Below are positions 1 through 64,000 of a stretch of 64,000 bases of DNA, piece by piece; the first letter of the stretch is position 1; the number at the start of each line of letters is the position of its first letter. Below the pieces are notes generated by a model, which worked only from the letters and a program-made list of their open reading frames with translations, had not been told where the DNA came from and made no database searches. The position numbers were made by a program, and so were the translations under genes. The stretch comes from Miscanthus floridulus. Taxonomy: Eukaryota; Streptophyta; Magnoliopsida; Poales; Poaceae. The stretch spans positions 99,311,792-99,375,791 of the forward strand of contig NC_089584.1 of assembly GCF_019320115.1 (NCBI RefSeq), written 5' to 3'.

Positions 1-291
1 TAGTTTCGCGAAACCACTACCTCATGAGCTAGAATTTAGGACTATGAGACAACTATTTTACCATTGTATGAATTGTTGTTGCCATGCAGCTCACAAATTT
101 ACTTTAATTCTATGCATAAATTAAGAAATTATGTGTTACTACGAGACAACATAATAAACAACCATTGTACATATTATCTATTAAGTCGTCGTAAAATTAC
201 GTGACACTATATGAGACCACCTACGAGACGAGACCAATGTACTTGCCCAAGGGCGCGCTGCTCCCAGACGGTGCCGATTTAACTGCTTTAG
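1..291. other. Unassigned AT-rich flank
   Basis: I see no gene, RNA or clear repeat end here. It is anonymous AT-rich DNA left of a degenerate hAT-like sequence. Confidence 0.5.
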
Positions 292-1264
292 TAGGGATGA
301 AAACGAAAATGATAATCTCCGATTTTCAGAAATCATTTTCAAGTTTTTTTTTCTGATTTTTAGGCCTAAACGGAAACGGTAGTGGTAATCGAAAAAACAA
401 AAATGATAACGGTAAAAATAATCGAAAACGAAAGCGAAAATAATTTTGCCCTCTTCCAATCGTTTACGAAGATTGCCGTATTTAACCGGTAATTTACTGT
501 CGGTAATTATCGATACAACACATACTTTATAAATATTTTTTTAGAAAAGAACTATTAGACAAGTATTTCACGCGTATAGGAACAATCAGACAACAATCAC
601 GTACTGCACCCGTCTCTAGATAGTAACCGAGCGCCCGCACCTCACTCGAGGTTCTTTTTTCTAGCCTTTACCTTGTATATGATGTGTTGGCTGCTACCTG
701 CGACACGTACATATATGGTGCCGTTCACGTGCCCTTAAATCCGACTTAATCCGTTTCTTTTTTCATCCGGAACATTGTTTTTCTCTCACTGTGTTTGCTT
801 CTTATTAGCTATGTGTTTCTCAGATTTTTATTACTTATTAGCACTATTGCACTAATACATCCATCTATTGCTAATATGATGCTTGTTATTAACCCATCTA
901 CAGCTGCCTTGTATGAGAACTAACACATCCATCACAAACTATGTAGGATGAATTCTCAGAATATGGATGGGAAGATGTGGACGGTGACGACGATTGACAA
1001 GCCTGACATTCATCTTTAGGAAGCCTACAGCCTCCATTGAAGAAGGAACTCTAATGATTCATGTTTTGATCACTATGCTATGTAGAGTCAGCTTAGAACT
1101 TGATGGTTTATTTGTGTCTTTGTCAAGAATTATCATATTGTTGCATGATTTGCCACTGTTTGAGACCTGTGAACTGTGTGGTTTCAGCTTGTAATCTCGT
1201 CAATTGTGGCTTTATTTATTATTGTCATGTGAGATAGATCGAGTTATATGGATCTTTTCATGTT

Positions 1265-1269
1265 CTACG
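1265..1269. repeat. Target-site duplication CTACG, left copy
   Basis: CTACG directly precedes the LTR at 1270 and recurs at 19674-19678 directly after the far LTR. This defines one insertion event for the 1270-19673 element. Confidence 0.9.
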
Positions 1270-2587
1270 TGAAGGGACCGTGACGTCTAAGAGGGGGGGT
1301 GAATTAGGCAACTTAAAATTCTAACTCTAAACTATGGCCTCTTTTTCTAACCTTAACAAAACCTATGCAAAAGATAAACTATCTAAATATGCAACTACGG
1401 TTTTGCTAGTGTGTTGCTATCTCTACCGCAAATGTAGTAAAGTAATCAATGTAAATGCGGAAGCTAAAGAGCAAGGTAGAGATATGCAAACTCCCGTCGA
1501 CGACTCCGGTATTTTTACCGAGGTATCGAGAAGCGCGCAAGCTTCCCCCTAGTCCTCGTTGGAGCCTCTTGCAAGGAATCTCTCGCAAGGGCCAAGCTCC
1601 CGGTCGGGTAACTCCGTGGATAGCCTCGGGCCTTTCCCACGCGCAAGTGGGTCTCCGACGTGCCTTCCGGCAAGCCTCTCCCGGATGTTCCCCGTCGTCT
1701 TCACTATCAAGCTTCCGGTCGAAACGCCGCGGTCCTTGTTCCCTTCAATACACGGTGGCGGCCACACCACAAACGCGGTTGGTGTGATCTCGCAAGACTT
1801 CAAGCCCCTCCGATGTACAACAATGGTGCTCGCAAGCACCGGGTGGCAAGAGGTATGTAAACCTCACTAAACACTAGGCCTAAACCTAGAGCAAGCGCAT
1901 AAGAGGTGGTCTAATCAACCTAAGCACTTCGCAAAGCACCTACGCTAATCACCTAATGAAACACTAAGCACTATGCAAATGGAGATCACTAAAATAGTAT
2001 TTCAACACCCTTGGTATGTTTCCTCAGCTCCACCCCACTCAAATGGCCGGTTGGGGTTGTATTTATAAGCCCCACTGAAAAAGTAGCCGTTGGGGTCGAA
2101 CTCCCGCAATTCTGCTACTGACCGGACGCGTCCGATCGTCCCGACCGTTGCAGCCACGAACCACTGATCGGACGCTGCCAGCGTCCGGTCGCCTGCCACC
2201 GGACGCGTCCGATCGCAGTTTTGCGCGCCTAGAACCTCTCTGTACTCGATCGGACGTTGATGCCCTGCGTCCGGTCGGTTGCCGCCAGCGTCCGGTCCAG
2301 CGTCCGGTCGCCTCTGCGAGCTCGTTTCTTCCTGATCTTGCGTACGGCTTGGTTCCAATCTTCATGCTTGGACTTGGCTTGATCTTTTGGGTCTTCTCTT
2401 GTGCTTCAAAGGTCTTGCTTGAGGTGTTGATCATCGAATCATCACGTCGCCTTCGTCCAAGTTATGTTTTTTGCACCCTATTGAACTACAACACAAACAC
2501 TTACAAATTCATTAGTCCAATTTAGTTGTGTTGGTCATCAAACACCAAAATCCAAAGTAAATGGGCCAAGGGTCCATTTTCCTTACA
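1270..2587 (-). repeat. 3' LTR of the gag-only copia element
   Basis: Starts TGAAGGGACCGTGAC and ends CCTTACA; nearly the same sequence is found at 18334-19673. The segment 2116-2315 holds many CGTCCGGTCG / CCGGACGCGTCCG words, several of them palindromic. Short ORFs here are by-products of the repeat. Confidence 0.93.
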
Positions 2588-2601
2588 ATCTCCCCCTTTT
2601 T
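2588..2601 (-). other. Polypurine tract of the gag-only element
   Basis: On the minus strand this reads AAAAAGGGGGAGAT and abuts the 3' LTR, the standard position for plus-strand priming. Confidence 0.85.
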
Positions 2602-3828
2602 GGTGATTGATGCCAACACGACCAAAGCAAGCAAATAATAAGAATTTGGAAGTTAAGAACTACCTACTTGCTAGAATGCAATGCAAAGGGCAAGGATATA
2701 TGATACTAATTGACAGATACCAATTAAAACTTTACTTAAAAGCTTGTCTTGCCCTTGCAAATGTCCCCATATGATATTATGGATTAAAGCCTAGCTTTTC
2801 AAAAAAAAATCTCCCATTACTTAGACTAATCCATAATTCACTTTCCTCCCTTTCTCGGACCATTACCACTTGTAGACATCAACTTGATGCTTGCCTTTGG
2901 TCCTTCAAAATTTTCCCCTTTGGCATCAAACACCGAAAAGGAAGACATTAGTAGCACAAGGGAGGGTCAAATTTCATGATCCTTTGTGTAAAGGGTGAAA
3001 TGGATCACAAAGTTTGACTCTCACATTATATAGACTAAGCTCCCCCTAAATATATGCATACATATGATAGAAAACAAAGCATATGCATAGTTAGCAATTT
3101 ATTATTCAAGAGAGTTTAATCTATATAATGCATGGAGAAAGCATATAAATATGAAAAGAAATCAACATGATTAGCTAATTGAAGAATAATGCTTAACTCC
3201 GGGGACTCTAATTTCCTTACAATAAGACTATTATACATGTGATAGGTTTAAAAAACTGATACCATTTGAAAAAGTGTTAGTCTCAAAGCATCCAAGTTGT
3301 AGATTAAGCTCCCCCTAAATTTATGCACACAAGTGTTGAATACTTGTAAAACTTGTGCACATTGATTTAAGTATCAAAATACCACTTGAAAGATGATATT
3401 TGGGAGAGATTATCTACAATTTGGACTATGGCACATATTAGATAAATGATTGTAAAGCAAGCTATATGCCGTGCTTCTAAACAATTTTAAACCATGTAGG
3501 TTTGCTCTAAGAGTTGAAGATGAAACCGAGCAAGCCTACCATATGATACACCTATTGAATGCATGACAAAAGATTTAAGCATGCAAATGCAAACATAGGC
3601 ATGAAGGATAACTAGATGCTTTAACAATATAACAATTGAAAAGCAAAACCAATTGAAATGAATACTAATTGAAAGTAATGACATCTAGTTACCTAACATG
3701 GGAAGGGGAATTTGGGTCCATAGTATCCACTAACCCACTTGGCAATAACTTTGTCCATCATGATGCACCCCATGAAATGCACCTATACTTTGCCAAGTCT
3801 CCAAGTTCCCCATTGTCCGACGGACTTC
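2602..3828 (-). other. Non-coding 3' internal region with extra purine tracts
   Basis: AT-rich with no credible ORF. Two further copies of a purine tract, ATTTAGGGGGAGCTT on the minus strand, lie at about 3048-3062 and 3305-3319, each followed by similar text. Multiple purine-tract motifs upstream of the 3' LTR are known from Sireviruses; assigning them that role here is inference. Confidence 0.6.
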
Positions 3829-4756
3829 TCACTTCCCTTTCGGGATCCAAACCTTCTTGGTGCTCTTCATGTTGGAAATGATTTCCTTTGGCACCCAAAA
3901 GCGTTTGACCCCATTGATGGCTTGCTTGTTCACCTTGATGGCCATGACCTTGTCATTTTTCTTCTTTTTCAAGAGATAAGGTGTGGAGGCCTTCTTGTCC
4001 ACCTTATTGGTGTAGGTGTTGGAGAGCTTGCTTGTTTGCTTTTTCTCCTTCTTCTTTGCTCCTCCCCCATTCTTTACCTTGCACTCATAGGACTTGTGAC
4101 CTTCGTTGTGGCACATGTAACAAACCATAGTTTGTCCTTCATCAAGCTTCTTCACTCCCTTGACGGTGTTATCTTGATGAAGTTGGGTTTGCTTCACCTT
4201 GCCTTTCAATTGAGTCAAGTCCTTGGTGAGGCGAGCTACTTCTTGCTTGAGTTGCTCATTCTCTTTTGCAACCTCTTGTGTGCATGTATCTATAATAACT
4301 TTCTCAACACAAACTTGGTTGCACAAAGGTGAGTCTAAACATAAATCATTACAAGAAGTAGAGGCATCCTTTTTAGACATGTTAAAGATAGAGCTTTTCT
4401 TTTTAGATGCCTTGGTGGAGGTTGTGCTAACGGCTTCAAGATTAGCAACTTTATTAGTTAGCTCATCACAATGTTTGCACATGGTTTCTATTTTAGCAAG
4501 CAAACTATTATATGCTTCTTGTGAGCTAGCTAACTTTTCTTTTAATTTTTCATTTTTCTTTAAAAGTTGCTCATCATTGATTGTGCATGCATTTGTTGTT
4601 GCACTAGCCTCAAGTTGCTCAATTTTAGTAGATAGTTCAATATTGAGATTTGCAAAGTTTTTATATTGTTCAAGCAAATTTTTGTATGCTTCTTGTGAAC
4701 TACCTAGCTCTTCTTTTAAATTTTTGAGCTTCTTTTGTTGACTGGTGCAAACTTTA
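3829..4756 (-). pseudogene. Gag, C-terminal part (coiled coil and CCHC knuckle), split by insertion
   Basis: The frame is open on the minus strand from the insertion point to a TGA at 3829-3831. It encodes two similar coiled-coil repeats (LGSSQEAYKNLLEQYKN and LASSQEAYNSLLAK), a Lys/Gln-rich coiled region, a CCHC zinc knuckle CYMCHNEGHKSYEC, a basic Lys-rich tail, and a C-terminus with FWVPKEI and VWIPKGK. Gag forms the particle and binds RNA through the knuckle. The N-terminal part lies at 17051-18282, 12.3 kb away, and the two frames meet exactly at the CTTTA duplication. I see no pol after the stop. Confidence 0.85.
4752..4756. repeat. Target-site duplication CTTTA, left copy
   Basis: CTTTA precedes the inner LTR at 4757 and recurs at 17046-17050 after the other inner LTR. 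Confidence 0.93.
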
Positions 4757-7700
4757 TGTGGCAGAACCACCTAATTTAATGCCTCACAGGAGTGCTTGTC
4801 TTCCATTAGACACTAAGCACTCAAGGGAGAACACTAAATTACTCGATTCCGTCGGGCACACCCCAGGGGAGAACCCGAAAATCCACGTTTTTGCCATCAG
4901 GATCACAAATAAGAGAATAAAGCTTACATCATTCGTAACCATTTCTTACATCACTTTTAATACAACATCAGAGTATAATATTTATTAATATGACAGCGGA
5001 ATGAAATCATATTATCAGAGTTATAAACAATTTACTTGAACAGCAGAATAGAAACATGTGAATAGAGTTACAACGGAAATAAACATCTATTAACGACATG
5101 ATGAAGTTTTGATATATACACTACGACAACAGATTATGAACTTTCATTTATAAAAGCATTTGGTGAGGGTTATAAATAACAACTACGATCGCAGCGTAAA
5201 GGAAATCCTCTCTGAGCCCACTAGGAGGAATCCACACACAAAGGTCAGCTCAAGCGTCCACCTGTCACCTACAACAGGGGGGAATAAAACCCTGAGTACT
5301 CAATTGTACTCAGCAAGACTTACCGGACAGGAGAAAAGAAAAGACTCCAAGGATATGCAAGACTATCTGGTTTGTGGGTTGCATTTGCATAAAGCATTAC
5401 TAAGCGTGCGTCCTTATATTTGATTTTTAATAATAGCCGCATTGGTTCATTAACTAACCATTCTATGTAAGCACATGTGCTACTTTCAAGCAGGTGGTAA
5501 GCAATCAGATTTTCTTTGTCCATCTTTCAATTCTTACTACGATGCTAAACCGTAGATAAGCCGTACCGGGTAGCCCGGCGATTCGCGAATCAATGCCCCT
5601 AGCTGGGTACCCCGAAAACACACGCCCCGCTTGTACCCCGGGCACAAGCAGGACCAACCCATCACTCTCCTGTCCCGGGTGTCTAGGTCCCCGTCCAAAC
5701 TGGGACTCCAAGCCCCCGCCCCTGAGTCCTAGACTCAGCGCGGTGCAAGGATCTCCTCCACCAAAAACAAACCCTGATAGTCGGTCCGGAAAGAGCCGGA
5801 TCCGCGATAAGAGAGCAACAAGCTTTCCAAGCGCCCGTACACAAGTATGTGCTCGGGATAATAAGTCTGTGACCTGCCTAGAGTCATATGCACGATTGGT
5901 CCTTAATCGACCAGACAGGGAGAAACGGTGTAACCAAGCTATGACCCGCCTCCGCGGTGACACAACTTCTTACACCCACCAATACCCAAACCATATCCCT
6001 GCTCGGTCACCATTTTCATATTTTCCAAGTGATAGTAATCCAATAATATATTTCCTATCTCTCGCGAGTGACAGGCAAATACTCGACTTCTATCGGAGTC
6101 CTGTAGCATAGCAATCTACACGATCCTATCATACTAGTAAGACTCATAGGATAAAGATATATATGCAAGTGGGTTTCATTCAACTCCTTAAAACTTAATG
6201 CACATATATAATTTAAACTGCAGAAAAGTAGGGGTTATGCACCGGGGCTTCCCTGGGAAAAATATAATCAGAAGTCAGCTTTCCATCATGGCGACATGAT
6301 CTCCAAAAGCACCATTCCTCCAGCAACTCCCGACGACTCCGTGATCCACCGACAATCCTATTATGATATGCAATGTAATGCCATGCAAAGATATAATTAA
6401 TTGACCGCAATCGTGACTCGTATAAATATGCTTTACGCCTCTCAAGTTAACGGACTAGTTCTAACGACGACCGTACTTAGCTACGTATCCATATTGTCGA
6501 ACAAGGCATTATTTCTTAACAATTCTTTTAGTTATATAAACCAACGATGTTTCTTTATTCGCAATAGGACATTATTATTTATCTAGCAACTAATTATTCT
6601 AGAGCTACAAAATTATGGTAAGCAGCTAATATTGCTAGGAACCTACTGTAAAGATTTCAGATCTAATACTATAACCAATTTGTCACGAAAGTTTCTACAA
6701 GTTTATATTTTTCAATATTAAATATCTTAGATTAATTATATGGCTTCCAAAAATATCATCGAACTATGTGAACAAAATATACTAATAGGTAAATCATGAT
6801 TTTAGGAGACTAACAAAATTGGTTTCATAATTTTTGGACAACTACACAAATGTATTTTGATTTTACACTTTTATTCCCGAACTAAATTAGCTACTTGTTT
6901 TTAGAAAATCAAAGGAACCAGCAGGCACCAACGGCCCAGAGGAGACCGGCGGTACCAGGCCAGCCCAGCTGGCGAGCGCAACCGGCGGCCTAGGCGCGCA
7001 GGCCTCCGGTCGGCCCAGCAGCGACGACCACCGGCCGGCCCAGGCGCGGGACAGCACGCACGGCTCAGCAGCGCAAGAGTAGCCCAGGCGAGGCACGCGG
7101 CCAGCGGGCCCAGGGGCAGGCGGCCGCAGCCCAGCAACGCAGGCCAGCCCAGGGGAAAACACAGGCGCGCTGTCCATTTTGCAAAGAGGACCCTTTTCTA
7201 TTTGTAAATCACGTTCCAACTATTAACACTATGTATCCGTCTCACCATCTATACGATTTAGCCCCTACGTTATCCTATCTTCGCCATTCCCCAGTCCCCG
7301 AGCCTCCTAGAGCAGAGCACGCCGGCGTGCGGCGGCTGCTCGACGGCCAAGCCTGGCTAGGGAAAGCCCTGTGGCGATACGGTGGTGCGGGGGCTATGCG
7401 GGGGTCACACACGCACAAGTGGGCGCAAATGATGCCACCAGCGAAGCCCTATGGTGGCTCGGCCACGCGTGGCAGAGGAGAGCAGGGGCGGTGGCACACG
7501 ACATGGGCGACGGTGAGGCATCGGGCCTGGTTCCACCCCAACGGTGCACATGCAGGGCATAGGTAGGTTGAGGCGGAGCCGCTACAAGGCGCGTAAGGCG
7601 TGGAGGTGCTCCAAGCCGAGCTAGTCATGGACATAGCCATGACGGCGACCATGGCCGTCCGCCCCAAGGAAGTGGCGCGGACGCCCCGGTGAACCAGAGC

Positions 7701-9178
7701 TACGGGTACACCAATGGAAAGAGGGGAAGCATCAGGGAGTTACCACAAATTCCGCACGCAGACTGGTTCAGGTGGAGGCAGCGTGGAATGGGCTAGCCAC
7801 GTGCGCGGTGAAGGGCAGCGGCGCGGCCACGGACGACGGAGCGGCGTAGAGGAAGCCCGCGATGAGCTGTGCGCGGTGAAGTCGTATTGGCGCGGACGAG
7901 CAGCGCCACAGGGGCTGCGGGCCAGCACGAGGCCACGAGTGTGCACACGCGTTTGCAAGAGACGGGGTCTCAGACGACGACGGACGTCGTGGCGAGGATG
8001 ATGCAGAGCCGCACACGGATGGCAACGGGGCGACCTGGTGCAGCGGCGCTCGCGCGTGGTCACGCGGGGAGGGGCACGGGCATCGGCGAGGCGCTGCGGC
8101 TGCGGTGACGGGAGCACAAGGCAGCAACGGCAGCGGGATGGTATGGCCGAATGACCCTACGGTGGAGGTGGAGGGCAGCGCGGTCGAACAGCGGGGTCGG
8201 CGCGGGATTGAAGGCGTGCGCGGATGGCGGCGTGGTGCTGCGGAGCTCGGCGCGAGAGGTGCGTGGATGCGACCCAGGCGGTTGCTCGGCCAGGTGGCTC
8301 AGGAGCACCGGCGTGTGGCACGAGAGAGGCAGCACAAAGGGCAAGGGACGCGGGCGACCGGAGGAAGGAAGGAGCGGCGGCGCCGACCGAGGGCGCGCGC
8401 GCGCGTGGAAAAGAGCCGGCCCCAGCGCGGGACGCTACGGTGGGACGGTGTGGGGCCAAGGGGCGCGCGCTGGCAGGAGGACTCCCCGGCTCCAGGCAGC
8501 CTGGCGCAGCCATGGCTGGGCGCAGCAACGTGGCCGAGCGCGGGCTTACAGATGAGGAAATGGACGCCCAAACTCCAAGCGCAGTGGGTAGGCGAAGAAG
8601 CAAGGAAGAAAAGTGCCTGCAGCAGCACGGACGGCCCGGCGTAGGAGAAATATAGAAAATGAAGGTAGACAGCGACAGACAGGCACAGAACAAAAGGTGA
8701 GGGCCTGAGCGCGTTCGGTCGGCGCAGACAGCTCCATAAATGTGTTCCTGCGCGCTGCGCGTGGTCAACTACCACAGTGACGCGGCCGGCAACGCGACGA
8801 GACAACAAAGGAAGACAAACAATGCCAGATCAGGGACAGCGTGGCGCGACGCGAGTAACTCGGGTAATCGATTTAGAGCAGGGAAAACGACACCGTCGTA
8901 CCTACGAGGCAGGTGGGACGAGTGGCCAGCGACACTCGCATTTTTATTTCTATTTCATTTTAAGTTTTTAACCTGATTAACTTTCAATTTTTATTTCGTA
9001 ACAAAAATTGTTTTCGTGCTCAATCCAACAGAACAAGCCATTCACTATTTAATTGTTAGAATTGCTAGCGCATATTTTAAACATAATTAAAAATTTTAAA
9101 ATCTGACAGACTTGTTTCGGTCACTTTTATTAGGCCTAAACGCGGCGCTAAACGAGATCGTAACTCCGGGGTGTTACA
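4757..9178 (-). repeat. 3' LTR of the inner ORF0-only element
   Basis: Close copy of 12622-17045, including a GC-rich block (about 6900-8930) full of overlapping spurious ORFs on both strands. A perfect 8-bp stem CTGAGTAC/GTACTCAG lies at 5292-5313. On the sense strand a donor-like GGTAAGTC lies just upstream of it. Confidence 0.95.
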
Positions 9179-9197
9179 ACCAACCCCCCTTAAAAAG
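9179..9197 (-). other. Polypurine tract of the inner element
   Basis: On the minus strand an AAGGGGGGTTGGT tract abuts the 3' LTR start TGTAACACC. Confidence 0.85.
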
Positions 9198-11009
9198 AAT
9201 CTCGTCCCAAGATTCGAAGCAAGAACCAGAAGGGGAAAACGCGATTACATTTCAGAGATCGGGGATTACACGAAAGATTACATGACTTCGAATTTCTAAA
9301 CCACACGGGGATCTAGGGATACATGGTTAAGAGTAACTTGGTACAACCAAGACTTAATCTAGAAGTCGAGATAGACGAGGACAATGGAGAAACAACAAGA
9401 TAATGATTATCCAAAACAAGGCGTAGCACCAACAGATCCAGAAACAGTCGACGGAGAAGTAAAACATCGTGAACCCTAAGATTGACTACCCAAAAAGGGA
9501 AATTGAACTTCTTCGACGAATCGGATCCTTCCTTCTTCTCAGATCACACTATCACCTCAGACTATCGAACCTAGCTTCATAATGATAACTAAATTTCGTA
9601 GCTCTGCTGGGAATGCGAGAGGAATGGGGATGAAGAAGAAGAGCAAGGACCAAGGGTATTTATAGAGGCGAACGGAGAGGGGAAACAACACACCAGAGGC
9701 GGTTGCAGCGGGGATGGGATACACAGACGGTACATGCTGTGGAGATAAGGTCGGAAACATGGTGTGCTTCCTGCGCGAGCGACGAAGGAGGAAATAAAGG
9801 AGAGGAGAGGGGGTCCGCTCGATGAGGCAGGCGTGCGGTCGGTCGCGTCACCAAAAGAAGAAAGAAAGGAAAAGGGAAAAGGGAAAAGGGAAAAGGGGGG
9901 GTCCGATACGAGGGACGAGGCATAAGAGTCGAGAGCCGACCGGACGCTGGGAAAAAGGAGCAACGCACAGTGCACAAAGACGGTGAGCACTACACGATGC
10001 CGTGGCCACGTGAAAACAGGGAGCTAAAGACCTGATACAGACAACGTTCGTAGGACACGCAGCGAAATGACCCAGCATGCGAAGCATGGTCAACTAAAAA
10101 CAGGGTTTGGGACATGACGTCCACTTAGGCTTTTCTATTACTCCCGGCTATCCACTGCTAACCTTCCTTTACTACTCTTCTTTTTCTTTCCTTTACTCGA
10201 CCACATCCGTCTTTTCTGTAAACCCAGATCATGTCATACTTTCTTTCTCCAAACCACCTCTTGTTTACCTTGAGAGAACACTTCTGCATCAACCCGTTGG
10301 GGATTTCCCGTTTGAACACCTGAACATTTCCAAGGAGAAAATTTTTAAAACAAAATAGTATGGTGGTGTAACTTGGTAAAGGTACTTGGTCAACAACCTC
10401 GATACCAGCGCGTGCCGAGCAGCATCACCATGTGGCAGCTGTTCCACAGGGAGCCCTCGGTTTCGTCGCGGCACCATAAGCTTTTAACCAGGCAACTATC
10501 ACCAACTTACATGCCATGAAGGCAGTGGGGTCATAGACCACAGAGTAAGGGGGTATCGCAAGGGAAAAATTCAAACAACAAAAGTTCCCTTCACAACCAG
10601 GGACAAGGAATTCAAATCCAACAGTGGATTTGTTTTAAAGAGATTCAAGTGTTCTATTGGGACATCCACAATTAGTTGATACAATGTCCAATAACATCCA
10701 ATCACGGCTGATCTGCTTGGCATCTGAATGGCAACTTCTCTTGTAACCCGCTTAATATCGCCCTAGAAAACTTAAGCACATCTAACGAACTTAAGGTAGA
10801 TAAACGCAATAAGCACATCAAAATAACAAAATGCATGTTCACGATCTGATACGGGTACATCATATAGGCATTTAGGCTCACATTCACGGCATAGCATTCA
10901 CCTACGGTCGGATGATCTCAACAACTACGGACAACAACAACGGCAAGAGTACAATATGAAGGACAGCGACGAAAAATACTACTACTACGGGTACAGCATC
11001 CCAAGGCAA
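9198..11009. other. Interior of the inner element without recognisable genes
   Basis: No RT, integrase, protease or Gag motif is visible on either strand. A short GGGAAAA microsatellite lies at about 9868-9900. The rest looks like spacer that replaced or degraded gag-pol. Confidence 0.6.
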
Positions 11010-11849
11010 CTAATCTACATCCTCGTGGGGCAACGGCTGAGCGAGAGGAATCAAGGGTTCTTCTTCTGACACTTCCGAGGGTGGAGGTGCTGGCGGTGCT
11101 GCAACACCGGTTCTTCTTCTCTCGGGCGGGTGGATAGGGATCCCTTCCAAGATCGGGGCATCCTGCCTTTCAGTAGCCAGCGTCCTCCGCTCGGCCCTAG
11201 TGACAAGATAGGCCACCCGCAGCTGATGAACATGCCGGTCTTCGGCTCCCTTTAGAGCTTCCTCCATGGCAGCCTCTCGGCTCTCAGCAGCTACAGCGCT
11301 GGCATGCGCGTCGGCGAGCTGCACCTGGAGCATTCGGTTGAAGATCTCGGCTTCCTCAGTGCGCCGAAGGCACGCCCTCAACTCCAAGGCTTGACGGTCG
11401 TACTGCTCATCCAGAGCGAGCAGGTACGTGGTCAAGTGCACCACGGTGGGACTGTCCTCTTGCACATCCCTTCCTAGAAAAGCCTCCATGCGGGCCCTCC
11501 ATGCCCGCCGATTCTTGTCCAAAGGAGGAAAGAACTGCATGGAAGTACGAGCAATGGGCTCCTCATAGATCTGGCAGAGGTACCACAAGGCTTTGCGGGC
11601 CACAACCTGGAAGGTGTCGATGAAGCGAAACCCAGTTGCGATCACACTCCAGGCTTCAGTGAGGTCGGGGAACTCCTCACTCTTCCCAATGTAGACGGTA
11701 ACCTCATACCGCTCAGTGCCATGCTCCTCATACTCATGGCCCTCATACTCGGGGCGATCATTGACTCCAAGCTTTTGCAGGGTGACATGCAAGATTCTGG
11801 GAAAACCCTCAATGTTCATGCAGTAGGTACTAACCCAGGCTCCTGCCAT
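11010..11849 (-). CDS. ORF0-family protein of a non-autonomous LTR retrotransposon (function unknown)
   Basis: An intact minus-strand ORF; ATG at 11847-11849 gives 279 aa, and the frame stays open upstream to about 11945 without another ATG. Residues 10-115 look globular: a helix around FPRILHVTLQKLG, a strand YEVTVYIG, a strand around WSVIATGFRF, then a helix VVARKALWYLCQIYEE. Residues 140-235 form a Glu/Ala/Arg-rich coiled coil. The C-terminus is Pro-rich and acidic. The globular part and layout match the ORF0 of the gypsy element at 37614-38540, but the histone-like N-terminus seen there is absent. It is the only plausible gene in the inner element, which argues it is selected or at least recent. 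A helix-strand-strand-strand-helix order recalls double-stranded-RNA-binding folds; that is speculation. Confidence 0.7.
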   Translation of the reverse strand: MAGAWVSTYCMNIEGFPRILHVTLQKLGVNDRPEYEGHEYEEHGTERYEVTVYIGKSEEFPDLTEAWSVIATGFRFIDTFQVVARKALWYLCQIYEEPIARTSMQFFPPLDKNRRAWRARMEAFLGRDVQEDSPTVVHLTTYLLALDEQYDRQALELRACLRRTEEAEIFNRMLQVQLADAHASAVAAESREAAMEEALKGAEDRHVHQLRVAYLVTRAERRTLATERQDAPILEGIPIHPPERRRTGVAAPPAPPPSEVSEEEPLIPLAQPLPHEDVD

Positions 11850-12607
11850 CTTTGGCAGTGGTTGCAAGGAAGGCTGAGCGAAAAGTTGGCTCAAAGGAAA
11901 AGCTAAGCGAGCTAAAGTGCGCCGAGTGGTGGTACCAACGACCAAGCTAGGCTCTACTTAAAAAGGCAGAGCATTCAGTGGTCCTGGCGCGGTTCACTAG
12001 GGTTCCCACGCGAGATCACTATGGCGGATCGACCAAATTCCATGAGTTCGAGGCGAGCGACGTGCGATGCCATTACTGACTAGTACGACTGCAGGGCAAG
12101 GGTCCGACAAGAGTGCAGAAAGGGGTATGGGGAGACGTGGGTCATGACCGGCACGAACCACGGGTGAACGCGAAACACGAAGCCATAGTGCAGACCTACT
12201 CTAGAATAGGAACGAGTCATTCATGCACAATACGACACGCGTGACACCTATGCATAGCGTACCTACCAGCAATATGAGTACTACAATGCACAGGCAGGAT
12301 ATGCATGAATGCACATCCTATACGTCCTTTCACTGTTGCCACATATAGGGCAACCGTTCTCAGATTTTTGGCACATCGTTCTCTCCCTGTAACTAGTCGA
12401 TACTATCGAACTATGCTCGAGTTAGTGTACCTGCAGAAACTTGATTAATCCTATCTAAGTCAGTAAAGTGCCATCTATCCTGGATACATAACCATAGTAA
12501 TAGGGCTACTTATATAACTTCGCATACAAACGCCCTAACTTTTTGCAACAATGGGTTGTCAAATTTTAGTTTAGAAAAGGTTTTCGAAGCTTTATTTCCT
12601 CATTTAT
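11850..12607. other. 5' leader region of the inner element
   Basis: Between the 5' LTR primer site and ORF0 I see no other ORF with recognisable content; it is probably untranslated leader. Confidence 0.5.
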
Positions 12608-12619
12608 GCTCTGATACCA
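12608..12619 (-). other. Primer-binding site (initiator Met tRNA)
   Basis: On the minus strand TGGTATCAGAGC lies two bases inside the 5' LTR end. It matches the canonical plant PBS for initiator-Met tRNA. Confidence 0.9.
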
Positions 12620-12621
12620 CC

Positions 12622-15600
12622 TGTGGCAGAACTGCCTAATTTAATGCCTCACAGGAGTGCATGTCTTCCATTAGACACTACGCACTCAAGGGAGAACACT
12701 AAATTACTCGATTCCGTCGGGCACACCCCAGGGGAGAACCCAAAAATCCATGTTTTTTGCCATCAGGATCACAAATGAGAGAATAAAGCTTACATCATTC
12801 ATAACCATTTCTTACATCACTTTTAATACAACATCAGAGTATAATATTTATTAATATGACAGCGGAATGAAATCATATTATCAGAGTTATAAACAATTTA
12901 CTTGAACAGCAGAATAGAAACATGTGAATAGAGTTACAATGGAAATAAACATCTATTAACGACATGATGAAGTTTTGATATATACACTACGACAACAGAT
13001 TATGAACTTTCATTTATAAAAGCATTTGGTGAGGGTTATAAATAACAACTACGATCGCAGCGTAAAGGAAATCCTCTCTGAGCCCACCAGCAGGAATCCA
13101 CACACAAAGGTCAGCTCAAGCGTCCACCTGTCACCTGCAACAGGGGGGAATAAAACCCTGAGTACTCAATTGTACTCAGCAAGACTTACCCGGCAGGAGA
13201 AAAGAAAAGACTCCAAGGATATGCAAGACTATCTGGTTTGTGGGTTGCATTTGCAGAAAGCATTACTAAGCGTGCGTCCTTATATTTGATTTTTAATAAT
13301 AGCCGCATTGGTTCATTAACTAACCATTCTATGTAAGCACATGTGCTACTTTCAAGCAGGTGGTAAGCAATCAGATTTCCTTTGTCCATCTTTCATCTTT
13401 CAATTCTTACTACGATGCTAAACCGTAGACAAGCCGTACCGGGTAGCCCGGCGATTCGCGAATCAATGCCCCCAGCTGGGTACCACGAAAAAACACGCCC
13501 CGCTTGTACCCCGGGCACAAGTAGGACCAACCCATCACTCTCCTATCCTGGGTGTCCAGGTCCCCGTCCAAACTGGGACTCCAAGCCCCCGCCACTGAGT
13601 CCCGGACTCAGCGCGGTGCAAGGACCTCCTCCACCAAAAACAAACCCTGACAGTCGGTCCAGAAAGAGCCGGATCCACGATAAGAGAGCAACAAGCTTTC
13701 CAAGCGCCCATACACAAGTATGTGCTCGGGATAATAAGTCTGTGATCTGCCTAGAGTCATATGCACGATCGGTCCTTAATCGACCAGACAAAGAGAAACG
13801 GTGTAACCAAGCTATGACCTGCCTCCGCGGCGACACAACTTCTTACACCCACCAATACCCAAACCATATCCCTGTCCGGTCACCATTTTCATATTTTTCA
13901 AGTGATAGTAATCCAATAATATATTTCCTATCTCTCGCGAGTGACAGGCAATCACTCGACTTCTACCGGAGTCCTATAGCATAGCAATCTACACGATCCA
14001 GTCATACTAGTAAGACTCATAGGATAAAGATATATATGCAAGTGGGTTTCATTCAACTCCTTAAAACTTAATGCACATATATAATTTAAACCGCAGAAAA
14101 GTAGGGGTTATGCATCGGGGCTTGCTCGGGAAAAATATAATCAGAAGTTAGCTTTCCATCATGGCGACATGATCTCCAAAAGCACCATTCCTCCAGCAAC
14201 TCCTAACGACTCCGTGATCCACCGACGTCCCTATTATGATATGCAATGTAATGCCATGCAAAGATATAATTAATTGACCGCAATCGTGACTTGTATAAAT
14301 ACGTTTTACGCCTCTCAAGTTAACGGGCTAGTTCTAACGACGACCGTACTTAGCTACGTATCCATGTTGTCGAACAAGGCATTATTTCTTAACAATTCTT
14401 TTAGTTATATAAACCAACGGTGTTTCTTTATTCGCAATAGGACATTATTATTTATCTAGCAACTAATTATTCTAGAGCTACAAAATTATGGTGAGCAGCT
14501 AATATTGCTAGGAACCTACTGTAAATATTTCAGATCTAATACTATAACCAATTTGTCACGAAAGTTCCTACAAGTTTATATTTTTCAATATTAAATATCT
14601 TAGATTAATTATATGGCTTCCAAAAATATCATCGAACTATGTGAACAAAATATACTAATAGGTAAATCATGATTTTAGGAGACTAACAAAATTAGTTTCA
14701 TAATTTTTGGACAACTACGCAAATGTATTTTGATTTTACACTTTTATTCCCGAACTAAATTAGCTACTTGTTTTTAGAAAATCAAAGGAACCAGCAGGCA
14801 CCAACGGCCCAGAGGAGACCGGCGGTACCAAGCCAGCCCAGCTGGCGAGCGCAACCGGCGGCCCAGGCGCATAGGCCTCCGGTCGGCCCAGCAGCGACGG
14901 CCACTGGCCGGCCCAGGCGCGGGACAGCACGCACGGCCCAGCAGCGCAAGAGCAGCCCAGGCGAGGCACGCGGCCAGCGGGCCCAGGGGCAGGCGGCCGC
15001 AGCCCAGCAACGCAGGCCGGCCCAGGGGAAAACACAGGCGCGCTGTCCATTTTGCAAAGAGGACCCTTTTCTATTTGTAAATCACGTTCCAACTATTAAC
15101 ACTATGTATCCGTCTCACCATCTATACGATTTAGCCCCTACGTTATCCTATCTTCGCCATTCCCCAGTCCCCGAGCCTCCTAGAGTAGAGCACGCCGGCG
15201 TGCGGTGGCTGCTCGACGGCCAAGCCTGGCTAGGGAAAGCCCTGCGGCGATACGGTGGTGCAGGGGCTATGCGGGGGTCGCACACGCACAAGTGGGCGCA
15301 AACGATGCCACCAGCAAAGCCCTGTGGCGGCTCGGCCACGCGTGGCAGAGGAGAGCAGGGGCGGTGGCGCACGACGCGGGCGACGGCGAGGCATCGGGCC
15401 TGGTTCCACCCCAACGGCGCACATGCGGGGCATAGGTAGGTTGAGGCGGAGCCGCTACAAGGCGCGTAAGGCGTGGAGGTGCTCCGAGCCGAGCTAGTCA
15501 CGGACATAGCCATGACAGCGACCATGGCCGTCCGCCCCAAGGAAGTGGCGCGGACGCCACGGTGAACCAGAGCTACGGGTACACCAATGGAAAGAGGGGA

Positions 15601-17045
15601 AGCATCAGGGAGTTACCACAAATGCCGCGCGCGAACTGGTTCGGGTGGAGGCAGCGTGGAACGGGCTGGCCACGTGCGCGGTGAAGGGCGGCGGCGTGGC
15701 CACGGACGACGGAGCGGCGCAGAGGAAGCCCGCAGTGAGCTATGCGCGGCGAAGTCGTATTGGCGCGGACGGGCAGCGCCACAGGAGCTGCGGGCCAGCA
15801 CGAGGCCACGAGTGTGCACACGCGTTCGCAAGAGATGGGGTCTTAGACGACGACGGACGTCGTGGCGAGGATGATGCAGAGCCGCACACGGACAGCAACG
15901 GGGCGACCTGGTGCAGCGGCGCTCGCGCATGGTCACGTGGGGAGGGGCACGGGCATCGGCGAGGCGCTGCGGTGACGGGAGCACAAGGCGGCAACGGCAG
16001 CAGGATGGTATGGCCGGATGGCCCTGTAGTGGAGGCAGAGGGCAGCACGGTGGAACAGCAGGGTCGGTGCGGGATTGAGGGCGTGCACGGATGGCGGCGT
16101 GGTGCTGCGGAGCTCGGCGCGAGAGGTGCGCGGATGCGACCCAGGCGGTTGCTCGGCCAGGCAGCTCAGGAGCACCGGTGCGTGGCACGAGAGAGGCAGC
16201 ACAGAGGGCAAGGGACGCGGGCGACCGGAGGAAGGAAGGAGCGGCGGCGCCGACCGAGGGCGCGCACGCGCGTGGAAAAGAGCCGGCCCCAGCGTGGGGC
16301 GCTATGGTGGGACGACGTGGGGCCAAGGGGCGCGCGCTGGCAGGAGGACTCCCCGGCTCCAGGCGGCCTAGCGCAGCCATGGCTGGGTGCAGCAACGCGG
16401 CCGAGCGCAGGCTTACAGACGAGGAAATGGACGCCCAAACTCCAAGCGCAGTGGGTAGGCGAAGAAGCAAGGAAGAAAAGTGCCTGCAGCAGCACGGACG
16501 GCCCGGCGTAGGAGAAATATAGAAAATGAAGGTAGACAGCGACAGACAGGCACAGAACAAAAGGTGAGGGCCTGAGCGCGCTCGGTCAGCGTAGACAGCT
16601 CCATAAATGTGTTCCTGCGCGCTGCGCATGGTCAACTGCCACAGTGACGCGGCCGGCAACGCGATGAGACAACAAAGGAAGACAAACAATGCCAGATCTG
16701 GGACAGCGTGGCGCGACGCGAGTAACTCGGGTAATCGATTCAGAGCAGGGAAAACGACATCGTCGTACCCGCGAGGCAGGTGGGACGAGTGGCCAGCGAC
16801 AGTCGCATTTTTATTTCTATTTCATTTCAAGTTTTTAACCCGATTAACTTCCAATTTTTATTTCGTAACAAAAATTGTTTTCGTGCTCAATCCAACAGAA
16901 CAAGCCATTCACTATTTAATTGTTAGAATCGCTAGCGGATATTTTAAACATAATTTAAAATTTTAAAATCTGACAGACTTGTTTCGGTCACTTTTATTAG
17001 GCCTAAATGCGGCACTAAACGAGATCGTAACACCTGGGTGTTACA
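12622..17045 (-). repeat. 5' LTR of the inner ORF0-only element
   Basis: Near copy of 4757-9178 with scattered substitutions. The conserved stem CTGAGTAC/GTACTCAG is at 13158-13179. The long ORF at 15613-16689 lies in the GC-rich LTR block and has low-complexity composition; I do not regard it as a gene. Confidence 0.95.
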
Positions 17046-17050
17046 CTTTA
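17046..17050. repeat. Target-site duplication CTTTA, right copy
   Basis: Partner of 4752-4756; the interrupted gag frame resumes immediately after it. Confidence 0.93.
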
Positions 17051-18282
17051 GCATATTTAAGATTTTGTTGCACAATTGTATTATAAGAAGGCAAATCATC
17101 ATCACTATCGCTCTCACTAGAGGATGAGCTTTCATTACCTCGTGCCATAAGGCACACGCGAGAAGAGCTTGATGATGAGTGCTTGCGCCCTCGCCTCTTA
17201 TGATGATTTTCTTCACTTGAGGAATCATCCCATGACCTTATTGATGTGAGGGCTTTGTTCTTGCACGCCTTCTTCTTTGCCTTGGGTGTGGGCTTGTTTG
17301 GACAAACTTCCACAAAGTGCCCCAACTCGCTGCATCCATAGCATCCTTTCTTTCTTTGCTCGTTTCTTTGATTAGTGAAAACGAGGTCTTGAATTTGGAT
17401 GGGCACACCCTTGACATTGAGCCTTTAGATCATCTTCTCCACCTTGTTGATTAATTTGATTGATTCTTCATCAAGGTCGGAGGTGGAGGAGGAAGATTGA
17501 TCATCATCACTTGAATCTTCATCATCATCATCATCCTCTTCTTCACTTGAGGAGCTTGAGCTTGAGCTTGACTCAACTTTCTTGCCCTTCATCTTTTTCT
17601 TCTCGCTATAAGCGAGAGCTTTGCCTTTGCTTGATGAATAAGCTTCTTCTTGCCCCATCTTACGTGACATTTTAAATGCCACTAGCTTGCCAATAGCTAT
17701 GCCCGGGGTCATGGTGCTCAAGTTCTCCATGTTGTGAAGGATGGTGATGATGCTTGCATATTTCTTTTATGGTAGAACGGAGATGATCTTCCTCACGATG
17801 TCCACATCATCTAGCTTTAATAGTCCTATTGAATGGAGCTCATTGATGATTAGATTCAATCGAGAGTACATATCACGAACAAGCTCATCATCATTCATAG
17901 CAAAGGAATCATAATTTTGCTTGGCTAGACAATGTTTTTGCTCATGGACATTACTTGTGCCGTCATGGAGCTCTTGGAGTTTTAACTAAATTTCATGTGC
18001 CGTATTTAAGATGAACACTTGGTTAAACACATCCATGCTAAAAGATTCAAACAAGCAATTCTTAGCTCTAGCATTGAAACGCATTTCTTTTTCATCACTC
18101 TTTGTGGGCTTTTCAAGATTCTTAATGGGTTTCATCCCGTCACGAGTGACTCTCCATACACCTAAATCAACCGCCTCAAGGTGGCAAGCCATTCTAGCTT
18201 TATAGTATGGGAAGTTGGTGCCGTCAAATTGTGGAGGCCTAGCGGTATCCATCCCAACCACTCTACAATCGTGTCGGCTCAA
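17051..18282 (-). pseudogene. Gag, N-terminal part (copia UBN2-type) with internal stops
   Basis: Minus-strand coding starts around MSRHDCRVVGMDTARPP and shows the plant copia Gag pattern: PQFDGTNFPYYKARMACHL, a region near LQELHDGT, a Ser/Asp-rich linker, and a CCHC knuckle CYGCSELGHFVEVC. Three in-frame stops break it: TAG after TAHEI (near 17985), TAA near 17770 in the LP*KKYAS context, and TAA near 17427 after KVEKMI. The frame runs into the inner element at 17050 and continues at 4756. Gag would coat and package element RNA, but this copy cannot make the full protein. Confidence 0.85.
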
Positions 18283-18317
18283 TGGCGGTTAAGCCAAGGG
18301 TCAAAATATGAGCCAAC

Positions 18318-18331
18318 TGGCTCTGATACCA
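18318..18331 (-). other. Primer-binding site (initiator Met tRNA)
   Basis: Minus strand TGGTATCAGAGCCA sits just inside the 5' LTR (18334) and matches the 3' end complement of initiator-Met tRNA. Confidence 0.93.
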
Positions 18332-18333
18332 AT

Positions 18334-19673
18334 TGAAGGGACCGTGACACCTAAGAGGGGGGGTGAATTAGGCAACTTAAAATTCTAACTCTAAACTATG
18401 GCCTCTTTTTCTAACCTTAGCAAAACCTATGCAAAAGATAAACTATCTAAATATGCAACTACGGTTTTGCTAGTGTGTTGCTATCTCTACCGCAAATGTA
18501 GTAAAGTAATCAATGTAAATGCGGAAGCTAAAGAGCAAGGTAGAGATATACAAACTCCCGTCGACGACTCCGGTATTTTTACCGAGGTATCGAGAAGCGC
18601 GCAAGATTCCCCCTAGTCCTCGTTGGAGCCCCTTGCAAGGAATCACTCGCAAGGGCCAAGCTCCCGGTCGGGTAACTCCGTGGATAGCCTCGGGCCTTCC
18701 CCACGCGCAAGTGGGTCTCTTACGTACCTTCCGGCAGGCCTCTCCCGGATGTTCTCCGCCGTCTTCACTATCAAGCTTCCGATCGAAACGCCACGGGCCT
18801 TGTTCTCTCCAATACACGGTGGCGGCCACACCACAAACACGGTTGGTGTGATCTCGCAAGACTTCAAGCCCCTTCGATGTACAACAATGGTGCTCGCAAG
18901 CACCGGGTGGTAAGAGGTATGTAAACCTCAGTAAACACTAAGCCTAAACCTAGAGCAAGCGCATAAGCGGTGGTCTAATCAACCTAAGCACTTCGCAAAG
19001 CACCTACGCTAATCACCTAATGAAACACTAAGCACTATGCAACTAGAGATCACTAAAATAGTGTTTCAACACCCTTGGTATATTTCCTCAGCTTCACCCT
19101 ACTCAAATGGCCGGTTGGGGGTTGTATTTATAAGCCCCACTGAAAAAGTAGCCGTTGGGGTCGAACTCCCGCAATTCTGCTACTGACCGGACGCTGAATC
19201 GTCCTGACCAGACGCGTCCGGTCGTCCAGACCGTTGCAGCCGCGAACCACTGATCGGATGCTGCCAGCGTCCGGTCGCCTGCCACCGGACGCGTCCGGTC
19301 GTAGTTTCGCGCGCCTGGAACCTCTCTGTACTCGATCGGACGCTGATGCCCTGCGTCCGGTGGGTTGCCGCCAGCGTCTGGTCCAGCGTTCGGTCGCCTC
19401 TGCGAGCTCGTTTCTTCGCGATCTTGCGTACGGCTTGGTTCCAATCTTCATGCTTGGACTTGGCTTGATCTTTTGGGTCTTCTCTTGTGCTTCAAAGGTC
19501 TTGCTTGAGGTGTTGATCATCGAATCATCACGTCGTCTTCGTCCAAGTTATGTTTATTGCACCCTATTGAACTACAACACAAACACGTGCAAATTCATTA
19601 GTCCAATTTGGTTGTGTTGGTCATCAAACACCAAAATTCAAAGTAAATGGGCCAATGGTCCATTTTCCTTACA
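18334..19673 (-). repeat. 5' LTR of the gag-only copia element
   Basis: Near copy of 1270-2587, slightly longer. The CCGGACGCGTCCGG-type palindromes lie at about 19186-19400. Confidence 0.93.
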
Positions 19674-19678
19674 CTACG
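19674..19678. repeat. Target-site duplication CTACG, right copy
   Basis: Partner of 1265-1269. Confidence 0.9.
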
Positions 19679-19872
19679 GTTTAGTGTGTTTATCGTTTCT
19701 AAGGATATCGTTATCGATGTGTTTTTCGATCGACTACTATTGTTTTCGAAATTACCTGAATATTGGCGCCGTATTCGTTTCCGACAATATCGTATCGATT
19801 TCCTTTTTAAGAAAAAATGTGAAAATGAAAATGATTTGACCTCCTATGCATCGTTTCCGGTTGTTTTCATCA

Positions 19873-20385
19873 TGACATGATATCAGCACTCGCGGTGCAG
19901 GCGTGCAGCGATGTTTCTCAATGGAGTCGCTATAGAGAAACACAGGCTTATCGGCCCATTCCAGATGTAACGATGAGGCTTATCGGCCCATTGAGGCTCA
20001 TCCAGTCTAAAGTTCAGCAGCCAACTATACTTTATACCATTTTGGTATACTTGTATAATTTAATGAATTAATGATCTTTTGTGAAGTTAAACTAAATTTT
20101 AGACATCACTTTAGACCACCTGTGTAGAACCTTCAGAGCTAAGATTAAGACGATAGAATCCAAACAGAGCCTAGATACATTATGAAAGCAAAGGCTCGTC
20201 CTAACTGTTACTGCAAAACCTTTTCCTAATCACCCTAGGTAAAAGGGTATCAGAAATGACCAAAACATGGCATTTTCTTTCTGCAAGATGCAACGAATGG
20301 CTTGTGTTTACACAATAATATATATAGACAACAGAATTTGCTGATTCCACCCAGATCCACCGGCAGCGTGCCTGGAGTTTGGATT
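19873..20385. other. Spacer and probable 3' UTR of the RING-H2 gene
   Basis: No ORF of note. The part next to 20386 is probably the 3' UTR of the minus-strand ligase gene. Confidence 0.45.
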
Positions 20386-22482
20386 TCAATTCTTGCTAAC
20401 GGCAGTCTTGCAAACTGGGCAAGTGTTCTTCTGAGAGAGCCACTGCTTGATGCAGTACACATGGTAGCTATGGCCACAGTCTAGCCTTCCCATCTCTTCA
20501 TTTGCTTCAAATTCTTCCTGCAAAGTACAGTATAAATCAGACTAGTTTTAAGATTGAACGACAGGGTGCTAGCATAAAGATCCATGGAATCAAGTTTAGA
20601 GAAATGGAGGTATGGGCATACTTGGCAAATACTGCATTTCCTTTCCATTTCTGTTGCGAACCGGAAAGAACTAAAGGATGGGTGCTTGACCTTCCTAAGG
20701 TTGCGAGTAATCTCGTCCTCGCGTAACCCTGTGTTGACGTATCCAATTTTGTCTCCAAGCTCGAGCAACTCCTGCAAAGCAAAGTGTCTGATCATCGACT
20801 GATGGCAGTGGTCACACATAGATACAACATAAGGGGGTACATACCTCGTATGTCATGTTATCAACGTCAAGGCGCCAATCCTGGTAGCGATCGTACATGT
20901 TCATTCCTCCCAGTAACACTCTTGTCTGAAACATCATTATCTGCAAATACAAGGAAAAACGAGGAATAAGAAACTGCTGGGGTTGACAGCTGGATATGAT
21001 GTCTAAGAAGCAGATTACATCATTATTATCTACTTTAGCTAGTGAACATTGTAGAAAGAGTGACCACGCATTATACTCTTCACTGCAACCAAAGATGACT
21101 TTCATTTGTATAAAGTGCAGAGTGAAGTTCAAGAGTGGCATAAACCAGCCAACTGAACATATGCATGATATTTTAATGGCTGGATAGAAAATTTCATATC
21201 TATGCTTTCAATTCAAGTTAGTCTGTAAGATTATATCTTAGTAGGTTCCTATAGCTAGAAATATATAGGAAATGGTAATGTTTATGGTGCAGACTGTGAG
21301 GAATGGATGAATTCAAGATCATCGCTTGGCGACAAATACTATCATGGTAGTAACATATTTCACATGATGTGCTTGCCAGAAAACTGCAACTATTGCAACA
21401 TTTATTTGTCAATGTCAAGGGTACTATGTCCACTCTACAATATGCTCTCATGGTCAATCAAAGGCAGAGACAGTAAGAAATATGGCTCCACAGAACATTG
21501 TTTTGGAAAAAAGACTACAAGATCCATCAAAGAACACAAAAGGGCTAGTGTGCAAAAGCGACTGTAGAACAATTCACTTTCAGCTATCTACTCTATAATA
21601 GGCATCTGTTAATCAGGTTAGGAAATGACACATAAGTAGATTAACAGTGTGTTCCAATATCTGTTAATTGGCGCCTGTACAGATCGACAATGCTTGTGGA
21701 TCTTGGTATTGAATGATTTAGGTAGGGGCCATCACTAGGCAGGTGTCCACATAGAAGGAATGACTACAACTCCAGATCTGATCATGACTGAAGCAACAGG
21801 CAAATGATAAAAAGCATGAAGGGTCGGTCCCCCTAAGCAGACAGAAAATAATAGTTCAGTCCAGCAAGGCAGGCTTGGCACTAATCATAAATGGTTAACT
21901 GCTAGCACCACCCATCAGCCATTGAAACCAGCATGCCTGTTCCTTCCTTGAACATACTGTACGATCCACCAGAACAGTATGCCAAAAGAGAATCGAGCCA
22001 TATTATTGGCCGTAATTGTCAGGTGTTCCACCACTACTGCCCCCATTCTCCAAGAGCACAATAAGAATAAGTGACCATTTTGCCCAGCTCAGCATGGAGA
22101 ATCGAGTATTCATACTTGTCATTGGCGTTGGAAGGTACAGGATCAAACCTCACTATGGTTGCGAGGTCTCTTTCAATGGCCACATTTCTCTTGGTTTCAT
22201 TCCTTCATCAACTGCAGTTATCCTAAGACTAAAATCAGCAGGACCTTGACCTGACATCAACTGGTCCCGAGGGCATGAACAATGCCAAACATTTCTAAAA
22301 GTCATTTAAATAACAGCATATTTCCACATAAACAAACCAACAGTAAGATTTATCTTCTCTATCTCTACAAGGAAAACATATCTTGAAGGTGCTTAGATGG
22401 CTGTATTTGCATATGTGCCTCTACTCTTAGGCACAGGAGAACAGTGAAGCACCCACATGCTGTGAAATACTACCTTTGCCCC

Positions 22483-22513
<31 letters not shown>

Positions 22514-24242
22514 AGAATGTAACTCCAGCATAGACCTATGCCAAACTGTCTCAAGTTTAACCAAATTTCTATAATAATAAAAAGTAAAATCACCAAACAA
22601 TTACAACACCAAATAGTAGGTATCATTAGATTCATCATGGCATACTTTTCTACAAATTTGGTCAAACTTTTAAAATAGCTGGACTAAGAACAAAGCTAGA
22701 GTTGCATTCTTTTTGGGACAACGGTAGTAACCAGCTAAATCTATCTGGCTATGAAACTTCTCTCTGTGTAATCAAATTCTGCTGCTACGCACCTCCATTG
22801 TTGACACCCTAATATAGATGCTCATGACAATACCACCCACGGGTCACGGCTGCAACCACAGGTAATGATTGTGCCTGTTAAGGCACCGGTTGAGTTAACA
22901 ATCTCTAGGAAGGCCGCCATCTCACGTCACGTTTAGCGCACGAAAGGAGCAAATCAACCACTTCCAACTCCCCACCCAGCCGCCCAGAGGGCGTTACCAA
23001 ACGGCGTACCAGTCAGTTTCCACGCACGCATCACACGCCGAAACATGTCAGATGATCACGCGCTTAACGACCCTGCCCTACGCACCAACCGCTGGAGTCG
23101 GCGGGGCACGGAATGGATGCGGTTGATGTGTGTAAGCAAGCGCGAGACGGCGAGAGGCGAAGAGCAAGCGTCTGTCTGTAAGCAATGCCCGTACCTCTTC
23201 CTCGAGACCTCCGGGGGAGTGGCGGTACCCGCGCATCCGGCGGAGACGGCCGGAGGGGATGAGATCCGCGCCGAAGAAGGGGGCGTCGAGGTGCGGCGGC
23301 GGCGGCGGCGGCGAGTCCATGAAGGACGAGGATATCTGCTCCTGCACGGACGCCCTCCGGGACAGGCACGGCCGCTGTTCAGGTGAGAGCTCATCAATAC
23401 AGCAGAACATGGCGTACATTATAGAATTATTAAAATAAAAGAATCCACACGCCCAGAGAACAAAGAACCAATCACATTGACCTTTGAACAATATTGACGA
23501 CCGTCCGTAATCACAGTTGTCAAGATTAAATAGGGGATTAATGGCATTAACCAAATTTCGAAGGGGACCAGAAATGCCGTGAACCTGACAGAAAGCACGC
23601 AACGATCCCAGAAGGGGGAAAAAGAAATATTTGAAACAAAGAACGGCCCCCAGCCACAGTGAACGAAGAAACCCTTTCGAAACGAACGAAATCTGAGCAG
23701 GAACAGATCGAAGCAAGCAAGTGGCAGCAGAAGCGAGGAAGCCGTGAACACACCTCTCTGTCTCTGTGGGACCTCTCCCCGTCGGCGCCGCGGCCGCCCC
23801 TCCCAACCATCTGGTGGCGCGCCACCACGCAGTCCACCGAGGACGCCTCCGCGGCGAAGGGTATCCCGGGCGCGCACCACACGTCGGCGTCGATCCCCCC
23901 GGTGACGAAGCCCCCGCCTCCGCCTCCTCCCCCGCCCCCGACGCCGCCACGCTCCTTCCGCCTGTCCTTGCCGCCCCTCCGCCGCCGTTGCCGCCCGTGC
24001 CAGTCCGCCGACGACCGCACGGCGGCCGCCGCGGCCTCCCCGGCCCCGGGTGCGTACGCCTGCGACGCCGCCTCCGACGTGCAGCCCAGGCCGCGCAGCG
24101 CCGCCAAGGCGAACCCCTTCCGCCTCCCCTCCTCCGGCGCCGGCGGAGGCGAGGACGAGGAAGAGGCCTCGCCCCGGGGGTGCAGGAGGAGGCGCCGGAT
24201 CCCCCGCCGGTGCTCCGCCGTGGGAGAGCGGTCCCCCGGCAT
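20386..24242 (-). CDS. RING-H2 E3 ubiquitin-protein ligase (MBR/HIP1-like), five exons
   Basis: Exons on the minus strand: 24242-23754, 23374-23195, 20940-20845, 20771-20622 and 20517-20386. All have GT donors and AG acceptors and all junctions are phase 0, giving 348 aa. Exon 1 is GC-rich and Gly/Ala/Arg-rich with a long Gly run. Exon 2 carries a run of six Pro. Exons 3-5 hold the MTYEELLELGDKIG helix region, then a C-terminal RING-H2: CSIC, LDCGHSYHVYC, CPVC in C3H2C3 order (about residues 301-343). The helix-plus-RING layout is typical of plant MBR/HIP1/BIG BROTHER-type ligases, which recruit E2 enzymes and ubiquitinate substrates; the substrate here is unknown. The ATG at 24240-24242 is the first in the exon-1 frame. 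Intron 2 (20941-23194) is 2.25 kb. The 5' exon choice is less certain than the 3' exons. Confidence 0.8.
22479..22503. repeat. Poly-C tract in ligase intron 2
   Basis: About 25 consecutive C, followed by a run of A. It lies within the long intron; its length is likely polymorphic or prone to sequencing error. Confidence 0.85.
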
Positions 24243-24381
24243 TGCGCGCAGGGGGCGGGGGCGTGGCTAGGGTAGGCTAGGCCTCGGCTTCCCTCCCCTG
24301 GCTTCCTCGTCTCGTCGGGCCCGGAGGGGGCGGCAGCAATGGTGGCAGTGTGGCGGAAGCGACGGCCGGAGGGCTCGGCTC

Positions 24382-24382
<1 letters not shown>

Positions 24383-24417
<35 letters not shown>
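24383..24417. repeat. CGTCTG hexamer repeat upstream of the ligase gene
   Basis: Five or so tandem copies of CGTCTG lie 140-175 bp upstream of the proposed start codon, in the 5' UTR or promoter. Confidence 0.85.
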
Positions 24418-24953
24418 GCGCAGTAGCGTGGGGTGGGAAGACCAGAGTTCAGAGTCCAGAGGAGAAGTGGGCCTGGGGAGTCGGAGCACGAGGCCGGCAA
24501 CGCGACGCGATGGATTCTTGTCCCGGATTTGTGGTGCGGCGCTGGATTTGAGGCGATGGGCGGATGGATGTTCTCGACTTTAAGATGACCTCAAAAACGG
24601 TCTAGTAAAATGGAGTGGTTGTGTACGCTGCGGACTGCGGAGAACGAGCACTAGTAGGAGGAGTACGGTACGTATATGCTACGGAGTGGTATAGTAGTAC
24701 GTATCTCTGTATGTAGTCGCAGGAGTACATATACAATCCATGCGAGAATGCGAGCAGTCGGATTGGGCCCTGCATTCGTCACGCAATGTGACGGTCACGG
24801 TACTACGAGATGAGGCGATGAACGGGTCCGGGTCCGGGTCCGGGTCTGGGTCCGCCGGTCCGGGTCCGTCCGTCCATTTATTTATGGCACTCCACTGCAC
24901 CACAAGGATGGACAGGATCTGTGGAGCTCAAGAACCATCAGCCTGTTCGGTTA
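24418..24953. other. Upstream region of the ligase gene with GGGTCC repeat
   Basis: This is the likely promoter side of the minus-strand ligase. I see no coding signal. A (GGGTCC)n tract with variants spans 24824-24876. No TATA box could be assigned confidently. Confidence 0.4.
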
Positions 24954-25088
24954 GCCTGTTCGGTTTGTTGGTTCGTATCGTTGTTGGTTAATAAATAAGT
25001 ATTACTGATTAGTTTGTGTGAGAGAAAAATACTGTTTCGGCTGAAAATGTACGATCGTTTACGACAAGCCACAGCCAAACGAACAGGC
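24954..25088. mobile_element. Tourist-like MITE
   Basis: Terminal inverted repeats GCCTGTTCGGTTTG and CAAACGAACAGGC bracket about 135 bp with the family core 'gtgagagaaaaatactgtt'. TTA precedes it; the right flank does not match exactly. Confidence 0.7.
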
Positions 25089-25149
25089 TACATGTGTGCC
25101 ATTCATTCATGGTTCCGTGTATTTCCCAGAGGAGTGCGATGCGAGGGCT

Positions 25150-25267
25150 AGTACACTATCGGCCTCGTCAGTCATGGCTTATTAGTTAGACAACAGTATT
25201 TTTCTTTTATAATAAATCAGTATGAGTCGGACTTATAAGTCCAGAAATCAACCAGCGAACAAGCTGC
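25150..25267. mobile_element. Degenerate Tourist-like MITE fragment
   Basis: Contains the same internal words as neighbouring MITEs (ttattagttagacaacagtatttt, ataataaatcag, accagcgaacaagc), but the ends are eroded. Confidence 0.5.
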
Positions 25268-25302
25268 ATATGGAACAACCATCGATCTCTGTTTTTTTTG
25301 GC

Positions 25303-25820
25303 GATTTTTTTTAATTTTAACCCTTTTTTAATATAATTTTAAATCTAACACTGTCGGTTTTTTTAGGCCTTGTTTAGTTGGCGATTTTTTTGAAAAATGG
25401 TACTGTAGCACTTTCGTTTTAATTTGACAATTAGTGTCAATCATAGTCTAATTAGGCTTAAAAGATTCGTCTCGTGAATTTTGTCTAAACTGTGTAATTA
25501 GTTTTATTTTTTATTTATATTTAATGCTTCATGCATGCGTCCAAAGATTCGATATGATGGGGAATCTTGAAAAATTTTACAAAATTTTGGGAACTAAACA
25601 AGCACTTAAACTAACACTTTTGGCCGCACCTATTGCCCTGGTGCGGCCAAATGCCTGTGCCGCGCCATGCATGGTGGCGCGGCACAGGCCTGACATGGTG
25701 TGGGGTGGCCAGGGGGCGCTGACGTGGCGGGTCCTGCCGCGCCACCGATCATGGCGCGGTTGGACCAAACATACCGCACGAGCAGCCACACCACCTGGCC
25801 GCTGCGTCTGCCGCCGGCCC
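25303..25820. repeat. Left TIR of the Mutator-like element (contains a MITE)
   Basis: Inverted match to about 44820-45104 once the MITE at 25366-25605 is removed. The inner part has repeated GGCGCGGCA words. Confidence 0.75.
25366..25605. mobile_element. MITE inserted in the left TIR
   Basis: Starts GGCCTTGTTTAGTTGG and ends GGGAACTAAACAAG, 240 bp, flanked by TTA on both sides (25363-25365 and 25606-25608). It interrupts a TIR that is continuous in the right copy, so it arrived after the Mutator-like element. Tourist-type by TIR and TSD. Confidence 0.8.
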
Positions 25821-28410
25821 GGCTACCTGGATGGTAGAATCGAAACGCGTCGCGCCCGTATTTTGTTGAGTTTTTTTCACGATCGAATAGAGAATTTGAT
25901 AAGCCAATGATTAATTTTTTGTCTTTCATAATACGGTTATGCACCATTTTAACTAATCAATTACAAAAAATTACCACCGGTGTCCAGATACGCCGGGACT
26001 GTCGGTTCCCGAACGCAGGGTATTTAATCTCGCCGGTAGTGCTATCGCGACTCAACGAAACGAATAAGAAGCAAGTTGACAAGCTGCCACATAACATATT
26101 CATTGTTTTGATATAAGTTTAACATAACATAACCAAATAACCCCGCAAATTTCGAATGCCAATATTCGTTTGACCTAAACAAACTAAGACTCAGGAGTGT
26201 AAGGACCACTCGGACGCCTCTGTCTCTTCGGATTTGTTGGCAATACATTGGAAGTGTAGCCAACGTCGGTATGGTCGCGTCGACAGTGCGTACGGCTCAT
26301 ACCCTGCAGGTATATGATACGCACGATTACTTATAATTCTTTATGATCGTTAGTTCATGGAGCCTACGTATTGAAACAAACTATCTTTGTTAGTATCTGT
26401 GAGGCTCCTTGGGTGTCAAACAGGGCATCACCTAGCTGAGACATGCCGATCTCGTCCTGCGGCCATTCGTCCCACTGGTCGTGCTGTCCGCGGAAGCCCG
26501 GAGGTTCGTCGTCGTCGTCATCATCCTCCTCCTCGTCCTCGGTTGTAGGGTTCTTCCCAACTCTATGATGTGGTGGTGTACACATCGCGAAAAGTGGCAC
26601 CCTACGTCATCAGCTGAGAAGAGCCGGCTGGTGTCCTCAAAGAGGCTGAAGACGTGCCATCCGATCGTGCGGGGAGTGGCGGTTCCTCATAAGGAGTGTC
26701 CATACAGCTCAACTTCTGAGTTAGCTTTCTGTAGCTCTTCTTCACCTTCTGCATAAATAGACGTTAAAGTTAGTTCATTAGCCAAACACAAATACAATAA
26801 AGACATATTTTCGAAATGGACAAGTTTATGTTTACCTCCACAAAAGCCACGAGAACGCCTCGCCCCTGTCCTCTAGACTCGTGAAGCTAGAACGCTGCTT
26901 TGTTGGATAGCCTTGCCAATTGTGTCGTCTAGGTACAGAAACACGGTTGGACAGTTTTAGTACACATACTTAATACTAAAAGGATAACAAATTGTACCAT
27001 TCAAGTATCTTACCACGTATCTTTGAAGCGGGGCTCTCTGTAGCTGTATGTCATCCCTAGTGGAAACGTCGTATACATCTTCGATGACATCTTCCTCCGA
27101 ATCCTCGTCAATCGCCACGTCAGTGTACGAAGGCTTGATATGTGTCCTTGTAGACCTATGAAGCCACCGCAGGTACTCATCGAAGGTGTGCTGGTCGTGT
27201 GAAGGACCCGCAAGGACCGCATGTGGTACCCTGGTCTGCCACAAATGGATGTACGAGCTATGTGTCATGCACTAATCCTTGGTCTTGTACCTTTTCTTAC
27301 GGTCAAACCTGCAATAAAACGATATTAGTTGTACCAAACACACCTCTGAATTGTAGCATTGTTATTAATCGATAACGCACCCGTGCAATATTTAATTGGT
27401 GGAGTAAAGCGGTGGTGGGCAGCCTATCATTCTTCCAAACTGTCCGCAGACCCGGATGGGCAAGTGAATCTCGACCACATGAAAGAAAATAAGAGGGACG
27501 TCACAGCGATACTCGTGTGACTCGTCCCTAGTGACAGGACTCAGATAGTCCTGGAGCTTCGGAGAATCCCAAGGACACCAAAACACCTGCAAATTCGTAA
27601 TTGTGTTAGGTTGTGATATAGTGTACATTGAAGAAGACACTGCTACGATAGTATAGAGAGCGTAATCTGGTGCTGTGTCAGGACGTCGAGACCGTTCGTA
27701 TACTCCCTGTACTTGCACCACGCATTCCCTCTAACTAACTGTGCTTTCGTCCAGATATACAGAGCTGTAGGGAGTGTATTATGCCCGTTCCATTGCTGCA
27801 TTGAACACAATAATGAATTAGCAACAAATAATCTCATCATATCTAACTGCTTGGAAGAATATAATAAACCGAAGTACTTAACGGTAAACCATTATTAAGG
27901 GGCCTCCCAATGGGCAATCGTTCCCAACACCAAACCTGGAGTAGGTAGGAGCAACCCCTAAGGTTCGCATGTCCTGAGGTGCGACGGCAGGCAACGCATA
28001 GCTATCGATATGTCCATGCCAGGACTGCGCTGCCCCAGCTGTACCCCACTATATTCTCCCACGGCTAGCGAAGTATGTCAAGGAAGATCCAACTAATGGT
28101 GTTGCTCAAGGCGTCTGGGAAGAGGAAAACACCAAGAAAGTGCTAGAGCCACACTCGAGCGAACCTGTCGATCTGTGCCTCCTCAGCTTGTGGGTCCAAG
28201 TACTCAAAGCGCTCTGTGATCCAGGACGATGAAACACCAAAACTTTTTCTATAATTGATCAAATAAAATGAGACCCGATGCCAGCTGTAAAGCAATGCAA
28301 GTATTAAATAGGCTTGAATTACTCACTTATTTTTCTTGGAAGCATCGTCGTTCGGTGGAAGAAAACCAGTAAACTGAGCCACCAGCTCCCTCCAGTGATC
28401 GTTGCCAACT

Positions 28411-28415
28411 ATCCC
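28411..28415. repeat. Target-site duplication ATCCC, left copy
   Basis: ATCCC precedes the gypsy LTR (28416) and recurs at 43695-43699; it lies inside a PMD exon. Confidence 0.93.
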
Positions 28416-31400
28416 TGTCGCAGAACCGACCAATTTATAAGAATACAAGTACAATGGCAATCCACAAGCGGTCGCACTGTTATACTTGAACCCATATAAA
28501 CCCGGTAGTCCGTCGAGTACCACAACGGGTCTCGATAAACGATTTACAACAACCAAGATCGTACAGGATTCAACATACATGCCACATATTACATAAAGTT
28601 CACAGATACCTTTCATCATCAGAGTACGAATAAAAAGTTATTACAAACCGAGTTTGATAATTAAAGCGGAATCAAATAAGTTCGAAGATAAAGTTTCCAA
28701 CATAGTTTGATACAGTGCCAAACCAGATCACGGTCCACAAAAGCAAAGATAGGAATTACTAAGGAAGCCTGCCTAAGGCTTACTCCTCATCCACAGCGGG
28801 ATAGAAGCAACTCTTGCAATAACCATGATACACAGTGCCATCTGCAACAATGGGAAAATAAACCCTGAGTACGAGAAGATACTCAGCTAGACTTACCCGT
28901 CATGAACCAGAAATAAAAGGACTCCAAGGATTATGCAAGGCTGTATAAGTGGACGTAACTTGACAACATTTTGCGTAAAAGGCAATTTACCCGTTGTACA
29001 ATTATGATTCCTTTATCAAGTTAATTATAACTATCCATTTCTAGGTTTGCAACTATCCTGTGCCAAACATGTAGTATATCATTTAGAAGCATACAATAGT
29101 AACCATAGCAGGTATTGTGATTCCATATTCATCCGAACCATCATGTTTCATAATATAGCTGCTACGATGTTGGGACTAGCCAAGTTTCTCACTATCCGGG
29201 AGAGACGGCGATTCGAATCGATTTTCAATCAGCTGGGAATTTATTCCTAACACAAACCCAGATCTACCAGCCACGATAGTCTTAGGTCACCTTTGGTACA
29301 ACTCAGGTACATATTTCGCGGGTCCGTACCGCGCCGCATAATTTGGAACACCAGATGACAGGATGCTCAGGCCAAACCTGCCCTTGGGCTCAGTCTAATC
29401 GTTCCCCGGAAGGAGCGCACAACAGAACGGTTCCCGGCCTGAGTTAAATTACTCGGCTTCACGGTCGGAACGAGTTATCTGGCCAGCTAAGTGAGAGGCA
29501 TGCGTTCAATCTTGTTAGAAGCGCCAACAACGGTACGGTCCTTAATCGACACGGACGGGGATAAGTCCACACCCAAGACCTCCATGCCCTGTTGCTTCCC
29601 TATCGACCTCCCGTCTGGTCTCAATTTACTTTTACCTCATGGTTCTGTTCCACGATAGCAGATATAGCCAACCGTGCTCCGGTATCCACCTATATCTCGC
29701 AGGTGACAGGACATCACCCGACTTCTACCGGTCTAAGCATGGCTAAGCATATATATTCAATCATGGACCTATACCGGTTAAAGGGATAATATCTGGACAA
29801 GGATTGTACATGCATCAAGTGGTTTCATTCAACTCTTATAACCTAATGCATCAATCATAAGTACGTAAATAAACATTTGTAAATTACTGGGAGACTTATA
29901 ATGCTCCGGGGCTTGCCTCGCAGAAAGGAAGTAGGGCGATGGTCAGGGCACTCCGGAAGCTCTTCAGGGTTCTGCTCCACGCCTTCGGGAGCTACGGCTT
30001 GCGGATCCTCCTGCGGGTTCCCTTCCTCTGCTTCTTCGAATTCCAGCAACGTGATCTCTTCCTCCGATCCTAGATGCATGAGTATGGTATAAGTATTACG
30101 AATGCATATATGTTAACAAGTGCATCATGTTGTTTGAGTAGGTGCATATCTCTTCTCGATTACTACTTAACTACTTCTACAATGCATCGACTAGGCCACA
30201 ATTAGTAGCTACTTGTTTTACTCATAACTGGAGTTCTATAATCCAAAAGCAGTGATCCTAGACTTTCTGGAAAGCATATCAAATTTTCTACGACTTTGTT
30301 ATTCACCATTTTTACAGTCTACATCAGTTTCAACATGTAACTCCTCACACTCTAGAATCAGTCTAGAAATGATTTAACATGCAATATAAAGTAATAACAC
30401 CTCTACTTCATGTAATCATTCAAAATTTGACAACCTAGAACCTACCAACAGTTTAAGCATACCAAATATAGTTAAGATAATATAATGGTGAAGCCCAAAC
30501 TATTTATTAAATTGCCTTTATTATTTTATTTATATATCTAGGTTAAATAATAAATATATATCAGATGTGCTTAATAAATTCTCAAAATTTTACAGAGCCT
30601 TACTAATGCTATCAAAGGACTACTATAAAAATTTCATGTCATTTTACTAAGTAGAACATCCTATACAAAAATGATAAGGAAGCAAGGCTTGAAATAGCAT
30701 AAATGGAAAATCCTATTAAAAAGTGTCAAGCAATAGATTTCTTATTTTTCCTAACACCCATATGGTACTAGTATCACCTCCAACAAATTTCATGAATTTT
30801 GGACTCATAATTAATTTATAAAAATTCATGCAAGGATTAACTATTTATAAAAGAAAAATCTATAACTATAGATCTACACATGCACTGGTCTTCAAATTTT
30901 TATCCAAGCTCATATATGCTAATACTAGCTTACCACAAAAATTTCATAATTTTTGGAGCACAGGAACTCTAGATATAAAATAAACAAATTTGAATGCATT
31001 CAAAAGCACATTTCAAATCCTTATTTAAATCTCCAGAAATTTCTACTGTTGAAGCCAAGAACATATTTTTACTAAATACTACACTTCCTAAGCAACACAA
31101 TCATATTTGTTTCACAATTTTTGGAGCTACCAAACTCAAGATACAAATTTCCCAAAACAAATCAAAAACTAGATTCAAAATGAGTTAGCCTTCACTACTG
31201 CTGTCGCTGACAGGTGGGACCCGCTGGTCAGGGGACCCCACATGTCATCGACACCGAAGCAGAGTGGCAGCGCTGTACGCTGCGGGCGCGGCCAGAGCTC
31301 GCCGATGGCGAACTCGCCGGCGGTGACATCATCACACGATGATCTACTCGACTTCGCGCATCGATTGAGCTACGTGGGTGGCCTTCTTGTCGGAGCTAGC

Positions 31401-32805
31401 GGCTACGGCGGCGGCCATGGCGGGGTGGAGGTGCGGGTCAATGGTGAAACGCCGGTGTGGGCTACGGTGGCTCGAACAGACGCTGTGCCGAGCATCACTG
31501 AGCTACGGCGGAGCCACCTAGTGCCCTAACGCGGCCTGGGATGGACGGTGGTGACGTGGCCACGGAGACGGAGCTCACGGCGGAACTCCGACGAGCTTAA
31601 ACGCACGGCGATGGCTTACCAAGCTTGGTCAGCGAGCACGGGAGGGAGCAGTGGGTCGCTGAGAAGACGGTGAAGCTTTGGTGGTGGTGCTGGAGTGGCT
31701 AGGCGCGGGCTGCGCGCGGCTATGGCGACGGCGGAGCTGCGGGCGCTCGGCGGCTGCTGCAGCGGGGAGAAAAGCCGAGGCGAAGCAAATGGAGGCGCGG
31801 GATGGCTCGGGCGGGCGCTGGCGTGATGAAGGCGCGCTCGGGCGCGGCGTGGCCTGCGCGGACAGAGCGCTGGCGACGCGCGGCCGTCGCCGAGGACACG
31901 CGGTGCACGGATTCTGAAACCGGTCGGCCATTCGAACGTCGATTCAGTTCGTCAGACACGATCGGAACAGCCTGACAGCGAGTTTTGGCGATGACTTAAC
32001 TTCCAATCCGTGACGAATTAGCGCTAAGGTTACTAAACCGACTTTGTAGACCTAAGTACTAGTTACAATTGTTGTTCAATGATCGTGTTCCAATTCTTAT
32101 CGTAAACCGAGTAAAATCATGATCAAAGTCGGCTCGTCAGGCTGTCAGTCGAGCAAACACTTAGAAAATTTTTGAAGTGCTGAAAACAGTGAAAAGCTGA
32201 TTTTTGTGAGTCCAATTCAAACATGTTAGAAGCTAAATCAGTCCATGACATAAAAATAAAAGTTGTTCCTTATGTCAAACACTACAACTTTGCTTTAGTG
32301 AAACTCCTCCATGCAAGGTCTCTAACACCTAGTTTAACTTTAGTCAAACATGTCACTTTGAAATCATGATACATACTCAAACCTTGACTAAATGACCAAA
32401 CTAGCCCTAGCACTAAATACCAAAGTTGTTCCTAATGATATCCTAAGCATGTTTAAACAATTTGCAAGGTCATTTAAGCATTTCATGTAGTAGTCACTCA
32501 TAGAGCTATTGAAAGTAATCACATGAAATATCACTTAAGTGCTTGGTCATGAAATGTGGCCTTCATGAACAAGGTTCCTTTTGTTAACCTAAGTATAGCT
32601 AAGGTGTTTTAGTGACCAACATTACCCACTTGCATCCATTTGCACATGATCATAGGCATATGTTCCAAGAAACACGAGATAACAAGCAATGTTTCATATG
32701 TTTCGATCAAATGTTTCAATTGTAAATGATGATTTATGAATGCTTGATGCTCATGCTCATGTTATGCAAGTCAAGTTATGCAAGGCTAACACCCGAGGTG
32801 TTACA
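28416..32805 (-). repeat. 3' LTR of the chromovirus
   Basis: Near-identical to 39307-43694. The stem CTGAGTA/TACTCAG lies at 28865-28886. A GC-rich block spans about 31190-31960. A small acidic ORF (29855-30079, minus) is present in both LTR copies. Confidence 0.95.
29855..30079 (-). other. Small acidic ORF inside the LTR (also at 40746-40970)
   Basis: 74 codons starting MHLGSEEEITLLEFEEAEEG, very acidic, open in both LTR copies with one conspicuous V/A difference. The inner element's LTR has a similar frame at the equivalent place (LLEEW then FPREAP, versus LLEFE then FLRGKP). It may be an upstream exon or leader ORF of the element transcript; two young LTRs would be alike anyway, so coding is unproven. 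Confidence 0.35.
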
Positions 32806-32818
32806 GCCCCTCCCCCTT
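32806..32818 (-). other. Polypurine tract of the chromovirus
   Basis: Minus strand AAGGGGGAGGGGC directly before the 3' LTR start TGTAACACC. Confidence 0.88.
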
Positions 32819-32848
32819 ATAAAAATCTCATCCCGAGATTTGCAAGAC

Positions 32849-35800
32849 CTACCATTCTTGGAAAAAGGCGGGATAAACTTCTTGCAGATAATCTTCTCTT
32901 TCCCATGTAGCATCTTGTTCACTATGATTGTTCCACACCACCTTATAGAAACTTAATAATCTTACTCCTTGTCACTCTCTCCATCTCTTCTAATACTCGA
33001 ATTGGCTTTTCTTCATAGGTCAAATCCGATTGAAGCTGCACGTTGGTGGGTGCAATAGATTCTTCCGGTACTCGAAGATATTTCTTTAGCTGCGAAACAT
33101 GGAACACATCAAAGATTGCACTCATCTCTGGTGGTAGTTGTAGCTTGTACGCAACATTTCCTTTTCGTTCCAAAATTTTGTATGGCCCTACATATCTTGG
33201 TGAAAGCTTCTTTTTCATCCCAAATCTCTTCACACCTTTCATGGGTGATACTCTCAAGTATACATAGTCACCCACTTCAAAAGTCAGTGGTCTTCTTCTC
33301 CTGTCGGCATAACTTTTCTGTCTTGATTGAGCTACCTTCATGTGTTGTTGGATGATACGTACTTGTTCTTCGGCTTCATTGACAAAATCAATACCAAAAT
33401 ATCTCCTTTCACCGGGCTCAATCCAATTCAGTGGAGTTCTGCACTTTCTGCCATACAAGGCTTCAAATGGAGCCATTTTGATACTTGCTTGATAACTGTT
33501 GTTATAGGAGAATTCAGCTAAAGGTAACCATTTCTCCCATGAACCTTTTGAAGATATAACACAAGCCCTAAGTAAATCTTCTAGGATTTGGTTCACTCGC
33601 TCTGTCTGTCCTGAAGTTTGCGGATGATAAGCTGAACTTCTGATTAGCTTGGTTCCCAAAGCTTGGTGTAAGTGCTCCCAGAAACGAGCTATGAACTGTG
33701 GTCCTCTATCTGAGATTATGGTCCTAGGTACTCCATGCAATCTCACGATTTGGGCAACATATATTCCAGCGTATTTCCCAACTATATACCACGTGTTCAC
33801 GGGTATAAAGTGTGCTGACTTGGTAAGACGATCAACAATGACCCAGATTGAATCGTGACCTTGTGGTGTTGTTGGAAGGCCTGTAATAAAGTCCATACTG
33901 ATCTCTTCCCATTTCCATCCTGGAATAGGCAGTGGCTGAAGTAATCCAGTGGTTTTCATATGGACGGCTTTCACTCTACTGTAGTTATCACACCTAGCAA
34001 CATAGGCTGCGATCTCTTTCTTCATCTTAGTCCACCAAAAATGGGTTCTTAGATCTTGATACATTTTACTACTACCCAGGTGGATAGACAATTTGGACGA
34101 GTGAGCTTCTTCTAAAATTTGATTCCTTAGCTCACGGTCTTTCGGCACCACTAGTCGGTCCTCAAACCATAATACACCTCTTTCGTCCAATCTAAAGTGT
34201 TTTGTTTCTTGCTCTTGCATTTTTCTCTTTATGTGACTTATTCCTACATCAGTCTGCTGTAGCTCTATGATTTTGCCCTCAAGCGAACAACTGATTGTGA
34301 TATTGTGTAGTACAGTAGGATGTAGCAAGTTGAACCCATCTTCCAATAGCGCTTCCATAGTGTTGCAATGGGACTTTCGACTAAGTGCATCGGCTACTAT
34401 ATTAGCTTTACCCGGATGGTAATGCACTTCCAAATTATAGTCCTTAATCAATTCCAACCATCTACGTTGTCTCATGTTCAGTTCTGGCTGAGTAAAGATA
34501 TACTTGAGGCTTTTGTGGTCAGTATATATATGACATACATTGCCCAACAAGTAATGTCTCCATATCTTTAATGCATGGACAACGGCTGCAAGTTCCAAAT
34601 CATGTGTAGGGTAGTTGACTTCATGTTTCCTCAATTGCCGAGAGGCATATGCAATTACTCTCCCTTCTTGCATAAGTACACATCCCAAACCTATTCCTGA
34701 TGCATCACAAAATACATCAAAAGGCTTCTCAATGTCTGGTTGTGCTAGCACTGGCGCTGTAGTCAACAAAGTTCTGAGGGTGTGAAAAGCTGTTTCACAT
34801 TCTGGTGTCCACTTGTATTTCTCATCTTTCTGAAGTAGTCTGGTCATAGGCTTAGCTATCTTTGAGAAGTCTGGAATAAACCGGCGATAGTATCCTGCTA
34901 ACCCAAGAAAACTCCGAACTTCATGCACCGAAGTTGGGGCTTTCCAATCCATGACCTCTTGTACTTTTGATGGGTCTACTGAGATTCCATCTCTCGATAA
35001 AATGTGACCTAAAATGGTACTTTGCTCATCCAAAATTCACATTTGCTAAACTTGGCATATAGCTTATGCTCCCTCAGTCTGGATAGGACAATCCTCAGAT
35101 GCTCTTCATGATCTGACTCATTTTCTGAATAAATCAATATGTCATCGATAAACACGACCACGAACTTATCAAGTTCGGGCATGAATACCGAGTTCATTAG
35201 GTACATAAAGTAGGCTGGAGCATTTGTTAGTCCGAAAGACATAACCAAATACTCGTATAAGCCGTACCTAGTAGAGAAAGCAGTTTTAGGTATATCCTTC
35301 GGTCTGATCTTTATCTGATGGTAACCTGATTTCAAGTCAATTTTGGAGAATATCTTTGCCTTCGCTAGCTGATCGAACAAGATGTCGATGCGGGGTAACG
35401 GATATTTGTTCTTGATGGTCACATCATTGAGTGGTCTGTAATCTACACACATCCTCAGCGACTTATCCTTCTTTTTTACAAACAATGCTGGGCATCCCCA
35501 CGGAGATGAGCTAGGTTGGATAAGACCTTTGTCTAATAGATCTTGCAATTGAACCTTGAGTTCTGCTAACTCATTGGGTGGCATTCTATAGGGCCTTCTG
35601 GATATGGGTGTGGTACCTGGCACTAATTCGATCTTAAATTCCACGTCCCTATCCGGTGGGAGACCTGGTAACTCCTCTGGAAATACATCCGGAAACTCAC
35701 AAACCACTGGAATATCACACATGGTGGTGGCTTGGATAGCATAGGCTAAATGTTGGGGTTCGAATTCGCGGAAGAGTGGAACTAGAAAAGCATTCCCTCC

Positions 35801-37261
35801 CGTGGGTTCTCTCAACATAATGGTACGGGTGCTAGTGTCAATAAGAGCACCATGATCCTTCATCCAATTCATGCCTAAGATTACACTTATCGATAATCCC
35901 GGCAATATTATCAAATCTGTTGTGTACTCCCTCCCTTGTATCAAGATGAGTACATTTTTTACTATCTTTTTGGTAATAACAGTTCCCCCTGCTGAACTTA
36001 TGTTAAAACCCCCTTTACTTACTTCTATTATTTCTTGATCATGTCTAGATGCAAATGCTTGACTCATAAATGAATGAGAAGCTCCCGAATCAAATAAAAC
36101 AACAGCGGGATGCTTGTTGACAAGAAACATACCGGCCGTGACAACTTCTCCGGTGGGCACTTCCTCCACAGCGGTGTAATGTACTTGTCCCTGACGTGCC
36201 CTGGCATTCACCTGCCTCTGATTGTTCTGATTTGGGTTGCCATTCCTCTTGGGGTGGGGGCACTCCTTGGACCAATGACCCAGTTGGTTGCAGTTGAAAC
36301 ATGGTTGATTACTTCTGAGTCCTGTGGAGCTGTCCTGATTGCCATTTCCTTTTGGTAAGGCAATAGTGAACGCCTTACGAAAGGGTTTCTGTGGCCTATT
36401 ATTCTGAGCTTTTGGTGGTGTTGGCCTGAACTTGGGTGCAGGTGGACGGAATTGTGGCCTAGCTGTGATAGGCGCTTTTGACTAGAAAGATCCGGATGCA
36501 CCGGCCTCATAGGCCCTCTTGCGACCTTTAGCAACTGCATGCATGTTGTTGTGGTTTTCTTGGGTCAAGGCATCACTAATAAACTCATTGTACATGGCAC
36601 ATCGAGAGTTTGCCATAGTCTTCATTAATTTGGTACCCAGACCTCACTTGAAACTCTCAATCTTTTTCTCTTCAGTATCCACGAAACTTGGAGCATATCT
36701 TAACAAGTTGTTGAATGCGTGCATATATTCTGTGAGTGACTTTGTTCCCTGAGTGAGCCTCATAAATTCTGCTGCTTTCATGCGCATCAGGCCCGGGGGA
36801 ATATGGTGTCCCCTAAAAGCCAACTTGGATTAATCCCAGGTCACTCTCGCATTAGCAGGCAGAGACGACAGAAAGTGCGTCCACCAGATTCCTGCTGGTC
36901 CTTGCAATTGATGAGAAGCATATTCTGCTTTCAGGTGCTCTGTGACCCTTAGCAGACGAAATTTCTGCTCGATGGTATTCAGCCACTCATCGGCCTGCAG
37001 TGGTTCCTCAGCCACCTTGAAGATCGGTGGCTTTGTGTCCAGAAATTCCTTGAATGAACTGTGCTGATTTGGCTCGGCCCCTGGTTGCTGTGGGTGGCCA
37101 CGAGCAGTGTTTTGCGTGATAAGGCGCAAAGCTTCTTCTATTGTCCTCTGGCTCCCTAGGAACTGGGCAAAGAATTCCTGAGCAGACGGCGGCGGTGGGG
37201 GTGGCAAGTCATCGTGGTTGCCATCCTGCCTGCTACTAGCTCCTGCACGGGTGCGCGTCAT
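32849..37261 (-). pseudogene. Gag-Pol polyprotein of the chromovirus, with stops and frameshifts
   Basis: Starts at ATG 37259-37261 (MTRTRAGASSRQDGNHDD). Domains in order: Gag with FKEFLDTKPPIF and WLNTIEQKFRLL; CCHC knuckle [14 protein letters not shown]; protease [12 protein letters not shown] with [10 protein letters not shown]; RNase H region [13 protein letters not shown]; integrase with [15 protein letters not shown] and GQTERVN (the D, D, E); and a C-terminal chromodomain-like stretch VVWNNHSEQDATWERED. Damage: TAA after NARVTWD (about 36829), TGA after KKIESFK (about 36645), TAG before SKAPITARP (about 36482), a 1-bp deletion-type frameshift near 35015, and another shift near 32945 just before the chromodomain-like part. 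The integrase zinc motif reads CDNYS where a second Cys is expected. It would replicate and integrate the element, but this copy cannot encode the complete polyprotein. Confidence 0.9.
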
Positions 37262-37613
37262 CTGCGAATTTACAACAATAAGTGATTATTGGTTGATGCC
37301 AAGAGATTGCAGATGAATTTGGTACTCATGCCAAACTGAAATTACTGGAGAAAATTCTCAAAAACACAATAAAAATAGAGGCATAACAATCCATTTTTGC
37401 AACATGACATCACCAATTTGACCACTTATCGCGCGCATAACGCATGCAATTTTAAAGCGTGATTACCGACAAAGAACTGGAATTGCATTGACGTTCCTCT
37501 AAACGTGCGATTAACATTACATGATAGTCTGGTTACTAATGCCAACTTCAAACTACATGTCCATTACATAAATAGAGGTGATACATTAGTCCTTCCACTA
37601 AATGCGAAGCGAT
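37262..37613 (-). other. Spacer between ORF0 and gag
   Basis: AT-rich, with no ORF linking ORF0 to Gag. Translation of both from one RNA would need reinitiation or separate or spliced transcripts. Confidence 0.5.
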
Positions 37614-38540
37614 CTAATCCTCATCATGATCACTATCAAGGTCAGACGCAGAATCATCTCCTTCCTCAGGTTCTACTTCTTCTCCCGGTGCCACTTCTTC
37701 TTCACCTTCCTTGTATCCTTCTAGATCCATTTCTGCGGCTCTAGGTGGGACATAAGGGTGGAGCTGATTGTGTAGTAGATGAACCTCTTCATGCAGATTA
37801 TCGTTGTATTCTTCTGCATTGGCCAGCTGCTGTCCTAGTTCAAACTGTCGAGCCCTCAGGACATCTTCCCTGGACCAAGCTGCATTTCGCTGGTGAGTTA
37901 ACCTAGTCATCTCTTCGGTGAGCCTTTCAATCTCGGCGTCGTGCTCCCTCTGAAGCTGACGTCGGTCATCACGGGCATGACTAAGAGCACCAGACACACG
38001 TCTGAGGCTACCTTCAACTCCATTTAACACTCTCATCATTGCGAACATGGCGCTCATTGTAGGGTTATCACTGTTCTGCCCTTCTGCTGCACCAATTTCC
38101 AAGGGTCTTCCTCTTGCCTGCTGCCATGAGTCAGTGGAGGGATTACCTCTTGGAAAGACTCCAACCAAAGCGGCTGCCAGCTCCTGAGGAAAACGATCCA
38201 TGATATTCCTCAAGATCCCAAAAGCTGCCCTACCAGCTGCTTCTTCAGCAGTCCTACCAGTTGACTCATAACACCAGCCTGTCCATTCAGAATCGTCACC
38301 TCGGGGACGAACAACGGCCTCCACAGTAACTAAGAGACCTTCTCCCAACCGCTCATTCGCCCAGAAGTAGCGGGGTTCCATTCCACCAGGATAACCTACA
38401 TAGCTGAGCACTCTCCACAAGAGTGTAGGCATCCCAAACTCTCCAAGGAACGTGTGACGTTGACGGGTACGTGGAGCAAGCTGACGGCTAGGAGCTTTGC
38501 CTCCGGTGGACTTGCGAGCAGTCTACTTGGTGCGTGCCAT
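37614..38540 (-). pseudogene. ORF0 with histone H3-tail-like N-terminus, premature TAG at codon 6
   Basis: From ATG 38538-38540 the frame reads MARTK, TAG, TARKSTGGKAP, then SRQLAPRTRQRH, and continues without further stops to 37614 (308 codons if the TAG is ignored). The first 21 residues match the canonical H3 tail except for the stop at Gln5, S for R17 and R for K18. A second ATG (codon 37, 38432) allows a 272-aa product lacking the tail. Domains: H3-like tail 1-22; basic linker; globular region about 35-130 (LLVTVEAVV, AGRAAFGILRNIMDRFP); coiled coil about 162-260; acidic tail 270-308 ending in an Asp/Glu-rich run. It lies between the 5' LTR and gag. No histone-fold core follows, so this is not a captured histone gene copy in the usual sense. 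The globular and coiled parts resemble the ORF at 11010-11849. Confidence 0.85.
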
Positions 38541-39292
38541 CTGCACCATTAATATGTACCTTTGGTGAGACAAAGCCATAATGGATAAGAGTTACATAAC
38601 CGAGTAAGAATTTTATAAGGGGAGGAATAATGTAGTTATGTGAATGGTAATTTAACATGATGCATGCTCATGCCGTACGTCCTTATAAACTTAGGAAAAA
38701 TTTGTTTCTAACGGTAGACACGGTGGCATACATACGTTCTCTCATACATAGCGTAACTAGTCGAGCTACATGTTTCGTTGTTAGTGTACCTGCATAAAAT
38801 TTCATTTCAGCCCTAAACCCATAATGAATTACGCAGAATGTAATTGTAAATACTTTCATATATGTATACCCATACATATACTTCCGTATCAATCTACTCG
38901 ACAAGAATTTAAACCCACAATTAAATACGTACCATATACACATGCAAGCATGTATACATAGCCGTACCAAGCTAACTCTTCCCGACCGCACGCTCACATC
39001 TTGCGGTCATACTCTCATCTTACCTTGGCGTAGAGGCATTTGATCCATACATTATCACTCAAGTGAATGGCATCCATACTATAGCACGCCGTATGGACGA
39101 CGAAGCAAAAACCCCCATGTTAGTACTTAAATAGCCACCTAATAGTCCTTAATTTGGGCATAAGGAAAGTGATCATTGGCACACTTTAGGTTTCAAATAC
39201 CTATTATATAACTAATAGTTGCTAGAGAAGGGTTTTTGGAAAACAAAAACTTTTGTTTTTAAATACACTTGTGACAATTAACGTTAAATCTT
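38541..39292 (-). other. 5' leader of the chromovirus
   Basis: AT-rich region between PBS and ORF0; nothing coding recognised. Confidence 0.5.
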
Positions 39293-39304
39293 GCTCTGAT
39301 GCCA
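39293..39304 (-). other. Primer-binding site, one mismatch to the canonical Met PBS
   Basis: Minus strand TGGCATCAGAGC, two bases inside the 5' LTR, differing at one base from TGGTATCAGAGC. Confidence 0.85.
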
Positions 39305-39306
39305 GC

Positions 39307-42300
39307 TGTCGCAGAACCGACCAATTTATAAGAATACAAATACAATGGCAATCCACAAGCGGTCGCACTGTTATACTTGAACCCATATAAACCCGGTAGT
39401 CCGTCGAGTACCGCGACGGGTCTCGATAAACGATTTACAACAACCAAGATCGTACAGGATTCAACATACATGCCACATATTACATAAAGTTCACAGATAC
39501 CTTTCATCATCAGAGTACGAATAAAAAGTTATTACAAACCGAGTTTGATAATTAAAGCGGAAGCAAATAAGTTCAAAGATAAAGTTTCCAACATAGTTTG
39601 ATACAGTGCCAAACCAGATCACGGTCCACAAAAGCAAAGATAGGAATTACTAAGGAAGCCTGCCCAAGGCTTACTCCTCATCCACAGCGGGATAGAAGTA
39701 ACTCTTGCAATAACCATGATACACAGTGCCATCTGCAACAATAGGAAAATAAACCCTGAGTACGAGAAGGTACTCAGCTAGACTTACCCGTCATGAACCA
39801 GAAATAAAAGGACTCCAAGGATTATGCAAGGCTGTATAAGTGGACGTAACTTGACAACATTTTTCGTAAAAGGCAATTTACCCGTTGTACAATTATGATT
39901 CCTTTATCAAGTTAATTATAACTATCCATTTCTAGGTTTGCAACTATCCTGTGCCAAACATGTAGTATATCATTTAGAAGCATACAGTAGTAACCATAGC
40001 AGGTATTGTAATTCCATATTCATCTAAACCATCACGTTTCATAATATAGCTGCTACGATGTTGGGACTAGCCAAGTTTCTCACTATCCGGGAGAGACGGT
40101 GATTCGAATCGATTTTCAACCAGCTGGGAATTTATTCCTAACACAAACCCAGATCTACCAGCCACGATAGTCTTAGGTCACCTTTGGTACAACTCAAGTA
40201 CACATTTCGCGGGTCCGTACCGCGCCGCACAATCTGGAACACCAGATGCCAGGATGCTCAGGCCAAACCTGCCCTTGGGCTCAGTCTGATCGTTCCCCGG
40301 AAGGAGCGCACAACAGAACGGTTCCCGGCCTGAGTTGAATTACTCGGCTTCGCGGTCGGAACGAGTTATCCGGCCAGCTAAGTGAGAGGCATGCGTTCAA
40401 TCTTGTCAGAAGCGCCAACAATGGTACGGTCCTTAATTGACACGGACGGGGATAAGTTCACACCCAAGACCTCCATGCCCTGTTGCTTCCCTATCGACCT
40501 CCCGTCCGGTCTCAATTTACTTTTACCTCATGGTTCTGTTCCACGATAGCAGATATAGCCAACCGTGCTCCGGTATCCACCTATATCTCGCAGGTGACAG
40601 GACATCACCCGACTTCTACCGGTCTAAGCATGGCTAAGCATATATATTCGATCCTGGACCTGTACCGGTTAAAGGGATAATATCTGGACAAGGATTGTAC
40701 ATGCATCAAGTGGTTTCATTCAACTCTTATAACATAATGCATCAATCATAAGTACGTAAGTAAACATTTGTAAATTACTGGGAGACTTATAATGCTCCGG
40801 GGCTTACCTCGCAGAAAGGAAGTAGGGCGATGGTCAGGGCACTCCGGAAGCTCTTCAGGGTTCTGCTCCACGCCTTCGGGAGCTGCGGCTTGCGGATCCT
40901 CCTGCGGGTTCCCTTCCTCTGCTTCTTCGAATTCCAGCAACGTGATCTCTTCCTCTGATCCTAGATGCATGAGTATGGTATAAGTACTACGAATGCATAT
41001 ATGTTAACAAGTGCATCATGTTGTTTGAGTAGGTGCATATCTCTTCTCGATTACTACTTAACTACTTCTACAATGCATCGACTAGGCCACAATTAGTAGC
41101 TACTTGTTTTACTCATAACTGGAGTTCTACAATCCAAAAGCAATGATCCTGGACTTTCTAGAAAGCATATCAAATTTTCTACGACTTTGTTATTCACCAT
41201 TTTTACAGTCTACATCAGTTTCAACATGTAACTCCTCACACTCTAGAATTAGTCTGGAAATGATTTAACATGCAATATAAAGTAATAACACCTCTACTTT
41301 ATGTAATCATTCAAAATTTGACAACCTAGAACCTACCAACAGTTTAAGCATACCAAATATAGTTAAGATAATATAATGGTGAAGCCCAAACTATTTATTA
41401 AATTGCCTTTATTATTTTATTTAGATATCTAGGTTAAATAATAAATATATATCAGATGTGCTTAATAAATTCTCAAAATTTTACAGAGCCTTACTAATGC
41501 TATCAAAGGACTACTATAAAAATTTCATATTATTTTACTAAGTAGAACATCCTATACAAAAATGATAAGGAAGCAAGGCTTGAAATAGCATAAATGGAAA
41601 ATCCTATTGAAAAGTGTCAAGCAACAGATTTCTTATTTTTCCTAACACCCATATGGTACTAGTATCACCTCCAACAAATTTCATGAATTTTGGACTCATA
41701 ATTAATTTATAAAAATTCATGCAAGGATTAACTATTTATAAAAGAAAAATCTATAACTATAGATCTACACATGCACTGGTCTTCAAATTTTTATCCAAGC
41801 TCATATATGCTAAGACTAGCTTACCACAAAAATTTCATAATTTTTGGAGCACAGGAACTCTAGATATAAAATAAACAAATTTGAATGCATTCAAAAGCAC
41901 ATTTCAAATCCTTATTTAAATCGCCAGAAATTTCTACTGTTGAAGCCAAGAACATATTTTTACTAAATACTACACTTCCTAAGCAACACAATCATATTTG
42001 TTTCACAATTTTTGGAGCTACCAAACTGAAGATACAAATTTCCCAAAACAAATCAAAAACTAGATTCAAAATGAGTTAGCCTTCACTACTGCTGTCGCTG
42101 ACAGGTGGGACCCGCTGGTCAGGGGACCCCACATGTCATCGACACCGAAGCAGAGTGGCGGCGCTGTACGCTGCGGGCGCGGCCAGAGCTCGCCGACGGC
42201 GAACTCGCCGGCGGTGACATCATCACACGATGATCTACTCGACTTCGCGCATCGATTGAGCTACGTGGGTGGCCTTCTCGTCAGAGCTAGCGGCTACGGC

Positions 42301-43694
42301 GGCGGCCATGGCGGGGTGGAGGTGCGGGTCGATGGTGAAACGCCGGTGTGGGCTACGGTGGCTCGAACAGACGCTGTGCCGAGCATCACCGAGCTACGGC
42401 GGAGCTACCTAGTGCCCTAACGCGGCCTGGGATGGACGGTGGTGACGTGGCCATGGAGACGGAGCTCACGGCGGAACTCCGGCGAGCTTAAACGCGCGGC
42501 GATGGCTTACCAAGCTTGGTCAGCGAGCACGGGAGGGAGCAGTGGGTCGCTGAGAAGACGGTGAAGCTTTGGTGGTGGTGCTGGAGTGGCTAGGCGCGGG
42601 CTGCGCGCGGCTATGGCGACGGCAGAGCTGCGGGCGCTCGGCGGCTGCTGCAGCGGGGAGAAAAGCCGAGGCGAAGCAAATGGAGGCGCGGGATGGCTCG
42701 GGCGGGCACTGGCGTGATGAAGGCGCGCTCGGGCGCGGCGTGGCCTGCGCGGACAGAGCGCTGGCGACGCGTGGCCGTCACCGGGGACACGCGGCGCGTG
42801 GATTCTGAAACCGGTCGGCCATTCGAACGTCGATTCAGTTCGTCAGACACGATCGGAACAGCCTGACAGCGAGTTTTGGCGATGACTTAACTTCCAATCC
42901 GTGACGAATTAGCGCTAGGTTACTAAACCGACTTTGTAGACCTAAGTACCAGTTACAATTGTTGTTCAATGATCGTGTTCCAATTCTTATCGTAAACCGA
43001 GTAAAATCATGATCAAAGTCGGCTCGTCAGGCTGTCAGTCGAGCAAACACTTAGAAAATTTTTGAAGTGCTGAAAACAGTGAAAAGCTGATTTTTGTGAG
43101 TCCAATTCAAACATGTTAGAAGCTAAATCAGTCCATAACATAAAAATAAAAGTTGTTCCTTATGTCAAACACTACAACTTTGCTTTAGTGAACTCCTCCA
43201 TGCAAGGTCTCTAACACCTAGTTCAACTTTAGTCAAATATGTCACTTTGAAATCATGATACATACTCAAACCTTGACTAAATGACCAAACTAGCCCTAGC
43301 ACTAAATACCAAAGTTGTTCCTAATGATATCCTAAGCATGTTTAAACAATTTGCAAGGTCATTTAAACATTTCATGTAGTAGTCACTCATAGAGCTATTG
43401 AAAGTAATCACATGAAATATCACTTAAGTGCTTGGTCATGAAATGTGGCCTTCATGAACAAGGTTCCTTTTGTTAACCTAAGTATAGCTAAGGTGTTTTA
43501 GTGACCAACATTACCCACTTGCATCCATTTGCACATGATCATAGGCATATGTTCCAAGAAACACGAGATAACAAGCAATGTTTCATATGTTTCGATCAAA
43601 TGTTTCAATTGTAAATGATGATTTATGAATGCTTGATGCTCATGCTCATGTTATGCAAGTCAAGTTATGCAAGGCTAACACCCGAGGTGTTACA
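39307..43694 (-). repeat. 5' LTR of the chromovirus
   Basis: Near copy of 28416-32805. The 8-bp stem CTGAGTAC/GTACTCAG lies at 39756-39777, and the sense-strand donor-like GGTAAGTC is just upstream of it. Confidence 0.95.
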
Positions 43695-43699
43695 ATCCC
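43695..43699. repeat. Target-site duplication ATCCC, right copy
   Basis: Partner of 28411-28415; the PMD exon resumes here. Confidence 0.93.
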
Positions 43700-44329
43700 T
43701 GTCACTGAAAGTCCTCCCAACCAAAGGCCTAAAATAGCCTTCACGTCCTGCAACGTCAAAGTCATCTCACCACAAGGTAGGTGGAACGTGTGGGTCTCAG
43801 GCTTCCACCTGTTATAAGAATAAAACGACTGTTAGTTGCCTCAAATTTGTTACAAGAAAGTTTACGTACAAAGAATGCACTCGTACCTGTCTACAACTGT
43901 AGTAAGTAGTGCTGGATCAAGGGGCAGAAGACCGTGGTTGATAACACGAATAAGCTCGAGGAAGCCAGCACGCCGTATGTACGACGTATAACGCTCGTCC
44001 TGCTGATGCGCCCTGGTGTGAGTGCGGGGCCTCAAAGGAGGCAAGAACACCTCTGCATCGTTGTCACTCAAGATGTGTGCTCGGTGCTGGTCGTCGTACT
44101 CCACCTCCAGAATATGGTACAACGGGTGCTGCGTGGGAGGGGCCATCCTGTTACAAATTGATAAATAAAGCGTTAGAGTATTCAAATTAACAAAATTCAA
44201 GTTAACATTAGTAAGTTCACAAACAAATTCACTAACCTAACTAACCTAAATCTCTAAACCTAAAATCCTAACTATACTAGATAATAAATACATAATCAAT
44301 TCATATAAAACTTTAGTTCTAAAATTACA

Positions 44330-44585
44330 AGTAATCTCTCCGTCTTAAAATAAATACATATCTTGCTTCTCGAGTAGTCAAATATGTTTAAGTTTGATCA
44401 AAACTAAAAAAACGGTATCAATATTTCTATCTCCTAATAAGTTTATTACGAAAGTATACTCCATGCTTAATGTAATAGTACTTATTATGTATCATAAATA
44501 TTAGTACGCTATTATATAAATTTGGTCAAAGACGCTAATAGTATATAAAAAAATACTAACTATACTACATAATAATAATAAAAAT
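44330..44585. mobile_element. Stowaway-like MITE remnant
   Basis: Begins near 'ctctccgtcttaaaataaatacatatc' and is AT-rich with 'ttgatcaaaactaaa' words typical of Stowaway-type elements. The far end is not clear. Confidence 0.4.
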
Positions 44586-44819
44586 ATGAAATCGAGAGGG
44601 AGGTACCTTAAGAGCGGACGGCCTTGACGCGCCGGCGTTCGTGGCGCGGCCGGCTAGGGCGCTGCATGGCGGGAGTGGCCAGGCGCGGCATGGGCGAGCG
44701 GCTGAGGCCGGGCCGTGCGGGCGTGGGCGGGGCGAGGCGAGGCGAGGCCGGGCGGGCGCGTGCGCGGGCGGCCGCAGGCAGGGCGCTGGCGGCGGCGGCG
44801 TTCGGGCGTCGGGCGGACG

Positions 44820-45104
44820 GGCTCGTGCGCGGTATATATCTGGTCCTGCCGCGCCACAGATCAGGGCGCGGCACTGCCGCGCCATGGTCAGTGGCGCGGC
44901 AGGACCCGCCACGTCAGCGCCCCCCCCCCCCCCCCGGCCGTCCCACGCTACGTCAGCCCTGTGCCCCGCCACCATGCATGACGTGACACAGGCATTTGGC
45001 CGCGCCAGGGCAATAGACGTGGTCAAAGTGTTAGTTTTAAAAAAAAACCGACAGTGTTAGATTTAAAATTATATTTAAAAAGGGGTTAAAATTAAAAAAA
45101 AATC
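44820..45104. repeat. Right TIR of the Mutator-like element
   Basis: Inverted counterpart of the left TIR. It includes a run of about 16 C at 44920-44935. Confidence 0.75.
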
Positions 45105-45580
45105 TTTTGGCTCGGGGGTGACGCTTGTGCAAGCTCGGTTGGGGCCATCCTTGTCTTGTCCCGATTCATTTTAAACAGTCACTGACGCACTGTGCTGTCA
45201 ACACACTGGCACGGGGGCATGAGTACCCAAAACATTTGATAACCATCACAAGAAACAAGAGGAGGCCATCACAATCAGAGCAAGCCCAGCAGGCAAGGGA
45301 GCTGGTAGTAGCAGTAGTGTCAACACGGGCGGTGGCGCGGTGGCAGCTTGCGGCTCCGCACAATCGTCGTCCGCCTTGGATCCTGCGATGCTGCCAGTTT
45401 GCTCATTTGCTGTGCGCAGTAATATAAAAAAATAGAGATGCATGCAGCATTAACATAAATAAATAAACTACTCTAGTCAGTCAAAGGAAACAAATGCTCA
45501 GCTGGCAAGTCCTCAAGTTGCTCCTCCTTTTTCGTCCGCCTCTCCTCCTATATTTTTTTTTCCTGTTGGGCAGGCGTAAA
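45105..45580. other. Spacer, no gene seen
   Basis: No supported gene. Several short ORFs overlap on both strands without recognisable motifs. Confidence 0.4.
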
Positions 45581-45584
45581 CGAT

Positions 45585-45815
45585 CGTGAATTATAAGTTG
45601 GAATATGATTTTTCTCTTATACCAAATCAGCCAGCAGTAAATAATTCATGATTCAGCCCAGTCAGCCGAACAGGCTTTGTATATGTATATATAATTATAG
45701 GCCTTATAATCCGTACTTTTCAGCTGTTTTTTAGTTAGAACAGTATTTTTCTCTCACAACAAATTAGTCAAAACAATGTTTCGGCTTGTTTTTTCAGCGA
45801 AGCAAACGAGACCAT
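45585..45815. mobile_element. Two degenerate Tourist-like MITE fragments
   Basis: 45585-45675 ends 'cagccgaacaggct'; 45700-45815 has 'gttagaacagtatttttctctcacaac' and 'agcgaagcaaacgag'. Both match the GCCTGTTCG... family in part. Confidence 0.5.
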
Positions 45816-45816
45816 A

Positions 45817-46252
45817 CTCCCTCCATCCTAAATCTTACTTTTTGAGGTAAGATTAGTGTAGGTGCCGAATTACGTATTTACCCCTACTCTATCATTCTAG
45901 AAACTAAAAAATGAGCGTGTTCGGCTGGCTGGATGGCTGGCTGAGGCTGGCTTTGACACTCACGCAGGTACTGTTCACCTAAACAGTGTCTTTCAGCTGG
46001 AACAGTATTTTTCTCTCACAATAAACCAGCCAAAACAATATTTTGGTTTATTTTTCAGTCCTGCCGAACAAGCCCAATGATTACATTCTGAAATGTTCTT
46101 CTCACGGATGAATAGAATATGATAGTTTTTATATATGTAGTGATATTTTTAATAGGTGAGTTCTATTGAAAAAGTTGATTTAAAGTTTACATTTATATTC
46201 TTTTCGAGATAAGGTTTGAAACCTATAATTACGTTTTTTTTTACAGAAGGAG
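45817..46252. mobile_element. Stowaway-like MITE interrupted by a Tourist-like MITE
   Basis: Left end CTCCCTCCATCC, right end GAAGGAG, flanked by TA (45815-45816, 46253-46254). A second MITE (about 45915-46077, ends GCGTGTTCGGCTGG and CTGCCGAACAAGCCC, flanked by TGA) lies inside. Confidence 0.6.
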
Positions 46253-46439
46253 TATCATGCATGCGGAGAGAAGACGAGGTCCCCGTTAACAGGAGAATCT
46301 GTACGTTTCCTACTCGAACGAAACAAATCTCCGGTCTGCGAATCTGATGAGTCACCCTTCACCAGCCGCAAAATCCACCCCTCCCGAATCCTCTGACGTC
46401 GCAAGTGGATGACTCTCAAAGTTTCCTGCCAGGGCACCT

Positions 46440-46700
46440 ATCTACTCTTATTCTTACGTCCCAAAATAGAAGTTATTCTCGTTTTCTAAGAAGTCAACTT
46501 CTTTTAACTTTAACTAACTATATATAAAAAATATTAATATTTATAGTATATAATTAATATCATTAAATAGATCGTTGAATATATTTTTATAATAAATTTA
46601 TTTAAAGATATAAATATTACACGTATTTTTTATAAATCTAGCTAAAATTGATAAAGTTTAACTCGTACGCATCCAATAACGTCCATTTTTTTTAGGGAGT
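46440..46700. mobile_element. Stowaway-like MITE remnant
   Basis: AT-rich block starting 'cttacgtcccaaaatagaagttattc' and ending 'ttagggagtgagta', consistent with decayed Stowaway ends. Confidence 0.4.
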
Positions 46701-46765
46701 GAGTATACTCGATGAAAATGGCTCTGAATTGGCGCGCGTGATTTCGCGATCGCGAGCAGTTTTAC

Positions 46766-46906
46766 CTGTATCATCCCCTGATCTCCTCCGCTCTCACGGG
46801 AGCTGGGGTACTCTACGCTACTACTCGTGCCTGCCGAGTCGCCACTTGCCGGCTTGCCCTTGTCCTCTTTGGTTTTGGCCCCCCTCTTGGCTCTCGCCGT
46901 GGCCAT
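46766..46906 (-). other. Possible orphan first exon (47 codons)
   Basis: ATG at 46904-46906, MATARAKRGAKTKEDKGKPA onward, hydrophilic, ending at a good donor (CAG|GTAAAA) at 46766. I do not recognise the protein and cannot find a following exon before the MITE remnant. It could be a gene fragment carried by a transposon, the start of a displaced gene, or chance. Confidence 0.25.
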
Positions 46907-46909
46907 CAC

Positions 46910-47589
46910 CAGATGAGACGTGAGCCGAGACGGCGAAAGTCCAACGGCGGAGCGCCCTTCTCCAGGTGAAATATTCTTCGCTTTTGCTGTTGCTAGTGGA
47001 CGCGCACGCTACAGACGAGAGAGTCCGCGGGGGGCTTTTGGCAGGCACCCAAGTGCCATGCAGTGCTCGCCAAGCTGCTTTTAGGGGCTGATTGGTTACT
47101 CGAATCAGGCCATGCACCTTTTGGCTGCTTCAACTTATTTGTCTGTCGTGTTTGGTTCTTCATCGTGCACGCTTTGCTTCTTTCGTTTCATTCTGCTGCC
47201 CTCCACCATTCCGTACGGCTCTGTCTTCTCAATTTCTACTTTCCTCGCGATGCAGAACGACACGATGCACCTATGACATAAGGGTCCATGTGTCACACGT
47301 TCAAAACTCTTATCCATGCATACAACCAAACAAGATCAGATCTCGTACTGGATCAACAACAAAAACAATCAAACATGACTGGGTGCACGATTTGAGCATA
47401 CATCTCACAATCCTAGACTGCCTCTCCATCCCGGCTCCTCATCACCAAAGCAACCAATCACGTCCTTGCTGCATGGGCAGAGGATGCAGCTGCACTGTAG
47501 ACCTGTGGTGGGCCTGTGGGTCGTGGAGAGAGAGGCCAGGAAGGAGAGCGAGTGGGGTAAAGTATCATTCCTGCAATGCAACCCTGTTC
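46910..47589. other. Spacer, no gene seen
   Basis: Overlapping short ORFs only; no motif recognised. It could include a promoter for the 46766-46906 frame, but I see nothing definite. Confidence 0.35.
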
Positions 47590-47727
47590 GGCCCCGTTCG
47601 CTGGTCTGAATTTTGGCTGAAACTGGCTGAAAAACACTGTTCCCGCTGAATTATTGTAAAAGAAAAACACTGTTCTGGCTAAAAAAACAAGCCGAACAAG
47701 TCAAATTTAAGACAAGCGAACGGGGCC
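47590..47727. mobile_element. Tourist-like MITE
   Basis: Perfect 13-bp TIRs GGCCCCGTTCGCT / AGCGAACGGGGCC, 138 bp, flanked by TTC on each side (47587-47589, 47728-47730). Confidence 0.85.
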
Positions 47728-47919
47728 TTCGTGTCGTCGCAACATTTCCTTCCTTATTCCATGGCGTAGTAGACTAGTAGTGTTTACAGACACTCCTGCA
47801 GCGTCAGCAGAGAGCTTCTCTCATCCCTGCTGACTCTGCTGTGTTTTCGTACCTAAAGAAAGCCAGCCATTGCTGAACGCCTGAACCGTCCACTGACCAT
47901 AGGAGCACCGTCGCTTTTA

Positions 47920-48052
47920 GGCCCCGTTTGTTGGTTTGAAATTTGGCTGAAACTGGCTGAAAAATACTGTTCCGGCTGAATTGTTGTGAGAGAAAAACAC
48001 TGTTCCGGCTGAAAAAAGAAGCCGAACAAGCCATTTTTAAGACAAGCGGGCT
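47920..48052. mobile_element. Second copy of the GGCCCCGTT MITE, right end eroded
   Basis: Starts GGCCCCGTTTGTTGG and shares the core 'ggctgaaactggctgaaaa' with the copy at 47590-47727. Confidence 0.75.
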
Positions 48053-48149
48053 CATTTGATTGGAGACCAGGACAACTTGCCTCGTAAAAAGTGGTGTCCG
48101 ATAGTTGTATAGAAATTCGATGGTTTTTGCCTGGTGAGGCAACTTTAAA

Positions 48150-48415
48150 CGATAGTCCCTTCGGTTATCTCAAGCAAGTCGTATTAATGTTGTCTTAAAT
48201 ATTTTAAACTTTGACTACAAATAACTTCTTTTGGGTTGAGTTTAAAAATATAAAAGTGATGTAAGTAGATTCATCTCGAAATATAGTTTCATAAAAATAT
48301 ATATTGACTATATTTTATAAATATTTTATAGCAAAAAGTTACAGTCAAAGTCGTTTCTTAAAGACCATGTCGATGTCCAAAACAACTTGTTTTAGAGAAC
48401 CGGTGGAGTATGTGT
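48150..48415. mobile_element. Stowaway-like MITE remnant
   Basis: Starts 'tagtcccttcggttatctcaagc' and ends 'agaaccggtggagta', with 'aaactttgactacaaata' in between. Typical of old Stowaway copies. Confidence 0.4.
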
Positions 48416-48679
48416 TTGGTTAGAGACATGTGCCTGGGAACACTAATTAAGACATATCGCATATTAGTCTTGTATATTGCTATAACTATTCATAGAGAAT
48501 TATACATATTTAAATCAGATAATTGATTTGTGTTGTCACAACGTTGTCTGTTATTTTGAAAAGAAAAAAAGAAAGAAAAAGAAAGACCGAATGGTGCTAA
48601 TCACTTCTATTAATGCTAGACAAATACGGTTGCCTGTGGCCAGACGTCCAGAAACATGTGCCGGAGCCAGGCAACCAAC

Positions 48680-48917
48680 GCCTCGTTTAGATTGCAAAAA
48701 AAAATCAAACTTATGAATAGTACTACTTTCGTCTTATTTGGCAAATATTGTCCAATCGTAGACCAACTAGGCTCAAAAGATTAATCTCATGATTTCCAAC
48801 TAAACTGTGTAATTAGTTATTTTTTTACCTACATTTAATACTCCATGCAAGCGGCTAAAAATTGATGTGATAGAGAGAGTGAAAAAACTTGGAATTTGGA
48901 TGGCATCTAAACGAGGC
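48680..48917. mobile_element. MITE with GCCTCGTTTAGAT ends
   Basis: Perfect 13-bp TIRs GCCTCGTTTAGAT / ATCTAAACGAGGC, 238 bp, flanked by CCAAC on both sides. Same family as 50104-50344 and related to 25366-25605. Confidence 0.8.
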
Positions 48918-49426
48918 CCAACACTAATTACCACCAGGCCAGGCAACAGGATCGAAGTTCAGGGTTGCAACTAAATAAAGTACAGACATATCATAGGCAG
49001 CGTCCAATCCAGACAGCTACTCTCCAAAGCAGCATCAAACATGCCCTTAGAACGGACGACAAGACAAATCGAGCTTTCATCGCTTCATGTCCATGCCTGA
49101 TGTGTTTCCTTACCCTGCTAATAATGAATGCTTCTCATTAGTGCGTGTACTTTTCTATCAAACAAAAAAACATGATAGTGTCTCGCTTTTCAGCTACATC
49201 TTTTTTTTTATCCCGTTATATACGTAGAAGAATATCTATATATCGCCGCCCAACGACGACCCGTCTTTGTGACAAAGCAAATACAAACAAGCAAGCTAGG
49301 AAGAGTACGTGCCCGAGACATAGCATCCAAATGTAACATTCATGTCTAATCTGGGACGACACTAGCGGTGCACCGCTGAATAATCTTAACTGATCAACTT
49401 TGACCCAGCAATTTGCAGCCTAACTA
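48918..49426. other. Spacer, no gene seen
   Basis: No credible coding frame or repeat structure recognised. Confidence 0.4.
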
Positions 49427-49646
49427 GGGCGTGTTTGGGACCGCGGTCGTCGACCGCGCGGTGCGGTATGGGCACCGCGAGCTCCGAGTTATGGTGGCGT
49501 AAACGCGAGCACCGCGAGCTGCTAGTTTATTTTCGCGACTCCCGTGCCGAGTGCGGTTGAAAGAATCGTCGCGGCCGCAGAGCGTTTGGCGCTTTATTTC
49601 GATTCTTTCCACCGTCACCGCGGAATACGCAGTCCCAAACACGGCC
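49427..49646. mobile_element. GC-rich MITE, Tourist-type TSD
   Basis: TIRs GGGCGTGTTTGGGAC / GTCCCAAACACGGCC differ at one base; flanked by CTA (49424-49426, 49647-49649). The interior is unusually CG-rich (GACCGCGGTCGTCGACCGCG, GCGGCCGC). Confidence 0.8.
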
Positions 49647-49682
49647 CTAGCGGGCAGTCGGCCATTCGGCCTTAAAGTTCAC

Positions 49683-49762
49683 AGCGCGCGAACAGAGGTA
49701 GATCCCGCGCGCGAACAGAGGTAGATCCCGTGCGTGCAAACTGCAAACAGAGGTAGATCTAT
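49683..49762. repeat. Short tandem repeat, about 23-30 bp unit
   Basis: Three copies of GCGAACAGAGGTAGATC or close variants in a row. Confidence 0.8.
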
Positions 49763-50103
49763 CCTGTGTACGTAGGTTCGTCCAGGTCCATCTACCCGCT
49801 TTCATTTATTATTGAGGGCAGAGAACAGGATGATCGAATCGATTGGCAAGCCTTCATTTGGTTGTGCCTGGTAGTAAACGATCGTATCTAGTGCCTAATG
49901 AGGGTGATGACGCTGCCTAACCAACACGTACACCATATCTAGTGCTGACATTTATGGGCAGGGGAGGGTTCGTTTCAGCTAGCTATCACTCACGTCTGTC
50001 ACATGTCATTCCACACACAGTACAAAAGGACGTTATTTGCCTCTTCCTGCAAGCTAGATATTATTCCAACATTTAGCAAAATCAAAAGCACAACAAAAGC
50101 CTA
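49763..50103. other. Spacer, no gene seen
   Basis: I see nothing identifiable here. Confidence 0.4.
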
Positions 50104-50344
50104 GGGCCTTGTTTAGATGTCATTCAAATTTCAAGTTTTTTCACTCTCTCCATCGTATCAATTTTTAGCCGCTTGTATGGAGTATTAAATATAGTAAAAA
50201 AATAACTAATTACACAGTTTAGTTGGAAATCACGAGATGAATCTTTTGAGCCTAGTTGGTCCACGATTGGATAATATTTGTCAAATAAGACGAAAGTTGT
50301 ACTATTCATCGAGTTAAAATTTTTTTTTGCAAAGTGAACCAGGC
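50104..50344. mobile_element. MITE, same family as 48680-48917 in opposite orientation
   Basis: Starts GGGCCTTGTTTAGATG and ends AACCAGGCC, flanked by CTA. The core 'taactaattacacagtttagttggaaatca' is the inverse of the core at 48680-48917. Confidence 0.75.
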
Positions 50345-50639
50345 CTAGATATTCAACTAGTGTCACAGAAACTGACAGATGCTGTTTGCTCGAGGATGGA
50401 TATATGGAAGAGGAGCATCAGATCAGAATCCAAGAGGGCCGGAGTTAAGTAGATAGAGCGGTAGCTAGGGTTGAGCTTTCCTGGGCGCGTCTCTCCGCTT
50501 CGTGTTGGACAGGCGACCAAGCAAACGGTGGACGCTCCGCCGTCCACGGAAAATGGCGTCGGTAATTAGCGCGCGGCTGCGGCTGCCGACGTTGATGGAA
50601 TAGCAAGTGACCCTGGACAGAACAACGCTGTCTCAGGGG

Positions 50640-50725
50640 TATCTGCACTGTAAAATTTCGATTCCAAGTTGCATTCACCCTGGCTTATCTGCACTGCAAA
50701 ATTTCGATTCCAAGTCGCATTCACC
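50640..50725. repeat. Direct duplication, 40-bp unit
   Basis: TATCTGCACTG.AAAATTTCG...GCATTCACC occurs at 50640-50679 and 50686-50725 with two or three differences. Confidence 0.85.
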
Positions 50726-50729
50726 TTTT

Positions 50730-51100
50730 TCGCATGTTAGTTCAGTCAGACTTATTCAATTAGTCAACAGTATTTTTCTCTCTCAACAAATCAGCACCAG
50801 CCAGCTCAAACCAGTCCAGAAACCAACCAACGAACACGCCGATTATTTAAAAACATTTGTCGCTCGTAGCATCGGCAGATATGCTAAAAAATCTGCTAGC
50901 GGATCATCATCGGCACAGAATTCAAATCATGACCATGCTGGTGGACGAGAGTATGAAGTAGATCATCGACGACCCTGTTCGCTTGTCTTATAATCCATAT
51001 TTTTTTAGTTTGTTTTTAGCTGAAACGATGTTTTCTCTCGTAATAAACCAGTCGAAATAGTATTTCAGTTTTTTTTTTCAGCGAAACGACGGAGCCGTTC
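50730..51100. mobile_element. Two Tourist-like MITE fragments
   Basis: 50730-50845 carries 'gtcaacagtatttttctctctcaac' and 'accaaccaacgaacacgcc'; 50972-51098 carries 'ctgttcgcttgtcttataatcc' and 'agcgaaacgacgg'. Both are partial. Confidence 0.5.
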
Positions 51101-51378
51101 TTTTCCTCAAACGACATAACACGTTTAAATACATGTACGCAGGCTGGGACACAAGACAGGATCAGATAGAGAGAGAGGTCGATTGGTGACGGGTACCATT
51201 TTGTCTGGCGTCCCCGCAGATTAAATAAACTAGTCACGCTCAGAGGAATAATGCTCATGTTGTATTGAAATAAACCATTTCCAAAAAAAGTCATAAAAAC
51301 AAACTCAAAAAGCCTGTCCAGCTAGCGCAACATGATGCCTTGCAGTTGCAGGTCCCAAAACATACATGATGCAGGCAA

Positions 51379-52603
51379 GATTTTTTTTTTTAATTTTAAC
51401 ACTTTAAAAAAACTAAATTTAAATCAAACATGGTCAGTTTTTTTTAAACTAACACTTTTTGCCGTGTCTATTGCCCTGACGCGGTCAAACGCCTGTGCCG
51501 CGCGGCAGAGGGCTGACGTGGCGGCGACCGGAATCGCTGACCGCTGACGGGGTACGGCCTGCCACGCCATCGACCTTGGTGCGGTAGTGACGCGTCTTGA
51601 GCCGTTGCGCGACAGAGCCAAATAAAACCCCGCGGCCAGTCCCGCCTGCCTGAGCAGCAAGCCCGCCTGGCCGCCGCGCCCGCCGCCCGCCCGGCGGTAC
51701 CTGGACAGTTTAATCGGAACGCGTCGCGCCGATAGTGGGAGTTATTCTAAGTATTGCTTGACGTAAAATCAATAGTGGATTTGTTTCTGTCTTTTGTTGA
51801 ATTAGTTTTACGGCCAAATAGAGAATTTGATAAGGCAACGATTTTTTCCGTCTTTCATAATACGGTTAACCATGTTAACTAATCGATTACGAAAAATTAG
51901 ATCAGATTGAAACGAATATTTTTTTAAGGGAAGTTATTTCTTGGGCTTTTTGGCCCCCATATTGTAGGATCGGCGGCGACACGACCATGGACCCTGGCTT
52001 CCTCGACCCCTCGCGCTCGACGCCGGCCACCGGCGTCGAGATGCGGCGGGACTGCCGGTTCCCGAACTAGTTGCTACTTAATCTCGCCGGCAGTGCTACT
52101 GCGACGCATAGAAACGAATATGAAGCAAATAAATGAAGTCCGTGCACAAGTTGACAAGTTGCCGCATAACATTTTCATTGATTTGACATAAGTTTGACAT
52201 AACATAACCAAATAACCCCGCAAGTTTCGGACGCCGATATTCGTGTGGCTGGCGGCGGGGCGCTGTGCGGCTGGCGGAGGACGCGGCGGCGGGCGGGCGG
52301 GCAGGGGTGCGTGCGAGCGGGGGGCTCGCTCGTGATATTTATTTGGCCCCGCCGCGCCATGCTCCATGGCGCGGCACTGCCGCGCGCAAGATTGGTGGCG
52401 CGGCAGGCCCTGCCCCGTCAGCGGTCAGCGATTCCGGTCGCCGCCACGTCAGCCCTCTGTCGCGCCACCATGCATGGCGCGGCACAGGCATTTAGCCGCG
52501 CTAGGGTAATAGGCGCGGCCAAAAGTGTTAGTTTTTTTTAAAAAAACCGACCATGTTAGATTTAAAATTAGTTTTTTAAAAGCGTTAAAATTAAAAAAAA
52601 ATG
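51379..52603. mobile_element. Small non-autonomous Mutator-like element, same TIR family as 25303-45104
   Basis: Ends GATTTTTTTTTTAATTTTAAC and (inverted) CATTTTTTTTTAATTTTAAC; long TIRs run through GGTCAGTTTTTTTTAAACTAACACTTTT, CTATTGCCCTGACGCGG and CTGACGTGGCGGCGACCGG. An 8-bp direct repeat GCAGGCAA flanks it (51371-51378, 52604-52611). The interior has no gene I recognise but shares 'gttgacaagttgccgcataacat' with 26075-26100 of the large element, so it looks like a deletion derivative. Confidence 0.8.
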
Positions 52604-52644
52604 GCAGGCAACATCCCTATCGGATCATCACGCGTACAGGTACT

Positions 52645-53184
52645 TAAGCCTGGGCAAAATACCCGATACCCATTACCCGTACCCGAATTACCCGAACCCG
52701 GACCCGAATTACCCGAACCCGAGGTACCCGATCCCAAATTCGGATAGCGATTTTGATTACCCGAAATTAGTTTGGGTAATTCGGGTAATATCCCCCGGTA
52801 CCCAAACTACCCGAACTACCCAAAGATTTGTTTTTGTCTTTGTATTTATCATGTGTTGTTAGCTGAACCATTTAACTTATCACTTTATTAGAATATAATT
52901 CTCTCTATTTGAATGAGTGACTGTAATATATTATTCTCTACAAATTGCTATTGAAATTCTATACAAATTGCTGCTGAAATTATGTATAGATCGCTACTGA
53001 AATTTAGTGTAGTTGGTTGTTTTCTGTAAATTTGGGTATATCGGGTAATACCCGAACCCGAACCCGAATTATCGGGTACCCGAATCTGCGGGTAGTGTTT
53101 TTTCGGGGGTAATATCGGGTAGCAATTTTCATTACCCGAATTACCCGATCCGAAAAAATCGGGTAACCCGAACGCCCAGGCTTA
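52645..53184. mobile_element. hAT-type non-autonomous element with ACCCGAA sub-terminal repeats
   Basis: Perfect 11-bp TIR TAAGCCTGGGC / GCCCAGGCTTA and a perfect 8-bp TSD CAGGTACT (52637-52644, 53185-53192). About 130 bp inside each end is packed with TACCCGAA/ACCCGAACCCG words in both orientations. Length 540 bp, no ORF. Confidence 0.9.
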
Positions 53185-53199
53185 CAGGTACTGCACGTA

Positions 53200-53215
53200 G
53201 GGGGGGGGGGGGGGG
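53200..53215. repeat. Poly-G tract
   Basis: Sixteen consecutive G just right of the hAT element. Confidence 0.9.
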
Positions 53216-53347
53216 ACCTCTACGTCAACGACAAAACCGTTGCGATCGCGCATGTTTACATACGCGTTTATTATCGGGTCATGACAAGAGAGACCGACGT
53301 GACGACGACGAATGTCGCGCTTGCTCTCTCGACATTTGTTTTTGTCG

Positions 53348-53417
53348 TGCAAATTTCCATCAGAACAGTGACGCTGAGACGTGTGTAGGTCTATACAAAT
53401 TTCCATCAGAACAGTGA
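53348..53417. repeat. 22-bp direct duplication
   Basis: A 22-bp unit beginning CAAATTTCCATCAGAACAGT occurs at 53348-53369 and 53396-53417. Confidence 0.85.
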
Positions 53418-53827
53418 TGCTTCGTTCCAAAGAAGAGGCAAGACAAGGAAACAAAAGCATGGGCGAAACGCGCAGAATGATTAAAGACGGTCGAGGTGGT
53501 CTGGGCAATGACTTGACTTGGTTCATCATGCACAGTACTCTTGAACAAAATGATGGGGCGTAAGTATGCGTTTACATGCCTCCTCTGCTTTTGTTTTGTT
53601 GCAATACATCTTTGAGAGCCTCCGAAACCCTTTTCGCATATATTGTCTGTTTCTTCAGAAATTGTGGTATGACATGCCCAAAAAAACAACAGATAGTATT
53701 CCGTGTGTAGTGTACAATACGGGCTACAACGGCACTAGAGTTATGGTGCAAATTGTTTCAAAAAATAGATTTATGGTGCAAATGGAATTGTTTATTTTTT
53801 CTCTGTACTTCGTATGTACGAACAATG
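53418..53827. other. Spacer, no gene seen
   Basis: No recognisable gene or repeat; short ORFs only. Confidence 0.4.
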
Positions 53828-53952
53828 TGTTCGGCCCGGCTTGTCTCAACTTGTTTCAACTTATTCTCTCTCACAGAACACTATTAAATCAGTTAAAATC
53901 AGCCGGAACAAGCGAGTACACAGTAGTGTTGTGTACCAGCCGAACGAGATGA
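53828..53952. mobile_element. Tourist-like MITE fragment
   Basis: Starts 'gtgttcggcccggcttg' and ends 'accagccgaacgag', with the core 'ttattctctctcacagaacac'. Confidence 0.5.
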
Positions 53953-53989
53953 AACACATCGGTCTTACTACTCTGCTGGCATGTTCTTT

Positions 53990-54480
53990 TACACAGGTGT
54001 CGACCAAGCATGCCTGAAAATTGAAAAACGCGTTTGAAGGAGCATTATGCATGCAAGATGGTCGAGTAGCACGAAAGCACCCCACTGTGTACTTGCCACT
54101 GTTTGCGCTCTGAGAAAGCCGGCACGGCCGCATCTGGCGTGGCCACGTCCTGCCAAAAAACGGTGCGTGCCAGCCGTCAGTTGGGAGGCAGCCGCGGCGG
54201 GCGCACGGCTCGAAGTCGGAGTCGAACGAAGACCCGTGCTGGTGCTGCCTCCCCAGGGCCCTGCCCCTGCTCCTCTGCCAACGCGCGGCGGCCAGCCGGC
54301 CACGGCAAGGCTATCGCTTTGCTTGCTCGCTTGAGCAGTTGCGCCTGCGCCCGGCGGCCCGGAGTGTTGGGCCGCTGCAGGCTGGCACACCCACCGTACG
54401 TTTTCTGGTTGGCGCAGCGGCCGAGCCCTCGGTGTAGGCCGGCCCGCGATGCCGCGACGAGATGCTGATGGATCCAGGCA
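53990..54480. other. GC-rich segment without recognised gene
   Basis: Sharply more GC-rich than its surroundings. Three overlapping frames of about 95-133 codons are open on both strands, as expected from base composition. It could be a captured gene fragment, but I recognise no domain. Confidence 0.35.
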
Positions 54481-54546
54481 TTCAGCCTGTTTCGATCGGT
54501 GAGCTCGGCTTGGGAGGTGGAATGGACTGACTACATATCTTCTATA

Positions 54547-54890
54547 AGATTTTTATGTTTGTTGTCTTCCACTTTTTCAGCAAATCAAAAGTTGCCACAT
54601 CATATGTGATTAAAAAAAAGATAAAACGAAAATAACACACATATACGTCACATGACAGCTTCCGGGAGATTTTTTATGTTTGTTATCTTTCACATTCAGA
54701 AAATCAAAAATCTAGAATGACAAAAAGAAAATAACAACACGTATCCAACCAATAGGCAGCTTACAACAGAAAATCAAAATGAGGAATGACAAAAAAAAAG
54801 ACATCACATTTACAACACATATCCAGCCAATAGAAACAGATTACAATAGAAAATTAAAATCTGAAATGACAAAAAAAAATGACAGTGTAG
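54547..54890. repeat. Imperfect tandem array, unit about 80-120 bp
   Basis: Successive blocks repeat GAGATTTTTTATGTTTGTT...AGAAAATCAAAA.CT.GAATGACAAAAA...ACAC.TATCCA.CCAATAG.CAG.TTACAA, shortening towards the right. Confidence 0.7.
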
Positions 54891-55264
54891 AGTCAACAGA
54901 TGCATGTGTAGACTGCACGAATGGACAGGGGCATGGCACCACGCAGGTTATTCAATTCGTCTGGTTAATTCATACAGCTGAAAATTTTCCACTGAAAATT
55001 TAAAATTTAACTATTTTTTTTCTAAAAAATTATATTTCAGGGCCCTAAAAAAGAACCACATTTCTGGCTCCATCACGCTGACGGGCAGGACCGCAGGATC
55101 GACCGAGCCACACCCATCCGGCCATCCGTGGTGCGGCTCACGGGCATCACTTGGTGGCCCACGGCCCACCGAGCATAGGGCTTCGAAAGGTTGATGCGCC
55201 GTGCGCGCGTACGCGCTATTAATAAGAATCTCAGCAAAGATACGTGTCCTGTTCTTTTGGTTTA

Positions 55265-56997
55265 CTAGACAGCGTGTCCGCTGAGGGATAACTAATTTTT
55301 TTTTACTAAAAATATATGGATCGCACGATAAGATAACAATACTGTTAAATTAAATACCGACGTTAAAGTAATATTTAATTCAAAAAAACAAAGTTCGTGA
55401 AATTAACACAGTCACGGAGAGCGCGGCGTCGCAGGCTCACAAACTCTACTGTATAGACTTTTTTGTGATATGGCTAAGATAATATTTTATATCGGCAGAA
55501 AAAATTCTTCAATATCCATTTCTTTCATGTGCTAATAAATCTATGAATAAGTTCCGCTGTATCTCCATATAATCATGTACACACAGGTTCGAGTATATAT
55601 GTAAATATTAGTGCCTGTCACATGGATAATACTGCGTGTCTTAAAAAATCTCTCATAAAATTTTAAAACAAAGTATGTTATACTCACCGTATAAATATGT
55701 GTGGTTTTAGGACTATTCCACACAGACATATATTGTAGAATAAGATATCCACTTGAGTGTCTGTTCCAAGATGTTGAATTAGGTGTTGTAATTCTTAATT
55801 TCGACATATTTTTTTTAGGTAAAGGCAACCAATGGTGACACTTTTTTTAGTGGTGCATAATTTTATGGTGCACCTCTTGACTATTCAATTAAGGACAAGT
55901 TAGCACTATAAAGGCTCAAAAAAGCTGCTGAGAAGGCCAAGATTGAGTTTTCCTCTACTATGCATACTAAAACCTATGTCCTCGTTTATCATTGCCGATG
56001 CTTTTGATGCAAAGCAATTCAACATTACCATGATCAGATATAAGTTTGAGTCTCTTGTGAACAATCTTATAGAGGGACTCTCATCCTTTATGTTGGAATA
56101 TCACACCAAAAAGTATCCACATTTTATCCACGATTTATTTCCCATGAATACATAAGGGTACTATGATAACACTAACTACACCAAATGAAAGATTAGAGAG
56201 AATTTGCATTGCCTCCAGAATGATTTATTTATTAAGTTCTTTAGACTCTACAAGTAGTTTTGAAATATCTGTTTGCATGTCTTACCTCGTATCCGAATTC
56301 AAAATTTTGTAGTTTAATTAAAATATTTAGGTGATTGTATATATATAATATTTAATACAAGAATAATCTATGCATGATCTTCTTGAAAGATTTCTACAGT
56401 GTATAGACATCTTCATTTTTCATGCATACCCGTGCTAACGCTACGGTAAAAACAAAAGGACAATATATCAATTAAAAAATAAAAACAAAACTCATGCTCA
56501 AAGTTAAAGAGATAAATTATGGATGCTTGAATTTTATCATCCATTATCTATCGGCGTGCCTATAAAATAGACTGAATAAACAATTAAACATAGATAGGAA
56601 ATTAAATTAATGAAAGGACCGTTGCAAGACATCAATCATCTCATAGCTTCGGACAATATCGCAAAACTACTAAAAACTGTAACTGTGCCCTCACCTCAAA
56701 CATTGTTCAGATAAATAGATTACAATGAAAGAAATAGATATCAGAGATTTCTTCCTGTCAATATAAAACATTATTTTAGCCGCATCACGAAAAGGTATAT
56801 AAAGTAGAGTTTGTGAGCCTACGACGCCGCGCAATCCGTGACTGTGCTAAATTCATAAACTTTGCTTTTTGGATTAAATGTCAATTTAACGTTGGTATTT
56901 AATTTTTACAGTATTGTTATTTTATCGTGCAATCCGTGTGTTTTTAGTATAAATTATTAGTTATTCCATAGCAACGCACGAACACGCTACCTAGCAT
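55265..56997. mobile_element. Long-TIR element carrying an HSP70 fragment (Pack-type)
   Basis: About 240 bp at 55265-55500 recur inverted at about 56750-56997, including CGCACGATAAGATAACAATACTG versus its TGCACGATAAAATAACAATACTG counterpart and GGCTCACAAACTCTACT in both. Outer ends CTAGACAGCGTGTCCG / CTAGGTAGCGTGTTCG. I cannot define a TSD and the superfamily is uncertain (Mutator-like is the best guess). The interior holds an HSP70 remnant. Confidence 0.65.
55876..56090 (+). pseudogene. Fragment of an HSP70 (mitochondrial DnaK-type) gene
   Basis: In one frame KDKLAL, a TAA stop, then RLKKAAEKAKIEFSST; after a +1 shift near 55975, FIIADAFDAKQFNIT and RYKFESLVNNLIEGL. This follows the HSP70 ATPase-domain order, and the ITADA.GAK..NIT wording favours the mitochondrial/DnaK type. 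It is a roughly 70-residue piece with a stop and a frameshift, lying between the long TIRs, so most likely captured by the transposon. HSP70s are ATP-driven chaperones; this piece cannot function. Confidence 0.8.
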
Positions 56998-57004
56998 AAA
57001 TATA

Positions 57005-57385
57005 AAGAATGAAAAAGAAGATAAGAAAGATTGACATTAGGCCAACTCCTTTTAATTCTTTACAAACACATCTGAAAGTTAACATGTGGGCTGTGGTTGT
57101 GGGTATCAAATCAAAACAACAAAAAAACATAGATTCAACCATAAGTAGCATTTGTCCTCTTTTTTTTGAAAAAAGAAAGATACTACAGAGTTACAGGATT
57201 GTCAATCTTATCAGCACCATTATTTTTAGCAATTGTAGAACTCAACCAAGACACTCATTGAAGTGCTATATCCCTAGCTCACAACCCAATTAAGAGTAAG
57301 TTCTCGCAAGCCTAGCTCTCTATTTATTATTAAACTACATGAAGGGCTCTGAAATAAAGACCACTATCTCCTACAACTAAAAAGA
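57005..57385. other. AT-rich spacer, no gene seen
   Basis: One 94-codon frame at 57009 has no recognisable motif and is AT-rich noise in my view. Confidence 0.4.
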
Positions 57386-57387
57386 AA

Positions 57388-57503
57388 ATGATTATTGTTT
57401 CCTTCTATGTATTATTATTTTCTTCCATGCATCATTATTGTTTCCTTCCATACATGATTATTGTTTCCTTCCATACATGATTATTGTTTTCTTCCATGTA
57501 TGT
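57388..57503. repeat. Minisatellite, about 25-bp unit
   Basis: Four to five copies of ATTATTGTTTCCTTCCATACATG-like units. Confidence 0.85.
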
Positions 57504-57654
57504 GGCCTTAGGTGATCGATTTATTTTCTTCAAAGCAGGCGGGGATCGTAGGGATGGAAGTTTCTTTTTCTATCGCGTGGGGTATCGCACGGGGTGGACA
57601 GACGGACGAACCAAAATAAATGTTGCACCAAAAGATGTTCACGCTTTGTTCTTT

Positions 57655-57770
57655 TTAGTTATAGGAGATAAGCCGTACTTTTTTAGACAACGAACATTAT
57701 TTTTCTCTCACAACAAATTAGTCAATAGTACTTTCAGCCATGACTTATTAGTCAAGCGAGCAGGACGTCT
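57655..57770. mobile_element. Tourist-like MITE fragment
   Basis: Carries 'ataagccgtacttttttagac', 'tttttctctcacaacaaattagtca' and 'agtcaagcgagcagg', the same family as other MITE fragments here. Confidence 0.5.
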
Positions 57771-58084
57771 AAACCACATAAAAGTGGAAGAGAATAAGGT
57801 AAGAAATATGCTAGAAGATATTTAGAAATACTGTTCCGAGAAGCGTATAGGCCCCGCACGGAGAAATTTTTGGCTCCACGCCCCCCCCCGGCAGCCAGGC
57901 CCTGGCCAGGTGGAAGTTAAGTTTTACATGGTCAGACCATTTCTTTTTACATTTTTTGTCCAAGAAGAGAGACAATAGTCCCGTTTATATGTTTCTTTGG
58001 TTTCTTTCTTTTTCATTATGTCTTCATTTTGTGTATTGAATCTTCTACTCTTTAATTTATTTGACTCTATTTATGTTTTCAACA

Positions 58085-58860
58085 GTACGAACATTCATTC
58101 AGTGAACTTAGAACATTTTTGCATAAAGATAGAACATTTTTCTCATAAAGCTATAACATTGTGTTATTCACAACATTTTTCTTTTTCCAAATAGAGCATT
58201 CTTCTCATAAAACCAGATCATTTTTCCTCTAGTTCTAGAACATTATTGTTGTGAACTGAACATGAAACATTTTTTGTGAACTTATAACATTCTTCGTTTC
58301 AATCTAGAACATTTTTCTCATAGATCCGCAACATAGTCTTCTTGAATCAGAACATTTTTCTCCTAAAGATTTAACATTTTCTAGTGAAGCTAGAATGTTT
58401 CATTTTTCTCGTAAAACTACAACCATTTTCTCATGAAACTAGAATATTTATGAGTAGAATGCTCTAGAACATCTGATTTTCTTCTAAATCTAGAACATGC
58501 TGCTATCTTGGCCTCAGAATACTTACTGTGAAGCTGGAAATTTTTCTTTTCAACTTGGAACATTTTGTCATGAAGTTGGATTTTTCCCTCGTCAACCAAG
58601 AATATTTCCACACGAAGCTGCAACGTACTCCCTCCGTTCCAAATTATAAATCGTTTTGATTTTTTTGGTTCATCCATTTTGGTATGTATCTAGACATAAT
58701 ATTATATCTAGATGCATAGTAAAATGGATGTAACAAAAAGTCAAAACGACTTATAATTTAGAACGAAGAGAGTATTTCTATTAACTTTATTTAAAACATT
58801 GTTCTCCTGCACTTGGATCAACTTTCTCATCAATATGGAACATTGTTCTGTTAAATCTCT
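58085..58860. repeat. Decayed tandem array of AACATTTTTCTC-type units
   Basis: About 20 irregularly spaced copies of (A)GAACATTTTTCTCATAAA or variants, roughly every 25-40 bp, interrupted by a Stowaway MITE at 58628-58772. Diverged minisatellite; no ORF. Confidence 0.75.
58628..58772. mobile_element. Stowaway MITE
   Basis: TIRs CTCCCTCCGTTCCAAATTATAA and inverted CTCTCTTCGTTCTAAATTATAA, 145 bp, TA on both sides (58626-58627, 58773-58774). Confidence 0.9.
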
Positions 58861-58869
58861 TTGGATCAT

Positions 58870-59320
58870 CTAGTAGTGGATCAGTCGGGTTTCATTGGGT
58901 TTCTCGTAGTAATGGTGTGAACGGAGAGGGACAGAGAGGGAGAGGAAGAGCTAGGGTTAGGCACTGACCATCCATTGAGTAGGGGATCTGGCCATCAGGT
59001 TCATCGGTGAAGTTCTGCGCTAGGCAGCGACGGTCGGAGAAGAGAGAGCGACACAGTGAAGACCGTGGTGGCGCAGTACAGTGGCAGCGGCGGTGCTTCC
59101 CGTCACTAGCTGCGCCCCTCTGTTAGATCGGAGTAGGGTTTCTAGGTGGGGCGTACGGCTCAGGCGAACCTCGTTCTGAGAGCCACCGACCTCACCTCTA
59201 TTTAATGCGTAGTGTGACGGGGGCCCGCCAGCCATAGATGGACTGGGCGCCCCCGATCAGGGCGCGAGGTCAAGGCCCAAGTGGCCGTTGGGCCACTGTG
59301 GTTGGAAGATCAAACCAACA
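58870..59320 (-). repeat. Probable 3' LTR of the copia element
   Basis: In sense it starts TGTTGGTTTGATCTTCC directly after the PPT. The distal boundary is uncertain because the partner LTR is outside the window. Confidence 0.6.
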
Positions 59321-59330
59321 TTCTCCCCCT
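59321..59330 (-). other. Polypurine tract of the copia element
   Basis: Minus strand AGGGGGAGAA immediately before TGTTGG. Confidence 0.8.
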
Positions 59331-59499
59331 TGATCTCAACTCATACTTTAACTTTAAACTTTGACTTTAATCCTTTTCACTTTTATTTGTTCCATCACAG
59401 ATTAGTGCATAGAGCATGCTTCATCGTCACGGTCAATCGCCGATAGACTTAACAGCTACAATACACATCTCTGTTCTGAAATAGATTCTTTAACTTTAG

Positions 59500-61700
59500 G
59501 CCCTTTATTATCCGGAAATCATAGGCTATACCATAAACCCATGTCGACTGTGTGTTCTCCAAACACACTGGGTGGTAAGCCTTTTGTATGCGGATCCGTA
59601 AGCACTTGCTTGTTACTTATATGTTCAATACTTTTAGTATGATTCCGGACTTTCTCCTTCACAACGTACAACTTTAACGTCAATGTGTTTGGCAGCACAC
59701 TTGACCTGTTGTTATGGGAGCGAACTACTTAAATGGTTATTGCTGTTGTATACCATTATCAATTCTGGGTGTAAGTTTTTTAACCACTTCGCCTGTCCTT
59801 AAGCCTCATAACAAGCTATACCATGGTTATGCATCTTTGATGACACCATAACTGTTTCTTTGGAGCTTTTCCATAATAAAACTCCAACTGCGAGTGTTAG
59901 CTACTATGTGGGTTTCACTAAACATCTCGTCAAAATTTAACTTTTGTACCCACAACTATTTGAGAGTACTTATTCTTTCTTACTCACCATGAGGCCTATA
60001 AATTTTTGCATAATTGCAAAACATTCTCAACTCCATTCCAGTGATCTACATCTGGACTGGACTTCTGCCAAAAACATCCCGGATACATAAACTGTGTAAG
60101 GGTAAGTTCTTGCTTATAAGCATTCAGTAAGCTTCCAACAGTTGAAGCATATAGGACGTCCATTTGATCGATCTCACATTTATTCTTGGAACACTGAAAG
60201 TTCTAAAAACTATTACCCTTGACTATAGGAACAGGCGCAGGTTTATTCACATATATACTTTATTTCTTTAGAATCTTCTCTAAGTATGCACTTGAGATAG
60301 TTCTAATACCCCTTTTCCTTTTATCTCGGTAAGTTCCAATTCTTGGAACGAATGATGCTTTACCAAGACCATTCTCATTGAAACTTGAGGACAAGAACTG
60401 CTTCTTCTCCAACAGTAGATTAACACCACTACTAGCGAGTAAGGTGCTACCCACATGCAGGATTAGGAAAATAAATTTCCCATGTTTAAACTTTGCATAA
60501 ATACAATTATCCTCTACATTCTCTTTAAAACCCAAACTTTCTTATTGTACTGTCAAACTTCAAGAACCACTATCTTGAAGCTTGCTTTAATCCATAAATG
60601 GATTTCTTTAGGCAACATCCCTTTACGTTCTTTTCCTTCCACGACAAAACCTTTTGAGTTATGCCATGTAAACATTTCCATACAAATCCTCGTTGAGGAA
60701 TGTGTCTTTACATCCTTCTGATGTAACTGTAAATAGTAATGTGCCACTAATACCATTATGATTATAAAAGAATCCTTGCAAGCTTATTATAATCTATTCC
60801 TTCTCTTTGTGTAAATCATTTCACCACAAGTGGCGCTTTATAGCTTTTCATATTTCCTTTGGAGTCACATTTGTCTTGTAGACCCATTACAGCCTACTAT
60901 GTTGGCTCCATTGGGAATTATTTCTAAGTCCCAAACATCATTGGTATTTATCGATTTCATTTCATCTTCCTTTGTTTCTTGCCATTTAGATGAGTGAACG
61001 CCTCTCATGGCTTTTTCAAATGAGATGAAATTATCCTCTATTTGAATTTCTTTCTTAACATTGACTTCTTAGTCACCAGAAATATCTGATTTTCTTATTC
61101 TTTGAGACCTTCTGGGGCCTCATGGCACTTCTTTCATATGGAGCTATTGTTACTCTTCATTGCCAAAAGGCAATTGTTCTATAGCCTCCTGTATTATAAG
61201 ATTCTTCTTTACTTATTCATCTTCTTTAAGAGCTAACATCAGGTGTTGTATACCCATACAACATCAACATGTATTAAGCAATTTGTTGCTCTAAAAACAC
61301 TGTAGTGGATATGTAATCCCACTTCTATTCAAGCCTTAGGTATCTACATACCATGCTCCCCCGGATTACTCCATCTTTTGTAAAGATGGTGTATCTTCAA
61401 ATTTCTTATTTTGGGTTTAATCTGCTAAAAAACTCATACGGCGCGTTTAGCACCGCTTTGATAACTCTGAACTCGTCAAGTATAAATACTAGCCAACTAT
61501 GCTATCTTCCTATTAAAACTATAAAAAGGTCCAGGAATTTAGCTATTTCTTTACTTTAGGGGTATCGTTATTATGACCGTCTTACTCCCTCAACGATCAC
61601 AATCATCTTTTATAGATCACTTTTACCTTCAATGCATAGTATGCATTGCATTATCTGAAGTATGGGGAAGTATCTTTCTTAATTAATCTTACATTTCTCC
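59500..61700 (-). pseudogene. Copia pol remnant (integrase end, RT, RNase H)
   Basis: Readable blocks in sense order: FEKAMRGVHSSKWQETKEDE with VWDLEIIPNGA (about 61020-60890, RT N-terminus), LVAHYYLQLHQKDVKT and FVVEGKE (60756-60640), GFKENVEDNCIYAKFKHGKF with the catalytic block as LHVGSTLLASS (60535-60400), YLEKILKK (about 60262), then RNase H pieces with AAKHIDVKVV and TDPHTKGLPP-like text (59740-59560). RT and RNase H copy element RNA into DNA. The usual YVDD catalytic motif reads HVGS, and frames are broken throughout, so it is inactive. Confidence 0.85.
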
Positions 61701-61715
61701 CCCTCGAAATGTGGT

Positions 61716-62568
61716 ATGATAGTACATATGTTAACCAATCCTGCATGGCAGGAGAGTTTGGCATAGTACTTATCCCGCATGGCGGGAGAAGGATGTGATG
61801 ACTCATGTGCTCTAAGTGTATCCCGCACATGGAGAGAAGTTTGAGGTAGCTTTTATGCTATCCTAGTATTGACCGTACACTCTGATTGTGTCATGGTCAT
61901 TAAGTACTCAATGAGTTTAAGAATAAAAGAAAGTTGCATGTGAACCAAAAGATAAGAATGATATGCAAGCATGACTTGCAGAAGTATTGATAATAACAGA
62001 CTATGTTGAGTTTTGAAGTGTAATGAGAAAAATGTACTCCCATACGAATTTTGTTTGCATGATGTAATCATGTGGATGAAGTAAGTAATCAAAGTTTCCT
62101 CATTCACAAGAGTTCTGAATGTTTTGAAATGTGGTATGAACTTTTCTACCACAATTTTGAAACATTCAGAACTCTTGTGAATGAGGAAACTTTGATTACT
62201 TACTTCATCCACATGATTACATCATGCAAACAAAATTCGTATGGGAGTATATTTTTCTCATTACACTTCAAAACTCAACATAGTCTATTATTATCAATAC
62301 TTCTGCAAGTCATGCTTGCATATCATTCTTATCTTTTGGTTCACATGCAACTTTCTTTTGTTCTTAAACTCATTGAGTACTTAATGACCATGACACAATC
62401 AGAGTGTACGGTCAATACTAGGATAGCATAAAAGCTACCTCAAACTTCTCTCCATGTGCGGGATACACTTAGAGCACATGAGTCATCACATCCTTCTCCC
62501 GCCATGCGAGATAAGTACTATGCCAAACTCTCCCGCCATGCAGGATTGGTTAACATATGTACTATGCC
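61716..62568. repeat. Near-perfect inverted repeat, arms about 420 bp, loop about 10 nt
   Basis: 61720 onward (TAGTACATATGTTAACC) is the reverse complement of sequence ending 62564; the symmetry centre is near 62142. The arms meet at TGTGGTA, a short loop, TACCACA. Two ORFs of 119 codons, one per strand, encode almost the same peptide simply because of the symmetry. Transcription would give a long hairpin RNA. Confidence 0.93.
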
Positions 62569-62652
62569 AACTTTACCCCGCCATGCGGGTATTTTCTCAA
62601 ACTTTTCCCGCCATGCGGGTGCTATCATAAACTTTTTCCCGCCATGCGAGAT
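62484..62652. repeat. Tandem units with palindromic core CCCGCCATGCGGG
   Basis: Five CCCGCCATGC(G/A)-type cores at intervals of about 30-45 bp, each able to fold as a 5-bp stem with a CAT loop; spacers are ...AAACTTT/AAACTC. Copies also lie in the left arm of the inverted repeat (61745-61790). Confidence 0.8.
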
Positions 62653-62869
62653 ATTCCTTTTAACGGACATAATTGTCAGGATTGGCTCGTGTTCAATCAT
62701 CAAATTCAGAAATAAATCCAAATATTCTTTTAACACACATGTTTAATCCAATGTTAGTCAAATTAAATATGTATATGACTTTTACAACTCTCATAAGTGA
62801 AACTAAAAATAAATTCTTCTCCACAGAGAGTATATAAAAGACATTTCTCAATGAAGACTCTCATTGATC

Positions 62870-63050
62870 TATCTCTTTTCTTGGATCAATATCCTAGAAT
62901 TCTTTTCTTTTGAAGCCATTCTTTAAAGAGAACATAGTCCCTTAACCAATGGCATTCTTTCATACATAACTTGCCCTTAGGCATTTCATCATCTGAGTCA
63001 CAAGTACCCAGCTCATTTCTCTTTCTGCCTTCAAGAATGAAAGCATGGAG
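62870..63050 (-). pseudogene. Copia gag remnant near a degenerate zinc knuckle
   Basis: Minus-strand text reads DSDDEMPKGKLC then MKECHWLRDYVLFKEWLQKK, matching the Gag knuckle-to-FKKWL region of plant copia elements with altered residues. No full ORF. Confidence 0.5.
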
Positions 63051-63104
63051 GTCTTTTGTCTAAAAAATATTCAACAATAATGCTCATTAAACTTTGAAAA
63101 CTTT

Positions 63105-63545
63105 ATGTTCTATTCTATATCACTGTTGGGCAGAAATAGAATAAAACATTATTCTTCTACATTAATTCCACATCACCATTAGGCAGAAATGGAATTAACG
63201 TATAGAAATTCAATAATCTTGAAAACATAGAATTGCTCCTCAAAATTAAATTCTCCCATTGGTTTGAATTTAATTAGAAGATAATTAACTTCATTGCAGC
63301 GGAAACATGAAAATACATTTCTCTAGTTTAAGAGCATTCCTTGATCTTTATCTTTTCTCTGAAAAATTGGTCACTTTGATGCAAAATTCATCAGAGATTT
63401 AAACTTTAAACATAAAACTCATAGAATTATAATATTGTTATCATCAACGTTGGTCAGAAAATAACAATACCATAATTTAACTTTAAACTTAAACTTATAA
63501 AATTGTTATCATCAACGTTGGTCAGAAAATAACAATATTATAATT
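63105..63545. repeat. Four dispersed copies of an ATCA.C.TTGG.CAGAAA motif with inverted flanks
   Basis: Copies at about 63110-63147, 63165-63199, 63427-63470 and 63496-63540. Each is bordered by short inverted words (TTATTCT/AGAATA, AATTCCA/TGGAATT, TTGTTAT/ATAACAA). The last two are nearly identical over about 45 bp. Confidence 0.7.
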
Positions 63546-64000
63546 TATCTTAACTATCAACCGACTATTCCTCCAATTAAATTTTTTTCAGCTGGTTCTA
63601 ATTTTAACTGGAGGATAAATTTTCCATCAATTATTGAATAACTATAACTGCTCTTCAAATTAGAAGACAATAAACCTTTAACTTTGCAACGAAAACTTGA
63701 CAAAGTTTCTTTTCCTACTTTTCAGAAGCATTTTTCTCTACTCTTTGAAAATTCTAACACGTTGGTGCAAAAATTATTAGAGATTTTAAATCATTCTTTG
63801 AATGAAATCATCAAAATTTGCTTCTGAAAAATAATAAAACAACTCTTAATCACCACTGTGCATTCGGCCCAACCGGAGATACGGCCCGGGCTCATTCTTT
63901 TCTTTTCTCGGCCCAAGACAGCAGAAGCTGGCTCGGCCCAAATCGGCATCTAGCCCGGCCTTGCTCCCTCGCGCGCCCGCTCTACCACCCAGGCCGCAAC
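63546..64000. other. Unassigned end of window
   Basis: AT-rich to 63850, then GC-rich with repeated CGGCCCA/GGCCCAA words. Probably copia leader or 5' LTR approach, but the element end is outside the window. Confidence 0.35.

Follow-up and report, generated by a model that had tools for sequence, protein, structure and literature searches.

Plant transposon silencing works through marks on the tail of histone H3. Viral histone mimics are parasite proteins that show an H3-tail-like stretch to the chromatin factors of the host; influenza NS1, with its H3-like end, is an example. Transposon-coded proteins that counter epigenetic silencing are represented by the VANC proteins of Hiun/VANDAL elements, which act through sequence-specific DNA binding and on which we know of no histone tail. 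The NS1 mimic consists of a few residues at the C-terminus, while the stretch described here, carried by the ORF0 protein of a plant retrotransposon, covers 21 residues at the N-terminus and is likely host-derived.

Another plant Ty3/gypsy lineage with a gained host-like part has been described in orchids, where an AlkB-like ORF, an extra host-like domain, is proposed to counter host control (PMC9289625); it is an enzyme domain (m6A demethylase) with no histone sequence, unlike ORF0. The closest described systems are the ORF0 (or 5'aORF) frames that precede gag in grass Tekay elements with long LTRs, including Retrosat2, RIRE3, RIRE8 and others (PMC3485330 and PMC11728184). The maize and sorghum ORF0 are depicted as a complex of helices and strands with likeness to the DRBM (PMC11728184), and PMC3485330 states that no function could be assigned to ORF0. 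The ORF0 analysed here and the published grass Tekay ORF0 are alike in their position upstream of gag and, as predicted here, in their DRBM-like fold and long C-terminal helix, the likeness to the Retrosat2, RIRE3 and RIRE8 frames being one of description and not of alignment.

ORF0 and its DRBM-like fold have been published. An H3 tail on ORF0 was not reported in any of the matches listed by our literature searches, subscription papers (such as the first RIRE3/RIRE8 paper) lying outside their scope. Neither PMC3485330 nor PMC11728184 has 'histone' anywhere in its main text, and word finds for the H3 tail returned nothing in the accessible text of PMC3485330, PMC6317226, PMC12786077, PMC9289625, PMC11728184, PMC9033089 and PMC7264820.

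The H3-like tail and its host element

In the window (the whole stretch of 64,000 nucleotides analysed), the minus-strand frame from 38540 begins MARTK*TARKSTGGKAPSRQLA (in a longer reading, MARTK*TARKSTGGKAPSRQLAPRTRQRHTFLGEFGMPTLLW), and matches the H3 N-terminal tail through residue 21 only, with 18/21 residues identical without Met and 19/22 with it. This look-alike had been pointed out in the initial annotation, which also held that chance could not explain it; both statements stand, a chance match being rejected by a simple binomial estimate of about 1e-19 at 7% per site. After residue 21 the frame continues, as annotated, into a non-histone protein, the rest of ORF0: no histone fold follows the tail, Pfam giving no histone match and the predicted model showing a dsRBD-like fold instead. 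Because of the TAG at Q5, the window copy is unable to make an intact tail.

The element hosting ORF0 is a Tekay-type Ty3/gypsy LTR retrotransposon on the minus strand, as judged from the frames between its LTRs and from its chromodomain motifs. Protease, reverse transcriptase, RNase H and integrase frames were all found between the LTRs, as in the Tekay clade of chromoviruses, and, as is typical of grass ORF0, the frame precedes the gag-like one and the LTRs, at 4.39 kb, are >3 kb long. A Pfam search with the gag-like frame gave no match. Type II chromodomains are characterised by the motifs (K/R)-X-(L/T)-R-X-(k/r) and EEXTWEXE-like (PMC3350952); in the window, RVTRSK and QDATWERE fit these motifs, the second agreeing at TWEXE only. 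In sibling copies, the chromodomain core from ERV to TWERE is in a single frame in 19/20, and the frame extends on to EVYP in 17/20, the broken copies being L082, L084 and L089.

Features of the ORF0-bearing element in the window
Feature	Position	Strand	Remarks
LTR, 5' side of element	39306..43694	-	98.2% identical to the other LTR
TATAAAA in the leader	38611..38617	-	in block CTCCCCTTATAAA, common to diverged family B
TAATGGTGCAG before ATG	38541..38551	-	splice-acceptor-like
H3-like tail of ORF0	38475..38540	-	codons M to A21 (H3 numbering); TAG at Q5
Predicted dsRBD-like domain of ORF0	38175..38444	-	structure model, residues 27-116
Predicted long helix of ORF0, probably coiled coil	37761..38063	-	structure model, residues 154-254
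Acidic C-terminal end of ORF0	37617..37739	-	low model confidence
gag-like frame	36208..37261	-	in-frame stops; CX2CX4HX4C-type knuckle (by eye)
Aspartic protease and reverse transcriptase frame	35009..36211	-	
RNase H and integrase frame	32943..35033	-	
Tekay-like type II chromodomain	32852..33015	-	integrase end; two frames in the window copy
LTR, 3' side of element	28415..32805	-	pair with 39306..43694

Two further structures were observed in the window. A second pair of long direct repeats (4757-9178 and 12622-17045; 4.4 kb, 95.7% identical) probably represents the LTRs of another element, and the region 61719-62565 is a large palindrome, 97.5% identical to its reverse complement.

Beyond the tail, the predicted model of ORF0 shows the alpha-beta-beta-beta-alpha fold of a dsRBD, with a best Foldseek E of 4.8e-3. 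RNA contacts of dsRBDs involve a basic KKxxK-type motif, and the corresponding place in the window ORF0 reads RTAEEAAGRAA, without lysines (by eye). Pfam returned nothing for ORF0 at E 0.001 and, for the related protein P0066 at E up to 1, only coiled-coil-like models below the cut-off; among solved structures, searches by sequence found only H3 peptides (E 0.066 or worse) and unrelated chains, and searches with a profile found coiled coils. A shortened ORF0 exists in the P0040-type proteins (P0040 to P0061), in which the tail, the coiled coil and the acidic end are kept and the dsRBD-like domain is absent; some of them have MILPLRCNFLLQ-like residues in frame ahead of the tail.

Conservation of the tail and selection on it

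Related ORF0 copies of the same genome were read in three sets (70+20+20), and the H3-like tail is present in 110/110, L148 breaking off after residue 16 and L137 lacking the ATG. For the first set, family A, a genome search with ORF0 from T6 on led from 13,625 first-look candidates to 130 scored matches; 70 of these matches were read, window copy included, and 70/70 carry the tail, with R at position 14 in 69. The query P0026 gave 150 matches, and the tail was found in 20/20 of those read. The third query, P0007, starts after the tail, so that this search was unable to favour it; of its 128 matches, 20 were read, and in 20/20 loci the tail lies directly upstream. A stop at Q5 occurs only in the window copy among the 110, while 4/110 have a stop anywhere within the 22 tail codons.

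A one-off accident, which the initial annotation had named as the conclusion to draw if related ORF0s lacked the tail, is rejected by the presence of the tail in all ORF0 copies read; an assembly chimera with a histone gene is likewise rejected, the tail occurring at many separate loci. As for the residues that the initial annotation had stressed, K4 and K9 are borne out, each being found in 110/110 copies; K14 is not, position 14 being R in 107, K in 2 and S in 1. The counts at other positions are A1 110, R2 104, T3 109, Q5 107, T6 109, A7 107, R8 105, S10 109, G13 110, P16 110 and L20 109; A15 and A21 are conserved as well, and position 18 is R in 89 copies, H in 20 and V in 1.

Outside this genome, three protein searches returned relatives from other samples (120 of 275 in one listing), some of which may hold the same plant. 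Among the 145 proteins compared, 34 have a tail score of at least 9 of 22, P0065 and P0067 having been excluded before the count; one of the 34, P0066, is the translation of locus L008. K9 and S10 are present in 34/34, K4 in 32/34 and K14 in 0/34. A further tail-bearing protein, P0146, has lost T3 and K4 and kept K9-S10, and K9 outlasts K4 in both P0068 and P0146. Among families, Q5, T11, R17 and K18 vary and K14 is nearly always R. As the 34 proteins and P0146 were picked by H3 likeness, they show what is kept, not how frequently tail loss occurs; only the P0007 set escapes this bias. Loss of the tail was hinted at by 28 of the 145 proteins, P0007 among them, which begin MPTLLWRV, and was rejected on the basis of the tail found upstream at the P0007-search loci; such starts probably reflect the start choice of a gene caller, a reading based on those loci and not on the proteins' own contigs. 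No P0007 relatives were found in the viral contigs searched. The excluded P0065, a protein from outside the window, is 193 residues long and carries four H3-tail-like repeats set apart from one another (GRTKQTAR and ARKSTGGKAPRRQLATR among them), with no ORF0 domain.

Among the tail changes in the 70 family A copies, those confined to a single copy comprise 8 replacement and 1 silent, the pattern that post-insertion decay should give, while those seen in at least 2 copies comprise 2 replacement and 7 silent (p 0.015 against the single-copy changes), bearing in mind that the choice of these copies by protein likeness from T6 on favours silent change there. Constraint on the tail, which the initial annotation had suggested looking for, is apparent between families A and B, whose tails differ mainly at silent sites (11 silent and 3 replacement differences; dS 1.26, dN 0.065), the first 17 codons showing 8 silent and 0 replacement differences. 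In the next domain, dN between the same families is 0.465 and silent sites are saturated. Tail and next domain differ at replacement sites (p 3e-5) but not at silent sites (p 0.24; counts rounded), all these p values being a guide only, as sites are not independent. Similarly, P0066 and P0078 share 21/22 residues in the tail and 41/79 in the next domain. The between-family comparison is more telling than the constancy of K4 and K9 in young families, because their AAG codons lie outside methylated-C contexts. The sequence comparisons show a lower replacement rate in the tail than in the rest of ORF0, which supports its selective maintenance.

Origin of the tail and the ORF0 leader

In 9/9 host intron-bearing H3 genes fetched, which we take to be of the H3.3 type, the first coding exon ends after K23 and is followed by GT; the likeness of ORF0 to H3 stops at residue 21. 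Because the likeness ends near the end of this exon, capture of a host exon is likely, and we infer that the tail was taken from the first coding exon of an H3.3-type gene, perhaps together with a splice acceptor. The family A tail agrees at 51-55 of 66 bases with the 9 intron-bearing genes and at 47-51 with 9 intronless ones; for the family B tail the figures are 53 with L118 and L119, 44-46 with the other 7 intron-bearing genes and 48-50 with the intronless ones. The exon is preceded by ttaattaatgcag in 3/9 host genes, and the usual family A lead-in is gttaatggtgcag. Families A and B use an identical codon at only 9/19 shared residues, and two captures, or a later conversion, are possible; a single capture is favoured because R14 and the following domain are common to both.

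A comparison of the leader (~38541-39290, minus) with that of L130 revealed blocks common to families A and B, at 70-76% identity. These include GCCTCTACGCC with GGTAAG, TGCAGGTACA, and a TATA box located 77-90 bases before the ORF0 ATG, and suggest, as sequence features, splicing or a promoter of ORF0's own. In family A, GGTAAG is conserved to about the same degree as the leader (0.968 vs 0.963), and none of the 6/6 family B leaders contains a donor scoring 8 of 9.

Possible roles of the tail

We tentatively favour, at somewhat less than an even chance, a role of the ORF0 tail as a decoy that would occupy the plant writers and readers of H3K9 methylation. Removal of Met would expose Ala-1, and the predicted coil would present two or more tails per complex; K9 of the tail would be methylated by SUVH4-type enzymes and the methylated tail bound by CMT3-type or other readers. 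H3K9 writers and readers would thus be titrated, and the loop that links H3K9me2 and CHG methylation (PMC9033089) would be weakened at newly expressed copies. That K14 and K18 are lost and K4 and K9 kept speaks for methyl-lysine biology and not for a tail of general basic character. The nuclear localisation predicted for grass ORF0 proteins (PMC11728184) also counts in favour of the decoy. A free N-terminus is in doubt because in many family A copies additional ATGs stand in frame directly upstream of the tail (ATGTTAATGGTGCAGATG) and because in some P0041-type proteins the tail is preceded by 12 extra residues. If the decoy reading is true, a 21-residue H3 tail kept by a repetitive transposon lineage would be a direct counter-move to silencing. 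The H3 tail also gives ORF0 a testable role.

The main and boldest alternative, which we regard as rather unlikely, is that the tail serves as ligand for the type II chromodomain of the integrase encoded by the same element, whether or not K9 is methylated; ORF0 would then transport, direct or restrain the integration complex. A Tekay-like chromodomain of this type does lie in the same element, with a core largely intact among its siblings, and PMC6317226 reports that no partner of type II chromodomains has been identified; the tail would thus be a testable ligand for them. However, in these chromodomains the first aromatic cage residue is missing, and in most cases the third as well (PMC3350952), and they also occur in non-grass elements, in which ORF0 is reported as not found (PMC3485330). 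A composite of this proposal with the decoy, in which the host methylates K9 of ORF0 and the methylated tail plays both parts, as a diversion for the H3K9me2 machinery and as the missing ligand of the chromodomain encoded by the element, appears doubtful.

H3 residues 1-21 are bound by LSD1 and mimicked by SNAG-domain proteins, which would fit a further reading, itself improbable, in which another H3-tail partner, such as a demethylase of the LSD1 type, a chaperone of H3 or an import factor, reads the tail, which would thereby anchor ORF0, together with its RNA or capsid, on chromatin or in the nucleus. The conservation of A15, P16, L20 and A21 agrees with such a partner, but the host exon boundary after K23 also explains the length of the tail, and the persistence of K9 beyond K4 in P0068 and P0146 argues against it. 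It is far less probable, and already disfavoured, that the captured exon was kept for signals at the DNA or RNA level (a splice acceptor or the start context), or survives as a relic, the peptide having no role. Such signals would be consistent with the CAG found ahead of the ATG in 105/110 copies and with the GCAG just before the ATG in 3/9 host intron-bearing H3 genes; DNA signals would not, however, spare amino acids, which is the pattern seen in the first 17 codons, with 8 silent against 0 replacement differences.
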